Assembly: GCF_010731895.1 (NCBI RefSeq) | Contig: NZ_AP022596.1 | Location: forward strand, 3,348,001 to 3,412,000 | DNA length: 64,000 nt | Direction of reading: 5' to 3' | Origin: Mycolicibacterium helvum | Lineage (GTDB): Bacteria > Actinomycetota > Actinomycetes > Mycobacteriales > Mycobacteriaceae | Shown here: positions 1 through 64,000 of the stretch, in pieces | Layout: the number at the start of each line of letters is the position of its first letter | Numbering within the stretch: position 1 is the first letter of the stretch | The notes under the pieces: model-generated | What the model was told of the DNA's origin: nothing | The model's database searches: none | The model's input: the letters and a program-made list of their open reading frames with translations, nothing else | Position numbers and translations under genes: made by a program

Positions 1-1
1 C

Positions 2-307
2 ACCGCCGACGGAGTGCTCATGACACCCGACGGTGCACTGATACAAGGTCGCGCGGCGATAAAGGATGCGATCGGAAGGTTCCTAGAGGCGGGCCTGATC
101 AAGCAGGAGGCGTGGTTGAGCGGTCTCGTCGTGGCCGATGGCCTCATCGTCGAACAGAGCCGCACGAGAGGCACCATCCGCACGGCTGACGGAACGACGC
201 AGGCAGAGAACAACTGCATCGTCACCCACGTTCTGGAAGGCGAAGTTTGGCGCATGCACCAAGACATCTGGAACACGACTGGGAGTGCAGTGCAGGGGTC
301 CTATTGA
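2..307 (+). CDS. SnoaL/NTF2-like protein, 5' end missing
   Basis: The gene is open at the left edge of the window, so its N-terminus is outside. The visible 101 residues read as the C-terminal part of a SnoaL/DUF4440-type NTF2-like fold: a GALIQGRAAIKDAI segment (the common G-x-x-GR-x-AI motif), then beta strands ending in VWRMHQDIWN. Families of this kind include small hydrolases, isomerases and binding proteins, and no catalytic assignment is possible here. A GTG at 14 could be read as a start, but the upstream codons stay open and fit the family, so an internal start is unlikely. The amidase gene begins 80 bases downstream on the same strand. Confidence 0.6.
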   Translation, partial: TADGVLMTPDGALIQGRAAIKDAIGRFLEAGLIKQEAWLSGLVVADGLIVEQSRTRGTIRTADGTTQAENNCIVTHVLEGEVWRMHQDIWNTTGSAVQGSY

Positions 308-386
308 CCGTCCTTGCAGCGCGTGGCCGTTCTGCACGCCATGGCTGCGCTCTGCACCCCAGCACGACGATCAAGAGAAAGTTGAG

Positions 387-1835
387 ATGGCGATGAAATT
401 CGCCGACTACGCAGCCTACGACGCAACCGGGTTGGCCGCTGCCATCCGCAATGGCGAGGTGAGCGCTGACGAGGTCCATCACACCGCGATCGACGCCGTG
501 CAGCAGATGGACAGCCGGCTCAACGCCGTCGTCGATGGGCCGTGGTCCGTTCCACCTGTTCTACCCGCGACCGACGGCATATTCGGCGGCGTCCCATTCG
601 TTACCAAAGATGTTGTGTGCCATGCGAAGGGCGTTCCCATGAGGATGGGCACGCTGGCGCTCAAGGACGGCCTGGTCTTCGACGGCAACACCGCGCTGAT
701 GGAACGTTTCCTCAAGGCCGGACTCGTATTGGTAGCCAATACGACAACCCCGGAGCTCGCCTTGAGTTGTGTGACGATCTCACGTCTGACCGGGGTAACG
801 CTCAACCCGTGGAACACCGACGTCACCGTAGGTGCCTCGAGTGGAGGGTCTGCCGCTCTTGTGGCCGCTGGAGCCGTTCCGATGGCGCACGCCAACGATG
901 GCGGCGGTTCCATTCGCATCCCCGCCGCGCGAGCAGGATTGGTCGGCCTGAAGCCATCTCGTGCTCGGGTTTCGGCCGGACCGGACTTCGCCGAGATCAT
1001 GGGTGGGAACGCGATCGAGTTCGCGATCACCCGGAGCGTTCGTGACACCGCAAGACTTCTCGACGCCGTCCACGGTTACGAAGCCGGCGATCGATACGCC
1101 GCAATCCCACCGAGTAGGTCCTACTTGGACGCAACCCGGCAACGCCCGACGGGACTGCGTATCGCCGTTACATCGGAGTCGATGTCGGATGTGCCCGTCG
1201 ACCACGAGGTCGTCGACGCAGTGAACGCGACTGCCACGCTCTTGACAGACCTCGGCCATGAAGTGGCGGTCGTCGAGCATCCGATCGACTGGTTCGGACT
1301 CATCGACGCCTTCAACGTGATCTGGGGCTTCGGCGTCGCAGCGACCGTCACGCAGGTCGCCGAGATCGGTGGCGTGGACATTTCGCCGGATTACTTCGAC
1401 GCGTCCACTCTCGTCTCCTACGAGTACGGCATGTCACTGGGTGCCCTCGATCTCGCCAACGCCTACGCAAGGATGAACGACATCACCAGGCGTTACGCGA
1501 AATTCATGGCCGGCCATGACACCATCGTCCAACCAACGGCGAACCGGGTGCACGTACCCACAACGCATCTGGATACGAAGACCTCTCCGGCGACCTCGAT
1601 CGAATGGGTGCAAACGGTGCTCGAGGAGTACCCAGTGTGCTGTCTCTACAACGTGACCGGCGCCCCCGCACTCAATGTTCCGCTGATGACGGCTACCGAC
1701 GGGTTGCCCATCGGCATTCACCTCGGCGGCCGGATGTTCGAGGAAGACCTCCTGCTTTCCCTGGCCGCTCAGCTTGAGGAGGCGCGGCCGTGGGCCCAGC
1801 GTCGACCGCCGATCCACGTCGCGGTCCTCGACTAA
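387..1835 (+). CDS. Amidase (amidase signature family)
   Basis: This 482-residue protein belongs to the amidase signature family, which hydrolyses C-N amide bonds through a Lys-cisSer-Ser triad. Lys74 lies in FVTKDVV. The Gly/Ser-rich block TVGASSGGSAA holds the cis-Ser (Ser151 or 152). Ser175 in NDGGGSIRIPAA is the expected nucleophile. The frame is open further upstream, but ATG 387 follows the purine-rich AGAGAAAG by six bases and gives a normal family N-terminus; ATG 393 is an alternative. The gene lies in a forward run with an M20 peptidase and an aldehyde dehydrogenase, which suggests an amide-degrading catabolic cluster. The substrate cannot be read from the sequence. Confidence 0.9.
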   Translation: MAMKFADYAAYDATGLAAAIRNGEVSADEVHHTAIDAVQQMDSRLNAVVDGPWSVPPVLPATDGIFGGVPFVTKDVVCHAKGVPMRMGTLALKDGLVFDGNTALMERFLKAGLVLVANTTTPELALSCVTISRLTGVTLNPWNTDVTVGASSGGSAALVAAGAVPMAHANDGGGSIRIPAARAGLVGLKPSRARVSAGPDFAEIMGGNAIEFAITRSVRDTARLLDAVHGYEAGDRYAAIPPSRSYLDATRQRPTGLRIAVTSESMSDVPVDHEVVDAVNATATLLTDLGHEVAVVEHPIDWFGLIDAFNVIWGFGVAATVTQVAEIGGVDISPDYFDASTLVSYEYGMSLGALDLANAYARMNDITRRYAKFMAGHDTIVQPTANRVHVPTTHLDTKTSPATSIEWVQTVLEEYPVCCLYNVTGAPALNVPLMTATDGLPIGIHLGGRMFEEDLLLSLAAQLEEARPWAQRRPPIHVAVLD

Positions 1836-1971
1836 GCGTGCCCGCGACATGAAAAGCGTTCTCAGACCACGTGCTCCCAGAGGTGGATCCGGTCATTCAC
1901 TAGAGAGCGAGTTTCGGGCCCTAGCCGCCCACTGATCGCCAACGACCCATCCATCGGACGAAGGGATCGTC

Positions 1972-2409
1972 ATGCGATTCTCACTCATCGTCGAACACCG
2001 CCATCGTGAAGGGGCGAACGCCGTGCGCGCGGCAACCGAAAAGGGATACGAAGAATTCGTCATGCTCGACGCTGGCTGTCTCAGCGAAGCGGCACGGCTC
2101 GCGGCGCAACTGAACGGCAAACGGCCGTTACTGCGCGTCCACGTGAGCGATGTGCACCCGCCGCAAGACACAAAGGAGATCTTTCTTCCGCCGCGACGGA
2201 CAGCGATCGTGAGCCTCATTCACGATGCCAGCCTGCTTGGAATCGCCGTCGGCGCCACGATAACGGCTGACGATGGTGTTGTGGGCCATGTCGCCATGAG
2301 GGAGGGTGTCGCGCGAGACCTCAACGATCTGGGCTACCGCGTCTTCCTAGATCCAAACTCGAGGCCAGCTGGTCAGCACTCGCCTGATCGAGCGGAGCCG
2401 TCCCGATGA
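1972..2409 (+). CDS. Conserved-looking small protein of unknown function
   Basis: I do not recognise this 145-residue protein. It starts at ATG 1972 behind a good ribosome-binding site (AAGGGA, five bases away). It looks soluble and alpha/beta, with no signal peptide or membrane helix. A PPQDTKEIFLPPRR stretch and a Gly/Val-rich segment (GIAVGATITADDGVVGHV) stand out; the last 20 residues look disordered. The stop overlaps the next ATG as ATGA, so it is probably translationally coupled to the M20 peptidase, which suggests a partner or accessory role in the same pathway. It may be a small hydrolase or binding protein, but nothing decides this. Confidence 0.65.
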   Translation: MRFSLIVEHRHREGANAVRAATEKGYEEFVMLDAGCLSEAARLAAQLNGKRPLLRVHVSDVHPPQDTKEIFLPPRRTAIVSLIHDASLLGIAVGATITADDGVVGHVAMREGVARDLNDLGYRVFLDPNSRPAGQHSPDRAEPSR

Positions 2410-3545
2410 GGACCACAGTCGACACTGATCGTCTCGTCGAGCTGGTGAAGCAGCTCATACGATTCGACTCGTCGAATCCGCCTGGTGGTGAAGACAAGTT
2501 GGCACTGTATCTCGCTGAGGTCATGAGCAGTCTGGGCGCTGACGTCGAAGTGATATCTGCCGGCGCACAGCGGGATTCGGTTCTGGCCATCGTGCGCGGC
2601 ACAGATCCCACTCGAACACTCGCAGTCAACGGCCACATCGACGTTGTTCCAGTCGCGGGTCAGAGATGGACACGCGATCCGTTCACTCCGGAAGTTCGTG
2701 GCGGCAAGCTCTACGGGCGCGGTGCTTGTGACATGAAGGGCGGCATCGGCGCGGCGATCGAAGCGATCCGTACGTTGACCGACAATGACCTGCTACCGAG
2801 TACGAACGTCGCCTTCCATCTCGTCGCCGATGAGGAGACCGGTGGCAAGCTGGGCACTCGATGGCTGATGGAACATGGATACCTCGCCGCCGATGCGTGC
2901 TTGATACCCGAACCGACCGGACTCCACGTAGGCGTGGCAGAGCGAGGCGCACTATTCGCCAGACTCACCGTGAACGGCCGTGGCGGCCACGGGAGCGTTC
3001 CAGATTCTGGTGTGTCGGCGATTGCCGGCGCCGCGCGAATCGTCGACACGCTCCATCTGCGCGACTTCGGCGTCGAACATCCGCTGCTCGGCCGGCCCAC
3101 TTGTAACGTCGGAAAAATCTGGGGGGGCGCCGCGCCGAACGTCATCGCTGAGTCCTGCGCCATCGAGGTGGACCGCCGAATACTCCCCGGCGCATCATGC
3201 GAGTCTTCGATCCGGGAATTGCTGGACGCCGTCGCATCACTTCATCCGCCGGTGGACGTGAACGCCGAAGTCATTACGTTCGTGCAAGCATCTGAGATCG
3301 ACCGGGCCCATCCCATTGTCGCGTGGATCGGGGAGACGGTTGCATCGGTACGCAGCGATTCGGTGGTCACTGGCAGCATGCTCGGCAGCGACGCGCGCTT
3401 CTACCGCAATGACCTGTCCATCCCGACGGTATTGCTCGGCCCGGGAGACATAGCTCAGGCCCACACCGCAGACGAATGGGTGTACGTCGACGATCTGACC
3501 GACGCCGCCAGCATCTATCTGCGGGCCTTCCAGTCGTTCCACTAG
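2406..3545 (+). CDS. M20 family metallopeptidase / deacylase (ArgE/DapE/ACY1-like)
   Basis: This 379-residue enzyme has the two-metal M20 layout: His77 and Asp79 in NGHIDVVP, the bridging Asp109 in GRGACDMKGG, the Glu143-Glu144 pair in ADEETGG, and a C-terminal His353 in QAHTADEW. A dimerisation lid domain fits about residues 175-290. Relatives remove acyl groups from amino acids (ArgE, DapE, aminoacylase) or cleave carbamoyl or peptide bonds. The start ATG overlaps the upstream stop by four bases. With the amidase and the aldehyde dehydrogenase it could act on a product released from an amide substrate. No preference among ArgE, DapE and ACY1 is justified. Confidence 0.9.
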   Translation: MRTTVDTDRLVELVKQLIRFDSSNPPGGEDKLALYLAEVMSSLGADVEVISAGAQRDSVLAIVRGTDPTRTLAVNGHIDVVPVAGQRWTRDPFTPEVRGGKLYGRGACDMKGGIGAAIEAIRTLTDNDLLPSTNVAFHLVADEETGGKLGTRWLMEHGYLAADACLIPEPTGLHVGVAERGALFARLTVNGRGGHGSVPDSGVSAIAGAARIVDTLHLRDFGVEHPLLGRPTCNVGKIWGGAAPNVIAESCAIEVDRRILPGASCESSIRELLDAVASLHPPVDVNAEVITFVQASEIDRAHPIVAWIGETVASVRSDSVVTGSMLGSDARFYRNDLSIPTVLLGPGDIAQAHTADEWVYVDDLTDAASIYLRAFQSFH

Positions 3546-3603
3546 TGGGATCCCAGACACCCATCCCGCGCATTCGAATACGAAAAATCCTGAAAGGACC
3601 GCA

Positions 3604-5052
3604 ATGGAGCCCGTGAGAAACTTCATCGGTGGAGCGTGGGTTGAACCGCTAACCACCGACTCGATCCTCAGGGCTGACCCGTTCACCGGAAAGATCCACC
3701 TGGAGTTGCCGGTCAGCACCGCCGCGGATGTCGACTTGGCGGTCAAATCTGCGGCTGCAGCGCAACCGAATTGGGCTGCCATGGATCTAGCCGATCGGCT
3801 TGAGGCGTTGAACGAATTCGCTGACGCACTCGAGGACGCAGCCGCCGATCTCGCTGCGGCCGAAAGCCTGGAAATGGGCAAGCCGGTAGACATCGGCACT
3901 CAGTTCGTTCTAGCGGGCATCGAGGTGTTTCGCGAGTCCCTGAAGGACGCCGCAACTTACCCGTTCGACGAGGAGTACGGCGGCAACGACGAGATCCGAA
4001 CCTTCACCAGGCATGCACCGGTGGGTGTGGTCGCACTGATCGTGCCGTGGAACTTCACCGTCGCGGGCATTTTGCTTGGTCTGGGACCAATCCTCGCTGC
4101 CGGCAATACCGTCGTCGTCAAGCCGTCAGAAAAAGCGACGCCCTCAGCAGTCCGGATGCTTGAGCAGTGCGCTCTACCTGTAGGAGTGATCAACCTGGTC
4201 GTCGGCGATGGTCGAACGGGACGGGCGCTGAGCGAGAATCCCGACGTCGCGCTGGTCAACTTCACCGGCTCAGTAGGTGCCGGTCGTCAGGTCGCACAGG
4301 CCACTGCACCGCGCCTTGCCCGAGCTGTCTTGGAGCTCGGCGGAAAGGACGCGGCCATCGTCGATCTCGGCGTCGACGTCGAGAATGTCGCAGCGCAGCT
4401 GACATACGCGGCGTTCGTCAACTCGGGTCAGATCTGCACCTCGATCGAGCGCGTCTACGTCGTAGCAGGCATCGCTGATGCGTTGATCACCGCGTTGGTT
4501 GCCGAAGCGCGGCGATACGTGATGGGAGAGAAGCGCAGTGCTGGTCAGATTTCCATTGGACCTATGGTTGACGCCGCTCAGCGCAACATTGTCAGGTATC
4601 ACATCGAAGACGCGCGCGCCAAGGGTGCCAAGATTCTTGTTGGTGGCGAGATACCCGATGTACCAGGCTATTACTATCCCGCAACGGTGCTGACCGATGT
4701 CACGTCTGACATGCTTGTCATGCACGAAGAGACTTTCGGTCCGGTGTTGCCGGTACAGGTAGTGGCGAGCTTTGAAGAAGGCCTTGCCAACGCCGCTGAG
4801 TCCCACTTCGGCTTAGCAGCAACAATATTCACCAACGATGTGACACACGCCGAGGCGGCAGCGCAGCTCCCAGTCGGTATGGTCTGGATCAACCAGTGGC
4901 AGGGCAGCGGATTGGTGCGGATGTATGAGCCGGCGCGTGCCAGTGGCTCTGGCCTCACCGGTGGACGCGCCGCGTACGATGCGGCGACGCGCGGAGTCTC
5001 GGTGAGCATTCCCAAGCGCCTTGTCCCGCCACTCCGGTTGAGTGCCGACTGA
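3604..5052 (+). CDS. NAD(P)-dependent aldehyde dehydrogenase
   Basis: The 482 residues cover a full-length aldehyde dehydrogenase. Asn150 is in VPWNFT, Glu244 in LELGGK and the nucleophilic Cys278 in NSGQICTS. The cofactor-binding KPSEKATPSA and the FTGSVGAGR loop are present, as is HEETFGPV near the C-terminus. It starts at ATG 3604 behind AAAGGA. It probably oxidises a semialdehyde or amino aldehyde made by the preceding amidohydrolases. It resembles betaine-aldehyde and succinate-semialdehyde dehydrogenases, but the substrate is not determined. It is the last gene before the 291-base region that leads into the first mce operon. Confidence 0.9.
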   Translation: MEPVRNFIGGAWVEPLTTDSILRADPFTGKIHLELPVSTAADVDLAVKSAAAAQPNWAAMDLADRLEALNEFADALEDAAADLAAAESLEMGKPVDIGTQFVLAGIEVFRESLKDAATYPFDEEYGGNDEIRTFTRHAPVGVVALIVPWNFTVAGILLGLGPILAAGNTVVVKPSEKATPSAVRMLEQCALPVGVINLVVGDGRTGRALSENPDVALVNFTGSVGAGRQVAQATAPRLARAVLELGGKDAAIVDLGVDVENVAAQLTYAAFVNSGQICTSIERVYVVAGIADALITALVAEARRYVMGEKRSAGQISIGPMVDAAQRNIVRYHIEDARAKGAKILVGGEIPDVPGYYYPATVLTDVTSDMLVMHEETFGPVLPVQVVASFEEGLANAAESHFGLAATIFTNDVTHAEAAAQLPVGMVWINQWQGSGLVRMYEPARASGSGLTGGRAAYDAATRGVSVSIPKRLVPPLRLSAD

Positions 5053-5343
5053 CCAACGGCGCCGTAGCGGTCCGCGGTAACAAATGGGTCGACGGAGATC
5101 GGCAGTCCCGTCCGACTTCGTTGTTCGGTCCGCCAGAGGTCCGCAGGCGTGAGGTACGTAGGTAGAAAAATCCGTAGTTGGACTGATGCGCACGCCGCTC
5201 GCGTGCGGGAACCTGATCGAGATCTGCTCGAACGATGCGTTGCGAATCGTTCACCGCTAGTTTCCTGGAGACTGAATGCATCTGGTCAAACGCCCAACGG
5301 CACATCTGATATCGCGGGTGCTGCCACAGCGAGAGACGATGGT
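5053..5343. other. Intergenic region upstream of mce operon 1
   Basis: This 291-base region should hold the promoter of the first yrbE-mce operon. The yrbEA frame stays open back to 5149, so an N-terminal extension of up to 65 residues is formally possible. The extension does not look like a YrbE protein and I treat the stretch as noncoding. It contains a perfect 7-base inverted repeat with a 9-base spacer (listed separately). I see no clear -35/-10 pair. Confidence 0.5.
5230..5252. promoter_or_regulatory. Inverted repeat, candidate operator of mce operon 1
   Basis: GAACGAT and ATCGTTC are perfect 7-base inverted arms separated by nine bases. The element ends about 90 bases before the likely yrbEA start. 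Arm length and spacing suit a dimeric TetR- or GntR-type repressor, the classes that control known mce operons (Mce3R, Mce1R). No such regulator gene lies immediately beside it, so the binding protein is unknown. Confidence 0.4.
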
Positions 5344-6117
5344 GTGCCCGTGACCATCAGTGGTGTTGCCGCGAAGCCGTTTCGCGGATTCGGCGACTTC
5401 GTTGCCATGGCCGTCGAAACCTTTGTGTGCATGTTTCGGTGGCCCTTCGCCTGGCGAGAGTACTTATTTCAGACGTGGTTTGTAGCTCGAGTGTCGTTGG
5501 TACCGGCGCTGATGTTGTGTCTGCCTTTCATCGTGTTGACCGTATTCACGTTCAACGTGCTGCTTGTGGAGTTCGGTGCGGCAGACTTCTCGGGCACTGG
5601 CGCGTCGATCGGTGCCGTCAATCAGTCAGGACCAATCGTGACGGTCCTTGTCGTTGCGGGGGCCGGTGCGACGTCGATGTGCGCCGATCTGGGTGCACGC
5701 ACCATCCGTGAGGAACTCGAGGCACTTCGCGTGATGGGGGTCGACCCGATTCGATCACTGGTTGTGCCCCGGGTGCTGGCTGCCACGACCGTTTCCCTGC
5801 TGTTGTCCTCACTGGTGATCCTCGTCGGTTTAGCCGGCGGCTTCGTGTTCTCGGTGTTCTTTCAGCACGTCACTCCGGGTGCCTTCGTGTCGGGGATGAC
5901 GCTAATCACGGGGGTGAGCGATGTGGTGGTCGCGTTGATCAAGGCAACACTCTTCGGCCTCACCGCCGGCTTGATCGCCTGCTACAAGGGGATATCCGTA
6001 GGCGGTGGCCCCGCCGGGGTGGGCAACGCCGTGAACGAGACCGTGGTGTTCTCATTCGTCGCGCTGTTCGTGATCAATGTGATAGTGACCGCGGTCGCCT
6101 TCCAGGCGCGATCATGA
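5344..6117 (+). CDS. yrbEA: YrbE family ABC-type permease A of mce operon 1
   Basis: This integral membrane protein is of the YrbE/MlaE permease family, the first of a heteromeric pair that forms the inner-membrane channel of a Mce lipid importer. Family marks are the REYLFQTWFVARVSL entry segment, the GAGATSMCADLGARTI loop, EELEALRVMGVDPI (the conserved cytoplasmic helix thought to contact the MceG-type ATPase), and GGGPAGVGNAVNETVV near the C-terminus. I chose GTG 5344, which follows GAGAG by eight bases and gives 257 residues, close to the usual 255-265. GTG 5350 and an upstream start at 5149 remain possible. The ATPase (mceG/mkl) is not in this window, as expected for mycobacteria. Confidence 0.85.
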   Translation: MPVTISGVAAKPFRGFGDFVAMAVETFVCMFRWPFAWREYLFQTWFVARVSLVPALMLCLPFIVLTVFTFNVLLVEFGAADFSGTGASIGAVNQSGPIVTVLVVAGAGATSMCADLGARTIREELEALRVMGVDPIRSLVVPRVLAATTVSLLLSSLVILVGLAGGFVFSVFFQHVTPGAFVSGMTLITGVSDVVVALIKATLFGLTAGLIACYKGISVGGGPAGVGNAVNETVVFSFVALFVINVIVTAVAFQARS

Positions 6118-6971
6118 GCGTCAATCAGGCTCGTGCACAACGAGTTCTATGGATTAATCGGTGGTTCAGGTCCATAGATGACGGCGTTGATCGAATCGGC
6201 GCACAAGCTCAGTTCTATTTCAAGACGGTAATCTCACTCGGTGACGCCCTGACTCGCTATACGGCCGAGACTATCCGGCTGATCGCGGAAATGAGTTTGG
6301 GCACAGGTGTTCTCGTCATGATCGGCGGCACCACGGCGATCGTGGGGTTCCTCACCTTGTCGACCGGCGCTCTGGTCGCAGTGCAGGGATACAACCAGTT
6401 CTCGCAAGTGGGTGTCGAAGCGCTGACGGGATTCGCCTCGGCGTTCTTCAACGTGCGATTGATCGCGCCCTTGACGGCCGGCGTGGCAATGGCGGCGACG
6501 ATCGGGGCGGGAGCGACCGCGAAGATCGGTGCGATGCGGATCAACGAGGAGATCGATGCACTCGAGGTCATGGGTATTCGGTCGGTGGCCTATCTGGCGT
6601 CAACTCGCGTGGCCGCCGGGATCATCGTCGTCATCCCGGTGTACTGCGTGGCGGTGATGGCATCGTTCTTCGCGGCCCGTTTCGGCACGACGTTTCTTTA
6701 CGGGCAATCCACCGGTGTCTACGACCACTACTTCTACACCTTCTTATCCACCTCCGACATGTTGTGGTCGTTCTTGTTGGCTCTGGTGATAGCGGTGGTG
6801 ATCATGCTGGTCCACACGTTCTACGGGTACAACGCGTCGGGAGGCCCGGCTGGCGTGGGTGAAGCCGTCGGTCGAGCCGTGCGGACCTCACTGATCACCG
6901 CGGGTGTCGTCGTCCTGTTCATGTCGCTGGCGATCTACGGCCAGTCCGGACACTTCAACTTCGCAGGGTGA
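6114..6971 (+). CDS. yrbEB: YrbE family ABC-type permease B of mce operon 1
   Basis: The 285-residue partner permease starts at an ATG that overlaps the yrbEA stop by four bases (ATGA), so the two subunits are co-translated. It has a longer cytoplasmic N-terminus and then membrane segments. Landmarks are GFLTLSTGALVAVQGYNQF, the EALTGFASAFFNVR segment, IGAGATAKIGAMRINEEIDALEVMGI (MlaE-type conserved loop) and GGPAGVGEAVGRAVRTS. It closely resembles the second permease at 58441, especially around INEEIDALEV and YDHYF. Confidence 0.9.
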   Translation: MSVNQARAQRVLWINRWFRSIDDGVDRIGAQAQFYFKTVISLGDALTRYTAETIRLIAEMSLGTGVLVMIGGTTAIVGFLTLSTGALVAVQGYNQFSQVGVEALTGFASAFFNVRLIAPLTAGVAMAATIGAGATAKIGAMRINEEIDALEVMGIRSVAYLASTRVAAGIIVVIPVYCVAVMASFFAARFGTTFLYGQSTGVYDHYFYTFLSTSDMLWSFLLALVIAVVIMLVHTFYGYNASGGPAGVGEAVGRAVRTSLITAGVVVLFMSLAIYGQSGHFNFAG

Positions 6972-6973
6972 GC

Positions 6974-8437
6974 ATGAGAAAAACGGAAGCGAACACCGGG
7001 CGTCGGCCCCGGCGATGGTGGGCGTTCGGTCTCGTGGGACTAATCGTGTGTTTCGTCTATGTCACCATGGGCATGTTCACCAACGCGTTCAGCCAATACG
7101 TACCCGTGACTGTTGTCTCCGATCGCGCCGGTCTGGTGATGGAGGTGGGCGCCAAGGTCAAGCTGCGCGGTGTGCAGGTCGGTGAAGTCGGCATGGTCAC
7201 CGGTGGAAGGACACCAGTCAGCCTGCGGCTCAATCTCTTTCCGAATCAGCTCGAGTTCATTCCTGCCAACGTCCAAGCCCGCATCAACGCCACTTCCGTC
7301 TTCGGGGCCAAGTACGTAGAACTGGTGTATCCCACCGACCCCAGCCCGAAGCGGCTTGCCGCGGGTGCAGTGTTGACGTCGGAGAACGTCAGCACCGAAG
7401 TCAACACGGTGTTCGAGAACTTGGTGGACCTGCTCAATCAGATCGATCCCGCGAAGCTCAACTCCATTTTGTCGGCGCTGGCTGAAGGAGTACGAGGACA
7501 GGGCGAGCGCATGGGGGAGGCCACCACGGCTCTCAACAAGGTGCTCCTGCAGCTGAATCCGCGAGCCGACACCATTCGTGCAGACTGGCGCTCGCTCAAG
7601 GGATTCGCGGACTCCTACAGCGCTGCTACGCAGAACATCCTCGCCACGCTGGACGCGGCCAGTACGACCAGCAGCACTGTTACCAAACAGTCCCAGCAAC
7701 TGGATGCGTTGCTGCTCAACATCACTGGATTCGCCAACAGCGGCGTCAACCTGCTTGCGCCCAACCGGGACAATTTCATCCGGTCGATCAACGACCTGCA
7801 AACAACGACGGCTCTGCTGGCCAAGTACAACCCGGAGTACACCTGCCTGCTGATGGGAGCCAAGACCCTGCTGGACACCGGCTATCCCGGTATCGCCGGC
7901 GGAGACAACGGCAAGTCGCTCGTCGTCGACGCGGCCTTACTGTTCGGCAAGGACCAGTATCGCTACCCTGATAACCTGCCGATCGTCGGTGCCAAGGGTG
8001 GACCTGGCGGGAAGCCGGGTTGTGGGTCGCTACCCGATGTCGCCAACAACTTCCCGGTGCGCGAACTGATCACCAACACCGGGTGGGGCACCGGAGTCGA
8101 CGTCCGGCCCAACCCGGGGATCGGGCGTCCGTTCTACACCGACTTCTTTCCGACTACTCGCGGCTATCCCCAGCCACCCACGCTGCGCGGGCAGGACCGT
8201 GGCCCCGCACCCGGTCCGATTCCGTATCCGGGTGCCCCGCCATACGGTGCGCCGATGTACGCGCCGGACGGCACCCCGCTCTACCCCGGCGAGCCGCCGG
8301 CACCTGCCCCGATGTCACCACCGGACCCGGGCCCACCACCACCGGGATCGGAACCGTTCGTGGTTCCCCACCCGGCCGACATGCAGCCCTACCCACCGGC
8401 AACTCCGCTTCCGGTTCCGGCAGCGCCGTCACCGTGA
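6974..8437 (+). CDS. mceA: MCE family protein MceA (operon 1)
   Basis: This is the first of six periplasmic lipid-shuttle subunits. One N-terminal membrane anchor (about residues 17-37) precedes the MCE domain, which carries RAGLVMEVGAKVKLRGVQVGEV. A long helical region follows to about residue 300, then a conserved Cys-containing segment (YTCLLMGAK, GKPGCGSLPDV). The last 80 or so residues are Pro/Gly-rich and probably disordered. I prefer ATG 6974 with AGGG five bases upstream; GTG 6968, overlapping the yrbEB stop, would add two residues. The Pro-rich tail is longer than in the second copy (487 versus 444 residues in total). Confidence 0.9.
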   Translation: MRKTEANTGRRPRRWWAFGLVGLIVCFVYVTMGMFTNAFSQYVPVTVVSDRAGLVMEVGAKVKLRGVQVGEVGMVTGGRTPVSLRLNLFPNQLEFIPANVQARINATSVFGAKYVELVYPTDPSPKRLAAGAVLTSENVSTEVNTVFENLVDLLNQIDPAKLNSILSALAEGVRGQGERMGEATTALNKVLLQLNPRADTIRADWRSLKGFADSYSAATQNILATLDAASTTSSTVTKQSQQLDALLLNITGFANSGVNLLAPNRDNFIRSINDLQTTTALLAKYNPEYTCLLMGAKTLLDTGYPGIAGGDNGKSLVVDAALLFGKDQYRYPDNLPIVGAKGGPGGKPGCGSLPDVANNFPVRELITNTGWGTGVDVRPNPGIGRPFYTDFFPTTRGYPQPPTLRGQDRGPAPGPIPYPGAPPYGAPMYAPDGTPLYPGEPPAPAPMSPPDPGPPPPGSEPFVVPHPADMQPYPPATPLPVPAAPSP

Positions 8438-8480
8438 ACGCCGTCGCTCGCCCGTTCAAACCAAGCCTAGAAGGGACGCC

Positions 8481-9509
8481 GTGAGAGACAACTTGTTCGG
8501 CGTAGTCGTGCGGCTTTCCGTCTTCGTCGTGGTCTGTCTGCTGGGAACCTTTGCCCTGCTGGCGATCTACGCGCAGTTCCGGTTCCACGGAGGCAAGACC
8601 TACACGGCGATCTTCAGCAACGTCAGCGGACTGGCCAATGGAAACTTCGTGCGGGTCGCCGGCGTCGAAGTCGGCAAGGTCAGCCACATCTCGGTCAACC
8701 GCGACAACACGGCTTCGGTGCAGTTCAGCGCCAACGACAATGTGATCCTGACCGACGGTAGCCGCGCAGCCATCCGCTACGACAACCTGATCGGCGGGCG
8801 CTATCTCGAGTTGCTCGAAGGGGCAGGCGGCACCAGAAGGCTGCCCGAGAACGCCACCATCGGTGTGGATCACACCGCTCCCGCCCTGGACCTGGATGCG
8901 CTGATCGGAGGCTTCCGGCCGCTGTTCCGCGCGCTGGATCCCAAACAGGTCAACGCACTATCCGGCGAACTGATCTCGGCGTTTCAAGGCCAAGGAGCCA
9001 CGATCGGATCGTTCTTGAACCAGACCGCAGCGTTGACCAGCACGCTGGCCGATCGTGACCAGCTGATCGGAGAGGTCGTGGTCAACCTCAACACCGTCCT
9101 TGGCTCGTTGGCAGGGCAGGGTGACCAGTTCGCCAAGGCCGTGGACTCGCTGTCGTCCTTGGTGGGCGGCCTAGCGGCACGCAAGCAAGACCTCAGTAAT
9201 GGGTTGGCCTATGCCAACGCTGCCTCGGCGTCGATCGCCGACTTGCTGTCGCAAGCCCGTCCGGCAGTCAAGGACACCGTGACCCAAACCGATCGGGTGG
9301 CCTCGCAGGTGCTCAACGACAAGGACTACTTCGACGACTTGCTCAACACGCTGGCCGACTCCTACAAGGTGCTCGGACGTCAGGCCCTCAACGGTGACTA
9401 CTTCAGCTTCTACATCTGCGATCTGGTGCTCAAAGTCAACGGGAAGGGCGGCCAACCGGTGTACGTCAAACTGGCCGGACAGGACTCGGGCAGGTGCACG
9501 CCACGATGA
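8481..9509 (+). CDS. mceB: MCE family protein MceB (operon 1)
   Basis: This 342-residue protein has an N-terminal membrane helix (VVVRLSVFVVVCLLGTFALL), then the MCE domain (FSNVSGLANGNFVRVAGVEVGKV), a helical middle, and a C-terminal block FYICDLVLKVNGKGGQPVYV shared with the second copy. GTG 8481 is the start because it sits behind AGAAGGGAC. The frame remains open far upstream into mceA, but that part reads as an Arg/His-rich shadow of the Pro-rich tail. It should assemble with the other five Mce subunits into the periplasmic tunnel. Confidence 0.9.
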   Translation: MRDNLFGVVVRLSVFVVVCLLGTFALLAIYAQFRFHGGKTYTAIFSNVSGLANGNFVRVAGVEVGKVSHISVNRDNTASVQFSANDNVILTDGSRAAIRYDNLIGGRYLELLEGAGGTRRLPENATIGVDHTAPALDLDALIGGFRPLFRALDPKQVNALSGELISAFQGQGATIGSFLNQTAALTSTLADRDQLIGEVVVNLNTVLGSLAGQGDQFAKAVDSLSSLVGGLAARKQDLSNGLAYANAASASIADLLSQARPAVKDTVTQTDRVASQVLNDKDYFDDLLNTLADSYKVLGRQALNGDYFSFYICDLVLKVNGKGGQPVYVKLAGQDSGRCTPR

Positions 9510-10873
9510 AGCCGATCTCCGAACGCAACCCAGTGCTACTCGGCGCCGTCGGTGCGGTCGTGTTGACCGCGATGGCGATCGGTGCGCTCGAGTTCCGTGG
9601 GCTGCTCGCCATGACCAGTACACATACCTATTCGGCGTCGTTCGCCGATGCAGGTGGACTGAAGACCGGGGCCTCCGTCCAAGTCGCGGGATACAAGGTC
9701 GGCGAGGTCAAATCCATCACATTGAGAGATTCGCACGCACTCGTCACCTTTGTCGTGGATGACGAGATCCGGGTGGGGGATCGCTCCGAGGCTGCGATCA
9801 AGACCAAGGCGCTTCTGGGCTCCAAGGTGCTGGAAGTGACACCGCGCGGAGACGGCCCACAGAATGGCACGATCCCGTTGGAGCGAACCACATCGCCGTA
9901 TCAACTTCCCGATGCGCTTGGCGATCTCTCGGCGACCATCAGCGGGCTCAACACCGACCAACTGTCCAGCTCGCTGTCGGTGCTCGCGCAGACCTTCGCA
10001 GATACTCCACCGCAACTACAGGCCGCCGTCGCGGGAGTCGCACGGTTCTCCCAGACGCTCGACCAACGTGACGCGCAGCTGCGAAGCTTGTTGAGCAACG
10101 CGAACCAGGCCACCGGAATCCTCGCCAAACGCAGCGATGAGATTGTCAGCTTGGTCGGCAATACCAATGCGCTTCTCGTCCAACTGGAAAGCCAGAGCAG
10201 CGCCCTCGACCAACTGTCCCAGAACTTTTCGACGCTGGCCCAACAGTTGAACGGCCTGATCGCCGACAATCGCACGACGTTGAAACCCGCGCTGGACCGG
10301 CTCAACGGCGTCCTTACCATCGTCGACAACCGCAAGGCCAAGGTCCAAGAGGCGCTCAAGGGTCTCCGCGACTATGCGACCTCGCTGGGCGAAGCAGTGT
10401 CTTCAGGCCCGTTCTTCAAGGCCTACCTGGCAAATCTGTTGCCTGGCCAATTCGTCCAGCCTTTTATCGACGCGGCATTCTCCGATCTCGGGGTGGACCC
10501 CAGTACCTTGCTGCCCTCGCAACGCGTCGATCCGCAAGTCGGTCAGCCCGGGACACCTCCGCTTCCGGTGCCCTACCCACGCACCGGGCAAGGCGGTGAC
10601 CCGAAACTGAACTTGCCGGATGCGATCACCGGCAACCCAGGCGATCCCGGATGTGGCCCAGCCGGATTGCCATTGCCCGGCCCCACCGGCTGCTACCCCT
10701 ACCGCGAGCCACAAGCCGCGCCGCCACCGGGGGGGCCACCGCCGGGGCCGCCCGCCGAAGTGGCACCTGCATCCGCTCCCACAACGCCGGTACTGCAGCG
10801 AGCTCCCGGCGAAATGCCCACCGCAACTCCCGGCGGCCCTGCCGGCCCGACTAACCCGGAGGCTGGTCAGTGA
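9506..10873 (+). CDS. mceC: MCE family protein MceC (operon 1)
   Basis: This 455-residue subunit starts at ATG 9506, which overlaps the mceB stop by four bases. The second operon uses the same arrangement (MK..S.RNP start), and this decided against GTG 9494. An anchor helix at about residues 10-30 leads into the MCE domain (FADAGGLKTGASVQVAGYKVGEV). The helical needle region ends near residue 300 and is followed by LPGQFVQPFIDAAFSDLGVD and a Pro-rich tail. Unlike the second copy, the tail carries an insertion flanked by Cys383 and Cys396. Confidence 0.9.
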   Translation: MKPISERNPVLLGAVGAVVLTAMAIGALEFRGLLAMTSTHTYSASFADAGGLKTGASVQVAGYKVGEVKSITLRDSHALVTFVVDDEIRVGDRSEAAIKTKALLGSKVLEVTPRGDGPQNGTIPLERTTSPYQLPDALGDLSATISGLNTDQLSSSLSVLAQTFADTPPQLQAAVAGVARFSQTLDQRDAQLRSLLSNANQATGILAKRSDEIVSLVGNTNALLVQLESQSSALDQLSQNFSTLAQQLNGLIADNRTTLKPALDRLNGVLTIVDNRKAKVQEALKGLRDYATSLGEAVSSGPFFKAYLANLLPGQFVQPFIDAAFSDLGVDPSTLLPSQRVDPQVGQPGTPPLPVPYPRTGQGGDPKLNLPDAITGNPGDPGCGPAGLPLPGPTGCYPYREPQAAPPPGGPPPGPPAEVAPASAPTTPVLQRAPGEMPTATPGGPAGPTNPEAGQ

Positions 10874-12183
10874 CGTCACGCAACCGGCGATTGGCAGTGG
10901 CTGCCGTGCTCGTCGTCGTCCTCGTCGCGGGACTCGTCGCCGTAGTGCGCACCAGCGACACGATCGGCCGCACCCACCTAGTGGCCTACTTCGACAACAG
11001 CAACGGCATTTTCGTCGGCGACGAAGTCCGCATCGTCGGCGTCCCGGTCGGCAGGATCGACAAGATCGAACCGCAGCCGACGCAGGTCAAGATCAGCTTC
11101 TGGCTCGATGATAAGTACAACGTTCCTGCCGACGCCAAGGCAGTCATCCTGTCCCCATCGCTGGTCACCTCCCGGGCCATTCAGCTCACCCCGCCTTATA
11201 CGTCCGGACCGGTGATGGCCGATAACACCGTCATCGGTCGGGACCGCACTGCGGTACCCGTCGAGTTCGACGACTTCCGCCAACAGCTGCAGAAACTCAA
11301 CACCGCCCTGCAGCCGACCCAGCCAGGCGGTGTTAGCACGCTGGGCGCCCTGGTCAACACCACCGCAGACAACCTGCGCGGTCAGGGGGCGGCCATTCGC
11401 GACACCATCATCAAACTCTCGCAAGCGATTTCGGCACTCGGTGACCACAGTAATGATCTATTCACGACGCTGAAGAATCTGTCGCTGCTGGTGTCGGCTC
11501 TGCAAGGTTCCACTGACCTGTTAGCCCAGCTGAATCACAACCTCGCGGCCGTGACGCACCTGGTCGCCGACGACCCACACGAGGTCGGCAACGCTGTGCG
11601 CGACGTTGCCGACCTCGCGACTCAGCTGACCGGCTTCGTCAACGACAACCGTGAATCCCTGGGCATCACCGCGGACAAGCTGGCCTCGGTTTCGCAAGCA
11701 CTGCACGACAGCATCCCCGACATCAAGAACGTGCTGCACGTCGCCCCCAACACTCTTCAGAACTTCATCAACATCTATCAGCCCGCACAGGGCACGCTGA
11801 CCGGCGCCCTGTCGGTCAACAACTTCCAGAACCCGATCACGTTCCTGTGTGGGGCCATCCAGGCCGCCTCGCGGATGGGCGCCGAACAAGCAGCCAAACT
11901 GTGCGTGCAATACCTCGCCCCGATCGTCAAGAACCGCCAGTACAACTTCCCGCCCATCGGAGCAAATCCGGTCGTCGGGGCCATTGCCCGGCCCAACGAA
12001 CTGACCTACAGCGAGGACTGGATGCGTCCGGACTACGTTCCACCACAGCCGAACCCCGCCGGCGCCCCACCCATCAATGCGGCGTCGTTGCCCGCCGAGG
12101 CGCCGGGCCCTGCGCAACCCACGTCAACCGATCCGTCCACGGGTCTGAGCGGGATGATGATCCAGCCCGGAGGTGGCCAGTGA
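10870..12183 (+). CDS. mceD: MCE family protein MceD (operon 1)
   Basis: A 437-residue Mce subunit starts at GTG with a four-base GTGA overlap with mceC. It has an N-terminal helix (about residues 8-27), an MCE domain with AYFDNSNGIFVGDEVRIVGV, and helical repeats. The C-terminal block has GAEQAAKLCVQYLAPIVKN, which is nearly identical in the partial second copy. A short Pro-rich tail follows. The close match to the second copy allows domain boundaries to be transferred between the two operons. Confidence 0.9.
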   Translation: MTSRNRRLAVAAVLVVVLVAGLVAVVRTSDTIGRTHLVAYFDNSNGIFVGDEVRIVGVPVGRIDKIEPQPTQVKISFWLDDKYNVPADAKAVILSPSLVTSRAIQLTPPYTSGPVMADNTVIGRDRTAVPVEFDDFRQQLQKLNTALQPTQPGGVSTLGALVNTTADNLRGQGAAIRDTIIKLSQAISALGDHSNDLFTTLKNLSLLVSALQGSTDLLAQLNHNLAAVTHLVADDPHEVGNAVRDVADLATQLTGFVNDNRESLGITADKLASVSQALHDSIPDIKNVLHVAPNTLQNFINIYQPAQGTLTGALSVNNFQNPITFLCGAIQAASRMGAEQAAKLCVQYLAPIVKNRQYNFPPIGANPVVGAIARPNELTYSEDWMRPDYVPPQPNPAGAPPINAASLPAEAPGPAQPTSTDPSTGLSGMMIQPGGGQ

Positions 12184-13316
12184 TCGGGGGATTACGCAGG
12201 GCCGGTGCCGGTATCGTGATCGCGGTCGCGTTGGCCGGTTCGGCTGGTTGCGACTGGCGCGGACTGAATTCCTTGCCACTGGCGGGCACCGCCGGTAGCG
12301 GACCGGATTCGTTCACTGTGCAGGCCCAACTGCCCAACGTCACTAATTTGCAGCCCAATTCGCGTGTTCGCGTCGGCGACGTGACGGTGGGCAACGTCAC
12401 CAAGGTCGAGATGCAGGGCTGGCATGCGCTGCTGACCATGTCGTTGGACAGTGACGTCGACCTCCCACAGAACGCCACGGTCAAGCTGGGGCAAACCAGC
12501 CTGTTCGGCTCGCTGCACATCGAACTGGCTCCACCCACCGATGCGCCGCCAGAAGGCAAGTTGCGCAACGGATCACTGATCCCACTGTCGGCTGCAGGGG
12601 CCTTCCCGAGCACGGAACAAACCCTCGCAGCCATCTCGCTCGTACTCAACGGTGGTGGAGTAGGTCAAGTCCAGGACATCACCGAAGCGCTCAGCACCGC
12701 CTTCGCCGGGCGCGCGGACGACCTGCGCAGCCTGATCAATCAACTCGACACGTATGTCGGGCATCTCAACGATCAGAAAGACGACATCATCGCCGCGGCC
12801 GAGAGTCTCAACAACCTCGTCGGTCAAATCGCTGCGCAGAAGCCTGTCGTCGATAACGCCCTGAAGACCATCCCAGATGCGTTGGCGGTGCTCAACGACC
12901 AACGCAACACGATTGCCGACGCGATCACCCAACTCGGTAGGTTCTCCGCGCTGGCAGCCGACTCGGTGAACCAAACCAAGAGCGCGCTCGTGCAGGAACT
13001 CACCCAAGTCGCGCCCGTACTGAAGTCGCTGGCCGACGCCGGCCCGGCGTTGACCCGTGCGTTGGGAGTGCTGCCGACCTTCCCGTTCCCGAAGGACACG
13101 CTGACCAAGTGGGCGCGCGGCGACTACGCCAACCTCACCGCAGTCATCGACCTGACGTTGAGCCGGATCGATTCCTCGTTCTTCACCGGCACCCGGTGGG
13201 AGGGCAACCTCACCGAGCTGGAAATGCAGTGGGGGCGCACCATCGGGCAACTGCCCAGCCCATACACCGCGGCAAACCCGCTCGTCGTCCCCTACAAATT
13301 GGACCAGGGGTCCTGA
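12180..13316 (+). CDS. mceE: MCE family lipoprotein MceE (LprK-like)
   Basis: The 378-residue product is the lipoprotein member of the set. After a positively charged N-terminus (MIGGLRR) and a hydrophobic core it has the lipobox-like sequence LAGSAGC with Cys24 as the expected lipidation site; the -3 residue is Ser rather than the usual Leu. The MCE domain follows (LPNVTNLQPNSRVRVGDVTVGNV). GTG 12180 overlaps the mceD stop by four bases. Homologues are called LprK/MceE and anchor the complex from the outer leaflet of the plasma membrane. Confidence 0.9.
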   Translation: MIGGLRRAGAGIVIAVALAGSAGCDWRGLNSLPLAGTAGSGPDSFTVQAQLPNVTNLQPNSRVRVGDVTVGNVTKVEMQGWHALLTMSLDSDVDLPQNATVKLGQTSLFGSLHIELAPPTDAPPEGKLRNGSLIPLSAAGAFPSTEQTLAAISLVLNGGGVGQVQDITEALSTAFAGRADDLRSLINQLDTYVGHLNDQKDDIIAAAESLNNLVGQIAAQKPVVDNALKTIPDALAVLNDQRNTIADAITQLGRFSALAADSVNQTKSALVQELTQVAPVLKSLADAGPALTRALGVLPTFPFPKDTLTKWARGDYANLTAVIDLTLSRIDSSFFTGTRWEGNLTELEMQWGRTIGQLPSPYTAANPLVVPYKLDQGS

Positions 13317-13318
13317 TC

Positions 13319-14779
13319 ATGTATCTGCCAAAGCGTGTCGTCATTCAGATGGCCATCTTCACCACCGGCACGCTGGTGGCGGTGTCGGCGATGGCCTTCC
13401 ACTACATGGCGCTGCCCAACTACCTGTTCGGCGCCGGCCACTACCAGGTCACCCTGCACCTACCCAGCGCAGCCGGCCTCTATCCCAGTGGCAACGTCAC
13501 CTACCGGGGAACCGAGGTCGGCCGTGTCGAGACGGTCGCGTTGACGGACACCGGCGTGAACGCCGTGTTATCGCTGAACTCCGGGGTCCCCATACCGGCC
13601 GACCTTGACGCCGAAGTGCACAGCCAAACCGCGGTCGGTGAACAGTTCGTCACGTTGCGGCCTCGGAGTGGCGGCGGGCCGGTGCTGAAGAACGGCGACG
13701 TCATTCCTGTCGACCGCGCCTCGGTTCCGCCCGATATCAATGCGCTGCTCGACGCCACCAATCGGGGCATTCAAGCGATCCCGCACGACAGCCTCAAGAC
13801 CGTCATTGACGAGGGCTACACCGCCGTCGGCGGCCTTGGTCCGGAGTTATCCCGGTTGGTCAAGGGGACAACCTCATTGGCGATCGACGCTCGCAAGAAC
13901 CTTGACGCCTTGACCACGCTGGCTGACCAATCCCAGCCCGTGCTCGACTCGCAAGCCACAACGTCGGGTTCGATCGCGGCGTGGGCGGCCAACATCGCCA
14001 CCGTCACACGGGAATTGAAGGCCCAAGACCCCGCGGTATCAAAGCTGCTGACCAACGGGCCCGCGGCCGCCGACGCCAGCCGCGGCCTGCTGGACCGGCT
14101 CGAACCCTCGCTGCCGATCCTGCTCAACAACCTCGTCAGCCTCGACCGCGTCGGCATCACGTACAACAACGATCTCGAGCAGCTTTTGGTGCTTCTACCG
14201 CAGGGCATTTCGATCCTGCAAGGCGCCGGCCTGGCCAACAGAAACACGAAACAGGCTTACCGGGGAGCCTTTCTGTCGTTCAATCTCAACCTCAACTTGC
14301 CGCCCGCCTGCCTTACCGGATTCTTGCCTCCACAGCAACAGCGCGTTCCCACCGACGTCGACTATCCGGCGCGGCCCGAGGGCAACATGTATTGCCGGGT
14401 GCCGCAAGACGCGCCGTTCAACGTTCGCGGCGCACGCAACATTCCGTGCGAGACCAAGCCCGGCAAACGCGCCCCTACGGCCGAGATGTGCGAGGGTGAC
14501 GAAAACTACGTACCCCTGAACGACGGCTATAACTGGAAAGGCGATCCCAACGCCACACTCTCCGGCCAGCCCATTCCGCAACCGTTTGGTGGCACAACGG
14601 ATCCTGGCGCACCGCCTTCGGGGGCGGCGCCGGCGGGCATTGCGGTCGCACCGTACGACCCCAATACCGGCACCTACCTCGGACCCGACGGCCGGCTCTA
14701 CACGCAGACCGACCTCAGCCGGGACGCCGACCAACATCAAACGTGGCAGGACATGCTGCTCTCCCCGAAGGGACGTTGA
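13319..14779 (+). CDS. mceF: MCE family protein MceF (operon 1)
   Basis: This is the last of the six Mce subunits, 486 residues long. It has an N-terminal helix (VIQMAIFTTGTLVAVSAMAF), an MCE domain with LPSAAGLYPSGNVTYRGTEVGRV, a helical region, and a Cys-containing C-terminal part (NLPPACLTGF, MYCRVP, NIPCETKPGKR, AEMCEGDENYVPLNDGYNW). A Gly/Pro-rich tail ends the protein. ATG 13319 lies two bases after the mceE stop, so the operon is tightly packed throughout. The matching gene of operon 2 lies beyond the right edge of the window. Confidence 0.9.
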   Translation: MYLPKRVVIQMAIFTTGTLVAVSAMAFHYMALPNYLFGAGHYQVTLHLPSAAGLYPSGNVTYRGTEVGRVETVALTDTGVNAVLSLNSGVPIPADLDAEVHSQTAVGEQFVTLRPRSGGGPVLKNGDVIPVDRASVPPDINALLDATNRGIQAIPHDSLKTVIDEGYTAVGGLGPELSRLVKGTTSLAIDARKNLDALTTLADQSQPVLDSQATTSGSIAAWAANIATVTRELKAQDPAVSKLLTNGPAAADASRGLLDRLEPSLPILLNNLVSLDRVGITYNNDLEQLLVLLPQGISILQGAGLANRNTKQAYRGAFLSFNLNLNLPPACLTGFLPPQQQRVPTDVDYPARPEGNMYCRVPQDAPFNVRGARNIPCETKPGKRAPTAEMCEGDENYVPLNDGYNWKGDPNATLSGQPIPQPFGGTTDPGAPPSGAAPAGIAVAPYDPNTGTYLGPDGRLYTQTDLSRDADQHQTWQDMLLSPKGR

Positions 14780-14782
14780 GAG

Positions 14783-14977
14783 TTGCCGACCCCAGCGCTA
14801 CACGATGCAGAGCCATCCACGTGCGCAGGTGAATCCGCCGAGGTGTCAGATGTCGATCTCGACGGCGCCACGAAAAGATCGACCGATGCGGCAGAAGCGA
14901 GCGTCGAGCCTGGCGAAACCAACCACGGGGACGGCAACGGAAATCGGTGGCTCATAACAGAATTCGATCGGAAATGA
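14783..14977 (+). CDS. Short acidic ORF after mceF (possible remnant of a Mce-associated protein)
   Basis: A 64-codon frame opens with TTG three bases after the mceF stop. The peptide is acidic and Ser/Thr/Glu/Asp-rich and has no membrane helix. Many mce operons continue after mceF with Mce-associated (Mam) membrane proteins, whose cytoplasmic N-termini are acidic and low in complexity. This could be the stump of one that has lost its membrane part, or simply a chance open frame. There is no clear ribosome-binding site. Confidence 0.25.
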   Translation: MPTPALHDAEPSTCAGESAEVSDVDLDGATKRSTDAAEASVEPGETNHGDGNGNRWLITEFDRK

Positions 14978-15029
14978 GCACTCGGTCACCATCGTCGTGA
15001 TCGTCACGGCAGGACACCAAGGGAACCAG

Positions 15030-15527
15030 ATGAAGTTACTTCCGCGAGTGACCACACTGATGACGTCGGGGCTGGTCGTTAGTGCTGCAGGCGTCCTGAT
15101 TGCCGCCCCTGCCGGTGCAGACAACAAGCGACTCAACAACAGCGTGGCCGCCAACGTCTATACGATCCAGCACCAAGCCGGTTGCACCAACGATCTCAAC
15201 ATCAACCCGCAACTGCGATTGGCCGCTCAGTGGCACGCCGACGACCTGCTGAACAACCGTGACCTCCACGCGGACATCGGATCTGACGGGTCCACAGTGC
15301 AGGACCGCGCCAGGTCAACCGGTTACCTGGGGACCGTGTCCGAGACGGTGGCGATCAACCCAGCCTTGGCAATCAGCGGGATCGAGATCATGAACGACTG
15401 GTATTACCGGCCCGACTACATGAACATCATGTCCAACTGTGCCAACACCCAAATTGGGGTCTGGTCCGAGAACAGCCTTGACCGCTCTGTCGTCGTCGCG
15501 GTGTACGGCCAGCCGGTTGCACCATGA
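15030..15527 (+). CDS. Secreted CAP/SCP-domain protein
   Basis: The protein of 165 residues starts at ATG 15030 behind AAGGGAA. It has a Sec signal peptide ending near AAPAGA (about residue 30). The mature part matches the CAP/SCP (YkwD-like) superfamily: LRLAAQWHADDLLNNRDLHADIGSDGS, then RARSTGY, and a late segment with Trp-Tyr-Tyr and two Cys residues (about residues 57 and 137) that may pair. CAP proteins bind lipids or act outside the cell. The gene follows an Mce lipid importer and overlaps the next gene by four bases, so a role in extracytoplasmic lipid handling is plausible but inferred. Confidence 0.75.
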   Translation: MKLLPRVTTLMTSGLVVSAAGVLIAAPAGADNKRLNNSVAANVYTIQHQAGCTNDLNINPQLRLAAQWHADDLLNNRDLHADIGSDGSTVQDRARSTGYLGTVSETVAINPALAISGIEIMNDWYYRPDYMNIMSNCANTQIGVWSENSLDRSVVVAVYGQPVAP

Positions 15528-16495
15528 ACATGGCGTCATTTCACCGTAGTTCGTCGCTGAACACCTGGCCCTACTCGAGCATCCCGTCGGCCGGCTTGTT
15601 TGGTGGAGCCAAGCGCGCAGTGCTCCTGCTGAGGCTTGCCCTGGCTATCGTGCTCGTTGCCAGTCTGTCGGCGGGCGCCGTGGCAAAAGCGAGTCCATCG
15701 GTCGAGTACCTCATGGTGCCTTCGTCGGCGATGGGCCGCGATGTTCCCGTGGCCTTTCAGGCGGGCGGACCACACGCGGTGTACCTGCTCGACGCATTCA
15801 ACGCAGCGCCGGACGTCAGCAACTGGGTGACGGCGGGGCATGCGATGCAAACCCTTGCGGGCAAGGGTGTTTCGGTGGCCGCACCCGCGGGCGGTGCGTA
15901 CAGCATGTACACCGACTGGGAGATGGACGGCAGTCGGCAGTGGGAGACGTTCCTGTCCGAGGAGTTACCGGACTGGCTGGTCGCAAACAAGGGTCTCGCT
16001 CCGGGTGGGCATGCCGTAGTCGGAGCGGCGCAGGGCGGTACCGGTGCCCTGATGTTGGCAGAGTTCCATCCCGACCGCTTTCGTTATGCCGGTTCGATGT
16101 CGGGGTTTCTGACGCCCTCGGCCACTGCGTTCAACGGTGCAATAACCGCCGGGATGGCGCAGTTCGGCGGGGTGAATACCCAAACGATGTGGGGTGCAGC
16201 CCAGTTGGGTCGGTGGAAGTGGCGCGACCCCTCGGTACACGCTGGTCTTTTGGTCGACAACAACACGCGGATATGGGTTTTCAGCCCCGCGACGTTGACC
16301 TGTAGCGACCCTGCGGCGATGATCGGCTATTGCGATCAGGCGCAGGGCAGTAGTCGCTCCTTCTTCGCGCAGTATCACGCAGTGCGCGGCGCCAACGGCC
16401 ACTTTGACATTCCTGACGGGGGACAGCACGACTGGTCGAGTTGGGGTCCGCAGCTCGCCGCAATGTCGGGCGACGTGGCAGCCACCATCAAGTGA
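15524..16495 (+). CDS. MPT51/FbpD-like antigen-85 family protein without the catalytic serine
   Basis: This 323-residue exported protein has a long N-terminus, a signal anchor (about residues 32-52) and the alpha/beta-hydrolase fold of the antigen 85/MPT51 family. The HPDRFRYAGSMSGFL and LGRWKWRDP segments are typical of MPT51. In antigen 85 the nucleophilic Ser lies in VVGLSMA; here the block is VVGAAQGG, so that Ser is Ala169. MPT51 is known to lack mycolyltransferase residues too, so this is probably a binding or non-catalytic protein. A His is kept near the C-terminus (QHDWSSWGPQL). The ATG overlaps the CAP gene stop (ATGA), so the two are co-translated. Confidence 0.85.
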   Translation: MNMASFHRSSSLNTWPYSSIPSAGLFGGAKRAVLLLRLALAIVLVASLSAGAVAKASPSVEYLMVPSSAMGRDVPVAFQAGGPHAVYLLDAFNAAPDVSNWVTAGHAMQTLAGKGVSVAAPAGGAYSMYTDWEMDGSRQWETFLSEELPDWLVANKGLAPGGHAVVGAAQGGTGALMLAEFHPDRFRYAGSMSGFLTPSATAFNGAITAGMAQFGGVNTQTMWGAAQLGRWKWRDPSVHAGLLVDNNTRIWVFSPATLTCSDPAAMIGYCDQAQGSSRSFFAQYHAVRGANGHFDIPDGGQHDWSSWGPQLAAMSGDVAATIK

Positions 16496-16875
16496 TGCCG
16501 AACGATCAGCCAAGAATCGTTGCCGGGGTGGGCTGGAGGTTGCCTGGCTGGCCGAAGGCGGATCAGGTGCTGTCACGGTGCGAGAGATCTGGGTTTCGGC
16601 TCGACTGAGGGGTTCGAGCCCGATGCCGCGGTCATGTGCTGCACGCTGCGCACCGATTGTCGGGCGAAGGGATCCGCCGCGTGATGAGACAACCGACGCC
16701 CGCCCACAGTGGTGGTTTCGAAATTCCCGTTCCGAATGAAACGCATCTGAAACTCGCGTCGACTATCTTCGGCGGCAGGTGTAAGTCGCGGGTGACGAAG
16801 CGGGATCGACAACCCATCCCCGGAGGGAGTCGGAGCACTTCTGTCACAATGTTCGACTTCGACGGAAGGTATTCC
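16496..16875. other. 380-base region between the MPT51-like gene and the LuxR regulator
   Basis: No convincing gene is present. The frame of the downstream regulator is open back to 16636, but that extension has no family similarity and ATG 16876 has a far better ribosome-binding site. A hairpin with 7-base arms lies at 16598-16620. The promoter of the regulator should be in the second half, but I cannot place it. Confidence 0.5.
16598..16620. terminator. Hairpin downstream of the MPT51-like gene
   Basis: GGCTCGA and TCGAGCC are perfect 7-base arms around a 9-base loop, about 100 bases after the stop codon of the MPT51-like gene. There is no T-run, which is common for mycobacterial intrinsic terminators. 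It could instead be an operator for the regulator downstream. Confidence 0.35.
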
Positions 16876-19239
16876 ATGCTCGGCGGCAAGTTTGCCAAAG
16901 ACCGTCTTCCCGAAGACCCGACACCGTTCATCGGACGGTCCCTGGAGGCGGCCACCGCAACGGACAAGTTGCGCGCTGCCCGGCTTGTCTCGTTCGTCGG
17001 GATCGGGGGGATCGGAAAGACGCGACTTGCGAAAGAGGTCGCGAAGCGTTCCGTCGGCGACTATCCAGACGGCGTGCACTTCGTCGACCTATCGGTGGCG
17101 AGTAGTGACCAGCTGGTTGAGCACACGATCCTCGATTCCCTAGGACTGGACACCTCTCCTGCTGCGTTGCTGCGAAGCCTGCTCGCTGACGGGTCTTGTC
17201 TGCTTGTACTGGATCGCTGCGAGGGGGTAGTCACAGCACTCGGGCCGATTGTGGCCGACCTGATCGCATGGTGCCCAGGGGTGAAGATCTTGGCCACCAC
17301 CCGCACCGAACTCGGCGTCGCCGGGGAGAACATCTACCTCGTTCCGCCGCTGTCGACCGAGTCACCTGACGGCGAGGGCATCAGCGATGCCGCAAAGCTC
17401 TTCATCGCGCGATCACAAGCGGTCACGGGGCGTCCAGTGCCCGAGGCCGGTCTTCACGACGTTGACGGTCTGTGCCGGCATCTCGACGGCATTCCGTTGG
17501 CGATCGAGCTCGCAGCGGGTCGAACCCGCTCGATGACCGCGCTGGAAATACGCACGCATCTTGATCAGCGATTCGAGATCTTGCGTGACGCACCCGGCGG
17601 CGCGTCGCATCAGACCAGCCTCGAGTCAGTGTTGGCCTGGACATGGGAGCGGTGTACGGCACCCGAACAGGAACTCTGGATGGCCATGTCGGTATTGGGT
17701 GGCGCCGTCACCGCTGACACGATCGCTGCCGTCCAGGATGTCGTCGTCGATGTTGAGCTTCTCAATACGGTGGATCGACTCACGGCGAAGTCGATTCTGA
17801 TCAGCGAGCAAACTTCAGCGACCCGTTATCGGCTGCTGGACACCGTCAGCTCGTTCGGGTTGCTCAAAGCTCAGAGCATTCTCGGAGATGAGCTGGTTGC
17901 CGCCATGCGGGACCGACATCTCGATCACTGTGTCGGTACCGCACGTACCGCCTTCGACGAGTGGTTCGGAGCGGATCAGAGCCGCATTCTGGCCAATCTC
18001 GAGAGCTCCATCGGAAACTTTCGCGCAGCGTTCGAGTGGTCATTGGCGGATGCGTCGCGCGCACATAAGGCGGTAGCGCTCTACGCGTTTCTATGGCCGC
18101 ACTGGATCGCCGGTGGCCACATCAAGGAGAGCTTGCTCTGGGTCGAGCGACTTGGGAATCGGACCGCGCCCAACGCCGCCGAGATGTGTGCCCACCTGCT
18201 CACGAAGGGCTGGGCGCAACTCCTGGGTGGCCTGCGTGCGGAGGCGGAGGAATCACTGGAGCGATGCCACGAAGCGGCGCTCGAAGCGGACTGTGCCGAA
18301 CAGGTATTCCTCTCCAAGGCGCTCCTCGGCTGCTGTGTCGCCATTCGTGGCCATGGCACAGAGGGGATCGCACTCCTGCAAAACGCCCTTCGGGGTGCGC
18401 AAGGACGGGTCCGGCCGTGGGCGCTGTCCATGTTGTTGGAACTCAACGCGGAACTTCGGGCGCTCTACGGTGATCGCCAGGTCGCCTTGGAGCAGTGCGA
18501 TGAGTGTGAGCAGATATGTCTCGAACACGGTGATGTCTGGTGCCACGGGTTGGTGTCTTGGGTGCGTTCGCTCGTCTACTACCTCGAGGGGGAGTACGCC
18601 CGCGCGTACACGGAGGCACGACGAACGTTAGAACTGAAGGCCTCGGTGCAGGATCTGCTCGGCGTGGCACTGGCTTCAGAAGTCGTCGCGTGGTCTCTGG
18701 CGATGCAGCAGGAGAATTCGTTCGCCGCTGAATTGTTGGGGATGACGGGGCGCTATTGGCAGCACTCCGGTAGTGAGCTGCTCATCGGCATTGATGTGTT
18801 GTCCGCCCAACGCGAACGCGTTCTCGAACAGTTGTTCCTTGAGCTCGGTACCGACGCCGTCGAATTGCAGCAGCGAGTCGAGCCGAAGATCGCGCTCATG
18901 AACTTCCCCGAGGTCGTTGCCACGTTCGCGGCGCGACGACTACCGACGGCGTTGACCTCCTCGGTTCGCGTTGACGACGCGTCGCGGCCCGAGCGGACGC
19001 ATGGCGGCTTCGATGCGCCCGCTTCACCGATGACGGGCGGCCTCACTCGCCGGCAGAGTGAAGTGGCGCGGCTCGTTGCGGAGGGCAAGACGAATCGAGA
19101 GATCGCAGATGCCCTGTTCATCGGGATCCGGACCGTGGACACCCATGTCGCCCAGGTCCTTCGCAAACTCAATGTGACACGGCGCGTTGAGGTGGCACGC
19201 CTCATGGTCTCCTCGGAGAACACGCAAACCTCGCGTTGA
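16876..19239 (+). CDS. Large ATPase-LuxR transcriptional regulator (STAND type)
   Basis: The 787-residue protein combines an N-terminal NTPase of the STAND/NB-ARC type (FVGIGGIGKTR with Lys48 as the Walker A lysine; LLVLDRCEGV as Walker B; DGIPLAIELAAGRTR as the conserved GLPLA-like motif), a TPR-like helical middle, and a C-terminal LuxR helix-turn-helix of about 60 residues (LTRRQSEVARLVAEGKTNREIA). ATG 16876 sits six bases after GGAAGG; ATG 16849 has no such site. The product probably senses a ligand or partner through the helical region and activates transcription in an ATP-dependent way. A paralogue lies at 48628. Position suggests, but does not prove, control of the neighbouring mce operon. 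Confidence 0.9.
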   Translation: MLGGKFAKDRLPEDPTPFIGRSLEAATATDKLRAARLVSFVGIGGIGKTRLAKEVAKRSVGDYPDGVHFVDLSVASSDQLVEHTILDSLGLDTSPAALLRSLLADGSCLLVLDRCEGVVTALGPIVADLIAWCPGVKILATTRTELGVAGENIYLVPPLSTESPDGEGISDAAKLFIARSQAVTGRPVPEAGLHDVDGLCRHLDGIPLAIELAAGRTRSMTALEIRTHLDQRFEILRDAPGGASHQTSLESVLAWTWERCTAPEQELWMAMSVLGGAVTADTIAAVQDVVVDVELLNTVDRLTAKSILISEQTSATRYRLLDTVSSFGLLKAQSILGDELVAAMRDRHLDHCVGTARTAFDEWFGADQSRILANLESSIGNFRAAFEWSLADASRAHKAVALYAFLWPHWIAGGHIKESLLWVERLGNRTAPNAAEMCAHLLTKGWAQLLGGLRAEAEESLERCHEAALEADCAEQVFLSKALLGCCVAIRGHGTEGIALLQNALRGAQGRVRPWALSMLLELNAELRALYGDRQVALEQCDECEQICLEHGDVWCHGLVSWVRSLVYYLEGEYARAYTEARRTLELKASVQDLLGVALASEVVAWSLAMQQENSFAAELLGMTGRYWQHSGSELLIGIDVLSAQRERVLEQLFLELGTDAVELQQRVEPKIALMNFPEVVATFAARRLPTALTSSVRVDDASRPERTHGGFDAPASPMTGGLTRRQSEVARLVAEGKTNREIADALFIGIRTVDTHVAQVLRKLNVTRRVEVARLMVSSENTQTSR

Positions 19240-19296
19240 AGAGGTCCTTCCCCGTGGCGCTGCCCTGAACCCTCGCGCGCCCGTATGACCGAGATC

Positions 19297-19326
19297 TGGC
19301 GGCGGTTGGCGTTTCCAGCCGCGCCA
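19297..19326. terminator. Putative bidirectional terminator hairpin
   Basis: TGGCGGCGGTTGG can pair with CCAGCCGCGCCA across a CGTTT loop, with one bulged G and one G-U pair. The hairpin lies in the 137-base gap between two convergent genes (the LuxR regulator and rnhA), as expected for a shared terminator. It has no clear T-tract. Confidence 0.5.
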
Positions 19327-19376
19327 CGATCACGAGGCGTTTCGGCGGTGTCCTTACGTGTCGGGATCGAAAGTTC

Positions 19377-19850
19377 TCAGATCGAAACAGCTGAACCCGC
19401 GATCGCCTCCTGCAGACCCCGCGTCGCCAACTGGTCGGCCAGCTCGTTGTCGGCGACACCCGAGTGGCCCTTCACCCAAAACCACTCGACCTCGTGGCGT
19501 GCGCAGGCGGCCTGAAGCCGCTGCCATAGGTCGACGTTCTTCACCGGCTGCTTCGCGGCCGTCAGCCAGCCGTTGCGCTGCCACCCGGCCACCCACTTGG
19601 TGATGCCGTTGCGGACATAGGTGCTGTCGGTATAAAGGTGCACCGTCACGGATCGGGTGAGAGCCTCGAGCGCCATGATCGGAGCCGTCAGCTCCATCCG
19701 GTTGTTGCTCGTCTCGGTGGGCTCGCCTCCGCACATCTCACGGACGTGATGGCGCATGCGGAGCACCGCTCCCCATCCGCCGGGGCCCGGGTTGGGCCGG
19801 CATCCGCCGTCGGTGTGGATGACGACGATGTCGACGACGTCCTCAGTCAT
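19377..19850 (-). CDS. rnhA: Ribonuclease HI
   Basis: This 157-residue protein is a complete type 1 RNase H, which removes the RNA strand of RNA-DNA hybrids. By alignment with the E. coli enzyme the active-site residues are Asp14 ([12 protein letters not shown]), Glu53 (NNRMEL), Asp75 (LYTDSTYV), His129 (VKGHSG) and Asp139 (NELADQLA). The frame is open upstream, but ATG 19850 overlaps the stop of the preceding VOC gene by four bases and gives the normal length. It is the last gene of a reverse-strand run with prpE and the VOC gene. Confidence 0.95.
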
Positions 19851-20479
19851 CCGCCGAGAATAGGCGGCGAAATCATCGCCGTCCGGACCGACATGCCCAG
19901 ATCGCGATGCCGCAGCGTGGTGATCCGGCGCCCGGGCTGTACGGCGTCCTTGACCGGCAATGTGTGGTCGCCGAAGAACGACGCGGTGGCATCGATATCG
20001 GCGACCACGTAGGTGATGCCCCACAACGAGGACGGACCCTCGTTCGCCGCGGCCGGTGCCCCGACGACCTCGAGGATCACCGATCCCAAGCGGAAGAAGA
20101 TCTGCCGCATCGGCTGACCACCGAGTTCGGCGTCGCGCTCCCGACGCGGCCGCAACCCGACGGCGGCCAGCGATTCGACGGTCTGGTTGAGGTTGGGCGA
20201 CAGCAGCACGACGTGGTCGATCGATGCCACACCGTTTGTGTGGGCGGCCGGCGGTGCGGGGTCGGTGTCGGAGCTCGCTGTCGGGATGCCGTCGAGCACA
20301 CAGTCGGCGGGCAGGCCCCGCAGCGTCCAGCTGAGAATGCCGGTGCCGTTTGATCGTCCGAGCAGACGGATCCGAACATCGCCGATGCGGCAGATGTCAT
20401 CGGCGTCCACGCTGAATCCCGCGTCGCGCCACGCGTCGGGCGGGTCAGCGATCTGGAACTCGTCGATGGTGACGGTCAT
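19847..20479 (-). CDS. VOC/glyoxalase-fold protein
   Basis: The 210-residue protein has a central vicinal-oxygen-chelate module. [23 protein letters not shown] starts a beta-alpha-beta unit and the later [18 protein letters not shown] starts a second. Residues 1-80 do not look like a second VOC pair. Only part of the usual metal ligand set is obvious, so an enzymatic role is uncertain. It overlaps both neighbours by four bases (prpE upstream, rnhA downstream) and is therefore translationally coupled to them. Confidence 0.75.
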
Positions 20480-22344
20480 GGCTGGAGAATCGGCCGCAAC
20501 GTTTCCAGGACGGCCGGGTCCTCGATGGTCGAGGGCATCGGCTCATCCTTGCCGTGCGCGATACCGCGCATCGTCTTGCGCAGGATCTTGCCTGAGCGGG
20601 TCTTGGGCAGGGCAGGCACCACATCGACCAGACGGAGGCAGGCGACCGCGCCGATTTCGTTGCGCACCGAGGCCACCAATTCTTCGGCGAGGCCGTCGGA
20701 CGAGGCCCCGGCCTTGAGTACGACGAAGCCGCGCGGCACCTGACCTTTGATCTCGTCGGCCACCCCGATGACGGCGCATTCGGCCACCGCAGGATGGGCA
20801 GCCAGCACTGCCTCGATCGATCCGGTCGATAACCGGTGTCCGGCAACGTTGATGACGTCGTCGATGCGGCCCATCACGAACAGGTAGCCGTCCTCGTCCA
20901 GATAACCGCCGTCACCGGTCAGGTAGAAGCCGGGGTGCTCGCACAGATAGGACGACTCGTATCGGGCGTCATCGCCCCACAGCGTCGGCAGGGTTCCGGG
21001 CGGCAGCGGCAGACTGATGCAGATGGCGCCCTCCTCGCCTGGGGCGCACGGCGAGCCGTCCACCTGCAAGATCTGCACGTCGTATCCGGGCATCGGCACG
21101 GTGGGGGAGCCGGCCTTCAGCGGAAGGTGTTGCACGCCCATCGGATTGGCTGCGATCGCCCATCCGGTCTCGGTCTGCCACCAGTGGTCGACGACGGGCA
21201 CACCGAGTTTCGCCGACGCCCACGCATAGGTGTCCGGGTCCAGCCGTTCACCGGCCTGGAATAGGTACTTCAGACACGACAGGTCGTAGCGGTCCAGGTG
21301 CGAGGCGTCCGGATCTTCTTTGCGGATCGCCCGGATCGCTGTCGGTGCGGTGAACAACGCTTTCACGCCGTGTTCGGCGACGACCCGCCAGAACGCGCCG
21401 GGATCCGGTGTGCCGATGGGCTTTCCCTCATAGAGCACCGTCGTGGCGCCGGCCAGCAACGGCCCGTAGACGATGTAGGAGTGGCCCACCACCCATCCGA
21501 CGTCGGAGGCTGCCCAGAATACGTCGCCCGGGTCGATGTCGTAGATGTGCCGCATAGTCCACAGCAGCGCGACCGCATGGCCGCCGTTGTCGCGGACGAT
21601 GCCCTTGGGCTTGCCCGTCGTCCCGGAGGTGTAGAGCACGTACAGCGGATCGGTGGCGGCCACCGGCACCGGGTCGGCGGGCGTTGCCCCGGCCATCGCA
21701 TCGGTCCAGTCCACATCGCGGCCGTCGACTAGATCGCAGGTGTGCCGGTCCCGCTGGACGATCACGCACGCGGCCGGAGTGTGCGCGGCCAGCTCGAGTG
21801 CGTGGTCGAGCATCGGCTTGTACTCGATTACCCGGGTCGATTCGATGCCGCAGGACGCCGAGACGATCACCACCGGCTGTGCGTCGTCGATGCGCGTCGC
21901 CAGCTCGTGGGCGGCGAACCCGCCGAACACCACCGAGTGCACCGCACCCAGGCGGGCGCAGGCCAGCATCGCGATGACCGCCTCGGGGATCATCGGCATA
22001 TAGAGCACCACGCGGTCGCCCTTGCCGACACCCAATCCACGTAGTACGCCCGCGAAACGGGCTGTCTCGTCGAGCAATTCGCGATAACTGTAACTTCGTT
22101 TGGTCCCGGTGACAGGGGAGTCGTAGATCAGCGCCAGCTGATCGCCGCGTTCCGCGATATGCCGGTCCAGCGCGTTGGCGCAGGTGTTCAACTCGGCGTC
22201 GGGGAACCACCGGTAGAACGGCGGGTTGGTGTCATCGAGGATGCGCTGCGGCGCACGCGTCCACGACACCGCGCGAGCGGCCTGCGCCCAGAACTCCGCG
22301 GGGTCAGCGACGCTGGCGTCGAACAGTTCCCGGTATCCGGCCAT
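20476..22344 (-). CDS. prpE: Acyl-CoA synthetase, propionyl-/acetyl-CoA synthetase type
   Basis: At 622 residues this is a full-length adenylate-forming acyl-CoA synthetase of the Acs/PrpE group. It has the PrpE-like N-terminus (YRELFDASVADPAEFW), the ATP-binding LYTSGTTGKPKGIV, VDHWWQTETGWAI in the acyl-pocket region, the hinge GRIDDVINVAGHRLSTGSIE and the C-terminal lysine in SGKILRK. The reaction is short-chain acid + ATP + CoA to acyl-CoA + AMP + PPi. ATG 22344 follows GGGAGGAAG. PrpE is favoured over Acs by length and motif spelling, but propionate specificity is inferred. Propionyl-CoA would link to the lipid- and BCAA-degrading genes of the window. Confidence 0.85.
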   Translation of the reverse strand: MAGYRELFDASVADPAEFWAQAARAVSWTRAPQRILDDTNPPFYRWFPDAELNTCANALDRHIAERGDQLALIYDSPVTGTKRSYSYRELLDETARFAGVLRGLGVGKGDRVVLYMPMIPEAVIAMLACARLGAVHSVVFGGFAAHELATRIDDAQPVVIVSASCGIESTRVIEYKPMLDHALELAAHTPAACVIVQRDRHTCDLVDGRDVDWTDAMAGATPADPVPVAATDPLYVLYTSGTTGKPKGIVRDNGGHAVALLWTMRHIYDIDPGDVFWAASDVGWVVGHSYIVYGPLLAGATTVLYEGKPIGTPDPGAFWRVVAEHGVKALFTAPTAIRAIRKEDPDASHLDRYDLSCLKYLFQAGERLDPDTYAWASAKLGVPVVDHWWQTETGWAIAANPMGVQHLPLKAGSPTVPMPGYDVQILQVDGSPCAPGEEGAICISLPLPPGTLPTLWGDDARYESSYLCEHPGFYLTGDGGYLDEDGYLFVMGRIDDVINVAGHRLSTGSIEAVLAAHPAVAECAVIGVADEIKGQVPRGFVVLKAGASSDGLAEELVASVRNEIGAVACLRLVDVVPALPKTRSGKILRKTMRGIAHGKDEPMPSTIEDPAVLETLRPILQP

Positions 22345-22462
22345 CCCGGCTTCCTCCCGTCGTTGGGTGGTAGCACGGTAGCGCGGGGCGATGGCGCAGA
22401 CCTCCCCTACGCCAGGTTTGTCGGCAAACGCACCGACATCTGCGCCGAACGGCAAGTCCCGG

Positions 22463-22891
22463 TCAGGTCAGTGCGGCGAGATTCTCCACCGACTTCTGGA
22501 CCTCGGATTCGAGCACCTTTGCGACGAGGCGGCCGACGGGGCCATTCAGCAGTCCGCCGGAGATGTCCGCCTTCAGGCGGAAACAGGTTCCCGGGTGCTC
22601 GTCGATGACCCGCATTGTGATGCCGATCCCGATGCCGCCGCGCCCCCAGCCGCGCATTTCGATCGCCTTCGGTGCGTCGTAGTTGGTGACGTTCCAATGG
22701 ATGGTGTTGCGGAAGCCCTTCACCTTGATCAGCGACGACACCTGGGTGCCTTCACGGACGACCAGCGGCACAGGGCTGCGCCAGTCGCCGAAGATCGTCA
22801 TCCATTCATCGAAGCGGTGCAGATTCGAGGCCAGTTCCCAGGCTCGCTGGGGTGGGACAGCAGAGGAGACAGCCACGTCAACGGTTGCCAT
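22463..22891 (-). CDS. SRPBCC-superfamily protein (polyketide cyclase/START-like)
   Basis: This 142-residue protein has the helix-grip fold signature: ATVDVAVSSAVPPQRAWELASNLHRFDEWM at the start and a long C-terminal helix (LLNGPVGRLVAKVLESEVQKSVENLA). Such proteins bind hydrophobic ligands; mycobacteria have many of unknown function. It is transcribed divergently from the crotonase gene with only 44 bases between start codons, so the two promoters must overlap. Confidence 0.8.
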   Translation of the reverse strand: MATVDVAVSSAVPPQRAWELASNLHRFDEWMTIFGDWRSPVPLVVREGTQVSSLIKVKGFRNTIHWNVTNYDAPKAIEMRGWGRGGIGIGITMRVIDEHPGTCFRLKADISGGLLNGPVGRLVAKVLESEVQKSVENLAALT

Positions 22892-22922
22892 GGCGCCCGG
22901 GATACCCCAGGTGGCTGCGAGT

Positions 22923-22928
22923 TAATCT
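22923..22928 (+). promoter_or_regulatory. -10 element of the crotonase gene, probably leaderless
   Basis: TAATCT fits the mycobacterial TANNNT -10 consensus and lies seven bases before the ATG, the distance expected when transcription starts at the first base of the start codon. The short divergent spacer leaves little room for a leader. Confidence 0.45.
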
Positions 22929-22935
22929 CCACCCC

Positions 22936-23736
22936 ATGGCTGCTGTGGAATTCGAGGAAATCGAAGACGGGATCGCCGGTATCACCCTGAACCGGCCGGA
23001 GTTGCTCAACGCGATCGACGGAAACCTGATGGACGGCCTGGACGCCGTGCTTGACGAGCTGAGCTCCTGGAAGTACCGGGTCGCCGTCCTCACCGGGGCG
23101 GGGCGCGGGTTCTGCGCGGGCGCAGACCTCAGCGGCACCGGCAAGGCGTGGACCGAGCCGGCGGGTGCTCCGTTCAAGACGATGTACGACGGACAGATCC
23201 GGCTGGCCGACCAACTGACCCGGCTCTACGAACTGCCCATCCCGGTGGTCGGGGCGGTCAACGGGGTGGCCGTGGGCGGCGGACTCGCCTACGCCCTGCA
23301 CTGCGATATCCGGATCGCCTCGGACACAGCGCGCTTCGGCTCGGTGTTCATCAAGGCGGGCTTTTCGTCACTGGACATGGGGACGAGTTATCTGCTGCCC
23401 AAGATCGTCGGTGCGGGCGCCGCGCGGGAAATGATGCTCACCGGGCGGATCATCGACGCCGAGGAGGCCTATCGGATCGGGCTGGCGCACGAGGTGGTGC
23501 CCGCCGACAAGCTTGCCGATGCCGCGCTGGAGATGGCGCGCAGTATCGCAGCCAACAATGCCTTCGGGGTCTGGCAGACCAAGACCGGGCTGAACGCCGC
23601 CCTGGACGCGCCGAGCCTGCGGCACGCCAAAGAGATCGAGAACCGGACACAGATCCTGACCGGGTTCACCAACAACCCGCGCGAAGCCGCCATGGCACAC
23701 CGCGAGAAGCGCGCTCCCAAGTGGGATCCGCTGTGA
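22936..23736 (+). CDS. Crotonase-fold enoyl-CoA hydratase/isomerase family protein lacking both canonical glutamates
   Basis: The 266 residues show a full crotonase fold: LNRPELLNAID, the oxyanion loop GRGFCAGADL, GVAVGGGLAYALHCDIRIA, and TGRIIDAEEAYRIGLAHEVV. In classical hydratases two Glu residues act as acid and base, in GGGCEL and FGxPE. Here those positions read Ala118 (GGGLAY) and Phe138 (FGSVFIKAG). An Asp at 147 (SSLDMGTS) lies where dienoyl-CoA isomerase and PaaG-like members carry a catalytic Asp. So simple trans-2-enoyl-CoA hydration is unlikely; an isomerase or other CoA chemistry fits better. The stop lies three bases from the convergent LLM gene. Confidence 0.85.
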   Translation: MAAVEFEEIEDGIAGITLNRPELLNAIDGNLMDGLDAVLDELSSWKYRVAVLTGAGRGFCAGADLSGTGKAWTEPAGAPFKTMYDGQIRLADQLTRLYELPIPVVGAVNGVAVGGGLAYALHCDIRIASDTARFGSVFIKAGFSSLDMGTSYLLPKIVGAGAAREMMLTGRIIDAEEAYRIGLAHEVVPADKLADAALEMARSIAANNAFGVWQTKTGLNAALDAPSLRHAKEIENRTQILTGFTNNPREAAMAHREKRAPKWDPL

Positions 23737-23739
23737 TGG

Positions 23740-24606
23740 TTAGACTTTCGCCATCACATTCTCGGCGAACCACTCGAGGTTACGGATCTTGGCGTCCAGC
23801 GGCTCGGTGTCGGGTCCCTTGATGTAGGGGATCCGGAAGCCCACGATCACGTCGGTGACGCCCTTGTCTTCCAGCCGCTTGACGCCGTCCACGGTGAAGG
23901 CGTCAACGGAGATGACGTGGATTTGGAAGTCATCGCCGGTGCTGCCTTCCTCTTCGCGGTAGCGGTTCAGCTTGGCCAGCAGCTCGTCGAGGTCCTCGTT
24001 ACCGCCACCGTGCATCCAGCCGTCATTGCGCGCGGCGCGGCGCAATGCAGCATCGGCGTGCCCGCCGATCAGGATCGGGACTGGCGCGGACGGCGCGGGT
24101 GTCATCTTGGTCTTGGGGATGTCGTAGAACTCGCCGTGGAACTCGAAGTAGTCGCCACTGGTCAGCCCCTTGATGATCGCGATGCACTCGTCCATTCGCT
24201 TGCCCCGCTTCGCGAACGGCACACCCATCAGCTCGTAGTCCTCGGGCCACGGGCTGGTGCCCACACCCAATCCGACCCGATTGCCGATCAACGCTGCCAG
24301 CGAACCGGCCTGCTTGGCCACCAGGGCCGGCGGGCGGATCGGCAGCTTGAGGACGAAGAAGTTGAAGTGCAGCTTGGTAGTCACCGCACCCAGCGCCGCC
24401 GTCAGCACGAAGGTCTCGATGAAGGACTTGCCGTCCAAGAACTCCCGGTTGCCGTCCGGGGTGTACGGGTAGGTGGAGTCTGATTCGAACGGGTAGGCGA
24501 CGCTGTCCGGAATCGTCATCGCGTGGTACCCGGCCGCCTCGGCGGCCTGAGCGAGCGGGATGTAGAACGTCGGATCGGTCATGGCCTCGGCGTAGGTGAA
24601 TCGCAT
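23740..24606 (-). CDS. LLM-class (probably F420-dependent) oxidoreductase
   Basis: The 288-residue protein is of the luciferase-like monooxygenase superfamily, the subgroup that in mycobacteria usually uses coenzyme F420. It shows the TIM-barrel start (MRFTYAEAMTDPTFYIPLAQAAEAAGYHAM), the cofactor-region motif GNRVGLGVGTSPWPEDYELMG, and PVPILIGGHADAALRRAARNDGW. The substrate is unknown. The promoter region holds a KstR-like inverted repeat nine bases before the start codon, which would place it in the cholesterol/steroid regulon if confirmed. Confidence 0.85.
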   Translation of the reverse strand: MRFTYAEAMTDPTFYIPLAQAAEAAGYHAMTIPDSVAYPFESDSTYPYTPDGNREFLDGKSFIETFVLTAALGAVTTKLHFNFFVLKLPIRPPALVAKQAGSLAALIGNRVGLGVGTSPWPEDYELMGVPFAKRGKRMDECIAIIKGLTSGDYFEFHGEFYDIPKTKMTPAPSAPVPILIGGHADAALRRAARNDGWMHGGGNEDLDELLAKLNRYREEEGSTGDDFQIHVISVDAFTVDGVKRLEDKGVTDVIVGFRIPYIKGPDTEPLDAKIRNLEWFAENVMAKV

Positions 24607-24614
24607 GTCGCGAT

Positions 24615-24632
24615 AGTAGAATGCGTTCTACT
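24615..24632. promoter_or_regulatory. Inverted repeat resembling a KstR operator
   Basis: AGTAGAA and TTCTACT are perfect 7-base arms around TGCG. The core on the reverse strand, TAGAACGCATTCTA, fits the published KstR consensus TnnAACnnGTTnnA with one mismatch (ATT for GTT). It lies 9-26 bases upstream of the LLM oxidoreductase start codon, so a bound repressor would block that promoter. Confidence 0.5.
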
Positions 24633-24783
24633 TTCTGGGCTATAAATACTGGTAATCGGGATGAATGACCGTTGTGGAGCGGCGTCTGGCTCGGGCCCCG
24701 ATCAACAACGGAATGTGTTTAGCGCCCAGTCATACCGTGCCGAACGCGGCAAGTCGCGCAGCCCCACGCGGCACAGCTGGCCG

Positions 24784-24795
24784 GCCACTAGTGGC
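24784..24795. promoter_or_regulatory. Perfect 12-base palindrome upstream of the BlaI-type gene
   Basis: GCCACTAGTGGC is identical to its reverse complement and ends 35 bases before the blaI start codon, where an autoregulatory operator would be expected. It does not match the TACTACA-type BlaI site found farther on, so it may bind another regulator or be chance. Confidence 0.3.
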
Positions 24796-24830
24796 TGCGG
24801 ATGCCTATCCTTGCCCGGGAAGGATCATTC

Positions 24831-25208
24831 GTGCGCAGACAACCCGGCAGTCTCGAAGACGCCATCATCGCGGTCCTGGGCCGCCACCCCGCGATGAGTG
24901 TCGCCGAAGTACGGACCGAACTTGGCGGTGACCTCGCGCACACGACGGTGATGACCGCCCTGGTTCGGCTGACCGACAAGCAGCTGGTCACCAGGACAAA
25001 GGCCGGCCGGGCTTATTCGTATTCGCTTGCTGTGCCGGCCCCGGACCTTCCCGCACTGCGAGCCGCGATCAGGATGCGCAATGAATTGCATCGCGGGCAG
25101 GCACCCGACCGGGCTGACGTGCTAGCCAACTTCGTCGCCGCACTGGATCCCGCCGACGAAGCTGCATTGCGAAAATTGCTGTCCGACAACGGCTCCAGTG
25201 CGCCGTGA
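24831..25208 (+). CDS. blaI: BlaI/MecI-family transcriptional repressor
   Basis: This 125-residue winged-helix protein resembles the BlaI/MecI/CopY family: LEDAIIAVLGRHPAMSVAEVRTELG, the recognition region HTTVMTALVRLTDKQLVTR and the wing GRAYSYSL, with a C-terminal dimerisation helix. GTG 24831 is preferred over ATG 24801 because GGGAAGGA lies six bases upstream. Family members are inactivated by cleavage after a BlaR1-type membrane peptidase is triggered. The next gene is such a peptidase and overlaps it by four bases. Confidence 0.85.
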   Translation: MRRQPGSLEDAIIAVLGRHPAMSVAEVRTELGGDLAHTTVMTALVRLTDKQLVTRTKAGRAYSYSLAVPAPDLPALRAAIRMRNELHRGQAPDRADVLANFVAALDPADEAALRKLLSDNGSSAP

Positions 25209-26086
25209 TGCTTTGGCTGATGCTGGGGGCGCCGTGGCTCGTCGGTGCGCTGCTGACACTGTGGCTGCCACGATTCGAGATGCTGTTCACCCCGGAGTGG
25301 TTGACGAAAGTCCTCGCCGTCACCGGGGTGGCGTTGGCGATCACGACGTGGACGTCGGCGCTCGCACTGGCGACCGCCGCGATCGACGTCCGGTCAGCGC
25401 CGCCCCGGGCCGCTGCACTGTTGTTGGCGGGTTGGCTGATGTGGACTCTGCTGGACGCGATACGCCACGGTCTTCGGGTCGGGTCGAATATGCGTGCGGG
25501 AAAACTGTTTCGGGACTGCGCGGGTCGCGTCGGTGATGTGCTTCGAGTCGACTCGCCGGTGCCTGACGCGTTCGCGGTGCCAGGCCGGCGGGCGGTCGTC
25601 GTCGTCACCAGTGCGCTGGCCTCGGAACTGAACGACGGTGAGTTACGGGCAGTGATCGAGCACGAACGAGCCCATCTCGCCGGCGGCCATTCGATGCTCA
25701 TCCAGGCGGTGCAGCTGGCTGTACGGCTCAATCCGCTATTGCGTCCGTGGAGCGCAGCGATCCGATTCGCCGCCGAGCGGGCCGCTGACGAGCGGGCTGC
25801 CGCCGACGACCGGAGCACCGCACTGCGGGCCATCGCGCGGGTAGCGCTGCTGTGTTCGGCCGTTGTCCCGTCGGCGGGGGTCGGCATCGGCGGGCAGCCC
25901 GGTGAGGTGCTGCGCCGCGTCGACGCGCTACAGCGGCCCGGTCCCCGACCGCAGCGTGGGTGGCTGTTGGTGGCGGCGATCGCGGTGGTGCTGGCGTTGG
26001 GAGCGAATTTCGTTGCGGTCGCCGATGTCGCCCAGGATCGGATTGCGCCCGAGGCGGGCGAGGCGTCGGGCGAGGTGTTCGCCTAG
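25205..26086 (+). CDS. BlaR1-like membrane zinc peptidase (M56/M48) without penicillin sensor
   Basis: The 293-residue membrane protein has N-terminal transmembrane segments (about residues 1-20, 32-55 and 65-82), a cytoplasmic zinc-peptidase domain with HExxH as H153-E154-R-A-H157 (VIEHERAHLAGGHS), a downstream Glu-rich helix (AAERAADERAA) likely to hold the third ligand, and a last membrane helix (about residues 256-276). BlaR1 and MecR1 carry an extra C-terminal penicillin-binding domain of some 250 residues; here it is absent. The signal is therefore not obviously a beta-lactam. It starts at GTG 25205 or ATG 25208 and is co-translated with blaI. Confidence 0.85.
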   Translation: MMLWLMLGAPWLVGALLTLWLPRFEMLFTPEWLTKVLAVTGVALAITTWTSALALATAAIDVRSAPPRAAALLLAGWLMWTLLDAIRHGLRVGSNMRAGKLFRDCAGRVGDVLRVDSPVPDAFAVPGRRAVVVVTSALASELNDGELRAVIEHERAHLAGGHSMLIQAVQLAVRLNPLLRPWSAAIRFAAERAADERAAADDRSTALRAIARVALLCSAVVPSAGVGIGGQPGEVLRRVDALQRPGPRPQRGWLLVAAIAVVLALGANFVAVADVAQDRIAPEAGEASGEVFA

Positions 26087-26565
26087 CTCTTCGGGGCCGG
26101 TGGTACCAGCGCCACCCGGCCCCAGGTCGCCTTGGCGCCAGAGTCGCCGATGCGATACACCTGCACGATCGTCGCGACGCCGGCTGCCAGTACGAAAACA
26201 GCGACGGTGACGGACAAGGCCGTTGACAACGACCGTCCGCGGCCGGCGCGAAGGTGAATCACCGCCAGTAATGCCGACGCGACGAGCAACGCCGCCGAGA
26301 AGAAGATCATCGTGTCGCCGAGTTCGGCATGGGTGTGCACCGCCGGCGAGCGTCCCACCTGGTGCTCCAGCCATTCGCCCGCCTCCGTGGTCAACGGGGT
26401 GAGTGCCGCGGTGAGCACCGACAGCGCGACCACCAGCCACACCAATCGATGCCGAGCTGCGGGCCAGACTGCGCACAGGATCGCCAGTATCGCCGTCAGC
26501 GGGGCCAGGACCACGATGAAATGCACGAGCAGCGCGTGGGAAGGAAGACCGTTGAAAGTCGACAA
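26083..26565 (-). CDS. DUF2231-like four-helix membrane protein
   Basis: The 160-residue protein has four hydrophobic segments. The N-terminus NGLPSHALLVHFIVVLAPLTA has a conserved-looking His pair (SHALLVHF) as in DUF2231-type membrane proteins, and HTHAELGDTM begins the third helix. Such His placement can support heme or metal binding, but no function is established. It is divergent from the P-type ATPase gene, shares the BlaI-type operator region with it, and overlaps the end of the zinc peptidase gene tail to tail by four bases. Confidence 0.7.
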   Translation of the reverse strand: MSTFNGLPSHALLVHFIVVLAPLTAILAILCAVWPAARHRLVWLVVALSVLTAALTPLTTEAGEWLEHQVGRSPAVHTHAELGDTMIFFSAALLVASALLAVIHLRAGRGRSLSTALSVTVAVFVLAAGVATIVQVYRIGDSGAKATWGRVALVPPAPKS

Positions 26566-26606
26566 CTTTTCTCCTGCCGATGGGTGGGCGGCGCCTCAGC
26601 CACGAA

Positions 26607-26625
26607 TACTACATAGCCTGTAGTA
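26607..26625. promoter_or_regulatory. BlaI-type operator
   Basis: TACTACA and TGTAGTA are perfect 7-base inverted arms around TAGCC. This matches the core of BlaI/MecI operators (TACA/TGTA dyads). It sits in the 100-base divergent region between the DUF2231-like gene and the P-type ATPase gene and can control both. A BlaI homologue is encoded 1.4 kb away. Confidence 0.75.
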
Positions 26626-26665
26626 GTCGCCGCAGCGCGCCGAACGCCGTCACACACCGGAGATC

Positions 26666-29014
26666 ATGGCTGATATGAACGACCCAGCGTCGGATAACGC
26701 CGGTCCTGCCATGGGATTCGTGCGCTGGCTACTTCTCGCCGTGACCCTCACCGCGCTGCTCGCGGGCGGTGTTGCGTGGCTGCTCGGCGCCCACCCGGTC
26801 GCCGACGCGTGTTGGACCGCTGGAACGGTTGCTGCGATCCTGCCCGCCCTGTGGTGGGTGGTCTCGTCGATCCGCGCCGGTCGCGTGGGTGTGGATGTCC
26901 TGGCCGTGCTGTCGCTCGGCGGTGCGCTGGCGGTGCGGGAGTACTTGGCAGGCGCACTGATCGGCGTCATGCTGGCCACGGGACAGGCCCTCGATGCGGC
27001 GGCCGGACGACGGGCCACCAAGGATTTGCGTGCGTTGCTCGACCGGGTGCCGCGCACCGCGCGCAGGCGCACGCCCGACGGCGTCGAGGTGGTCGGTCTG
27101 GACGACATCGTCGTCGACGACGTCGTGGTGGTGGGTCCCGGCGAGGTGTTGCCCGTCGACGGAGTGGTGCTCTCGGACGACGCCGTGCTCGATGACTCCG
27201 CACTGACCGGCGAATCCGCGCCCGTCCGATGCGGACAGGGCGAGCCGCTGCGCAGCGGCAGTGTCAACGCCGGCAGCGCCCTGGAACTGCGGGCATCGGC
27301 AACCGCGGTCGACAGCACCTACGCCGGGATCGTCCGACTGGCGCAGCAGGCGGCGGCGGAGTCCGCGCCGGTGGTCCGTATCGCCGACCGCATCGCCGCC
27401 TGGTTCCTGCCCGTGGCACTGGCTGTGGCGGCCCTGGCCTGGATTTTCAGCGGCTCACCCGCCCGCGCCGTCGCGGTACTGGTGGTGGCGACACCGTGCC
27501 CCCTGTTGCTGGCGGCGCCCGTGGCGATCGTGTCCGGACTGTCTCGGGCATCACGCATCGGGGTGCTGGTCCGTGGCGGCGGCGCGCTCGAAACACTAGG
27601 CCGAGCAAGCACTTTGGTGCTGGACAAGACCGGAACGCTGACAACGGGCCGCCCGCGCGGCACCGAAATCGCGGTCGGTCCGGGCTGGACGGTCGACGAC
27701 GTTCTCGGACTGGCCGCGTCGGCCGACCAACTCTCACCGCACGTCCTCGCCACCGCCATCGTCCACGAGGCGCGGTTACGCGGCGCGACGCTGAGCATGC
27801 CCAGCTCAGTGACCGAGGAAGCCGGCATCGGGGTGTCGGCGCTGGTGGACGGAAAGTGGGTCACTGTCGGCAATCTCAGCCTCGACGGAGCAATACCGGA
27901 GTGGGCCGCCGCGGTTCTGTCGCGAGCATCGTTCGACGGAGCAGTGGTTGCGTGGGTGCGCGTCGACGACGAATTGGCCGGCGCGATTCTGCTGACCGAT
28001 CCGCTGCGACCCGACGCGCCGCGCACCTTGCGGCGGCTGCGGGCCGCCGGGATGACCCGGCTGGTGATGCTCACCGGCGACCGGCCCGCGCCTGCACAGC
28101 AGATCGGTACCGTTCTGGGTCTCGACGAGGTCGCCGCGCAGCAGACGCCCGCCGACAAGGTCGCCCGGGTGCGGGCCGAGAGTGAGCGTGCGGTCACGGC
28201 CATGGTCGGCGACGGGGTCAACGATGCGCCGGCGCTGGCCGCCGCCGACGTCGGCATCGCGATGGGTGCCCGCGGCGCGACGGCGACTTCGGAGGCCGCC
28301 GACATCGTGCTCACGGCTGATCGGCTTGACCGGCTTGCCGACGCCAAGCTGATCGCCCGCCGATCGCGGCGCATCGCGGTGCAAAGCGCCGCGGCGGGGA
28401 TGGGCCTGTCGCTGATCGCCATGGGATGTGCAGCCGTCGGTTGGCTGCCACCCGCATGGGGTGCGCTGCTGCAAGAAGGAATCGACCTTGCGGTGATCCT
28501 GAACGCCCTTCGGGCACTGCGCGGTGATCACGCCGGGCCGCCACCGCTGAGCCGCGACGCGGAGGCACTCGTGCGGCGCTTTTCTGGCGAGCACGACCAG
28601 ATGCGCGACGATCTGTCGCTCCTACGCGACGCCGCACAGCAGATCGCCGCCGGGCAGTTGACGGGAGCTCTGGAGGCACTTCGGGACGCGGACTTCTTCC
28701 TGCAGCACACGTTGCTTCCACACGAAGAAGCCGAGGACAGCGCGCTCTATCCGGCGCTGGCCCAGCCGCTGGGCAGTATTGAGGCCACCGCGACGATGAG
28801 CCGCATGCACGCCGAGATCCACCGGCTGGCGCAACGTCTGCACGCTCACCGTGAACTGGCCGACGAGGCCGGCGCGGTACGGCCCGACCAGAGCGACGAC
28901 CTGATGGCTTGCCTCTACGGTTTGTATGCATTGCTGCGGCTGCATTTCGTGCAGGAGGAGGAGAACTTCTTCGTGCTCGCGCCGGCTTTCCTGAACGCGA
29001 CAGACCGGTCGTGA
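26666..29014 (+). CDS. P1B-type metal-transporting ATPase fused to a hemerythrin domain
   Basis: The 782-residue protein is a heavy-metal P-type ATPase with a second domain at its end. The ATPase has TGES in the actuator, ATPCPLLLAAPVA in the transmembrane metal site, the phosphorylated Asp320 in DKTGTLT, and GDGVNDAPALAAADV. No N-terminal metal-binding (HMA) domain is present. After the last membrane helices (about residue 610) residues 630-780 form a hemerythrin/HHE-type bundle: GEHDQMRDDLSLL, LLPHEEAEDSALYPAL, MSRMHAEIHRLAQ, LRLHFVQEEENFF. The TPC motif does not give a confident metal. A transporter with a built-in iron or oxygen site suggests linkage of export to iron or redox state. ATG 26666 follows CGGAGA. 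Confidence 0.9.
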   Translation: MADMNDPASDNAGPAMGFVRWLLLAVTLTALLAGGVAWLLGAHPVADACWTAGTVAAILPALWWVVSSIRAGRVGVDVLAVLSLGGALAVREYLAGALIGVMLATGQALDAAAGRRATKDLRALLDRVPRTARRRTPDGVEVVGLDDIVVDDVVVVGPGEVLPVDGVVLSDDAVLDDSALTGESAPVRCGQGEPLRSGSVNAGSALELRASATAVDSTYAGIVRLAQQAAAESAPVVRIADRIAAWFLPVALAVAALAWIFSGSPARAVAVLVVATPCPLLLAAPVAIVSGLSRASRIGVLVRGGGALETLGRASTLVLDKTGTLTTGRPRGTEIAVGPGWTVDDVLGLAASADQLSPHVLATAIVHEARLRGATLSMPSSVTEEAGIGVSALVDGKWVTVGNLSLDGAIPEWAAAVLSRASFDGAVVAWVRVDDELAGAILLTDPLRPDAPRTLRRLRAAGMTRLVMLTGDRPAPAQQIGTVLGLDEVAAQQTPADKVARVRAESERAVTAMVGDGVNDAPALAAADVGIAMGARGATATSEAADIVLTADRLDRLADAKLIARRSRRIAVQSAAAGMGLSLIAMGCAAVGWLPPAWGALLQEGIDLAVILNALRALRGDHAGPPPLSRDAEALVRRFSGEHDQMRDDLSLLRDAAQQIAAGQLTGALEALRDADFFLQHTLLPHEEAEDSALYPALAQPLGSIEATATMSRMHAEIHRLAQRLHAHRELADEAGAVRPDQSDDLMACLYGLYALLRLHFVQEEENFFVLAPAFLNATDRS

Positions 29015-30174
29015 CTGCCTGGCTGACCCGCAACGTCCGGGTGCTCGCTGCGGTGTCGTTCCTCCAGGATGCGGCCAGCGAGTTGCTGTATCCACTCCTA
29101 CCGATCTATCTCACCGCCGTGTTGGGGGCGCCGCCCGCAGTGGTCGGCGCTATCGAAGGCGCCGCGGAGGGGGCGGCGTCGCTGACCAAGCTCGCAGTCG
29201 GTCCGCTGGGTGACCGCTTCGCCAAACGCCCTTTGATCGCAACGGGATACGGAATGGCCGCACTGGGCAAGGTCATCGTCGCCGTCGCGGGGGCCTGGCC
29301 CGGTGTGCTGGCAGGACGAGTCGTCGACCGACTCGGCAAGGGTATTCGGGGTGCGCCACGCGACGCGCTGCTCGTCGACGGGATCGATAAATCGCTGCGC
29401 GGCAAGGTTTTCGGCTTCCATCGCGCGATGGACACCCTCGGTGCGGTGGTCGGTCCGCTGCTCGGGCTCGCCGGCTACGAGCTGCTTGATCACCAAATCC
29501 CGCCGCTGCTGTACGTTGCGATCATTCCCGCGCTGCTGTCCGTGCTACTCGTCGTGCTGGTGCGGGAACCTCGACGGACCAGGCTGGGCGGCACAGCACA
29601 GCCGATCTTTCGCGGATTGCGCGAACTACCGCGACGGTACTGGCGAGTGACCGCGTTACTGGTCGCGTTCGGTGTCGTCAACTTTCCGGACGCGTTATTG
29701 CTGTTGCGGCTCAACGAGATCGGCTTCGGAGTCGTCGAAGTGATTCTCGCCTACGTCGGTTACAACCTGGTCTATGCGCTGGCCAGCTTCCCGGCCGGCG
29801 TGCTGGCCGACAAGGTGCCCCGCTCAGCGGTCTTCGGCTTCGGGCTGGTTTTCTTCGCCGTCGGCTATATCGGGCTCGGGGCGACCACCGATCCGGTTGC
29901 GGCGTGGGTGCTGATCGCGGCGTACGGGATGTTCACCGCCTGCACCGACGGTGTCGGGAAGGCGTGGATCTCCACGCTTGTCGGCGCCGACCAACAGGCA
30001 AGCGCGCAGGGAGTGTTCCAGGGCGCCAGTGGTTTCGCGGTCCTGGCCGCAGGCCTGTGGGCCGGACTGCTGTGGGGCAGCGATGGCCGGGTCCCGCTGC
30101 TGATCTCCGGGGCGGTCGGAGCCTGCTTCGCGGTGGTGCTCCTGATGCCGATGGGCGTGCAATGCCTTCGTTAG
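29011..30174 (+). CDS. MFS transporter
   Basis: This 387-residue protein has about 12 hydrophobic segments and major-facilitator landmarks: GPLGDRFAKRPLI after helix 2, GRVVDRLGKGIRGAPRDAL, and a second-half repeat FPAGVLADKVPRSAVFG. GTG 29011 overlaps the ATPase stop by four bases, so the two are co-translated and both should fall under the BlaI-type operator. The pairing of an ATPase with a permease suggests two export routes for the same stress, but the substrate is unknown. Confidence 0.85.
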   Translation: MTAWLTRNVRVLAAVSFLQDAASELLYPLLPIYLTAVLGAPPAVVGAIEGAAEGAASLTKLAVGPLGDRFAKRPLIATGYGMAALGKVIVAVAGAWPGVLAGRVVDRLGKGIRGAPRDALLVDGIDKSLRGKVFGFHRAMDTLGAVVGPLLGLAGYELLDHQIPPLLYVAIIPALLSVLLVVLVREPRRTRLGGTAQPIFRGLRELPRRYWRVTALLVAFGVVNFPDALLLLRLNEIGFGVVEVILAYVGYNLVYALASFPAGVLADKVPRSAVFGFGLVFFAVGYIGLGATTDPVAAWVLIAAYGMFTACTDGVGKAWISTLVGADQQASAQGVFQGASGFAVLAAGLWAGLLWGSDGRVPLLISGAVGACFAVVLLMPMGVQCLR

Positions 30175-30177
30175 GCT
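30172..30177 (+). promoter_or_regulatory. -10 element of cobF, probably leaderless
   Basis: TAGGCT matches TANNNT and ends seven bases before the cobF GTG. It overlaps the stop codon of the upstream transporter gene. No ribosome-binding site is needed if transcription starts at the GTG. Confidence 0.4.
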
Positions 30178-30184
30178 CTGAAGG

Positions 30185-30919
30185 GTGCGCACCATCCACG
30201 TCATCGGTATCGGAGCCGGCGACCCCGACTACGTGACATCGCAGGCGATCCGTGCACTCAACGACACCGATGTGTTCTTCGCCATGGACAAGGGCGAGGT
30301 CAAGAGCGACCTCGTCGCATTGCGCCGGGAGATCTGCCAGCGGTTCATCACCGACCCGCGCTACCGCTTCGTCGAACTGCCCGATCCGAAACGAGCAGCC
30401 GACGGCGAGTACACCCAGGCCGTCGCCGACTGGCACCTGGCTCGCGCCCGGCTGTGGGCCAAGGCCATCGAGACCGAGCTCAGCCCCGACGGCGTCGGGG
30501 CCTTTCTGGCCTGGGGCGATCCATCGCTGTACGACAGCACCCTGCGGATCCTCGACCAGGTCGCCCGGCACGTCGAGTTCTCATACGACGTCATCCCGGG
30601 TATCACCGCCGTGCAGGCGCTGACTGCCCGCCACCGCATCCCGCTCAACGACGTTGGCGAACCCGTGCTGATCACCACCGGGCGACAGCTGCGCACTACC
30701 GGCCTTTCCGGCTCGGCGGTGGTGATGCTCGACGGGGACTGCTCGTTTCTGAGTTGCCCACCGCAGACCCGGATTTGGTGGGGTGCCTACCTCGGCACGC
30801 CTGACGAACTGCTGATGGCAGGCACCGTCGGCGAAATCGGCGAAGCCGTCGCGGAGCTGCGGGGGCAGGCCCGTGCCCGACACGGCTGGATCATGGACAT
30901 CTATCTCTTACGGGCTTAG
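30185..30919 (+). CDS. cobF: Precorrin-6A synthase (deacetylating) CobF
   Basis: The 244-residue protein is a SAM-dependent tetrapyrrole methylase with the N-terminal HVIGIGAGDPDYVTSQA, the AWGDPSLYDSTLRI motif and the PGITAVQALTARHRIPL segment. Length and motif wording match CobF, which methylates C1 of the corrin ring and removes acetate in aerobic cobalamin synthesis. It stands alone, away from any cob cluster. From memory, M. tuberculosis lacks cobF while M. canettii keeps it near this site, so its presence argues for a non-tuberculous lineage with a complete B12 route. Confidence 0.9.
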   Translation: MRTIHVIGIGAGDPDYVTSQAIRALNDTDVFFAMDKGEVKSDLVALRREICQRFITDPRYRFVELPDPKRAADGEYTQAVADWHLARARLWAKAIETELSPDGVGAFLAWGDPSLYDSTLRILDQVARHVEFSYDVIPGITAVQALTARHRIPLNDVGEPVLITTGRQLRTTGLSGSAVVMLDGDCSFLSCPPQTRIWWGAYLGTPDELLMAGTVGEIGEAVAELRGQARARHGWIMDIYLLRA

Positions 30920-30947
30920 CCGGCCTCGCTTCTGAGAAGATCACCGC

Positions 30948-31340
30948 ATGGGATCGTTTCTGCTTCGCGCCGCAGTCACCGGACTGGCACTGTGGGTCGT
31001 CACACTGGTCGTCCCCGGCATCACTTTCGTCGGCGGCGATACCGGACTCCAGCGAATCGGCATTGTTCTGGTGGTCGCGGTGATCTTCGGCCTGGTGAAC
31101 GCGATCATCAAACCACTCGTGCAGTTCTTGTCGATACCGCTGTACATCCTGACGCTCGGGCTGATTCACGTCGTCATCAATGCCCTGATGTTGTGGATCA
31201 CCGCCGGGATCACCGAGCACACCACCCACTGGGGATTGCAGATCAACCAGTTCTGGTGGACCGCCATCTGGGCCGCGATCGTATTGTCGATCGTCAGCTG
31301 GCTGTTCTCGTTGCCGTTCAAAGACGCCGACCGCCACTAG
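30948..31340 (+). CDS. Small four-helix membrane protein (mycobacterial phage-holin-like family)
   Basis: The 130-residue protein has four hydrophobic segments with the wording of the PF04020-type family: FGLVNAIIKPLVQFLSIPLYILTLGLIHVVINALML. Despite the family name it is a chromosomal housekeeping-type membrane protein, and no lysis gene is nearby. A short dyad (CTTCT-G-AGAAG) at 30929-30939 lies just before the start and contains purines that may serve as ribosome-binding site. Confidence 0.85.
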   Translation: MGSFLLRAAVTGLALWVVTLVVPGITFVGGDTGLQRIGIVLVVAVIFGLVNAIIKPLVQFLSIPLYILTLGLIHVVINALMLWITAGITEHTTHWGLQINQFWWTAIWAAIVLSIVSWLFSLPFKDADRH

Positions 31341-31346
31341 GGCAGC

Positions 31347-31352
31347 TAGCCT
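31347..31352 (+). promoter_or_regulatory. -10 element of the Fpg/Nei gene, probably leaderless
   Basis: TAGCCT fits TANNNT and ends six bases before the ATG at 31359. This places the transcription start at or next to the start codon. Confidence 0.45.
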
Positions 31353-31358
31353 GGACAG

Positions 31359-32213
31359 ATGCCCGAACTGCCCGAAGTGGAGGCGCTGGCCGACCACCTG
31401 CGCCGGCATGCGCTCGGCAAAGCGGTCGGGCGTATCGACGTCGCGGCGTTGTCGGTGCTGAAGACGTTCGACCCGCCGCCGACTGCGTTACATGGGCGGC
31501 CCGTCACGGGTGCCGCGCGCTGGGGCAAGTACCTCGGCATGCAGGCCGGTGACCTGTGGCTGATCACCCATCTGTCGCGAGCCGGGTGGCTGAAGTGGAG
31601 TGACAAGCTCTCCGCCGCCCCACTCAAGCCGGGTAAAGGCCCGATCGCGCTGCGCGTACACCTCGACGGCAGCGAGGGATTCGACCTGACCGAGGCCGGC
31701 ACCCAGAAGCGGCTCGCGGTGTGGATCGTCGACGATCCCGCCAAGGTCCCCGGAATTGCGACACTGGGCCCCGACGCGCTGGAGATCGGCCCTGAGCAGC
31801 TGGCCGACATCCTCAAACCGCACAGCGGCCGGATCAAGACGGTCATCACCGACCAGAAAGTCATCGCCGGGATCGGCAACGCCTACAGCGACGAGATCCT
31901 GCACGTCGCGAAGCTGTCCCCGTTCGCGACGGCCAACAAACTCACCGCCGCGCAACTGGGTGCGCTGCATGTTGCAATGATCTCGGTGCTGACCGACGCC
32001 GTGCAACGCTCGGTCGGCCAGCAGGCGGCAACCCTGAAGGGGGAGAAGCGATCTGGACTGCGTGTGCACGCCCGCACCGGATTGCCGTGCCCGGTGTGCG
32101 GTGACACCGTGCATGAAGTTTCGTTCGTCGACAAGTCGTTTCAGTACTGCCCGACCTGCCAGACCGGGGGCAAGGTGCTGGCTGACCGGCGGATGTCGAA
32201 GCTGCTCAAGTGA
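31359..32213 (+). CDS. Fpg/Nei family DNA glycosylase/AP lyase
   Basis: This 284-residue base-excision-repair enzyme begins with MPELPEVEAL, in which Pro2 is the Schiff-base nucleophile and Glu3 the catalytic acid. A helix-two-turn-helix segment (VIAGIGNAYSDEILHVAKLSP) and a C-terminal zinc finger with Cys244, Cys247, Cys264 and Cys267 complete the fold. It corresponds to Rv0944 of M. tuberculosis, which as I recall is truncated at its N-terminus; here the gene is intact. Whether it prefers oxidised purines or pyrimidines cannot be told. Confidence 0.9.
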   Translation: MPELPEVEALADHLRRHALGKAVGRIDVAALSVLKTFDPPPTALHGRPVTGAARWGKYLGMQAGDLWLITHLSRAGWLKWSDKLSAAPLKPGKGPIALRVHLDGSEGFDLTEAGTQKRLAVWIVDDPAKVPGIATLGPDALEIGPEQLADILKPHSGRIKTVITDQKVIAGIGNAYSDEILHVAKLSPFATANKLTAAQLGALHVAMISVLTDAVQRSVGQQAATLKGEKRSGLRVHARTGLPCPVCGDTVHEVSFVDKSFQYCPTCQTGGKVLADRRMSKLLK

Positions 32214-32217
32214 TCGC

Positions 32218-32223
32218 TAATCT
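32218..32223 (+). promoter_or_regulatory. -10 element of the SDR gene, probably leaderless
   Basis: TAATCT fits TANNNT and ends six bases before GTG 32230, with no ribosome-binding site between. Confidence 0.45.
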
Positions 32224-32229
32224 GTCCTG

Positions 32230-32979
32230 GTGACCCGCCAGAAGATCCTCATCACCGGCGCGAGTTCTGGGCTGGGGGCCGGCATGGCCCGCGCCTTCGC
32301 CGCTAAGGGCCGCGACCTGGCCCTGTGCGCACGGCGCGTCGACCGCCTTGACGAACTGAAGGCCGAACTGAGCCAGCGCCACCCGAACATCACGATCGCC
32401 GTCGCCGCCCTTGACGTCAACGACCACGACCAGGTGCCCACGGTATTCGCCGAACTAGCCGACCAGCTCGGCGGCCTCGACCGGATTATCGTCAACGCCG
32501 GCATCGGCAAGGGTGCGGTGCTCGGGTCGGGCAAGCTGTGGGCCAACAAGGCCACGATCGAGACCAACCTCGTCTCGGCGCTGGTGCAGACCGAGACCGC
32601 TCTGGCGATGTTCAAGACGACCGGCTCGGGACATCTTGTGCTGATCTCGAGCGTGCTGGCCAACAAGGGCGTGCCCGGCGCCAAGGCCGCCTACGCCGCG
32701 AGCAAGGCGGGGGTCACCTCGCTGGGCGAATCGCTGCGCGCCGAATATGCCTGCGGCCCAATCAAAGTCACGGTCGTCGAGCCTGGTTACATCGAGTCGG
32801 AGATGACCGGAAAATCGAACACCACCATGCTGATGGTGGACAACGACACCGGCGTGCGCCACATGGTCAACGCCATCGAACGCGAGAGTGGACGCGCGAT
32901 CGTGCCCGGCTGGCCATGGATTCCGTTGGTGGCCCTGCTGCGAATCCTGCCGCCGCGGTTCACCAAACCCTTCGCCTAG
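32230..32979 (+). CDS. Short-chain dehydrogenase/reductase (Rv0945-like)
   Basis: This 249-residue classical SDR has the Rossmann motif [12 protein letters not shown] near the N-terminus, NAGIGKG in the NAG position, the catalytic Ser in ISSVLANKG and the Tyr-x-x-x-Lys pair in AAYAASKAG. The C-terminal part ([21 protein letters not shown]) is hydrophobic, suggesting membrane association. The arginine-bearing segment after strand 2 (CARRVDRLD) suggests NADP(H). The substrate is unknown. It overlaps the end of pgi tail to tail by four bases. Confidence 0.9.
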
Positions 32980-34625
32980 CGAGCCCGGCCGCGTTCCACG
33001 CGATAGCGGCGCACCAGTTCGTCGGTCGAGCTGTCGGTCTGCTTGGTCGGTGAACCGTCGCTGGTGATCACTCCGAGGAGCGCCTTGGCCTGAGTCTTGC
33101 CCAGCTCGACACCCCACTGGTCGAACGAGTCGATGCCCCAGATCACGCCCTCGGTGAAGACCTGATGCTCGTAGAGCGCGATGAGCTGTCCCACCACCGA
33201 CGGCGTCAACCGGTTGGCCAGGATCGATGTGCTCGGCCGGTTACCCGGCATCACCTTGTGCGGCACGACGTTCGCCGGTGTCCCCTCGGCGGTGATCTCG
33301 GCCGCCGTCTTACCGAAGGCCAGCACCTGGGTCTGGGCGAAGAAGTTGCTCATCAGCAGGTCGTGCATGCTGCCCGACCCGTCCGCGGTCGGGAGGTCGT
33401 CGGTGGGCTCGCTGAAGCCGATGAAGTCGGCGGGCACCAGCCGGGTGCCCTGGTGCAGCAGCTGATAGAAGGCGTGCTGCCCGTTGGTTCCCGGTTCGCC
33501 CCAGAAGATTTCGCCGGTCGGGGTGGTCACCGGTGTTCCGTCGGCTTGAACGGACTTGCCGTTGGACTCCATCGTCAGCTGCTGCAGATACGCCGCGAAG
33601 CGGGACAGGTCGTTGGAATACGGCAGCACTGCCCGGGTTTCGGCACCGAAGAAGCCGGAGTACCACAACCCGATCAAGCCCAGCAACGCCGGTGCGTTGG
33701 ATTCCAGCGGCGCGGTGGCGAAGTGCCGGTCCACCAGGTGGAAGCCGGACAGGAAGTCGGCGAACGCCTCCCGGCCGATCACCGCCATCACTGAAAGGCC
33801 GATCGCCGAGTCCACCGAATAGCGGCCGCCCACCCAGTCCCAGAAGCCGAACATATTGTCGGTGTTGATGCCGAAGGCGTCGACGAGCGTGGAGTTCGTC
33901 GATACCGCCACGAAATGCTTCGACACCGCGGCGTCGCCGAGGCTGTCGGTGAGCCAGCGCCGTGCGGCGGTGGCGTTGGTCAGTGTCTCCAGCGTCGAGA
34001 ACGTCTTGGAAGCGATGATGAAAAGCGTTGTGGCAGGGTCGAGTCCATCCAGCGTCGCCACCAGGTCGGCCGGGTCGACGTTGGAGATGAACCGTGCCGA
34101 GATGCCGGCGTCGCCGTAGTGGCGCAGCGCCTGATAAACCATGACCGGACCCAGGTCCGAGCCGCCGATGCCGATGTTGACGACGCATCTGATGCGCTCA
34201 CCGGTGGCGCCGGTCCAATCGCCGTTGCGCAGCCGGTCGGTGAAGTCGCCCATCGCGTCGAGCACCTCGTGCACATCGGCGACCACGTTCTGGCCGTCCA
34301 CGACCAGCTCGGTGTCGCGTGGCAGCCGTAGCGCGGTGTGCAGGACGGCGCGGTCCTCGGAGGTGTTGATGTGCTCGCCGGCCAGCATCGCGTCGCGGCG
34401 CTCTTCGAGGTGCGCGGCACGGGCGAGGTCGACCAGAAGCTCGAGTGTTTCCCGGGTGACGCGGTGCTTGCTGTAGTCGATGTAGAGGTCACCGACGGTG
34501 AGTGTGAGCTCGCGGCCACGGTCGGGCTCTTCGGCGAAGAGTTCGCGGAGGTGTTTCCCGGCGATCTGGTCGTGGTGGCGACGTAGCGCGTTCCATTGGG
34601 GGGTAGCGGAAATGTCTCCAGTCAT
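32976..34625 (-). CDS. pgi: Glucose-6-phosphate isomerase
   Basis: This 549-residue enzyme interconverts glucose-6-phosphate and fructose-6-phosphate. Signatures include [26 protein letters not shown] (phosphate-binding Ser/Thr), the [18 protein letters not shown] block with catalytic Glu and His, and the C-terminal [18 protein letters not shown] with its catalytic Lys. It corresponds to Rv0946c and keeps its position beside the SDR and Fpg/Nei genes. Confidence 0.97.
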
Positions 34626-34632
34626 TCGTTCG

Positions 34633-34638
34633 ACCCTA
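34633..34638 (-). promoter_or_regulatory. -10 element of pgi, probably leaderless
   Basis: On the reverse strand TAGGGT fits TANNNT and lies seven bases before the pgi ATG at 34625. Confidence 0.4.
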
Positions 34639-34675
34639 GTGTGACGACGTGACCAAAGGTGTACATGATGGACGT

Positions 34676-36133
34676 ATGAGCAACCCAGACATTGAACGGC
34701 TGCTGTCGTCGGTTCCCACCGGACTGTGGATCGGCGGCGAAGAACAGCCCGGCTCGTCGACGTTCGAGGTTTATGACCCCGCCAACGACACCGTCCTGAC
34801 CAGCGTGGCAGACGCGACTGCCGAAGATGCCGTCGCCGCCCTTGATGCCGCGTGCGCCGTGCAAGCCGAGTGGGCGGCCACGCCCGCCAGGGACCGCGGC
34901 GAGATCCTGCGCTCGGTCTTCGAGACGATCATCGCCCGCGCCGACGATCTCGCGACGCTGATGACGTTGGAGATGGGCAAGGTCGTCGCCGAGAGCCTGG
35001 GCGAGGTCAAGTACGGCGCCGAATTCTTCCGCTGGTTCGCCGAGGAGGCGGTGCGCATCGGCGGGCGGTACACGCCGTCGCCGGCCGGCACGGGGCGCAT
35101 CATCGTCACCAAGCAGCCCGTCGGCCCTTGCTACGCCATCACGCCGTGGAACTTCCCGCTGGCCATGGGCACTCGCAAGATCGGCCCCGCCTTCGCGGCG
35201 GGCTGCACCATGATCGTGAAGCCGGCTCAAGAGACCCCGCTGTCCATGTTGATGCTGGCCAAGCTGATGGCCGAGGCCGGCCTGCCCAAGGGCGTGCTGT
35301 CGGTGCTGCCCACCAGCAGGCCCGGCGATGTCACCAAGGCGCTGATCGACGACGGCCGGCTGCGCAAGCTGACGTTCACCGGCTCCACCGGAGTGGGCAA
35401 GGCGCTGGTCGCCCAGTCGGCCGACAAGCTGCTGCGCACCTCGATGGAACTCGGCGGCAACGCACCGTTCGTGGTCTTCGACGACGCCGACGTCGACGCT
35501 GCGGTCGATGGCGCGATGCTGGCCAAGATGCGCAATGGCGGTGAGGCCTGTACGGCCGCTAATCGCATCCACGTCGCCAACGCCGTCATTGAGGAATTCA
35601 CCGACAAGTTCGTCAAGCGGATGGGTGAGGTCAACTTGGGCAACGGGCTCGACCCGTCGGCCAAACTCGGCCCGTTGGTCAACACCAAGCAGCTGGCCAA
35701 GGTTCAGGAGCTGGTCGACGACGCGGTGGCCAAGGGGGCGACGGTCGCGCTCGGCGGTCAGGCGCCCGGCGGCCCCGGCAACTTCTACCCGGCCACGGTG
35801 CTGACCGATGTCCCGTCGAACGCCCGCATCCTCACCGAGGAAGTCTTTGGTCCGGTCGCGCCGATCATCGGTTTCGACACCGAGGACGACGGCGTCGCCG
35901 CGGCCAACAACACCGAATATGGGCTGGCGTCCTACATCTACACCGAGTCGCTGGACCGGGCATTGCGGGTCGCCGAGGCCATCGAGTCCGGCATGGTCGG
36001 GGTCAACCGGGGCGTCATCTCCGATCCGGCCGCGCCGTTCGGCGGGGTGAAGGAATCCGGGTTCGGTCGTGAGGGTGGTTTCGAAGGCATCGAGGAGTAC
36101 CTCGACACCAAGTACATCGCGCTGACCAAGTAG
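34676..36133 (+). CDS. gabD: NADP-dependent succinate-semialdehyde dehydrogenase-type ALDH
   Basis: A 485-residue aldehyde dehydrogenase with Asn159 in TPWNFPLAM, Glu258 in MELGGNAPF and nucleophile Cys292 in [22 protein letters not shown] and [10 protein letters not shown] are present. The C-terminal [40 protein letters not shown] is typical of the GabD group. It would convert succinate semialdehyde to succinate, feeding the same part of the TCA cycle as sucCD. ATG 34676 was chosen for its [10 protein letters not shown] start; GTG 34649 is an alternative. It is divergent from pgi with 50 bases between the start codons. Confidence 0.88.
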
Positions 36134-36144
36134 GGCAGTCAGGT

Positions 36145-37704
36145 CTAGCGGACCGAGCGGTCCGAGCCTGACCAGTACTTGGCCCGCAGCTCGCGTTTGA
36201 GCACTTTGCCCGCGGCGGAGGTCGGCAGCTCGCCGACGAGCTCGAAGCTGCGGGGGATTTTGTAGCCGCCGATGAGCGACCTGCAGAATTCCCGCAGCTC
36301 GTCCTCCCCCGCTTGATGTCCGGACGCCAGCACCACCACGGCGTGCACGCGCTCGCCCCACCGCTCGTCAGGTACCCCGATGACCGCGCACGTGGCCACC
36401 GCGGGGTGGCGGGCCAGCGCGTTCTCCACCTCGACGGAGTACACGTTCTCGCCGCCGGACACGATCATGTCTTTGAGGCGGTCGACGACGAAGACGTAGC
36501 CGCGCTCGTCGGAGTAGCCGGCGTCGCCGGTGTGCATCCAGCCGCCCCGCAGCGCGGCCGCGGTCTCCTGCGGCTTGCCCCAATAGCCGGCCATCACATG
36601 CCCGCCGCGCACCACGATCTCGCCGACCTCACCACGGGGCAGTTCGACGTCGTCGTCGCCAACGATGCGGACCTCCGAGTGCGGCGCGGCGCGGCCGCCG
36701 GACGTGCGCAGCGCCGGGTCGTAGTGGTCCTGAGGCGACAGCAAGGTGGCGACGGGGGACACCTCGGTCATGCCGTATGCCTGCACGAACGATGCGGTGG
36801 GCAACCGCTGCGCGGCCCGTTCCAGCAGCGCCGCCGAGATCGGTGAGCCGCCGTACATCACCGCCTGCAGGCTGCTCGGGTCATAGTCGGGAAGGGTCGG
36901 ATGGTCGACGAGCATCTGCACCATCGTCGGAACCAGCAGCAGGTCGCTGACCCGGTGCTGCTGCACCGCTTCCAGCACCCAGTCCGGCCGGAAGGCCGGG
37001 ATGAACACGTGAGTGCCGCCGCGGATCACCTGTGCCAGCCAGATCGCCAGGTCGGCGAGGTGGAACATTGGCGCGGCGTGCAGCAGCGGCCCACCCGAGG
37101 TCAGGAAGTATCCCGACGCCAGGCTGCCCAGCGCCGACGTCATCAGGTTGTCATGGGTCAGCATGACGCCCTTGGGATGCCCGCTGGTGCCGCCGGTGTA
37201 GAAGACGCCGGCAAGATCCGAGCCACTGCGGTGCGCATCCGGAACTGGGGCACTGGCCGCCAGCAGCTCCTCGTACCCCAGTGTGCCCTCCGGGGCGGTG
37301 CCGTCGCCGCAGTGAATGGCGACGGCCAAATCGGGAAGCTGTGAACGCAATTCGGGCAGCAGCGGGGCGAAGGTGTCGTCGATCAGAAGTACCCGGGTGT
37401 CGGAGTCGCGCAGGCTGTAGGCGATCTCGGCCGCGCTCCAGCGGATATTGATCGGGTTGACTACGGCGCCTGCCCACGGTGTCGCGAGCAGGTATTCCGA
37501 GTAGCGGTCGGAGTTCAGCGACAGGATGGCGATACGGTCGCCTTCGCGGGCGCCCAGCGACTGGAATGCGCCGGCCAGCCTGGCCACCCGATCGGCGACG
37601 TCGGCGAAGGTACGGACACGCTCACCGCAGATCGTCATCGTGTCGTGGCCGGCGGCCCGCGACGACCGGTGCAGCCCCTGCGTCAGGTACATCCCGGCGG
37701 TCAT
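36145..37704 (-). CDS. Acyl-CoA ligase (FadD-type, AMP-forming)
   Basis: The 519-residue adenylate-forming ligase has FYTGGTSGHPKGVMLTHDN (P-loop variant), FVQAYGMTEVSP, GDAGYSDERGYVFVVDRLKDMIVSGGENVYSVEVE and the catalytic Lys in SAAGKVLKREL. This is the medium/long-chain or aromatic acyl-CoA ligase layout. ATG 37704 gives the usual length; the frame is open upstream but without family similarity. It converges on the semialdehyde dehydrogenase gene with an 11-base gap. The true acyl substrate is unknown. Confidence 0.85.
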   Translation of the reverse strand: MTAGMYLTQGLHRSSRAAGHDTMTICGERVRTFADVADRVARLAGAFQSLGAREGDRIAILSLNSDRYSEYLLATPWAGAVVNPINIRWSAAEIAYSLRDSDTRVLLIDDTFAPLLPELRSQLPDLAVAIHCGDGTAPEGTLGYEELLAASAPVPDAHRSGSDLAGVFYTGGTSGHPKGVMLTHDNLMTSALGSLASGYFLTSGGPLLHAAPMFHLADLAIWLAQVIRGGTHVFIPAFRPDWVLEAVQQHRVSDLLLVPTMVQMLVDHPTLPDYDPSSLQAVMYGGSPISAALLERAAQRLPTASFVQAYGMTEVSPVATLLSPQDHYDPALRTSGGRAAPHSEVRIVGDDDVELPRGEVGEIVVRGGHVMAGYWGKPQETAAALRGGWMHTGDAGYSDERGYVFVVDRLKDMIVSGGENVYSVEVENALARHPAVATCAVIGVPDERWGERVHAVVVLASGHQAGEDELREFCRSLIGGYKIPRSFELVGELPTSAAGKVLKRELRAKYWSGSDRSVR

Positions 37705-37763
37705 ACGTTGGCGCTCAACAACTTCGGTCCACCCCGTCTGGTAATAACGTGGCCGTAGTCTAT

Positions 37764-37780
37764 GCCGCCATCGCGGCGGC
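37764..37780. repeat. GC-rich hairpin in the FadD/acyltransferase spacer
   Basis: GCCGCC and GGCGGC are perfect 6-base arms around ATCGC in the 198-base divergent region. The only other marked feature of the spacer is a GATTTC/GAAATC dyad (37874-37894) just before the strong ribosome-binding site AGGAGGAC of the acyltransferase gene. The role is unknown. Confidence 0.25.
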
Positions 37781-37902
37781 CGAAATCCCCCCAAGAGGGT
37801 CTGTTTGCCTCCCGATCGGATATTTGACGCCGACGACCGCGCGCCTGCGCCGCTCGGCCGTCGTTGAGCTCTAGATTTCACTGAACTAGAAATCAGGAGG
37901 AC

Positions 37903-39933
37903 ATGGGTGTGACGGCGCGCTCATTCGCGCAAGGTCCATGGGTGGATCCCGTCTCGCAGCCGAGCCCGCGGCGCGGGCCAAAGCCCCGTGGCTCGGGTGT
38001 TCCCGCGCTGAACGGCATCCGCGGTGTTGCCGTAGCTCTCGTGCTGGTCGGCCACGGTGGAATCCCCGGTGTCGCAGGTGGATTCATCGGCGTCGACATC
38101 TTCTTCGTGCTCAGCGGGTTTCTGATCACGGCACTGTTGCTCGACGAGATCGGCCGGACCGGGCAGCTTGACCTCGGTTCGTTCTGGGTCCGGCGCGCCC
38201 GCAGGCTGCTGCCGGCCCTGCTGATCATGGTGCTCGCGGTGATCGCGGCGCGGCTGCTGTTCCCACCCGATGCCGTCAGCGACCTGCGCAATGACGCGAC
38301 CGCGGCGTTCCTGTGGGTGGCGAACTGGGCCTTCGTGTCCCATCAGACCGACTACTTCAGCCAGGGCGCTCCGCCGTCGCCGCTGCAACACACCTGGTCG
38401 CTAGGTGTTGAAGAGCAGTACTACCTGATCTGGCCGGTGCTCATCGCCGCGGCGGCGGTGCTGCTGGCCATGATCGCCCGGCGGCGCGGCAAGACGCCGA
38501 CCATTGTGGCGGTCCGGCGCACGGTGCTGGTCCTCGCCGTGCTGGGCACGGTCGGATCGGCGGCCGAGGCGATCCTGCTGGCCTCGGACGATTCGCTGAA
38601 CCGGGTGTACTTCGGCACCGATACCCGCGCGCAGGCGCTGCTGATCGGTGCCGCGGCGGCCGCGCTGCTGGTCCGGGACTGGTCGGCAATCATGGCGGGC
38701 TTGCCCCTGATCCACTCGCGCTGGGTCCGCTGGCTGGCCTGGGGTGTCCCGGTGGCTGGGGTGGCGGTGCTGGCCGCGATCACCCACGTCGCCACCGGTA
38801 GCGCCACCGAGTTCCGCAACGGCCTGTTCATCGTCGTCGCGGTCGCCGCGGTGGCGGTGATCGCGCCGGTGGCACTCGAGCAGAACGGTCCGGTGGCGTG
38901 GGTGTTGTCCACCCCACCGCTGGTGGCGCTGGGTGTCATCTCCTACGGTGTCTACCTCTGGCACTGGCCGGTGTTCCTGGTCATGACCGGTGAGCGCACC
39001 GACTGGACCGGTTACTCGCTGTTCGCCGCGCGCTGTGTGGTGACGCTGGTCCTGGCGGTGGGCTCGTGGTGGCTGATCGAACGCCCGGTGCGACGTTGGC
39101 GGCCGCTACATGTCCCGCAGCTGCGGCTGGCGGCCGCCACGATGGCCACGGCCGTCGCCATCGCGGTCGTCGTCGTACCGGTGGGAACCCGCATCGATCC
39201 GTCGAGCCCCGATATCACCCAGGCCGCGTTGATCTCACCGGTCGAAACGGTACGGGTCGCCGCGCCGTCGCACACGGGTCCGCGCGAGCACACCGTCTCA
39301 GTGTTCGGCGACTCGATCGGCTGGACGATGATGCGTTACCTGCCGCCCACCCCGGGGGTCAGCTTCCTGGACCGCACCACGATCGGTTGCGGCCTGGTAC
39401 GCGGCGGGCCGTATCGCTACTCCGGGCAGAGCCTGGAGCAGAAACCCGAGTGCGACGCCTGGCCGGAACGCTGGGCGCAGCGGATCGCCTATGACCGGCC
39501 CGATGTGGTGCTGATGGTCGTCGGTCGCTGGGAGACGGTCGACCGTAAGTGGAATGGCAACTGGGCGCACATTGGCCAGCCCGATTTCGACAAGTACCTG
39601 CAGGGCGAGCTGAACCACGCGCTGGACATTCTGTCTTCCACGGGGGCGCTGGTGGTGGTCACCACCGAGCCGTACAACCGGCACGGCGAGCAGACGAACG
39701 GCAACCTGTATCCCGAGGATCAGCCCAGCCGGGTCGACCAGTGGAATACCTTGCTGCGCAAGGTCGTCGGCGACCGCAAGAACGTCACCGTGCTCGACCT
39801 GAACAAGAAGCTCGCGCCGAACGGCAGCTATACCAACAAGATCAACGGCGTGCAGGTCCGCATCGACGGCGTGCATCCCACCCCGAACGCGGTCAAGTGG
39901 ATGACCCCGTGGCTGCTGGACGCAGTGCGTTAA
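37903..39933 (+). CDS. Acyltransferase-3 / SGNH fusion protein (OafA-like)
   Basis: The 676-residue membrane enzyme has an N-terminal acyltransferase-3 domain (about residues 30-415, roughly ten membrane helices; LNGIRGVAVALVLVGHGG with the catalytic His, FFVLSGFLITALL, SLGVEEQYYLIWPVL) followed by a periplasmic SGNH domain. In the latter VFGDSIGW holds the Ser and DGVHPTPNA the Asp-x-x-His pair. Such proteins O-acylate cell-envelope glycans or glycolipids, with the first domain moving the acyl group across the membrane and the second transferring it. ATG 37903 has AGGAGGAC upstream. Confidence 0.9.
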   Translation: MGVTARSFAQGPWVDPVSQPSPRRGPKPRGSGVPALNGIRGVAVALVLVGHGGIPGVAGGFIGVDIFFVLSGFLITALLLDEIGRTGQLDLGSFWVRRARRLLPALLIMVLAVIAARLLFPPDAVSDLRNDATAAFLWVANWAFVSHQTDYFSQGAPPSPLQHTWSLGVEEQYYLIWPVLIAAAAVLLAMIARRRGKTPTIVAVRRTVLVLAVLGTVGSAAEAILLASDDSLNRVYFGTDTRAQALLIGAAAAALLVRDWSAIMAGLPLIHSRWVRWLAWGVPVAGVAVLAAITHVATGSATEFRNGLFIVVAVAAVAVIAPVALEQNGPVAWVLSTPPLVALGVISYGVYLWHWPVFLVMTGERTDWTGYSLFAARCVVTLVLAVGSWWLIERPVRRWRPLHVPQLRLAAATMATAVAIAVVVVPVGTRIDPSSPDITQAALISPVETVRVAAPSHTGPREHTVSVFGDSIGWTMMRYLPPTPGVSFLDRTTIGCGLVRGGPYRYSGQSLEQKPECDAWPERWAQRIAYDRPDVVLMVVGRWETVDRKWNGNWAHIGQPDFDKYLQGELNHALDILSSTGALVVVTTEPYNRHGEQTNGNLYPEDQPSRVDQWNTLLRKVVGDRKNVTVLDLNKKLAPNGSYTNKINGVQVRIDGVHPTPNAVKWMTPWLLDAVR

Positions 39934-39941
39934 GAGTGCCC

Positions 39942-39965
39942 GCCGGCCGCTGCCTGATGGCCGGC
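39942..39965. terminator. Bidirectional terminator hairpin
   Basis: GCCGGCC and GGCCGGC are perfect 7-base arms around a 10-base loop in the 33-base gap between the convergent acyltransferase and chorismate mutase genes. Confidence 0.6.
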
Positions 39966-39966
39966 G

Positions 39967-40236
39967 TCAGTGCCCGAGCCGGCCGCGACCCATGCGCAGT
40001 AACAGCATCGCCAGATCCTTGCCGTCCTGGCCGAGCTCGCTGTAGCGCTCGATCACCTTCATCTCGCGGCTGTGCACCAGCCGGGTGCCACCGGAGGCCA
40101 TCCTGGCCCGGCCGATCGCCTGGGACACCTCGGTGCGGCGTTTGACCGCAGCCAGGATCGCGGCATCGAGCTGGTCGATCTCGCTGCGCAGGCTGTCGAT
40201 GTCGTGTTCGGCTTCAGGAACCATTTCCAGAGTCAT
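39967..40236 (-). CDS. aroQ: Intracellular chorismate mutase (AroQ, Rv0948c-like)
   Basis: The 89-residue helical protein converts chorismate to prephenate, the first step toward Phe and Tyr. DIDSLRSEIDQLDAAILAAVKRRTEVSQAIGRAR, then VHSREMKVIERY and the C-terminal LLLRMGRGRLGH match the short AroQ-delta enzymes. In M. tuberculosis that enzyme is weak alone and is activated and feedback-controlled inside a complex with DAHP synthase through its C-terminal Arg-Leu-Gly-His end, which is conserved here. ATG 40236 has GGAG nine bases upstream. A structured leader with a Phe/Tyr/Trp-rich mini-ORF precedes it. Confidence 0.92.
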   Translation of the reverse strand: MTLEMVPEAEHDIDSLRSEIDQLDAAILAAVKRRTEVSQAIGRARMASGGTRLVHSREMKVIERYSELGQDGKDLAMLLLRMGRGRLGH

Positions 40237-40244
40237 CGCTTCGT

Positions 40245-40296
40245 TCTCCTCGTGTGTGGGTCTGGTCTCAACCGGTCCCGGGCCTCACACAAGAGA
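40245..40296 (-). promoter_or_regulatory. Pairing that can cover the chorismate mutase ribosome-binding site
   Basis: In the reverse-strand RNA the segment UCUCUUGUGUG (40286-40296) can pair with CACACGAGGAGA (40245-40256), which contains the ribosome-binding site. The stem has 11 pairs with one bulged G and one G-U pair. It could hold the site closed unless the upstream RNA is rearranged or translated. Confidence 0.4.
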
Positions 40297-40297
40297 C

Positions 40298-40330
40298 GAG
40301 CCCCGGATCCGGTTGCGGACCGCGGGGCTC
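40298..40330 (-). terminator. Strong hairpin B of the chorismate mutase leader (candidate attenuator terminator)
   Basis: In reverse-strand RNA GAGCCCC pairs with GGGGCUC; inside it GG/CC and UCCG/CGGA continue the stem around a CAAC loop. It is followed by GUCUCUUGUGU, which is U-rich but not a true U-tract. It lies between the leader mini-ORF stop and the chorismate mutase start, the place of an attenuator terminator. Confidence 0.5.
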
Positions 40331-40343
40331 TCGGGTTGAGCAG

Positions 40344-40457
40344 CTAGATACCCACGGGCACCGCGGACCGGTACCCGTAGAAAAATCGACGCCGCCAGGA
40401 AAGCACGTTTCGAGTGTGCCACTCCGAAGGCCGGCTTCGCAAAAAAACTGTCGCCAT
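40344..40457 (-). CDS. Candidate aromatic leader peptide upstream of chorismate mutase
   Basis: A 37-codon reverse-strand mini-ORF runs from ATG 40457 to TAG 40344-40346, or 20 codons if the in-frame GTG at 40404-40406 is used. It ends with SWRRRFFYGYRSAVPVGI, so Trp, Phe, Phe, Tyr and Tyr codons fall within nine residues, directly before and within hairpin A. Clustered codons for the amino acids made by the downstream pathway are the mark of attenuation leaders (compare pheL and trpL). I see no clear ribosome-binding site or promoter, and the ORF overlaps the pcrA promoter region, so it may be fortuitous. Confidence 0.4.
   Translation of the reverse strand: MATVFLRSRPSEWHTRNVLSWRRRFFYGYRSAVPVGI
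40354..40378 (-). promoter_or_regulatory. Hairpin A of the chorismate mutase leader
   Basis: In reverse-strand RNA ACGGGUACCG pairs with CGGUGCCCGU over ten positions (one U-G pair) around the loop GUCCG. The Tyr-Gly-Tyr codons of the mini-ORF lie in its first arm. Its GGUCCGCGG segment can alternatively pair with CCGCGGUCC of hairpin B (eight of nine positions), giving a possible antiterminator. Confidence 0.45.
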
Positions 40458-40464
40458 ACAGCGG

Positions 40465-40470
40465 TAAGTT
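40465..40470 (+). promoter_or_regulatory. Possible -10 element of pcrA
   Basis: TAAGTT fits TANNNT and ends nine bases before the pcrA ATG, compatible with a leaderless or near-leaderless transcript. No ribosome-binding site is visible before the ATG. Confidence 0.35.
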
Positions 40471-40479
40471 GGGTCAGAC

Positions 40480-42807
40480 ATGAGTGTGCACGTGACCGAA
40501 TACAAGCCCCCGGCCAATGCGGCCGAACTCCTCGATGGCCTCAACCCCCAGCAGCGCCAGGCCGTGCTGCACGAAGGCCCACCGCTGCTGATCGTGGCCG
40601 GCGCCGGGTCGGGCAAGACGGCGGTCCTGACCCGGCGGATCGCCTACCTGCTGGCGGCGCGCGACGTCGGGCCGGGCCAGGTGCTGGCCATCACGTTCAC
40701 CAATAAGGCCGCCGCCGAAATGCGCGAACGGGTGGTCGCCTTGGTTGGCCCGCGGGCCCGCAACATGTGGGTGTCGACGTTCCACTCGACCTGCGTGCGG
40801 ATCCTGCGCAATCAGGCTTCGCTGCTGCCCGGGCTGAACTCGAACTTCTCCATCTACGACGCCGACGACTCCCGTCGCCTGTTGCTGATGATCAGTAAGG
40901 ACATGGGCCTGGACAGCAAGCGGTACTCTCCGCGACTGCTGTCCAATGCGATCTCGAACCTCAAGAACGAGCTCATCGTCCCCGAGGATGCGGTGGCCGC
41001 GCTCGAGCCGGGATCCGACGACCTGTCCCGCACGGTCGCCAGCGTCTACGGCGAATACCAGCGGCGGCTGCGCGCCGCCAACGCACTGGACTTCGACGAC
41101 CTCATCGGCGAGACCGTGGCGGTTTTGCAAAACTTCCCGCAGATCGCCCAGTACTACCGCAGGCGGTTCCGGCACATCCTGGTCGACGAGTACCAGGACA
41201 CCAACCACGCCCAGTACGTGCTGGTGCGCGAGCTCGTCGGGGTCGCTGCCCCGGACACCGACACGGTGCCGCCCAGCGAGCTGTGCGTCGTCGGTGACGC
41301 CGACCAGTCGATCTACGCGTTCCGCGGCGCGACGATCCGCAACATCGAGGATTTTGAACGGGACTTCCCGAACGCCACCACGATCCTGCTCGAGCAGAAC
41401 TACCGGTCGACCCAGAACATCCTGAACGCGGCCAACTCCGTCATCTCCCGCAACGCCAACCGTCGCGAGAAACGGCTGTGGACCGACGAGGGTGACGGTG
41501 AGCTGATCGTCGGCTACGTCGCCGACAACGAGCACGACGAGGCCAGATTCGTCGCGGGGGAGATCGACGCGCTCGCCGACCGCGGCGACATCACGTACAA
41601 CGACGTCGCGGTGTTCTACCGCACCAACAACTCGTCGCGCTCGCTGGAAGAAGTGTTCATCCGCGCTGGCGTCCCGTACAAGGTAGTCGGTGGCGTTCGG
41701 TTCTACGAGCGCAAGGAGATTCGCGACATCGTCGCCTATCTGCGGGTGCTGGACAACCCCGGGGATGCCGTCAGCCTGCGCCGCATCCTCAACACCCCGC
41801 GCCGGGGCATCGGCGACCGCGCTGAGGCGTGTGTTGCGGTCTACGCCGAGAATACCGGTGCCACTTTCGCCGACGCGTTGGTCGCCGCCGCCGAAGGTAA
41901 GGTGGCGATGCTGAACACCCGCTCGGAGAAGGCGATCGCGAGTTTCGTCAAGCTACTCGACGATTTGCGCGGCAAGCTCGACGACGAGCTCGGCGACCTG
42001 GTCGAGGCAGTGTTGGACCGTACCGGCTATCGCCGTGAATTGGAGTCCTCCAGCGATCCCCAAGACCTGGCCCGGTTGGACAACCTGAACGAATTGGTCA
42101 GCGTCGCACATGAATTCAGCATCGACCGGGCCAACGCGGCCGCGCTCAAGGACGATGCCGACGAGGACGAGGACGTTCCGCAGACGGGCATTCTCGCGGA
42201 GTTCCTGGAGCGGGTATCGCTGGTGGCCGACTCCGACGAGCTACCCGAGCACGGCGCCGGTGTGGTCACACTGATGACGCTGCACACCGCCAAAGGGCTC
42301 GAATTCCCAGTGGTTTTCGTCACCGGATGGGAGGACGGCATGTTCCCGCACATGCGCGCCCTGGGAGACCCGACCGAGTTATCCGAGGAACGCCGGCTGG
42401 CCTACGTCGGCATAACCCGGGCACGCCAACGGCTTTACCTCACCCGCGCGAAGGTCCGTTCGTCGTGGGGGCAGCCAATGCTGAATCCGGAATCCCGCTT
42501 CCTGCGCGAGATTCCGGAGCATCTTCTCGACTGGCGCCGTACCGATACCGCGCCGTCATTGAGCGCGCCGGTGAGCGGAGCGGGCCGGTTCGGCACCCCG
42601 CGGACATCGCCGATGCGGCCGGCGGGCGGCAGCAAGCGTCCGCTGTTGGTCCTTGAACCCGGCGACCGGGTCAATCACGACAAGTACGGTCTCGGCCGCG
42701 TCGAGGAAGTGTCCGGGATGGGGGAGTCGGCGATGTCACTGATCGACTTCGGCAGCGCCGGGCGGGTCAAGCTGATGCACAACCACGCACCCCTACAGAA
42801 GCTCTGA
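40480..42807 (+). CDS. pcrA: ATP-dependent DNA helicase PcrA/UvrD1
   Basis: The 775-residue superfamily 1A helicase unwinds DNA 3' to 5' in repair and replication restart. It shows motif I (AGAGSGKTAVLTRR), motif II (VDEYQDTN), motif III (GDADQSIYAFRGA), motif IV (LEQNYRST), TLHTAKGLEFPVVF (motif V) and YVGITRARQRLYL (motif VI). The C-terminal HDKYGLGRVEEVSGMGE segment is the Tudor-like domain that contacts RNA polymerase in PcrA/UvrD1. Length and context match Rv0949 beside chorismate mutase and sucCD. Confidence 0.97.
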   Translation: MSVHVTEYKPPANAAELLDGLNPQQRQAVLHEGPPLLIVAGAGSGKTAVLTRRIAYLLAARDVGPGQVLAITFTNKAAAEMRERVVALVGPRARNMWVSTFHSTCVRILRNQASLLPGLNSNFSIYDADDSRRLLLMISKDMGLDSKRYSPRLLSNAISNLKNELIVPEDAVAALEPGSDDLSRTVASVYGEYQRRLRAANALDFDDLIGETVAVLQNFPQIAQYYRRRFRHILVDEYQDTNHAQYVLVRELVGVAAPDTDTVPPSELCVVGDADQSIYAFRGATIRNIEDFERDFPNATTILLEQNYRSTQNILNAANSVISRNANRREKRLWTDEGDGELIVGYVADNEHDEARFVAGEIDALADRGDITYNDVAVFYRTNNSSRSLEEVFIRAGVPYKVVGGVRFYERKEIRDIVAYLRVLDNPGDAVSLRRILNTPRRGIGDRAEACVAVYAENTGATFADALVAAAEGKVAMLNTRSEKAIASFVKLLDDLRGKLDDELGDLVEAVLDRTGYRRELESSSDPQDLARLDNLNELVSVAHEFSIDRANAAALKDDADEDEDVPQTGILAEFLERVSLVADSDELPEHGAGVVTLMTLHTAKGLEFPVVFVTGWEDGMFPHMRALGDPTELSEERRLAYVGITRARQRLYLTRAKVRSSWGQPMLNPESRFLREIPEHLLDWRRTDTAPSLSAPVSGAGRFGTPRTSPMRPAGGSKRPLLVLEPGDRVNHDKYGLGRVEEVSGMGESAMSLIDFGSAGRVKLMHNHAPLQKL

Positions 42808-42820
42808 CTAGCCGCGCAAA

Positions 42821-43435
42821 CTAACGCAGCCGGCACCATCGGCGGGTTGGCGGCTGCAGCGCAAGGATCATGCTGGCGACGGGTAGCACCGGAATCAGGT
42901 AGACCAGCAACGGGATTCGCGCCCCAGCGACGAACACACTGCCGAACGTCAGCAGTGCGATGACCGACCCGAACACGATCAGGTAGCGCCCAGCCGAGCG
43001 GCGCAACAGCAGTGCGACCACCCCGGAAATGGTGCTGACCGCGAACAGCAGGGTCAGGAATCCGACCGCCAGGCAGAACAGTCGATCGGTGTGCCACCAT
43101 CCGGTGATCAGGTCGGTGGCCACCACAGCCGTCGTCCATCCACTGAGGATGGTGACGGCGCTGGCCGCGATCGCGGTTCGTCCGGTCGCGACGTCCACCA
43201 CACCGGGCCGGGCCGGCACCGCGACCGGGGTGGCCCGGCGGATCAGCCCGGTGGGCGCATCTTCGACCGGCGGGCGCGGAATGTTCGTGGTGGGCGAATC
43301 GGGTTGGGGCGCCTGCGGAATGGGCCCGGTCGGCGCCCGGCGGATGATGCCGGTGCGGGGCTCTTCGGGCTGGGGGATCGGTCCGGACGGTTGACGCCGG
43401 ATGATGCGGGTGAGCGGCTCGTCCGGCTCAGGCAC
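42821..43435 (-). CDS. Membrane protein with tandem IIRR/GPIPQ repeats
   Basis: I do not recognise a named family. Residues 1-75 of the 204-residue protein contain tandem variants of T-x-I-I-R-R-x-P-x-G-P-I-P-Q-P (three full or partial copies and a degenerate TGLIRRATP), giving a basic, Pro-rich cytoplasmic tail. The C-terminal 120 residues hold four hydrophobic helices. Such a tail could bind a protein partner or the membrane surface. The start codon lies four bases after the LytM peptidase stop, so the two are probably one transcript and may act together at the envelope. Confidence 0.7.
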   Translation of the reverse strand: MPEPDEPLTRIIRRQPSGPIPQPEEPRTGIIRRAPTGPIPQAPQPDSPTTNIPRPPVEDAPTGLIRRATPVAVPARPGVVDVATGRTAIAASAVTILSGWTTAVVATDLITGWWHTDRLFCLAVGFLTLLFAVSTISGVVALLLRRSAGRYLIVFGSVIALLTFGSVFVAGARIPLLVYLIPVLPVASMILALQPPTRRWCRLR

Positions 43436-43439
43436 CGCG

Positions 43440-44516
43440 TCAGCCGACGTAGGGGCCGACGGACAGCCCCCGCTGCGCCAGCCACGGTGCCGGATCGACC
43501 CGGTTGGTGCCGCCCAGCAGAACTTCGAAATGCAGATGCGGGCCAGTCGAATTGCCCCGGTTGCCGACGGTGGCGATCTGGTCGCCGGCGAATACCCGCT
43601 GGCCGATCTGGACCGTCCAGGTGTTGACGTGGCCGTACAAGGTCACTGTGCCGTCGGAATGGCGGATCTTGACCCACGCGCCGTAGCCGGCCGTCGGCCC
43701 CGCGTCGACGACGACACCGTCGGACGCGGCGACGATGGGTGTCCCGATCGGGGCGGCCAGGTCGACGCCGGCGTGCAGCGCGCCCCAGCGATAACCGAAG
43801 CCTGAGGTGTAGACGCCCTTGGTGGGCATAACGAACAGCGGCCGCTGCAGACGCGCCTCGCGCTCGGCGCGCTCCTGGGCGAATGCCTGACCATTGGCCA
43901 GCTCCTCGCCGTGCACGGAGGCGTCGGCGATCGGCTTCACTGCGATCAGCTGCATACCGCGGGGTGTGGTCGCACTGCCGTCCATCGGCGTCTTGTCGGC
44001 GGCCAGCACGGTCTGGGTGGTGGTCTCGGTGGCCGGTTTGATTGCGGTGTAGGCGGCAGCCGCTGCGGCGCCGGCGGCCATCGCCGCGATCATCACGCGG
44101 CCCTTGGCGGCACTGGTCGGCTGCCGGCGGTGCTGCGGCGTGCGCGGCAGGATGTCGGTGTTTTCGCTATTGCTGTAGCGCGGCACTTCGGCGTGCCGAT
44201 CGGCACGGGATGCGAACTCCGCGGGCACGGCCAAGCGGAGCGGCTGCGGGTCGTCCGCGTCGTGCAGGTCGTCGAGTTCGGGGCAGCGGGCCACCTGGGC
44301 TTCGGTGTCGAAGACGCTGCTCTCGCGGAAGTCGATGTCGCAGAGGTCGCCGAACTCGTTGAACGGGATGATGTCGGTGACGTCGAGCCGCTCGGGGTCC
44401 AGGGCTCGATTCGATGGCGCTTGGCGATACGGTGCTGGCCGATCAAAGGTCCTGGTCAATGCGTGCGAGGCCGAAGAATCTCCGACGGGAGTCGGGGTCG
44501 GCCGATGCTGCGTCAA
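43440..44516 (-). CDS. Membrane-anchored M23 (LytM) peptidase, Rv0950c-like
   Basis: The 358-residue protein has a cytoplasmic region of about 140 residues with an acidic stretch (about residues 43-90), one membrane helix (about 141-159), a short extracytoplasmic linker and a C-terminal LytM domain. The domain keeps all zinc and catalytic residues: His248 and Asp252 (HAGVDLA), His296 (YGH) and His327/His329 (HLHFEV). It should cleave peptidoglycan peptides or activate another hydrolase. TTG 44516 is the only fitting start, with AAAGGGA ten bases upstream. The rare start codon may keep expression low. Confidence 0.88.
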   Translation of the reverse strand: MTQHRPTPTPVGDSSASHALTRTFDRPAPYRQAPSNRALDPERLDVTDIIPFNEFGDLCDIDFRESSVFDTEAQVARCPELDDLHDADDPQPLRLAVPAEFASRADRHAEVPRYSNSENTDILPRTPQHRRQPTSAAKGRVMIAAMAAGAAAAAAYTAIKPATETTTQTVLAADKTPMDGSATTPRGMQLIAVKPIADASVHGEELANGQAFAQERAEREARLQRPLFVMPTKGVYTSGFGYRWGALHAGVDLAAPIGTPIVAASDGVVVDAGPTAGYGAWVKIRHSDGTVTLYGHVNTWTVQIGQRVFAGDQIATVGNRGNSTGPHLHFEVLLGGTNRVDPAPWLAQRGLSVGPYVG

Positions 44517-44582
44517 AACTCAAAGTCCCTTTAGTCGTGACCAAAGCGTTATCTCAGACGCCGACGACGTTAACGAAGATCT

Positions 44583-44602
44583 CATGGGGGTGGCAACCCA
44601 TG
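44583..44602. repeat. Dyad in the M23/sucC divergent region
   Basis: CATGGG and CCCATG are 6-base inverted arms around an 8-base loop, in the leader or promoter region of the M23 gene. The 262-base region shows no other clear structure. I compared it with the ydaO c-di-AMP riboswitch expected before some actinobacterial peptidoglycan hydrolases and found no match. Confidence 0.3.
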
Positions 44603-44778
44603 CCGTTATTCCACGGGAGATTGTGAGTTGAATCACTTCAGCCTCGCGGTGAGATGGACCACATGAGTGGTAGGCGAGGACGGGGTCCCGTGGGCGTCTA
44701 GATACAGTTCCCCCGGAGCGACTTCCTCAACACAAACGTCATCAAAATTGCAGTCAGCGCCGACCAGACAGTGAGCCA

Positions 44779-45942
<1,164 letters not shown>

Positions 45943-45954
45943 GGGACACTTGAT

Positions 45955-46857
45955 ATGTCGATCTTTCTGAATAAAGACAACAAGGTCATCGTCCAGGGCA
46001 TCACCGGCGGTGAAGGCACCAAGCACACCGCGCTGATGCTCAAGGCCGGCACCCAGGTCGTCGGTGGCGTCAACGCCCGTAAGGCGGGGACCACCGTCAG
46101 CCACAAGGACAAGGACGGCAACGACATCGAGCTGCCGGTGTTCGGCAGTGTTGCGGAGGCCATGAAGGAGACCGGCGCCGACGTGTCGATCGCCTTCGTG
46201 CCGCCAGCGTTCTCGAAGGACGCCATCATCGAGGCCATCGACGCCGAGATCCCGCTGCTGGTCGTCATCACCGAGGGCATCCCGGTGCAGGACAGCGCCT
46301 ATGCGTGGGCCTACAACGTCGACAAGGGTGAGAAGACCCGGATCATCGGGCCGAACTGCCCGGGCATCATCACCCCCGGTGAGTCGCTGGTCGGCATCAC
46401 GCCGAACAACATCACCGGCAAGGGCCCGATCGGCCTGGTGTCGAAGTCCGGCACGCTGACCTACCAAATGATGTACGAACTGCGCGATCTCGGCTTCTCG
46501 ACCGCCATCGGTATCGGCGGCGACCCGGTCATCGGCACCACCCACATCGACGCCATCGAGGCGTTCGAGAAGGATCCCGAGACCAAGATCATCGTGATGA
46601 TCGGCGAGATCGGCGGCGACGCCGAGGAGAAGGCCGGCGCCTATATCCAGGCCAACGTCTCCAAGCCGGTCGTCGGGTATGTCGCTGGCTTCACCGCGCC
46701 GGAGGGCAAGACCATGGGTCACGCCGGTGCCATCGTGTCCGACGGGGCCGGCACCGCGCAGGGCAAGAAGGAGGCTCTCGAGGCCGCCGGGGTCAAGGTC
46801 GGCAAGACGCCGTCGGAGACCGCCGCACTGGCCAGGGAGATCCTGGCGGGGCTGTAG
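45955..46857 (+). CDS. sucD: Succinyl-CoA synthetase alpha subunit
   Basis: The 300-residue partner of sucC begins 12 bases downstream. It binds CoA in its N-terminal Rossmann domain ([19 protein letters not shown]) and carries the phosphorylated active-site His in [36 protein letters not shown] and [18 protein letters not shown] loops are typical. A perfect 17-base inverted repeat follows the gene. Confidence 0.97.
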
Positions 46858-46872
46858 CGCGCCATCGAATTC

Positions 46873-46915
46873 GACGTCAGGGCTGTGATTCCGCCGGGAT
46901 CACAGCCCTGACGTC
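46873..46915 (+). terminator. Terminator of sucCD
   Basis: Two perfect 17-base arms (GACGTCAGGGCTGTGAT and its complement) enclose a 9-base GC-rich loop, 16 bases after the sucD stop. There is only a weak T-rich tail (TATCT). It is the longest perfect hairpin in the window. Confidence 0.85.
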
Positions 46916-46952
46916 TATCTCGGCCTGGTGGCGGATCCCCGGTTGGCCAGAC

Positions 46953-46966
46953 AGTAACGTGTTCTA
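46953..46966. promoter_or_regulatory. KstR-like box before the thiolase-like gene
   Basis: AGTAACGTGTTCTA fits the KstR consensus TnnAACnnGTTnnA except for the first base. It directly precedes the -10-like TAGCCT, where a repressor would block RNA polymerase. Confidence 0.4.
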
Positions 46967-46967
46967 T

Positions 46968-46973
46968 TAGCCT
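46968..46973 (+). promoter_or_regulatory. -10 element of the thiolase-like gene
   Basis: TAGCCT fits TANNNT and ends eight bases before the ATG at 46982, again indicating a leaderless transcript. Confidence 0.4.
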
Positions 46974-46981
46974 GTCGAACT

Positions 46982-48511
46982 ATGGTCGATCCGCGTACCC
47001 CTGTCATCGTCGGCGTCGGACAGTTCACCGAGCGCATCGACGATCCGGACTACCGCGGCATGTCATCCGTCGAGCTGGCCACCGAGGCGGTTCGGGCCGC
47101 GCTGGCCGACACCGGAGCGGACGTCGCCGCTGTCGCGAAGGCTATTGAGGTGTTCGCCGGCCTGAGGCAGTTCGAGATCTGCACACCCTTCGCCAGCGCG
47201 CCGCTTGGCTGCTCCGACAACTACATCCGCTCGGTTGCGCAGCGCGTCGGCGCCAACCCCGCCCGTGCGGTGCTCGAGCCGATCGGTGGCAACGGCCCGC
47301 AGAAGTTGGTCTCGGAGTTCGGCGGCGCGATCGCGGCAGGCGATATCGAGGTCGCGTTGATTCTCGGTTCGGAGAACGGCTCGACACTGAAGACGTTCGC
47401 GGGCCGCGACCAGAAGCCCGACCACAGCGAGACCGTCGGCGGCCAGCTCGACGACCGGGGCTACGGGTTCGAGCAGTACATGAGCGAGTACACCGCCAAC
47501 CATGGACTGACTGGCGCGCCCGTGCAGTACGGGCTACTGGACAATGCCCGCCGCAAGCGGCTGGGCCTCGGTGTCGACGAGTACCGGCGTCAGATGGCTG
47601 AACTGTTCGCGCCGTTCTCGAAAGTGGCTGCCAAGAACCCATTTTCGTCGTCACCGATCGAGCGTTCGGTCGAGGAATTGGCCACTGTCAGCGCCGAGAA
47701 CCGGATGATCTGCGACCCCTACCCGCGCCTGATGGTGGCCCGCGACACGGTCAATCAAGGCGCCGCCGCGCTGATCATGTCGGTGGAGGCCGCACGCAAA
47801 CTCGGCGTGGCCGAAGAGAAATGGGTCTACCTGCACGGGCACGCGGATCAGCGGGAGCAGGACCTGCTGGACCGCGAAGACGTCAGCGTCAGCTATTCGT
47901 CGAAGCAAGCTGTGGCAGAAGCTCTTCGTGGCACCGGAATCGGCATCGACGACGTGGCCACCTTCGACCTCTACAGCTGCTTCCCGTTCCCGGTCTTCGC
48001 TGTGTGTGACGATTTCGGACTGGCTGCCGACGACCCACGCGGACTCACCCTGACCGGCGGCCTGCCGTACTTCGGTGGACCGGGCAACAACTATTCGTTG
48101 CACGGTATCGCCGAGACTGTCGTCGCAATGCGGGACAAGCCGGGCGCGTTCGGACTGGTGGGCGCCAACGGCGGCGTGATGAGCAAGTATTCGGTGGGCG
48201 TGTACTCGACGACCCCGACCGATTGGGTGCCGGACCGCAGTAAGGAGCTGCAGGCCGATATCGCCGCCCTACCGAAGGTGGCAGTCACCCGCAATGCCAA
48301 CGGTGCCGGGGTGATCGAGACCTATTCGGTGCGCTACGACTGGCCAGTGCGCACCGGCGTCATCATCGGCAGGCTAGCGGCCGATAACAGCCGCTTCCTG
48401 GCCCTGGCCGAGGAACCCGAGTTGGTCTCGCTTCTGTCAGACGGGGATCCGCTGAACGTGAAAATTACTGTCAGATCGATAGACAGCGGAAATCGCGCGA
48501 CGCTGCACTGA
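46982..48511 (+). CDS. Thiolase-like acetyl-CoA acetyltransferase family protein
   Basis: The 509-residue protein is of the lipid-transfer/non-specific thiolase group common in mycobacteria. It has a thiolase N-terminal half (DPRTPVIVGVGQFTERIDD, LATEAVRAALADTGAD), a DLYSCFPFPVFAVCDDFGL segment carrying a Cys, TGGLPYFGGPGNNYSLHGIAE (the GGN..HG motif of this group) and a C-terminal OB-fold-like extension (about residues 415-509). The classical Cys-Gly-G active site of degradative thiolases is not obvious, so a lipid-binding or atypical condensing/cleaving role is possible. The KstR-like box upstream hints at sterol catabolism. Confidence 0.8.
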   Translation: MVDPRTPVIVGVGQFTERIDDPDYRGMSSVELATEAVRAALADTGADVAAVAKAIEVFAGLRQFEICTPFASAPLGCSDNYIRSVAQRVGANPARAVLEPIGGNGPQKLVSEFGGAIAAGDIEVALILGSENGSTLKTFAGRDQKPDHSETVGGQLDDRGYGFEQYMSEYTANHGLTGAPVQYGLLDNARRKRLGLGVDEYRRQMAELFAPFSKVAAKNPFSSSPIERSVEELATVSAENRMICDPYPRLMVARDTVNQGAAALIMSVEAARKLGVAEEKWVYLHGHADQREQDLLDREDVSVSYSSKQAVAEALRGTGIGIDDVATFDLYSCFPFPVFAVCDDFGLAADDPRGLTLTGGLPYFGGPGNNYSLHGIAETVVAMRDKPGAFGLVGANGGVMSKYSVGVYSTTPTDWVPDRSKELQADIAALPKVAVTRNANGAGVIETYSVRYDWPVRTGVIIGRLAADNSRFLALAEEPELVSLLSDGDPLNVKITVRSIDSGNRATLH

Positions 48512-48627
48512 CAGCAGCCGACGTTCGGGGCCGAACTGTCGCCGGTATTGCCGCCGTTGCCCTGCGGGTCACCGCTGCCATGGGCGATACTGGTCGGACC
48601 GTTCCGAAGGAGACACGCAGAAAACCT

Positions 48628-50955
48628 ATGGCCTCGTCAGCAGGGAACGCGCCGAGCGTCGGTCTCCCGGCCGAGTCCAGTCGTTTCGTCGGCCGCTCTC
48701 GTGAACTAAAGCAGCTGTCGAATCTGCTCACTCGAGCGCGGTTGGTCACCGTCACCGGTGTGGGTGGCGCCGGCAAGACCCGGCTGGCATTGCAGGCAGC
48801 CCGCCGGGGTCGGCAGGCTTTTCCCGACGGCACTGCTTACGTTTCGGTGGCCGATTTGCAAGATGGCGAACTGATCGGCCAACTGGTTGCCGGGGCAATG
48901 GGTTTGACCGGCGCGATGCACCGATGGACGGCGGACATGCTGGCTGTTCAGATCGGCGACCGCCGCATGCTGTTGGTGTTGGACAACTGCGAGCAGATGG
49001 TCGGTCCATGTGCCGATCTCGTGGACACCCTCCTGAGGGTCAACCCGCGGCTCACAATCCTGACCACCAGCCGGGAGTTGCTCGCAGTGCCCGGAGAGCA
49101 CACCTTTCCGATTCTGCCGTTGACGGTTCCGGCGCCGGACTGTCCGTTGGAGGCGTTCGGCCAGTACGACGCCGTCGAATTATTCGTTGAGCGCGCCAGA
49201 TCGGTGCTGCCGACGTTCGAGCTGTCGTCATCCAACCATCGGCAGGTGGCCGAGCTGTGTCGAACCCTCGACGGCCTGCCGCTCGCTCTTGAGCTGGCTG
49301 CGGTGCGGCTGCGTGCGCTGTCCCTAGAACAGATCGTCGAGCTGCTGATCGCTCGGCCTGATCTGCTCGACGGCGCACGCCGGGGTGGCCCGCTGCGGCA
49401 CCGCACCCTGACCGCGTCCATGGGATGGAGCTACGACCTGTGTGAGCCGAAAGAACAGCTGCTGTGGTCCCGGCTGTCGGTGTTCTCCGGTGCCGTGGAA
49501 CTCGATGCCGCCGAGGCGATTTGCGCTGACGATGACCTGCCCGCCTTCGAAATAATGCTGCTGTTGACTTCGTTGGTGGACAAATCGATCCTGATCCGTG
49601 ACGAAGCTGAGGGTCGGGTGCGCTACCGGCTGTTACAGACCATCAGGCAGTTCGGACAGTCGATCCTGGAGGCGAGTCCCGCCGCGGTGTTGACCTGGCG
49701 GCGTCGTCACCGTGACTGGTATCTCGAAGTTGTGCGTCAGACTTTCCTGGACTGGCGCACGGGTAGTCGCAACGAACGGTTGCGGATTCTGTGCGACGAT
49801 ATCGCGAATCTGCGTGCGGCACTGGAGTTCTGCGTAGAGCAGCCGGGCGAGTCCGTGGCCGGGTTGACGCTGGCAAGTTCGCTCTACCACTACTGGCTGC
49901 TGACTGGTCTGATCGGTGAAGGCGCGTATTGGTTGGAGCGTATGCTGGCGACGGCTATCGCTGCGAGCAGCGAGCGGATTCGCGCTCTGTATGTGGCCGC
50001 CAGCTTGGCCACCGTGCGCGGGGATACTGCCTCGGCCGAGCCGATGCTCGACGAAGCGGCGCAACTCTGCGAACAGCTAGACGCCTCCGAGGGGCGCGCC
50101 TACGTGACCGAAGGACGAGGTCTGCTGGCGTTGGTGAGTGACGATACGGCACTGGCCTCTGAGTTATTCGCCGACGCCATTGGACAGTTCGAAGCTCGCG
50201 ATGACAACTCTGCTGCCGCATTCGCCAACGCGTTGTTCGGCATTGTCTCGATGCTGCGCGGCGAATCGGAGAAAGTGGCCGAGGCGCATATTCGGTGTGA
50301 GCGTATGACGGTGCCGTACGGCGAGTCTTGGATCTGGTCGTTCTCGTTGTGGGCCTCGGGGATTGATGCATGGAACCGCGACGACACCGATACAGCACTC
50401 GAGATGTTGTCTGCCGCATTGCGACTCAAACGGCCCTTACAGGACCGTCTCGGTGTGGCCGAGTGTCTCGAGGGCCTGGCTTGGGTCACCGCGACGGCTG
50501 GCCAGCTACATCGAGCGGCGGTGTTACTGGGTGCCGCAGACGGGGTCTGGCAGCGCATGGGCATGTCCGCGGCCACCGTTCCGGCATTTCGCCGGAATCG
50601 GGAGGAGAGCGCAAAACTAGCTCGCCGTCTGGGATTACGCCCGTTCCAGACCGCCCATCGGGAGGGCCGTCAGATGACAGTTGAGGCGGCGGTGGCTTAC
50701 GCGCTTAAGGAATCCGGGCCGTCGTTCACCATGGGGGACGGTGTCAAGCCCACCAAACGAGAGCGCCAGATCGCTGAGTTGGTTGCCGAGGGCCGCAGCA
50801 ATCAGGAGATCGCCGATACCTTGATACTGTCGCGGCGTACGGTCGAGGCGCATGTGCAGCATCTACTGACCAAACTCGGGTTTGGTTCGCGCAGTCAGAT
50901 CGCTGCCTGGGTGGTCCACCAGCGGGCTGCCGCGGAGCAGGACTCGTCGGCCTAG
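48628..50955 (+). CDS. Large ATPase-LuxR transcriptional regulator, second paralogue
   Basis: The 775-residue protein repeats the architecture of the regulator at 16876: Walker A VTGVGGAGKTR with Lys50, Walker B LLVLDNCEQM, TILTTSRELL, DGLPLALELAAVRLRAL, a TPR-like region (about residues 390-650) and a C-terminal LuxR domain (PTKRERQIAELVAEGRSNQEIADTL). ATG 48628 was chosen although AAGGAG is 14-15 bases away; ATG 48580 would add 16 residues and lacks a site. It overlaps the end of the leucine/valine dehydrogenase gene tail to tail by four bases. Confidence 0.9.
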   Translation: MASSAGNAPSVGLPAESSRFVGRSRELKQLSNLLTRARLVTVTGVGGAGKTRLALQAARRGRQAFPDGTAYVSVADLQDGELIGQLVAGAMGLTGAMHRWTADMLAVQIGDRRMLLVLDNCEQMVGPCADLVDTLLRVNPRLTILTTSRELLAVPGEHTFPILPLTVPAPDCPLEAFGQYDAVELFVERARSVLPTFELSSSNHRQVAELCRTLDGLPLALELAAVRLRALSLEQIVELLIARPDLLDGARRGGPLRHRTLTASMGWSYDLCEPKEQLLWSRLSVFSGAVELDAAEAICADDDLPAFEIMLLLTSLVDKSILIRDEAEGRVRYRLLQTIRQFGQSILEASPAAVLTWRRRHRDWYLEVVRQTFLDWRTGSRNERLRILCDDIANLRAALEFCVEQPGESVAGLTLASSLYHYWLLTGLIGEGAYWLERMLATAIAASSERIRALYVAASLATVRGDTASAEPMLDEAAQLCEQLDASEGRAYVTEGRGLLALVSDDTALASELFADAIGQFEARDDNSAAAFANALFGIVSMLRGESEKVAEAHIRCERMTVPYGESWIWSFSLWASGIDAWNRDDTDTALEMLSAALRLKRPLQDRLGVAECLEGLAWVTATAGQLHRAAVLLGAADGVWQRMGMSAATVPAFRRNREESAKLARRLGLRPFQTAHREGRQMTVEAAVAYALKESGPSFTMGDGVKPTKRERQIAELVAEGRSNQEIADTLILSRRTVEAHVQHLLTKLGFGSRSQIAAWVVHQRAAAEQDSSA

Positions 50956-52037
50956 GCCTGAGTTCCGCGGACAGCAGCCAGCCGAGCTTCGGCAATTCCG
51001 TCGGCGATGGTGCCTGGCCTGGATCCACGTTCGCAAGCGTGGCGCAGAATCTCCAATGTGGTGTCGTAGATCGCGTTGACGTGGCGACGTACCCACAGGT
51101 CATCTCGGCCGTGCAGTTCGGCAGCAACCTGGATCAGGCCACCGGAGTTGGCGACGTAGTCGGGAACCCACACGACGCCACGATCGTGCAGGAGCTGTTC
51201 GACGTCTGGGGTGTGCAACTGATTGTTCGCCGCTCCGCAGACGATCGAGGCGGTCAACCGCGCCACCGAAGCCGTTGTGAGTGTTGCGCCGAGTGCACAT
51301 GGTGCGTAGATGTCGAGGTCGACACCGGACATGTCGTCGCACACCGTTACTGACGGAAACCGTGTGGCGATGCGCTGGATAGCGGTGGGGTCGACATCGG
51401 TGACCACGACGCGGGCGCCTGCTCCCGACAACAGTTCGACCAGCTCGCCGCCGACTTTGCCCAGACCCTCCACGCCGACCAGTCGGCCGGCAAGCGATGT
51501 TCCACCCCAGACCCTTTCGGCTGCAGCAAGCATCGCGCGAAATACGCCAAGGGCAGTGGCCGGACCGCTGTTACCCGAGCCCCCGGCGCGAACGGTGCGG
51601 CCGACGACGTGGCTGGTTTGCCCGCCGATGACGTCCAGATCCTCAGCGCCGATGCCGATATCGCCCGCGGTAATGTACCGACCGCCGAGAGTGTCGACGA
51701 AACGCCCGTAGGCACGCAGCGCGGCAACGGTTTTCGAGTGGGTTGGGTCGCCGACGATGACAGCCTTGCCCCCGCCGAGATCGACGCCGGCCAGTGCGGC
51801 CTTGTAGGTCATGCCGCGGGACAACCGCAGTACGTCGGTCAGTGCGGCGCCGGAGTCGGCGTAGGGGTAATACCGTGTCCCCCCGAGCGCCGGACCGAGA
51901 ACGGTGGAGTGGATTCCGATGATTGCCCGTAGACCGGTATCGGCGTCTTCGCAGAACACGACCTGCTCATGGGGCAGGCCCGGTGCCATGTCCGGCCGGT
52001 CGAACACGGCCGTTTCGGTAGTTGTGGTGGTGGTCAT
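50952..52037 (-). CDS. Leucine/valine/phenylalanine-type amino acid dehydrogenase
   Basis: The 361-residue NAD-dependent enzyme oxidatively deaminates a branched-chain or aromatic L-amino acid to the 2-oxo acid. ALGGTRYYPY, MTYKAALAGVDLGGGKAVI (Lys79 for substrate binding, Lys91 as catalytic base) and the nucleotide-binding GVEGLGKVGGELVELL match the Glu/Leu/Phe/Val dehydrogenase family. As the last gene after the 2-oxo-acid dehydrogenase complex genes, Leu, Val or Ile is the likely substrate, because the product is the complex's substrate. Confidence 0.9.
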   Translation of the reverse strand: MTTTTTTETAVFDRPDMAPGLPHEQVVFCEDADTGLRAIIGIHSTVLGPALGGTRYYPYADSGAALTDVLRLSRGMTYKAALAGVDLGGGKAVIVGDPTHSKTVAALRAYGRFVDTLGGRYITAGDIGIGAEDLDVIGGQTSHVVGRTVRAGGSGNSGPATALGVFRAMLAAAERVWGGTSLAGRLVGVEGLGKVGGELVELLSGAGARVVVTDVDPTAIQRIATRFPSVTVCDDMSGVDLDIYAPCALGATLTTASVARLTASIVCGAANNQLHTPDVEQLLHDRGVVWVPDYVANSGGLIQVAAELHGRDDLWVRRHVNAIYDTTLEILRHACERGSRPGTIADGIAEARLAAVRGTQA

Positions 52038-52055
52038 CGCGCTCCAATCTCGGGG

Positions 52056-53426
52056 CTATCGAGGTGCGTGCAGTGCCCTGCCGGCAAGGGCAAGGTGCGC
52101 CTCGCCGAGTGCCTCGTTCTGGGTCGGATGTGCGTGGATGAGATCGGCGACATCTTCGGGCTGTGCCCCCCAGCTGACGATGAGCTGTGCTTCCCCGATC
52201 AACTCGCCGACTCGGTCGCCGACGAGATGGATGCCGACTACGGTGTCGTCGGCACTGATGACCTTGACCGCGCCGGCGGCTCCAAGGATAAGGCTCTTCG
52301 CGTTGCCGGCGAGGTCGTAGACGGCGGCGCGAACCGACGAGAACTGTTGTCGGGCTGCTTTTTCGGTGAAGCCCACCGAGGCTACCTGTGGCGTACTGTA
52401 GGCAACCCGGGGAATGTGGGCTTCGGGCACCAGTCGCGTGGTATTCCCGGCGAGTTGCTCGGCGACGAAGACGCCGTGCTGGAACCCGCGGTGGGCGAGT
52501 TGCGGCCCGGAGACGATGTCGCCGACGGCGAACACCCCGGGCACATCGGTGCGCAGTTGAGCGTCCACCCGCACGAATCCCTGTTCGTCGAGCCCGATTC
52601 CATGCTCTGTCAGTCCGATACCGGAGGTTCTGGGCCGGCGACCGACCGCAACGAGAAGCGCCTCGGCCTCCAACTGGGTGTCGTTGTCGAGGGTGATCCG
52701 GACAGTGGACCCGGTATCGATCGCGCTGGCGACGACGGTACTGGTCATGACGGCGATGCCACGCTTGGTCATTGCCCGGGTGATCATTGTGGACGTCCAC
52801 TCGTCCTCGCCGGCCACCAGCCGGGGGAGCGCCTCGACGATCGTGACGGTGGCCCCGAGATGTGACCAGATGCTGGCAAATTCGATGCCGATGACACCAC
52901 CGCCCAGGATCACCACATTGTCGGGGACCACCGGATGCGTCAGCGCCGAATCACTGGTGAGTATGCGCTCGCCGAGTTCGACTCCGGGCAAGCCGCGCGG
53001 TTGCGCACCGGTGGCGATGATCAGCCCACGGCCGGTGATTCTGCGGCTTCCGACAACAACGCCGGTGCCGCCGGCATAGTGGCCGACTCCAGAGACCACC
53101 TCGATGCCTCGACTGCTGATCAAGCCCTGAAGGCCGTGATGCAGTCGGTCAACGATGGCGTTCTGATGCCGACGCGCGGTGGCCAGATCAAAGTCGGCCA
53201 GTGCGGCCTGGATACCCAATTCGGCTGCTTTACCGATGGTATCGACTACGTCAGCGATGTGGGCGAGTGCTTTCGTTGGGATGCAGCCCCGGTGCAGACA
53301 GGTTCCGCCAACCTTGTCCTGCTCGACCAGCGTCACACTCATGCCCAGTTGGGCCGCCCGCAAGGCGGCGGCATATCCGCCCGATCCGCCGCCGAGGACG
53401 ACGACGTCGCAATCTGCAGCCGTCAT
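52056..53426 (-). CDS. lpdA: Dihydrolipoyl dehydrogenase (E3)
   Basis: The 456-residue flavoprotein reoxidises the lipoyl groups of E2. FAD-binding GGGSGGYAAALRAAQLG, the redox disulfide Cys43/Cys48 (GGTCLHRGCIPTKAL), the NAD-binding GGGVIGIEFASIWSHLG and the C-terminal IHAHPTQNEALGEA with the catalytic His-Glu pair are all present. It lies 41 bases after the E2 gene, so this complex has its own E3. From memory the bkd operon of M. tuberculosis lacks one and relies on a shared Lpd. Confidence 0.95.
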   Translation of the reverse strand: MTAADCDVVVLGGGSGGYAAALRAAQLGMSVTLVEQDKVGGTCLHRGCIPTKALAHIADVVDTIGKAAELGIQAALADFDLATARRHQNAIVDRLHHGLQGLISSRGIEVVSGVGHYAGGTGVVVGSRRITGRGLIIATGAQPRGLPGVELGERILTSDSALTHPVVPDNVVILGGGVIGIEFASIWSHLGATVTIVEALPRLVAGEDEWTSTMITRAMTKRGIAVMTSTVVASAIDTGSTVRITLDNDTQLEAEALLVAVGRRPRTSGIGLTEHGIGLDEQGFVRVDAQLRTDVPGVFAVGDIVSGPQLAHRGFQHGVFVAEQLAGNTTRLVPEAHIPRVAYSTPQVASVGFTEKAARQQFSSVRAAVYDLAGNAKSLILGAAGAVKVISADDTVVGIHLVGDRVGELIGEAQLIVSWGAQPEDVADLIHAHPTQNEALGEAHLALAGRALHAPR

Positions 53427-53467
53427 GATGGAGTTCCTTCTGCCTATGGTTCGGTGCGCGATGGCGA

Positions 53468-54757
53468 TCAGGCCAGCGCGATCAGGGATGTCGGGTCGGC
53501 CAGGATGCCGGCTACGTCAGCCAGCAGTTTGGCGCCTTGTTCGCCGTCGGCCAGGCGATGGTCGAACGCCAGACTCAGCGTGGTGACCGAGCGCAGACAG
53601 ACCTGGCCTTGATACTCCCATGGCCGCCTGCGAATCGATCCGAAGCAGAGAATCGCAGCCTCACCGGGGTTGAGAATCGGTGTACCCGAATCGATTCCGA
53701 AGACACCGATGTTGGTGATGGTGATCGTGCCGCCAGTCAGGTCGGCCGGCGGTGTCTTCCCTTCGCGCGCCAGGGCGGTCAGTTCGGCTAGCGCCTGTGC
53801 CATTGCCCGAAGGCTCAGGTGATGGGCATTTTTGATGTTGGGCACCGTCAGGCCACGGGGGGTGGCGGCGGCAATTCCCAGGTTGACGTAGTTCTTGGTG
53901 ACGATCTCGTGGCGCGGTTCATCCCAGGTCGCGTTGAGACTGGGGTTGGTACGCAGGGCCACAGTCAGCGCGCGAGCCACCATTGCCAGCGGCGTCAGCC
54001 GGATGCCGGCGAAATGGCCAGAGCCACGGAGATGATCGACCAACTCCAGCGTTGGTGTGATGTCGACATCGACGAATATCGTGACATGCGGTGCAGTGAA
54101 GGCACTGTGGACCATCGCTTCGGCGGTGTGCTTGCGCACGCCGGTAACGGGTGTGCGGGTCTCGCCGGGTCTAGTGGGTTCAGGCTCGATCGGTGTGGTG
54201 GGCGGCGTCAGCTCGCCGCGGCGGTCCTGTAGGAAGCGCTCTAAGTCTGCCCGGGTGATCTCTCCCTGTGCGCCAGTAGGTTCCACGTCGGCGAGATCGA
54301 CATCGTTGTTGCGTGCAGCGAATCGCACCGGCGGAGATGCCATCGGTCGCCCGGGCGCTTTCGGGGGCGACCCGTGGTGAGGGAGGGTCGGACCAGACCC
54401 GGTGTTCGTCCGGCGTCGACGCGGGGGAGGCTCGGCCACACCGTATCCGACCAGCACCGGCGTCCGGGTCTCCGCCCGGGAGGGTGGTTTGTCCGGTGGG
54501 ACATCGGTATCCCCGGCTGTCTCGATGTCGATCAGCGGCGCACCCACGCTGACGGTGGCGCCGGGCGGGACATGGAGGGTATGCACCGTCCCCGTGTACG
54601 GACTTGGTAGTTCCACCAGTGCTTTGGCAGTCTCGACCTCGGCGATGATCTGGTTGAGGGTGACCTGATCACCGACCGCCACCGACCACGACAGCAGGTC
54701 GGCTTCGGTCAGGCCCTCTCCGAGATCGGGCAGGCGGAAGGTATTGATTGTCGCCAT
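53468..54757 (-). CDS. bkdC: Branched-chain 2-oxo-acid dehydrogenase E2 (dihydrolipoyl acyltransferase)
   Basis: The 429-residue core enzyme has one lipoyl domain (residues 1-80; lipoylated Lys45 in VETAKALVEL), a linker, a peripheral subunit-binding domain (RFAARNNDVDLADVEPTGAQGEITRADLERFL, about 155-190) and a catalytic acyltransferase domain ending with LAFDHRLADGEQGAKLL, where the His-x-x-x-Asp-Gly motif sits. ATG 54757 gives the standard ATINTFRLPDLGEGLTEADLL start. It lies 13 bases after the E1 beta stop. Confidence 0.93.
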   Translation of the reverse strand: MATINTFRLPDLGEGLTEADLLSWSVAVGDQVTLNQIIAEVETAKALVELPSPYTGTVHTLHVPPGATVSVGAPLIDIETAGDTDVPPDKPPSRAETRTPVLVGYGVAEPPPRRRRTNTGSGPTLPHHGSPPKAPGRPMASPPVRFAARNNDVDLADVEPTGAQGEITRADLERFLQDRRGELTPPTTPIEPEPTRPGETRTPVTGVRKHTAEAMVHSAFTAPHVTIFVDVDITPTLELVDHLRGSGHFAGIRLTPLAMVARALTVALRTNPSLNATWDEPRHEIVTKNYVNLGIAAATPRGLTVPNIKNAHHLSLRAMAQALAELTALAREGKTPPADLTGGTITITNIGVFGIDSGTPILNPGEAAILCFGSIRRRPWEYQGQVCLRSVTTLSLAFDHRLADGEQGAKLLADVAGILADPTSLIALA

Positions 54758-54770
54758 CGGGAGTCCTATC

Positions 54771-55763
54771 TCAGGCCGTGAGCGCCGCATCAACTGCGGC
54801 TAGGATGCGGTCGACGTCGGGCAGATAGTGGTGCTCGACCTTGGCCGGGGGATAGGGCAGGCCGAACCCGCCGACACGAGCAACCGGGGCCTCAAGGTGA
54901 TAGAAGCACCGCTCGGTGATTCGCGCAGCCAGCTCGGCGCCGATGCCGAGGAACACCGGTGCCTCGTGCGCGATGATCAGCCGGCCGGTCTTGCGCACCG
55001 AGGTGGCAACCGTCTCAGTATCCAGTGGCGCAAGTGATCTCAGGTCGATCACCTCCAGCGACTTGCCCTCGTCCCGGGCCGCCTCAGCGGCCTGCAAGGC
55101 GACGGTCACCAGCGGTCCGTAGCTCACCAGCGTCGCAGTTTCCCCCGGGGTCAGCACCCGGGCCCGGTGCAGCGGATAGTCGTCACCGTTGTACGACAAC
55201 GGTCCTTTTTCCCAGTACCGGCGCTTGGGCTCGAAGAAGAGCACCGGGTCGTCGCAGGCGATAGCCTGCTGAATCATCTGGTATGCGTCGGCAGCGTTGC
55301 TGCACGTCACCACCCGAAGTCCGGCAGTTGCAGCGAAATAGCCCTCTGGGGACTCGGAATGATGTTCGATGGCACCGATTCCGCCTCCGTAGGGCACTCG
55401 GATCGTGATCGGCATCGCAACTGCACCGCCGGTGCGATACCGCAGTTTTGCGAGCTGGGAGACGATCTGGTCGAAGGCCGGGTAGATGAATCCGTCGAAT
55501 TGGATCTCACATACCGGGCGGTATCCACGCATGGCCAATCCAATTGCCGTCCCGATGATTCCAGACTCTGCCAACGGGGTGTCTATGACGCGGCCGGATC
55601 CGAAATCGGCGAGCAGGCCATCGGTGATCCGAAAGACCCCGCCAAGCGTGCCGATATCCTCGCCCATCAGCACCACCTTCGGGTCACGGTGTAGTGCTTG
55701 ACGCAACCCGGCGTTGAGTGCCCTACCGAGCGGTAGAGCTTCGGGAGCTGGTGCGGCTGTCAT
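54771..55763 (-). CDS. bkdB: Branched-chain 2-oxo-acid dehydrogenase E1 beta subunit
   Basis: This 330-residue transketolase-like subunit has GEDIGTLGGVFRITDGLLADFG at the start, PLAESGIIGTAIGLAMRGYRPVCEIQFDGFIYPAFDQI, the substrate-region PYGGGIGAIEHHSES, and SYGPLVTVALQAAE with VIDLRSLAPLDTETV in the C-terminal domain. It pairs with E1 alpha to decarboxylate 2-oxo acids with thiamine diphosphate. The four-base overlap with E1 alpha indicates co-translation. Confidence 0.95.
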   Translation of the reverse strand: MTAAPAPEALPLGRALNAGLRQALHRDPKVVLMGEDIGTLGGVFRITDGLLADFGSGRVIDTPLAESGIIGTAIGLAMRGYRPVCEIQFDGFIYPAFDQIVSQLAKLRYRTGGAVAMPITIRVPYGGGIGAIEHHSESPEGYFAATAGLRVVTCSNAADAYQMIQQAIACDDPVLFFEPKRRYWEKGPLSYNGDDYPLHRARVLTPGETATLVSYGPLVTVALQAAEAARDEGKSLEVIDLRSLAPLDTETVATSVRKTGRLIIAHEAPVFLGIGAELAARITERCFYHLEAPVARVGGFGLPYPPAKVEHHYLPDVDRILAAVDAALTA

Positions 55764-56845
55764 TGCTCGGCTTCTTCCAGTGTCGACAGATAGGTGGCGA
55801 ACTGATCGCGCTCCTCGTCGATCAGCGGGTGTGGTTGGGCGTAGACGTTGTCGAACATCGACAGCGGTTGGGGCTCGATCGTTTCCAGACAGCCCCGGCG
55901 CAGCGCGGCTGCGGTTGCGTCAGCGCGATCCTCGATGCGACGCAGAAAGTCGGTGTCGATCGCACCCTCGGTCTCGAGCAGATTTCGGATCCGGTCCAGG
56001 GGGTCGCGACGGCGCCAATCCTCGTCGAGCGTGCTCGGTCGATAACGTGACGGATCGTCCGACGTCGTGTGCGGGCCCATGCGATAGGTCACGGCCTCGA
56101 TGAGAATGGGACCGTTCCCTTTTCGCGCGCTCTGTAGTGCCGCGCGGGTGGTGGCCAGCACCGCCAGCACGTCGTTTCCGTCCACACGGACAGCAGGGAT
56201 GCCGAACCCCGGGCCACGTCGGGAGAGCGTGACACGTGATTGCAGACTCACCGGTTCGGATATCGCCCACTGGTTGTTCTGGCAGAAGAAGACGACCGGA
56301 GCGGCGAAACTGGCGGCAAAGCAAAGCGCTTCGGAGATATCGCCCTGGCTGGTGGCGCCGTCGCCGAAGTAGGTGATCACAGCGGAGTCCGCGGAATCGA
56401 GGTCGATGCCCATCGCGTAGCCGACTGCGTGCAGGGCCTGGGAGCCGACGACGATGGCCGGCGTGGTCATCCGGTACTGGAACGGATCCCAGCCCGAGTG
56501 CGTTGAGCCGCGCCAGAACCGCAGCATGTGGGCAGGATCCACGCCTCGGCAATAGGCGACGCCGTGCTCGCGATAACTGGGGAAGGCGAAATCGTCGGTC
56601 TCCAGCGCGCGCGCCGACCCGACCTGTGCGGCCTCTTGGCCCCGCAGCGGCGCCCAGAGCCCGAGTTCACCCTGCCGCTGTAGCGCCGTGGCTTCCGAAT
56701 CGATCCGGCGCACCACCACGAGATCCTCATAGAGGTCGCGTAGCGCCGCCGCGTCGATGTCCGTCACGAAGCTGGAGTAGAGCGGATGCTCCTGGCGGAT
56801 CCCGGTCTCGGTGACGAGTTGGACGAACTCCTCAGCTTCGAACAC
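55760..56845 (-). CDS. bkdA: Branched-chain 2-oxo-acid dehydrogenase E1 alpha subunit
   Basis: The 361-residue first gene of the operon. The thiamine-diphosphate motif runs from GDGATSQGDISEALCFAA to the Asn in FCQNNQWAI. YREHGVAYCRGVDP and YRMGPHTTSDDPSRYR (phosphorylation-loop region in eukaryotic homologues) are family marks. GTG 56845 is placed five bases after GGGAGG and is clearly better than the TTG farther upstream at 56905. It is divergent from the Lrp regulator. Confidence 0.94.
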   Translation of the reverse strand: MFEAEEFVQLVTETGIRQEHPLYSSFVTDIDAAALRDLYEDLVVVRRIDSEATALQRQGELGLWAPLRGQEAAQVGSARALETDDFAFPSYREHGVAYCRGVDPAHMLRFWRGSTHSGWDPFQYRMTTPAIVVGSQALHAVGYAMGIDLDSADSAVITYFGDGATSQGDISEALCFAASFAAPVVFFCQNNQWAISEPVSLQSRVTLSRRGPGFGIPAVRVDGNDVLAVLATTRAALQSARKGNGPILIEAVTYRMGPHTTSDDPSRYRPSTLDEDWRRRDPLDRIRNLLETEGAIDTDFLRRIEDRADATAAALRRGCLETIEPQPLSMFDNVYAQPHPLIDEERDQFATYLSTLEEAEQ

Positions 56846-56908
56846 GGGAACCTCCCAGAAAGAATGCTCGATCTCGAGCAGTGCCGACGTCGAGGCGAAA
56901 CCCAATCA

Positions 56909-56967
56909 GCAGATCTGCAATCTGCACAAGATCCTGATCAAAAATTGGTCAATCAGCTCATTTGAGC
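56909..56967. promoter_or_regulatory. Short dyads in the bkdA/lrp divergent promoter
   Basis: The 149-base spacer between bkdA and the Lrp gene contains GCAGATCTGC (56909-56918, perfect palindrome), repeated GATC-bearing halves, and GCTCA-TT-TGAGC (56956-56967). Multiple weak dyads spread along a promoter are typical of Lrp/AsnC binding regions. The bkd promoter must also be here. Confidence 0.35.
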
Positions 56968-56981
56968 GGTCACTCAGAAGG

Positions 56982-56997
56982 CATACTGCGCAGTATG
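56982..56997. promoter_or_regulatory. 16-base perfect palindrome over the lrp start codon
   Basis: CATACTGCGCAGTATG equals its reverse complement and includes the ATG of the Lrp gene. A site here would let the regulator, or another dimeric protein, block its own expression. Confidence 0.5.
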
Positions 56998-57468
56998 GTC
57001 AACTTCGATAGGACCGATGCCCGTCTTCTGCTGGCGTTGTGTGAGATGCCCCGGGCTTCGGGTGTGCAACTGGCGGCAATGCTCGATCTGGCACGAAACA
57101 CCGTGCAGTCCAGGCTTTCCCGGTGGTATGAGCATCGAGCGTTGGCACCGGTCGATCGATGTGTATCGCCGCGCGCGCTCGGCTATCCGTTGCGGGCATT
57201 CGTCGCAGCCGTCGTCGATCAGCACAAGCTGGAGCCGGTCATTAAGCGGTTGTCCGCAATCCCGGAAGTCGCCGAGGTGGTGGGGATCTCGGGTGCGGCA
57301 GATCTGCACATCGAGGTCAACACCGTCGATGCCGATGACCTGTATCGGGTGGCCGGACTGATCCTTGCCGTTCCTGGGATCGAACGCACCGTGGTGTCGG
57401 TCGTCGTGCGTCAGGCTGTGCCCTATCGCACCCGTCCCCTGCTAGAACGGCTGGCGGCTAGCCGCTGA
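56995..57468 (+). CDS. Lrp/AsnC-family transcriptional regulator
   Basis: The 157-residue protein has an N-terminal helix-turn-helix (FDRTDARLLLALCEMPRASGVQLAAMLDLARNTVQSRLSRW) and a C-terminal ligand-binding RAM domain (VAEVVGISGAADLHIEVNTVDADDLY). Divergent placement from the bkd operon, which degrades Leu/Val/Ile, makes a branched-chain amino acid the likely effector and the bkd operon the likely target. ATG 56995 gives the expected length; the frame is open a little upstream. Confidence 0.9.
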   Translation: MVNFDRTDARLLLALCEMPRASGVQLAAMLDLARNTVQSRLSRWYEHRALAPVDRCVSPRALGYPLRAFVAAVVDQHKLEPVIKRLSAIPEVAEVVGISGAADLHIEVNTVDADDLYRVAGLILAVPGIERTVVSVVVRQAVPYRTRPLLERLAASR

Positions 57469-57658
57469 AGAGACCGTGTGCGTCGACATCGCCCACTTAA
57501 GTAGTAAGTCTGCGGTACCTACCGATGTCTCTAACGGCGCTGTAGCCGGATCCTTGCTGAATCCACACCACCAGTAACGACGCTGGCGGGCGATCAGCGC
57601 GGTTGGAGAAGTGGGTTCCGATGCTCGACAACAACACCCCTCCCACGCGGAGCCACGG
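57469..57658. other. Spacer between the Lrp gene and mce operon 2
   Basis: The 190 bases hold no gene I can support. A GACATC/GATGTC pair brackets 57486-57530 but is too far apart to be convincing. No sequence common to this region and the one upstream of mce operon 1 is obvious by eye, so the two operons may be regulated differently. Confidence 0.4.
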
Positions 57659-58444
57659 GTGACCCGGATGGGCGCGGCCGTGGTCGCGTCTACGGTCACC
57701 GGGCCACTGCGTGCGACCGGTGAGTTCTTCACGATGACGGTCGAGGTCCTGCTCACGCTGTTCACCACGAAGCCGGCCTGGCGTGAGTACCTGGTACAGA
57801 CGTTGTTCGTCGCCAAAGTGTCGCTGGTGCCTGCGTTGATGCTGACCATCCCTTACTCGGTGTTGTTGGTGTTCACCTTGAACATCCTGTTGAACGAGTT
57901 CGGTGCTGCCGATCTGTCTGGTACCGGTGCGGCGTTGGGCACCGTTACTCAGATCGGCCCGTTGGCAACGGTTCTGGTGATCGCCGGCGCCGGTGCAACC
58001 GCCATGTGCGCAGACCTGGGATCGCGGACGATCCGCGACGAACTCGATGCGCTTCGGGTGATGGGGATCGACCCGATCCAGGCTTTGGTCGTTCCGCGGG
58101 TGCTTGCGGCAGGCACGGTAGCCACCGCGCTGGCCTCGACGGTGATACTGGTGGGGCTGACCGGTGCCTATTTCTTCTGTGTCTACGTCCAGCAGGTGTC
58201 TCCGGGCAACTTCGTCGCTGGTTTCACGCTGCTGACTGGTGTCGCAGAGATTGTCATCGCGTTGATCAAGGGTGCGATCTTCGGCGCGGTGGCCGGCCTG
58301 ATTGCCTGTTACAAAGGCATTTCAGTTGGAGGTGGGCCGGCCGGGGTCGGCAATGCGGTGAACGAGACGGTGGTGTTCACGTTCATGGCGTTGTTCGCCA
58401 TCAACATCGTCATCACCGCGGTCGGGGTGGAGGCCACCCTGTGA
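57659..58444 (+). CDS. yrbEA: YrbE family ABC-type permease A of mce operon 2
   Basis: This permease of about 261 residues matches the one at 5344 along its length (REYLVQTLFVAKVSLVPALML, GAGATAMCADLGSRTIRDELDALRVMGIDPI, GGGPAGVGNAVNETVV). Start candidates are GTG 57611 (16 residues longer), GTG 57659 and ATG 57668. I use 57659 because it gives an N-terminus of the same length as operon 1 relative to the first conserved segment. It follows the Lrp gene on the same strand after 190 bases, so joint transcription is possible. Confidence 0.82.
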   Translation: MTRMGAAVVASTVTGPLRATGEFFTMTVEVLLTLFTTKPAWREYLVQTLFVAKVSLVPALMLTIPYSVLLVFTLNILLNEFGAADLSGTGAALGTVTQIGPLATVLVIAGAGATAMCADLGSRTIRDELDALRVMGIDPIQALVVPRVLAAGTVATALASTVILVGLTGAYFFCVYVQQVSPGNFVAGFTLLTGVAEIVIALIKGAIFGAVAGLIACYKGISVGGGPAGVGNAVNETVVFTFMALFAINIVITAVGVEATL

Positions 58445-59292
58445 GCAGTCCGATGGCCGGTGTGCCTTCCCGGTTGAGTGCGGTCGGCCATAGTTGGGTT
58501 GCGAGCTGGAACCGGATCGGCGCTCAGACTGAATTCCACTTCCGGACGGTGACGTCCATCGGCGTCGCGATTGTGCACTACCGCAAAGAGGTCTTGCGGC
58601 TTATCGCCCAGATGGGCCTTGGTGTGGGGGCCCTCGCCATCATCGGTGGCACCGTCGCCATCGTCGGATTTCTCACCCTCTCGACCGGTGCGGTCATTGC
58701 CGTGCAGGGTTATAACCAGTTCGCCAACATTGGTGTCGAGGCGCTGACCGGTTTCGCTTCGGCCTTCCTCAACGTCCGCATCATCGCGCCGGGGACCACC
58801 GCGATCGCGTTGTCGGCCACCATCGGTGCGGGGGCCACCGCGCAGCTGGGGGCGATGCGGATCAACGAGGAGATCGACGCCCTTGAGGTCATCGGTATTC
58901 GTAGCATCGCTTATCTGGCGTCGACTCGGGTGATCGCGGGGGTGGTCGTGGTGATCCCCCTTTATTGCGTGGGACTGCTCATGTCGTTCACCGCGGCGCG
59001 GGTTGGCACCACCGCCGTCTACGGCCAGTCCAGCGGTGTCTACGACCACTACTTCAACACCTTCCTGAACCCCAGCGATCTGAACTGGTCACTAGCGCAA
59101 TCGATTGCGATGGCCGCGGTGATCATGCTGGTGCACACGTTCTACGGCTTCACCGCCAAGGGCGGACCCTCCGGCGTGGGGGTGGCGGTCGGACGGGCGG
59201 TGCGCACCTCACTGATCGTCTCGGCGATCGTCGTGACGACGATCGCGCTGGCCGTCTATGGCCAGTCCGGCAACTTCGATCTTGCGGGCTGA
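58441..59292 (+). CDS. yrbEB: YrbE family ABC-type permease B of mce operon 2
   Basis: The 283-residue second permease starts at GTG 58441 with a GTGA overlap with its partner. FRTVTSIGVAIVHYRKEVLRLIAQMGLG replaces the more divergent N-terminus of the operon 1 copy, while the core (VQGYNQFANIGVEALTGFASAFLNVR, INEEIDALEVIGIRSIAYLASTR, YDHYFNTF) is nearly the same. This places the two operons in one mce subfamily. Confidence 0.9.
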   Translation: MSSPMAGVPSRLSAVGHSWVASWNRIGAQTEFHFRTVTSIGVAIVHYRKEVLRLIAQMGLGVGALAIIGGTVAIVGFLTLSTGAVIAVQGYNQFANIGVEALTGFASAFLNVRIIAPGTTAIALSATIGAGATAQLGAMRINEEIDALEVIGIRSIAYLASTRVIAGVVVVIPLYCVGLLMSFTAARVGTTAVYGQSSGVYDHYFNTFLNPSDLNWSLAQSIAMAAVIMLVHTFYGFTAKGGPSGVGVAVGRAVRTSLIVSAIVVTTIALAVYGQSGNFDLAG

Positions 59293-59294
59293 CG

Positions 59295-60629
59295 GTGGAG
59301 GCGCGACCAGGAGAACGCCGGCTGCCACCGGCCCTGTGGACCCTAATCCTGGTATTGGTGATCGCCGGCATTGCCGCTCTGACCGCTGCGCTGTTCACCG
59401 GGCGGTTCAACACCTACGTCGACGTTGTTGTCATGTCGCAGCGGTCCGGGCTGGTGATGGAGCCGGGGGCCAAGGTCAGGATGCGCGGTGTCCAGGTGGG
59501 CCGGGTGGCCGGGGTCGAAGGTGGAAACCCGGTGCGGATGCGGGTGGAACTATTTCCCGATCAGGTCGCTCTCATTCCGCAGGATGTCCAGGCCGAGGTC
59601 CGGTCCACCACGGCATTCGGCGCGAAATACCTCGATTTCATCGGAGCGGACGGCATTCCGCAGACTCATATCCGGGCCGGCACAGTGGTGATGTCGCGCA
59701 ATGTCACCACCGAGGTCAACACGGTGTTCGAAAACTTGGTGGACGTGTTACACACCGTTGACCCGCCCAAACTCAACGCCACGCTAGCCGCTCTGGCCGA
59801 GGCGGTACGGGGCCAGGGCTCCCGTATCGGTGAGGCCACCAGCGCAGCCAATGAGGTTCTTGCCCAGCTGAATCCGCTGATGGATACCGCGCGCGGGGAC
59901 TGGGTTTCGGTTCGGCGCTTCGCCGACGCTTACGACGGTGCTGCCAACAATCTCATCGACACTCTTGACGCGGCCGCGACGTCGAGCCGAACCATCGTCG
60001 ACAACGAACGCAATTTGGACGCTCTGCTGCTCAACGTGATTGGATTCGCCCAGTCTGGAATCAGCTTGATTGAACCCAACCGTGACAACCTCGTCCAGGC
60101 TGTCAACGGCTTGGCCCCAACCACGGGTTTGTTGCACACCTACAGCCCCAGCTACACCTGCATGCTGTTGGGGGCCAAGTGGTACCTGGACCACGGAGGG
60201 CGAGCACAGGTCGGCGGCAATGGCCGCACCATCGTGCTCGACAGCGCGCTGAATCTGGGTGACGACCCCTACCGCTATCCCGACAACCTGCCGATCGTGG
60301 CGGCAAAGGGGGGCCCCGGCGGCAAGCCCGGTTGCGGGTCACTGCCCGATGTCAGCAAGCAGTTCCCGGTACGTCAGCTCATCACCAACACCGGATGGGG
60401 CACCGGGGTCGACATTCGGCCCAATCCCGGTATCGGCCATCCTTGGTGGCTCAATCTGTTTCCGGTCACTCGTGCCGTTCCCGAGCAACCCAGCCTCCAC
60501 GGCGAAGGTCCGCCCGCGATCGGTCCGGTTCCCTATCCGGGAGCGCCGCCATACGAGCCGTTGCCGCCACCACCGGACGCGGCGAACGACAGTGCTACTG
60601 ACTTGCCCGCCGAGCACGGACTCCGTTGA
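59295..60629 (+). CDS. mceA: MCE family protein MceA (operon 2)
   Basis: The 444-residue protein begins at GTG 59295, two bases after the permease stop, with MEARPGERRLPPALW before the anchor helix (TLILVLVIAGIAALTAALF). The MCE domain has RSGLVMEPGAKVRMRGVQVGRV, and the later block GKPGCGSLPDVSKQFPVRQLI matches operon 1. The Pro-rich tail is about 40 residues shorter than in the first copy and lacks its Tyr/Pro repeats. Confidence 0.9.
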   Translation: MEARPGERRLPPALWTLILVLVIAGIAALTAALFTGRFNTYVDVVVMSQRSGLVMEPGAKVRMRGVQVGRVAGVEGGNPVRMRVELFPDQVALIPQDVQAEVRSTTAFGAKYLDFIGADGIPQTHIRAGTVVMSRNVTTEVNTVFENLVDVLHTVDPPKLNATLAALAEAVRGQGSRIGEATSAANEVLAQLNPLMDTARGDWVSVRRFADAYDGAANNLIDTLDAAATSSRTIVDNERNLDALLLNVIGFAQSGISLIEPNRDNLVQAVNGLAPTTGLLHTYSPSYTCMLLGAKWYLDHGGRAQVGGNGRTIVLDSALNLGDDPYRYPDNLPIVAAKGGPGGKPGCGSLPDVSKQFPVRQLITNTGWGTGVDIRPNPGIGHPWWLNLFPVTRAVPEQPSLHGEGPPAIGPVPYPGAPPYEPLPPPPDAANDSATDLPAEHGLR

Positions 60630-60648
60630 AGATGAGGGGAATCGGTCG

Positions 60649-61677
60649 ATGAGATACGACCTTGGTGGCGTCCTGTGGAGACTCGGCGCTTTCCTGCTGG
60701 CGTGCGGAGTGGGTGCATTCGTTCTCGTCGTCGTGTTCGCGCAACTACGCTTCACCGAAGACCGTTCCTACCGAGCTGAATTCACGAACGTCAGTGGGCT
60801 CAAGGTCGGCGACTTCGTCCGCATCGCCGGTGTCGAGGTCGGCAAGGTGCGGAACATCTCGATCGATGCCGCCAACCACGCGATTGTGGAGTTTGCCGTT
60901 GACGATTCGGTACCGCTGACTGAGGGTACCCGGGCGCTGGTCCGATACGAGAACCTCATCGGTGGCCGGTCGGTTCAGTTGGAGGAAGGTCCCGGCGGCA
61001 CACGCGCGCTGCGGGTCGGCGAGATGATTCCGCGTGAACGCACCCAGCCTGCCCTTGATCTCGACGCGCTCATCGGTGGTTTCCGCCCGCTGTTTCGGGC
61101 ACTGGACCCGGAGGCGATGAATGCGTTGACCGGACAGTTGATCCAGGCTTTCCAGGGGCAGGGCGAAACGATCAGTTCATTCCTTTCGTATACGGCGACC
61201 TTGACCAGCACGATCGCCGATCGCGATCGGCTGATCGGCGAAGTCGTCGGCAATCTCAATGTGGTGTTGGGGTCGTTGGGTGAGCACACCGACGATTTCG
61301 ACTCCTCGATCGACTCGCTGTCGCAGGTGGTTGCGCGGCTCTATCAGCACAAAACCGCTATCAGCGATGCCGTGGCCGCCACGAATGCGGCCGCGGTGAC
61401 GGTCGCCGACCTGCTCGGCCAGTCCCGGCCAGATATCAAAAACGTTGTTGGTCAATCTGATCGGCTCGCGTCCACCATCCTTGCCGATGCTGACGGGGTC
61501 GACGATCTCTTGCGCACGCTGCCCGATACCTACCGGGCGCTGAACCGGATGGCTCTCTACGGCGACTACTTCTCGTTCTACCTCTGCGATGCCATCCTCA
61601 AGCTCAACGGCAAGGGCGGGCAACCGGTGTACGTCAAGGTTGCCGGCCAAGACACCGGGCGGTGCGCGGCCCGATGA
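60649..61677 (+). CDS. mceB: MCE family protein MceB (operon 2)
   Basis: At 342 residues this has the same length as the operon 1 MceB. It starts at ATG 60649 behind GAGGGGAA. Anchor helix LWRLGAFLLACGVGAFVLVVVF, MCE domain FTNVSGLKVGDFVRIAGVEVGKV and the C-terminal FYLCDAILKLNGKGGQPVYVKVAG agree closely with the first copy. Confidence 0.9.
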   Translation: MRYDLGGVLWRLGAFLLACGVGAFVLVVVFAQLRFTEDRSYRAEFTNVSGLKVGDFVRIAGVEVGKVRNISIDAANHAIVEFAVDDSVPLTEGTRALVRYENLIGGRSVQLEEGPGGTRALRVGEMIPRERTQPALDLDALIGGFRPLFRALDPEAMNALTGQLIQAFQGQGETISSFLSYTATLTSTIADRDRLIGEVVGNLNVVLGSLGEHTDDFDSSIDSLSQVVARLYQHKTAISDAVAATNAAAVTVADLLGQSRPDIKNVVGQSDRLASTILADADGVDDLLRTLPDTYRALNRMALYGDYFSFYLCDAILKLNGKGGQPVYVKVAGQDTGRCAAR

Positions 61678-62915
61678 AAGCACTGTCGCAGCGAAACCCG
61701 CTAGTCGTCGGAGTCGTCGGCATCGTGGTGATCGGCGTGATCGCCACCGGGGTCTTGCAATACAAAAAGCTGCCGTTTCTGTCCAACGGTCGGCACTACT
61801 CGGCCTACTTCGCCGACGCCAGTGGGCTCCGTCCGGGCGCTGCGGTGCAGATCGCGGGATACCAGGTCGGTGAGGTATCGGCGGTCGAGCTCGACGGGTC
61901 CCGTGTCGCCATTGATTTCACCGTCGAGAAAGGAATCCGGTTGGGCGAGCTCACCGAGGCCGCGGTGAAGACCAAGACCCTGCTAGGGGCCAAGATCCTC
62001 GAGGTCACCCCCCGCGGCGACGGTGTGTTGACCGGACTCATCAGCGCCCAGCGCACCACGCCCGCCTACCAGTTACCCGACGCTCTGGGGGACCTGGCCC
62101 ATACGGTGGACGCCCTCAATACCGGCCAACTCAACGACGCGCTGACCACTCTGGCCGAGACATTCCGCGATTCTCCTCCGGACCTGCGCCGCGCGGTCGA
62201 CGGTGTGGCTCGCTTCTCACGAACGCTCGGCGAACGGGATGCGCAGTTGCGGCACTTGTTGGAAAACGCCCGCAAATCGACCGCGGTTCTCGCGCAGCGG
62301 ACCGACCAGATCGTCGGCCTCATCACGCAGTCGAACGCTTTTCTCGCCCAGCTGCGGGAGCAGAGCGCCGCGCTGGATCAGGTCAGCGAGAACATCGTCG
62401 CGGTGACCGCCCAGTTGTCGGGTGTCATTAGCGACAACAAGGCCGAACTGGGGCCGGCGCTGGACAAGGTCAACGGGGTGCTGGCAATACTCGACGGGCG
62501 GAAGGCCGAAATTCGGCAGGTCATCACGATGCTGCACCGCTACGCGATGTCCTTGGGCGAATCCGTGGCGTCGGGCCCCTTCTTCAAGGCCTACTTGGTG
62601 AACCTGTTACCTGGTCAATTCCTGCAGCCGTTCATCGACGCCGCGTTCTCGGATCTGGGCCTGGATCCCAAGGTGCTGGCGCCCAGCGAGCTCAACGATC
62701 CCCAAGTCGGTCAGCCCGGGACACCGGCGCTGCCGGTGCCGTTCCCGCGCACCGGCCAGGGCGGCGAGCCGAGATTGACTGTGCCCGACGCAATTACCGG
62801 CAAGCCTGGTGATCCGCGATATCCCTATCGGGAACCGATACCCGCGCCGACGCCGGGTGGTCCGCCGCCCGGACCGCCGGCGCCGGGACCGGGTGTGACG
62901 GAGCCGGCGTCGTGA
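61674..62915 (+). CDS. mceC: MCE family protein MceC (operon 2)
   Basis: The 413-residue protein starts at ATG 61674 (MKALSQRNPLVVG), overlapping the mceB stop by four bases. It has an anchor helix, MCE domain (FADASGLRPGAAVQIAGYQVGEV), helical body, LPGQFLQPFIDAAFSDLGLDPKVL and a short Pro-rich tail that runs straight through DPRYPYREP. The cysteine-flanked insertion seen in the first copy is absent here. Confidence 0.9.
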   Translation: MKALSQRNPLVVGVVGIVVIGVIATGVLQYKKLPFLSNGRHYSAYFADASGLRPGAAVQIAGYQVGEVSAVELDGSRVAIDFTVEKGIRLGELTEAAVKTKTLLGAKILEVTPRGDGVLTGLISAQRTTPAYQLPDALGDLAHTVDALNTGQLNDALTTLAETFRDSPPDLRRAVDGVARFSRTLGERDAQLRHLLENARKSTAVLAQRTDQIVGLITQSNAFLAQLREQSAALDQVSENIVAVTAQLSGVISDNKAELGPALDKVNGVLAILDGRKAEIRQVITMLHRYAMSLGESVASGPFFKAYLVNLLPGQFLQPFIDAAFSDLGLDPKVLAPSELNDPQVGQPGTPALPVPFPRTGQGGEPRLTVPDAITGKPGDPRYPYREPIPAPTPGGPPPGPPAPGPGVTEPAS

Positions 62916-64000
62916 TCACGAACCGCTGGCGACGCGGTGGCCTGACCGTCGTCCTGGTCCTGCTGCTTGTCGCGGGGAGCGCCGTCGCCGTCGGGGCCTT
63001 GCCGAGCAGGAATCGTGTCACGGTGACTGCGTACTTCGACAACAGCAACGGTATTTTTCCCGGAGACGACGTCATGTTGCTCGGGGTTCGCATCGGCGAG
63101 GTGAAGTCGATTGAGCCGCAGCCTCAACGGGCGAAAGTCACGTTCTGGATCGAGCGCAGGCACCCCGTGCCTGCAGGTGCCAACGCCGTTATCCTGTCCC
63201 CTCAGCTGATCACGTCCCGGGCGATTCAGCTGACACCGGCATACATCGGTGGCCCGGTTCTGGCGGATGGCGCCGTGATCCCACAGAGCAGGACTGCGGT
63301 GCCGGTGGAGTGGGACGATTTCCGCCGCCAGTTGGAGAAGCTCAGCGAAAGCCTGCAGCCGAGCGCCAACGGAATCAGCCCGCTGGGCGCCTACATCACC
63401 ACTGCGGCAGAGAACCTGCGCGGTCGTGGCCAAGACATTCGTGCGGCGATAGTGGAGCTGTCGCAAGCACTATCGGCACTGGGGGATCACAGCGCCGACA
63501 TCTTCGCATCGGTGAAGAATCTGGCGACCCTGGTCTCTGGGTTGCAGTCCAGTGCGTTGCTCATGCGGGAGCTCAACCAGAATCTCGCTGCGGTGAGCGG
63601 GTTGGTCGCTGACAAACCTGACCAGATCGGTGCCGCCATCGATGGGATGAACCAAGCGGCCAGCGAAGTGGCAACGTTCGTCTCCGAACATCGCGACAGG
63701 CTCGGCGTCACGTCGGACAAGCTGGGCTCGGTGGTACAGGCGATGGTCGACAGCATGGGCGATATCAAGCAGGTCCTGCATCTGGCCCCGACCACATTCC
63801 AGAATCTGATCAACGTCTACGAGCCCGCGCATGCTTCATTGACCGGCGCGCTCGCGCTGAATAATTTCGCGAATCCGATTCAATTCCTCTGCGGCGCTGT
63901 GCAAGCGGCATCGAGATTGGGCGCCGAACAGGCTGCGAAACTGTGTGTGCAGTATCTCGCGCCGATTGTGAAGAACCGGCAGTACAACTTCCCCCCGGTC
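62912..64000 (+). CDS. mceD: MCE family protein MceD (operon 2), cut by the window edge
   Basis: The gene opens at GTG 62912 (GTGA overlap with mceC) and runs off the right edge after 363 codons. The N-terminal helix (LTVVLVLLLVAGSAVAVGAL), MCE domain (AYFDNSNGIFPGDDVMLLGVRIGEV) and GAEQAAKLCVQYLAPIVKN are visible, and the last codons (QYNFPPV) correspond to residues near 364 of the 437-residue first copy. So roughly the final 70 residues, and presumably mceE and mceF, lie outside. Confidence 0.9.
   Translation, partial: MITNRWRRGGLTVVLVLLLVAGSAVAVGALPSRNRVTVTAYFDNSNGIFPGDDVMLLGVRIGEVKSIEPQPQRAKVTFWIERRHPVPAGANAVILSPQLITSRAIQLTPAYIGGPVLADGAVIPQSRTAVPVEWDDFRRQLEKLSESLQPSANGISPLGAYITTAAENLRGRGQDIRAAIVELSQALSALGDHSADIFASVKNLATLVSGLQSSALLMRELNQNLAAVSGLVADKPDQIGAAIDGMNQAASEVATFVSEHRDRLGVTSDKLGSVVQAMVDSMGDIKQVLHLAPTTFQNLINVYEPAHASLTGALALNNFANPIQFLCGAVQAASRLGAEQAAKLCVQYLAPIVKNRQYNFPPV

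Follow-up and report, generated by a model that had tools for sequence, protein, structure and literature searches.

Chorismate mutase (CM) commits carbon to phenylalanine and tyrosine. In the pheL and trpL leaders of Escherichia coli, a leader peptide with codons for the end-product amino acids is combined with protector, antiterminator and terminator hairpins. The aroR leader of Corynebacterium glutamicum was reportedly described by Neshat in 2014. In the available excerpts of the literature, pheL/pheA and trpL/trp are given as attenuators of E. coli (PMC11802643), and aroR as the leader of aroF, which encodes a DAHP synthase, with the codons Phe-Tyr-Phe (PMC11802643, PMC4046766). A 2005 survey of actinobacterial leaders that covered six mycobacterial species records, in its excerpted text, no conserved RNA structures before Phe/Tyr operons (PMC1262725), and among the eight leader peptides named in the excerpt of a reannotation of Streptomyces lividans by RNA-seq there is none for Phe or Tyr (PMC8079986).

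In this study we analyzed a candidate attenuator before the CM gene of Mycolicibacterium helvum, within a 64,000-nucleotide stretch of DNA (the window). Going by the excerpts cited above, aroR is the closest known element, as both it and the putative CM leader are actinobacterial ribosome-mediated attenuators with Phe/Tyr codons before a gene of the aromatic pathway, although aroR controls DAHP synthase whereas the window leader precedes CM. No genome of genus g3, possibly Corynebacterium, was among the 68 genomes of the family that matched our model of the leader. Like pheL/pheA and trpL/trp of E. coli, the CM leader has end-product codons and protector, antiterminator and terminator-like helices; unlike them, it is probably leaderless, contains a single short aromatic run, stands before a monofunctional CM and has a T-tract that is weaker than theirs. 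With the ilvB1 attenuator of Mycobacterium tuberculosis it shares a mycobacterial host, an upstream ORF (uORF), an antiterminator and a putative terminator, but the ilvB1 element, as excerpted, has branched-chain codons and serves another gene (PMC13236596). Likewise, trpL1, ilvL and leuL2 of S. lividans are actinobacterial leaderless peptides followed by hairpins, but their codons in the excerpted text are for Trp, the branched-chain amino acids and Leu, not for Phe/Tyr (PMC8079986).

The preliminary description of this locus knew of no attenuator described for the CM gene, and our searches agree with it: no published description of a CM leader was found in the open-licence literature, and Rfam 15 gave only eight matches in window positions 38000–42500 at E values up to 5, none of which reached the gathering score and none of which was a T-box, riboswitch or amino-acid leader. 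The excerpts of two papers on mycobacterial uORFs make no mention of chorismate (PMC13236596, PMC4633059), and the first of these has further candidate attenuators in its figures (Extended Data Fig. 5 and 7). The kind of attenuator is known; its CM member appears to be new and unusually widespread.

Organization of the CM Locus

The genome that carries the window is a single contig of 6.4 Mb. Pfam assigned the CM ORF to CM_2, the closest solved chain to its product was the CM Rv0948c (90 residues), and the best protein matches among named sequences, at 98% identity, were from Mycolicibacterium sphagni ENV482 and from a metagenome bin of Mycobacterium; the genus of the window genome, g1 in our comparisons, is accordingly taken as Mycobacterium sensu lato. 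On the minus strand, the order of features is TGGCACACT, the leader ORF with hairpin H1, hairpin H2, a T-rich tail, the Shine-Dalgarno (SD) region and the CM ATG (Table 1). The element as a whole is probably a short regulatory switch at the 5' end of the mRNA, and our comparisons indicate that it is common to mycobacteria and many of their relatives.

Table 1. Positions in the window of the CM gene, its neighbor and the elements of the leader.
Feature	Position	Strand	Basis and remarks
UvrD/PcrA helicase, divergent neighbor	40480..42807	+	ORF, Pfam; outside the switch; phylogenetic marker
Promoter-like motif TGGCACACT, extended -10-like	40413..40421	-	6 nt upstream of the leader GTG
Leader ORF encoding VLSWRRRFFYGYRSAVPVGI	40344..40406	-	20 codons; start GTG 40406-40404, TAG stop
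Control codons TTT TTC TAC GGG TAC (Phe Phe Tyr Gly Tyr)	40371..40385	-	Conserved codon pattern
H1, hairpin over the Tyr codons (protector)	40353..40379	-	Folding and covariation; 11 pairs, 5-nt loop
Antiterminator strand 1 (H1 loop and part of its arms)	40361..40371	-	Covariation
Antiterminator strand 2 (inside the H2 5' half)	40316..40325	-	Covariation
H2, terminator-like hairpin	40298..40330	-	Folding and covariation
H3, alternative helix, 40306-40298 with 40286-40278	40278..40306	-	Paired cells in 78 relatives
T-rich tail GTCTCTTGTGTG	40286..40297	-	After H2; strand able to pair with the SD region
CM SD region	40245..40258	-	Complementary to 40297-40286 in the window
CM, AroQ type, 89 aa	39967..40236	-	ORF, Pfam CM_2, structure comparison; taken as the regulated target

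A Conserved Leader ORF Rich in Phe and Tyr Codons

The position of the leader ORF was strongly conserved relative to the motif upstream of it. Across 145 loci, which gave 101 distinct sequences with both the motif and the codon core, an in-frame GTG or ATG was present 6–7 nt past TGGCANACT in 101/101; it was the first RTG in 96 and the second GTG of a GTGTG in five. In the 96 sequences counted, the distance from this start to the core varied from 3 to 21 codons but was always in frame, and no stop codon was found before the core. These data indicate selection to keep the leader in frame. Since its start lies 6–7 nt from a -10-like motif, the leader ORF is probably leaderless. The motif TGGCACACT is a putative promoter that was kept in natural deletions of the leader (see below); a strict scan of positions 40180–40520 returned no consensus promoter. 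The preliminary description had the mini-ORF at 40344–40457; its frame is open as claimed, but the ATG at 40457 is not a plausible start, being upstream of the motif, and the conserved start is the GTG at 40406–40404.

The leader peptides contained clustered codons for the end products of the pathway, as do leaders of the trpL/pheL class. The pattern R-F-x-x-G/R-Y/C/H fitted 91 of 92 distinct leader ORFs, and among those 91 the first control position (F1) was Phe in 91, the second (F2) Phe in 81, the next Tyr in 78 and the last Tyr in 88. A Trp codon anywhere in the leader was found in 26 of the 92 distinct ORFs. On codon content, then, Phe and Tyr make up the conserved sensor, and Trp is a minority codon. 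The proposal that a shortage of Phe, Tyr or Trp opens CM expression consequently keeps its Phe/Tyr part, for which the codons and the modeling below provide support, and loses its Trp part. The first Phe codon was TTT in 88/91 leader ORFs, compared with 4 of the 65 Phe codons in five ORFs of the window. We also noted that the codons CGA TTT were kept ahead of the Tyr codons, both in the window (40380–40388) and in relatives; these may slow ribosomes, or may mark some constraint at the nucleotide level.

Three Mutually Exclusive Helices

The leader RNA (40406–40237) folded more stably than expected, with a z-score of -3.36 and none of 200 shuffled sequences equally stable. When RNAalifold was not supplied with a structure, it proposed both H1 and H2 in 78 aligned close relatives, and most of H1 and H2 in an order-wide set of 66 sequences. 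The hairpin over the Tyr codons, previously given as 10 pairs, has 11, and the second hairpin past the leader stop is present as described. The pairing between the two hairpins, previously eight of nine positions, extends over nine of ten with one U-U mismatch. A further prediction, conservation of the FFYGY codons and of the two hairpins in relatives, was borne out, and H1, H2 and the antiterminator all carried compensatory changes.

In the close set, 97.0% of cells were paired in H1, 95.8% in H2 and 96.4% in the two combined, with seven double-change cells, a number matched in 0/500 shuffles; the median energy of H2 was -23.8 kcal/mol. In the order-wide set, H1 was paired in 90.9% of cells with double changes in six of its 11 pairs, and H2 in 88.7% with double changes in five of its 10 pairs (together, 89.9% and 11 of 21 pairs). 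The order-wide H1 and H2 had 47 double-change cells versus a shuffled mean of 14.1 (0/500 shuffles), and slid controls had at most 53.0% of cells paired and at most 12 double-change cells. Because the search for order-level loci used a covariance model (R1) that scores the H1 and H2 pairs, it favors these counts, whereas the antiterminator is outside R1. The antiterminator was paired in 81.9% of order-wide cells, with double changes in seven of ten pairs and 47 double-change cells versus a shuffled mean of 11.3 (0/500 shuffles); slid controls reached at most 61.4% paired and at most 15 double-change cells. One of its pairs was C-G in 25, U-A in 20 and U-G in 15 sequences. All such counts of compensatory changes are inflated by shared ancestry.

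In the 78 close relatives the antiterminator was 81.5% paired. As one position was mismatched in 70/78 and there were no double changes, these relatives by themselves leave the antiterminator unproven, and its support comes from the order-wide set. H3 was paired in 77.8% of cells of the 78 relatives, with one position mismatched in 74/78; one of its pairs was C-G in 35 relatives and U-A in 10, and did not form in 32. H3 may take up the H2 3' arm when this is freed, with weaker support than for the other helices. Overall, the comparative data indicate that H1, the antiterminator and H2 are three mutually exclusive helices, each with compensatory changes as in the trpL/pheL class, and that the RNA structure is under selection.

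Modeled Effect of Ribosome Position on the Nascent Leader

The leader stop and the GCCCC of H2 were separated by 10–17 nt in 77 of the 78 close relatives and by 3 nt in the remaining one; among the 54 parsed order-level loci, 53 had a spacing of 15–26 nt and one a spacing of 6 nt. This spacing fits a ribosome at the stop leaving H2 free. Equilibrium folding was tried as a test of the switch and set aside, as H2 won in nearly all relatives: in folds to the H2 tail no ribosome position brought its probability under 0.5 in more than 10% of the 78, and in folds to CM a ribosome at F1 did so in 22%. The window leader folded to CM had H2 probabilities of 0.36 at F1, 0.00 at F2 and 0.68 at the stop. 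With H2 winning at equilibrium, the switch would have to be kinetic in most relatives, and we therefore modeled the nascent RNA, with the transcript ending just ahead of the H2 3' arm.

In the modeled nascent RNA of the 78 relatives, a ribosome-free leader had the H2 5' arm paired upstream with a mean probability of 0.29; with a ribosome in place this value was 0.86 at F1, 0.85 at F2 and at the first Tyr codon (Y1), and 0.15 at the stop. Placement of the control codons and the stop codon so as to expose or hide the antiterminator strand, as in the trpL/pheL class, was thus found by computation. In the model, control by ribosome position is not sharp, because the arm was still tied up at the last Tyr and the following Arg (0.80, falling to 0.51 one codon on) and was partly so with the ribosome ahead of the Phe codons (0.45–0.57). 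The same effect was predicted at the order level, where 54 of 60 loci could be parsed and the values were 0.38 with no ribosome, 0.74 at F1, 0.67 at Y1 and 0.19 at the stop; F1 was above no ribosome in 50/54 loci and above the stop in 54/54.

The difference between F1 and no ribosome depended on the nucleotide sequence. It was 0.57 for the observed leaders of the 78 relatives, compared with 0.23 after synonymous recoding from F1 onward and 0.05 after codon shuffling (12 versions of each), and it exceeded the recoded mean in 74/78 and the shuffled mean in 76/78. That recoding weakens the predicted switch indicates that selection has acted on the nucleotide sequence and not on the peptide alone.

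Proposed Mechanism

We propose, with a probability of about 0.87, that the element is a transcription attenuator upstream of CM in which the ribosome senses how much charged tRNA-Phe and tRNA-Tyr is available. Support for it is drawn from comparison and computation, namely the sequence parts, their conservation, the reading frame, the compensatory changes, the computed switch and the natural deletions, and from these we infer that the motif is a promoter, that the leader ORF is leaderless, that transcription ends at H2 and that the system responds to amino acids. RNA polymerase would start at or beside the leader GTG and a ribosome would begin translating the leader. With ample Phe and Tyr, the ribosome would reach the stop and cover the antiterminator strand, leaving H2 free to form and to stop transcription ahead of CM. 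Under a shortage of Phe (or Tyr), the ribosome would stall on the F-F-Y codons and cover the H1 5' arm, so that the exposed H1 loop and 3' side could pair with the H2 5' half as the antiterminator and polymerase would read into CM. If the leader were not translated, H1 would mostly hold the antiterminator strand and H2 could form.

Phe and Tyr also act on CM through the DAHP synthase-CM complex, which the excerpted source treats as a model case of inter-enzyme allostery (PMC7762937). If our reading is true, an attenuator reading Phe/Tyr would add a layer of gene expression to this allosteric control.

Probable Termination at H2 and Alternative Explanations

The region after H2 was rich in T, with a mean of 6.2 T in the 12 nt past GGGG compared with 2.1 expected. 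At least five T in the eight nucleotides after the stem were counted in 67/78 close relatives and in 26/54 order-level loci; the window itself has 5 T in 8 by our own rule for the stem end. The strict scan of 40180–40520 found no terminator with a textbook U-tract, and some distant relatives (L151, L263, L280) had clean T-tracts. The T-tract is imperfect, and intrinsic termination at H2 is likely, although Rho may take part. A role for Rho could be more central than this, with translation of the leader gating the access of Rho before CM and H2 serving as a pause or processing signal. The imperfect T-tract is in keeping with such a role, and Rho-dependent attenuation has been suggested for mycobacterial cys leaders in the excerpted text of the 2005 survey (PMC1262725). 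We consider it an unlikely account of the element, however, as Rho-dependent attenuation alone leaves the joint compensatory changes in H1, the antiterminator and H2 unexplained.

The preliminary description also noted a segment able to pair with the ribosome-binding site. If that segment (40297–40286) masked the SD of CM once translation of the leader was finished, and a stalled ribosome freed it, then control would be at the level of translation. The window is consistent with this, as its SD region was predicted to be 85% open with the ribosome at F1 and 30% open at the stop, and the SD hairpin belongs to the minimum-energy fold of the window leader. Across the 78 relatives, however, mean openness was 0.29 at F1 versus 0.38 at the stop, and on changing from the stop to F1 the SD opened by more than 0.2 in 5/78 and closed by more than 0.2 in 22/78. 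The pairing segment thus stands for the window but not as a conserved switch; SD masking was rejected as a general mechanism, and by this modeling it is at best a lineage-specific layer. As the T-tracts of the distant relatives favor termination, attenuation of translation appears improbable as the principal mode of control.

It is also conceivable that the nascent peptide, RFFYGYR..VPV, stalls the ribosome in response to some molecule or state, since its C-terminal residues are conserved within the family as well. Those residues, however, are encoded by codons that make up the H1 3' arm, and two relatives (L040, L050) change Pro to Phe or Ser with pairing retained. In other genera the C-terminal residues vary, and the peptide start lies anywhere between 3 and 21 codons away. 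An arrest peptide is on these grounds very improbable. A protein-binding palindrome with an incidental leader ORF, which the GGTACC within H1 might suggest, is scarcely credible given the in-frame spacing in 101/101 sequences, the compensatory changes in three exclusive helices and the correspondence between the codons and the pathway.

Distribution of the Leader

The distribution of the transcription attenuator proposed here was assessed with R1 and a second covariance model, R2, which together with a set of natural deletions are now available for comparison. In the genome of the window R1 had one strong match (E = 1e-31), and the next had an E value of 3.3, so that no second leader of this type was detected above chance. 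We found no aromatic-rich uORF in those regions of this genome that were inspected ahead of the ORFs for type II DAHP synthase and prephenate dehydratase, whose start codons are unsettled.

Within genus g1, R1 matched 176 of 198 genomes (E <= 0.001), and CM itself was matched in 195/198. Some of the 176 matches were to decayed elements (e.g., L117, L239, L245–L248). In L117, L245, L246, L247 and L248 the motif was kept, and the core was degenerate or the frame crossed the place of a lost H2. In L237 and L241, from 3.3-Mb single-contig genomes, the leader was kept with extra codons before the core, and the H2 stem of L241 was seemingly weakened. In the family, 68/251 genomes matched, with matches of E > 1e-6 treated as probable chance; strong matches outside g1 were in genera g10, g12, g18, g22 and g24, and in the nine loci inspected from these genera (L135, L140, L151, L152, L162, L173, L177, L182, L253) the leader was before CM.

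The preliminary description had considered the element in a mycobacterial context, and this scope can be widened, as matches were found at the order and class levels. In the order, 121/298 genomes from 38/76 genera matched (E <= 1e-6), including 91 genomes outside the family. Sixty loci were fetched from these 91 hits, mostly the better-scoring ones, and CM was downstream in 60/60 (56 found by the window CM and four more by CMs of relatives). F-x-Y-G patterns fitted 55 of these 60 leaders, none of those 55 peptides contained Trp, and the last Tyr was absent from many of the order-level leaders. In the class, R2 matched 55/345 genomes from 11/126 genera, of which 35 genomes were outside g1. Twenty of the 35 loci were fetched; 15 precede CM and five precede a type I DAHP synthase. 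Ten of the 15 CM leaders were from genus g116, with genomes of 6–10 Mb, and resembled MLTQTTFLFTYGNRPTGCHGRAA.

The five DAHP synthase leaders (L337, L339, L341, L342, L343; families f31 and f52) were assigned with Pfam for L342 and L343 and with tblastn using the L342 protein for the other four. All five, e.g., MQRNFWRFYGYRP..., had a Trp codon besides Phe and Tyr, compared with 2/15 of the class-level CM leaders (L338, L344). The codon content of the leaders seems to follow the regulated step. At the thresholds used there was no match in 22/198 g1 genomes, 19/31 family genera, 38/76 order genera and 115/126 class genera, figures in which a non-match does not equal absence, as models trained on near relatives miss distant ones. 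We hypothesize, at what we would put at even odds, that these leaders form one old actinobacterial attenuator family, mostly on CM and elsewhere on type I DAHP synthase, in which the codons follow the products of the gene and which has repeatedly been lost by deletions onto the leader GTG.

Natural Deletions of the Leader

Of the 22 g1 genomes that R1 did not match (two of which were taken as G187 and G193, both being absent from the match list), three had no CM match (G003, G070, G126), one had a shortened leader (G127, locus L098) and the remaining 18 were examined. In seven of the 18 the leader was gone and CM was in frame from a GTG right past TGGCANACT (L229, L230, L231, L234, L235, L236, L238); in ten the motif was absent, and L232 kept a remnant. 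Only this fused class was interpreted, as our labels for degenerate promoters (prom_degenerate) and for none rest on loose regular expressions. With L041 and L071 the fused loci total nine, although L041 and L234 may come from a single genome, as their sequences agreed throughout the 300 nt compared. The L238 locus had the first five codons of the leader joined in frame to CM.

In a FastTree phylogeny of the UvrD N-terminus (129 rows, eight of them fused), the fused state required four changes, and the well-supported branches also force four. By this reconstruction the element has been deleted in at least four lineages, with CM starting at the position of the leader GTG. The deletions argue that the putative TGGCACACT promoter serves CM, and the placement of CM on the leader's start position after the motif supports both a promoter and a leaderless start. 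They also indicate that the switch is dispensable. Nine other loci without the motif (L242, L243, L249, L251, L254–L258) had CM shortly after a common GACAGTTTTGCG(C/T)TGGCACGGGC block, which is possibly another promoter.
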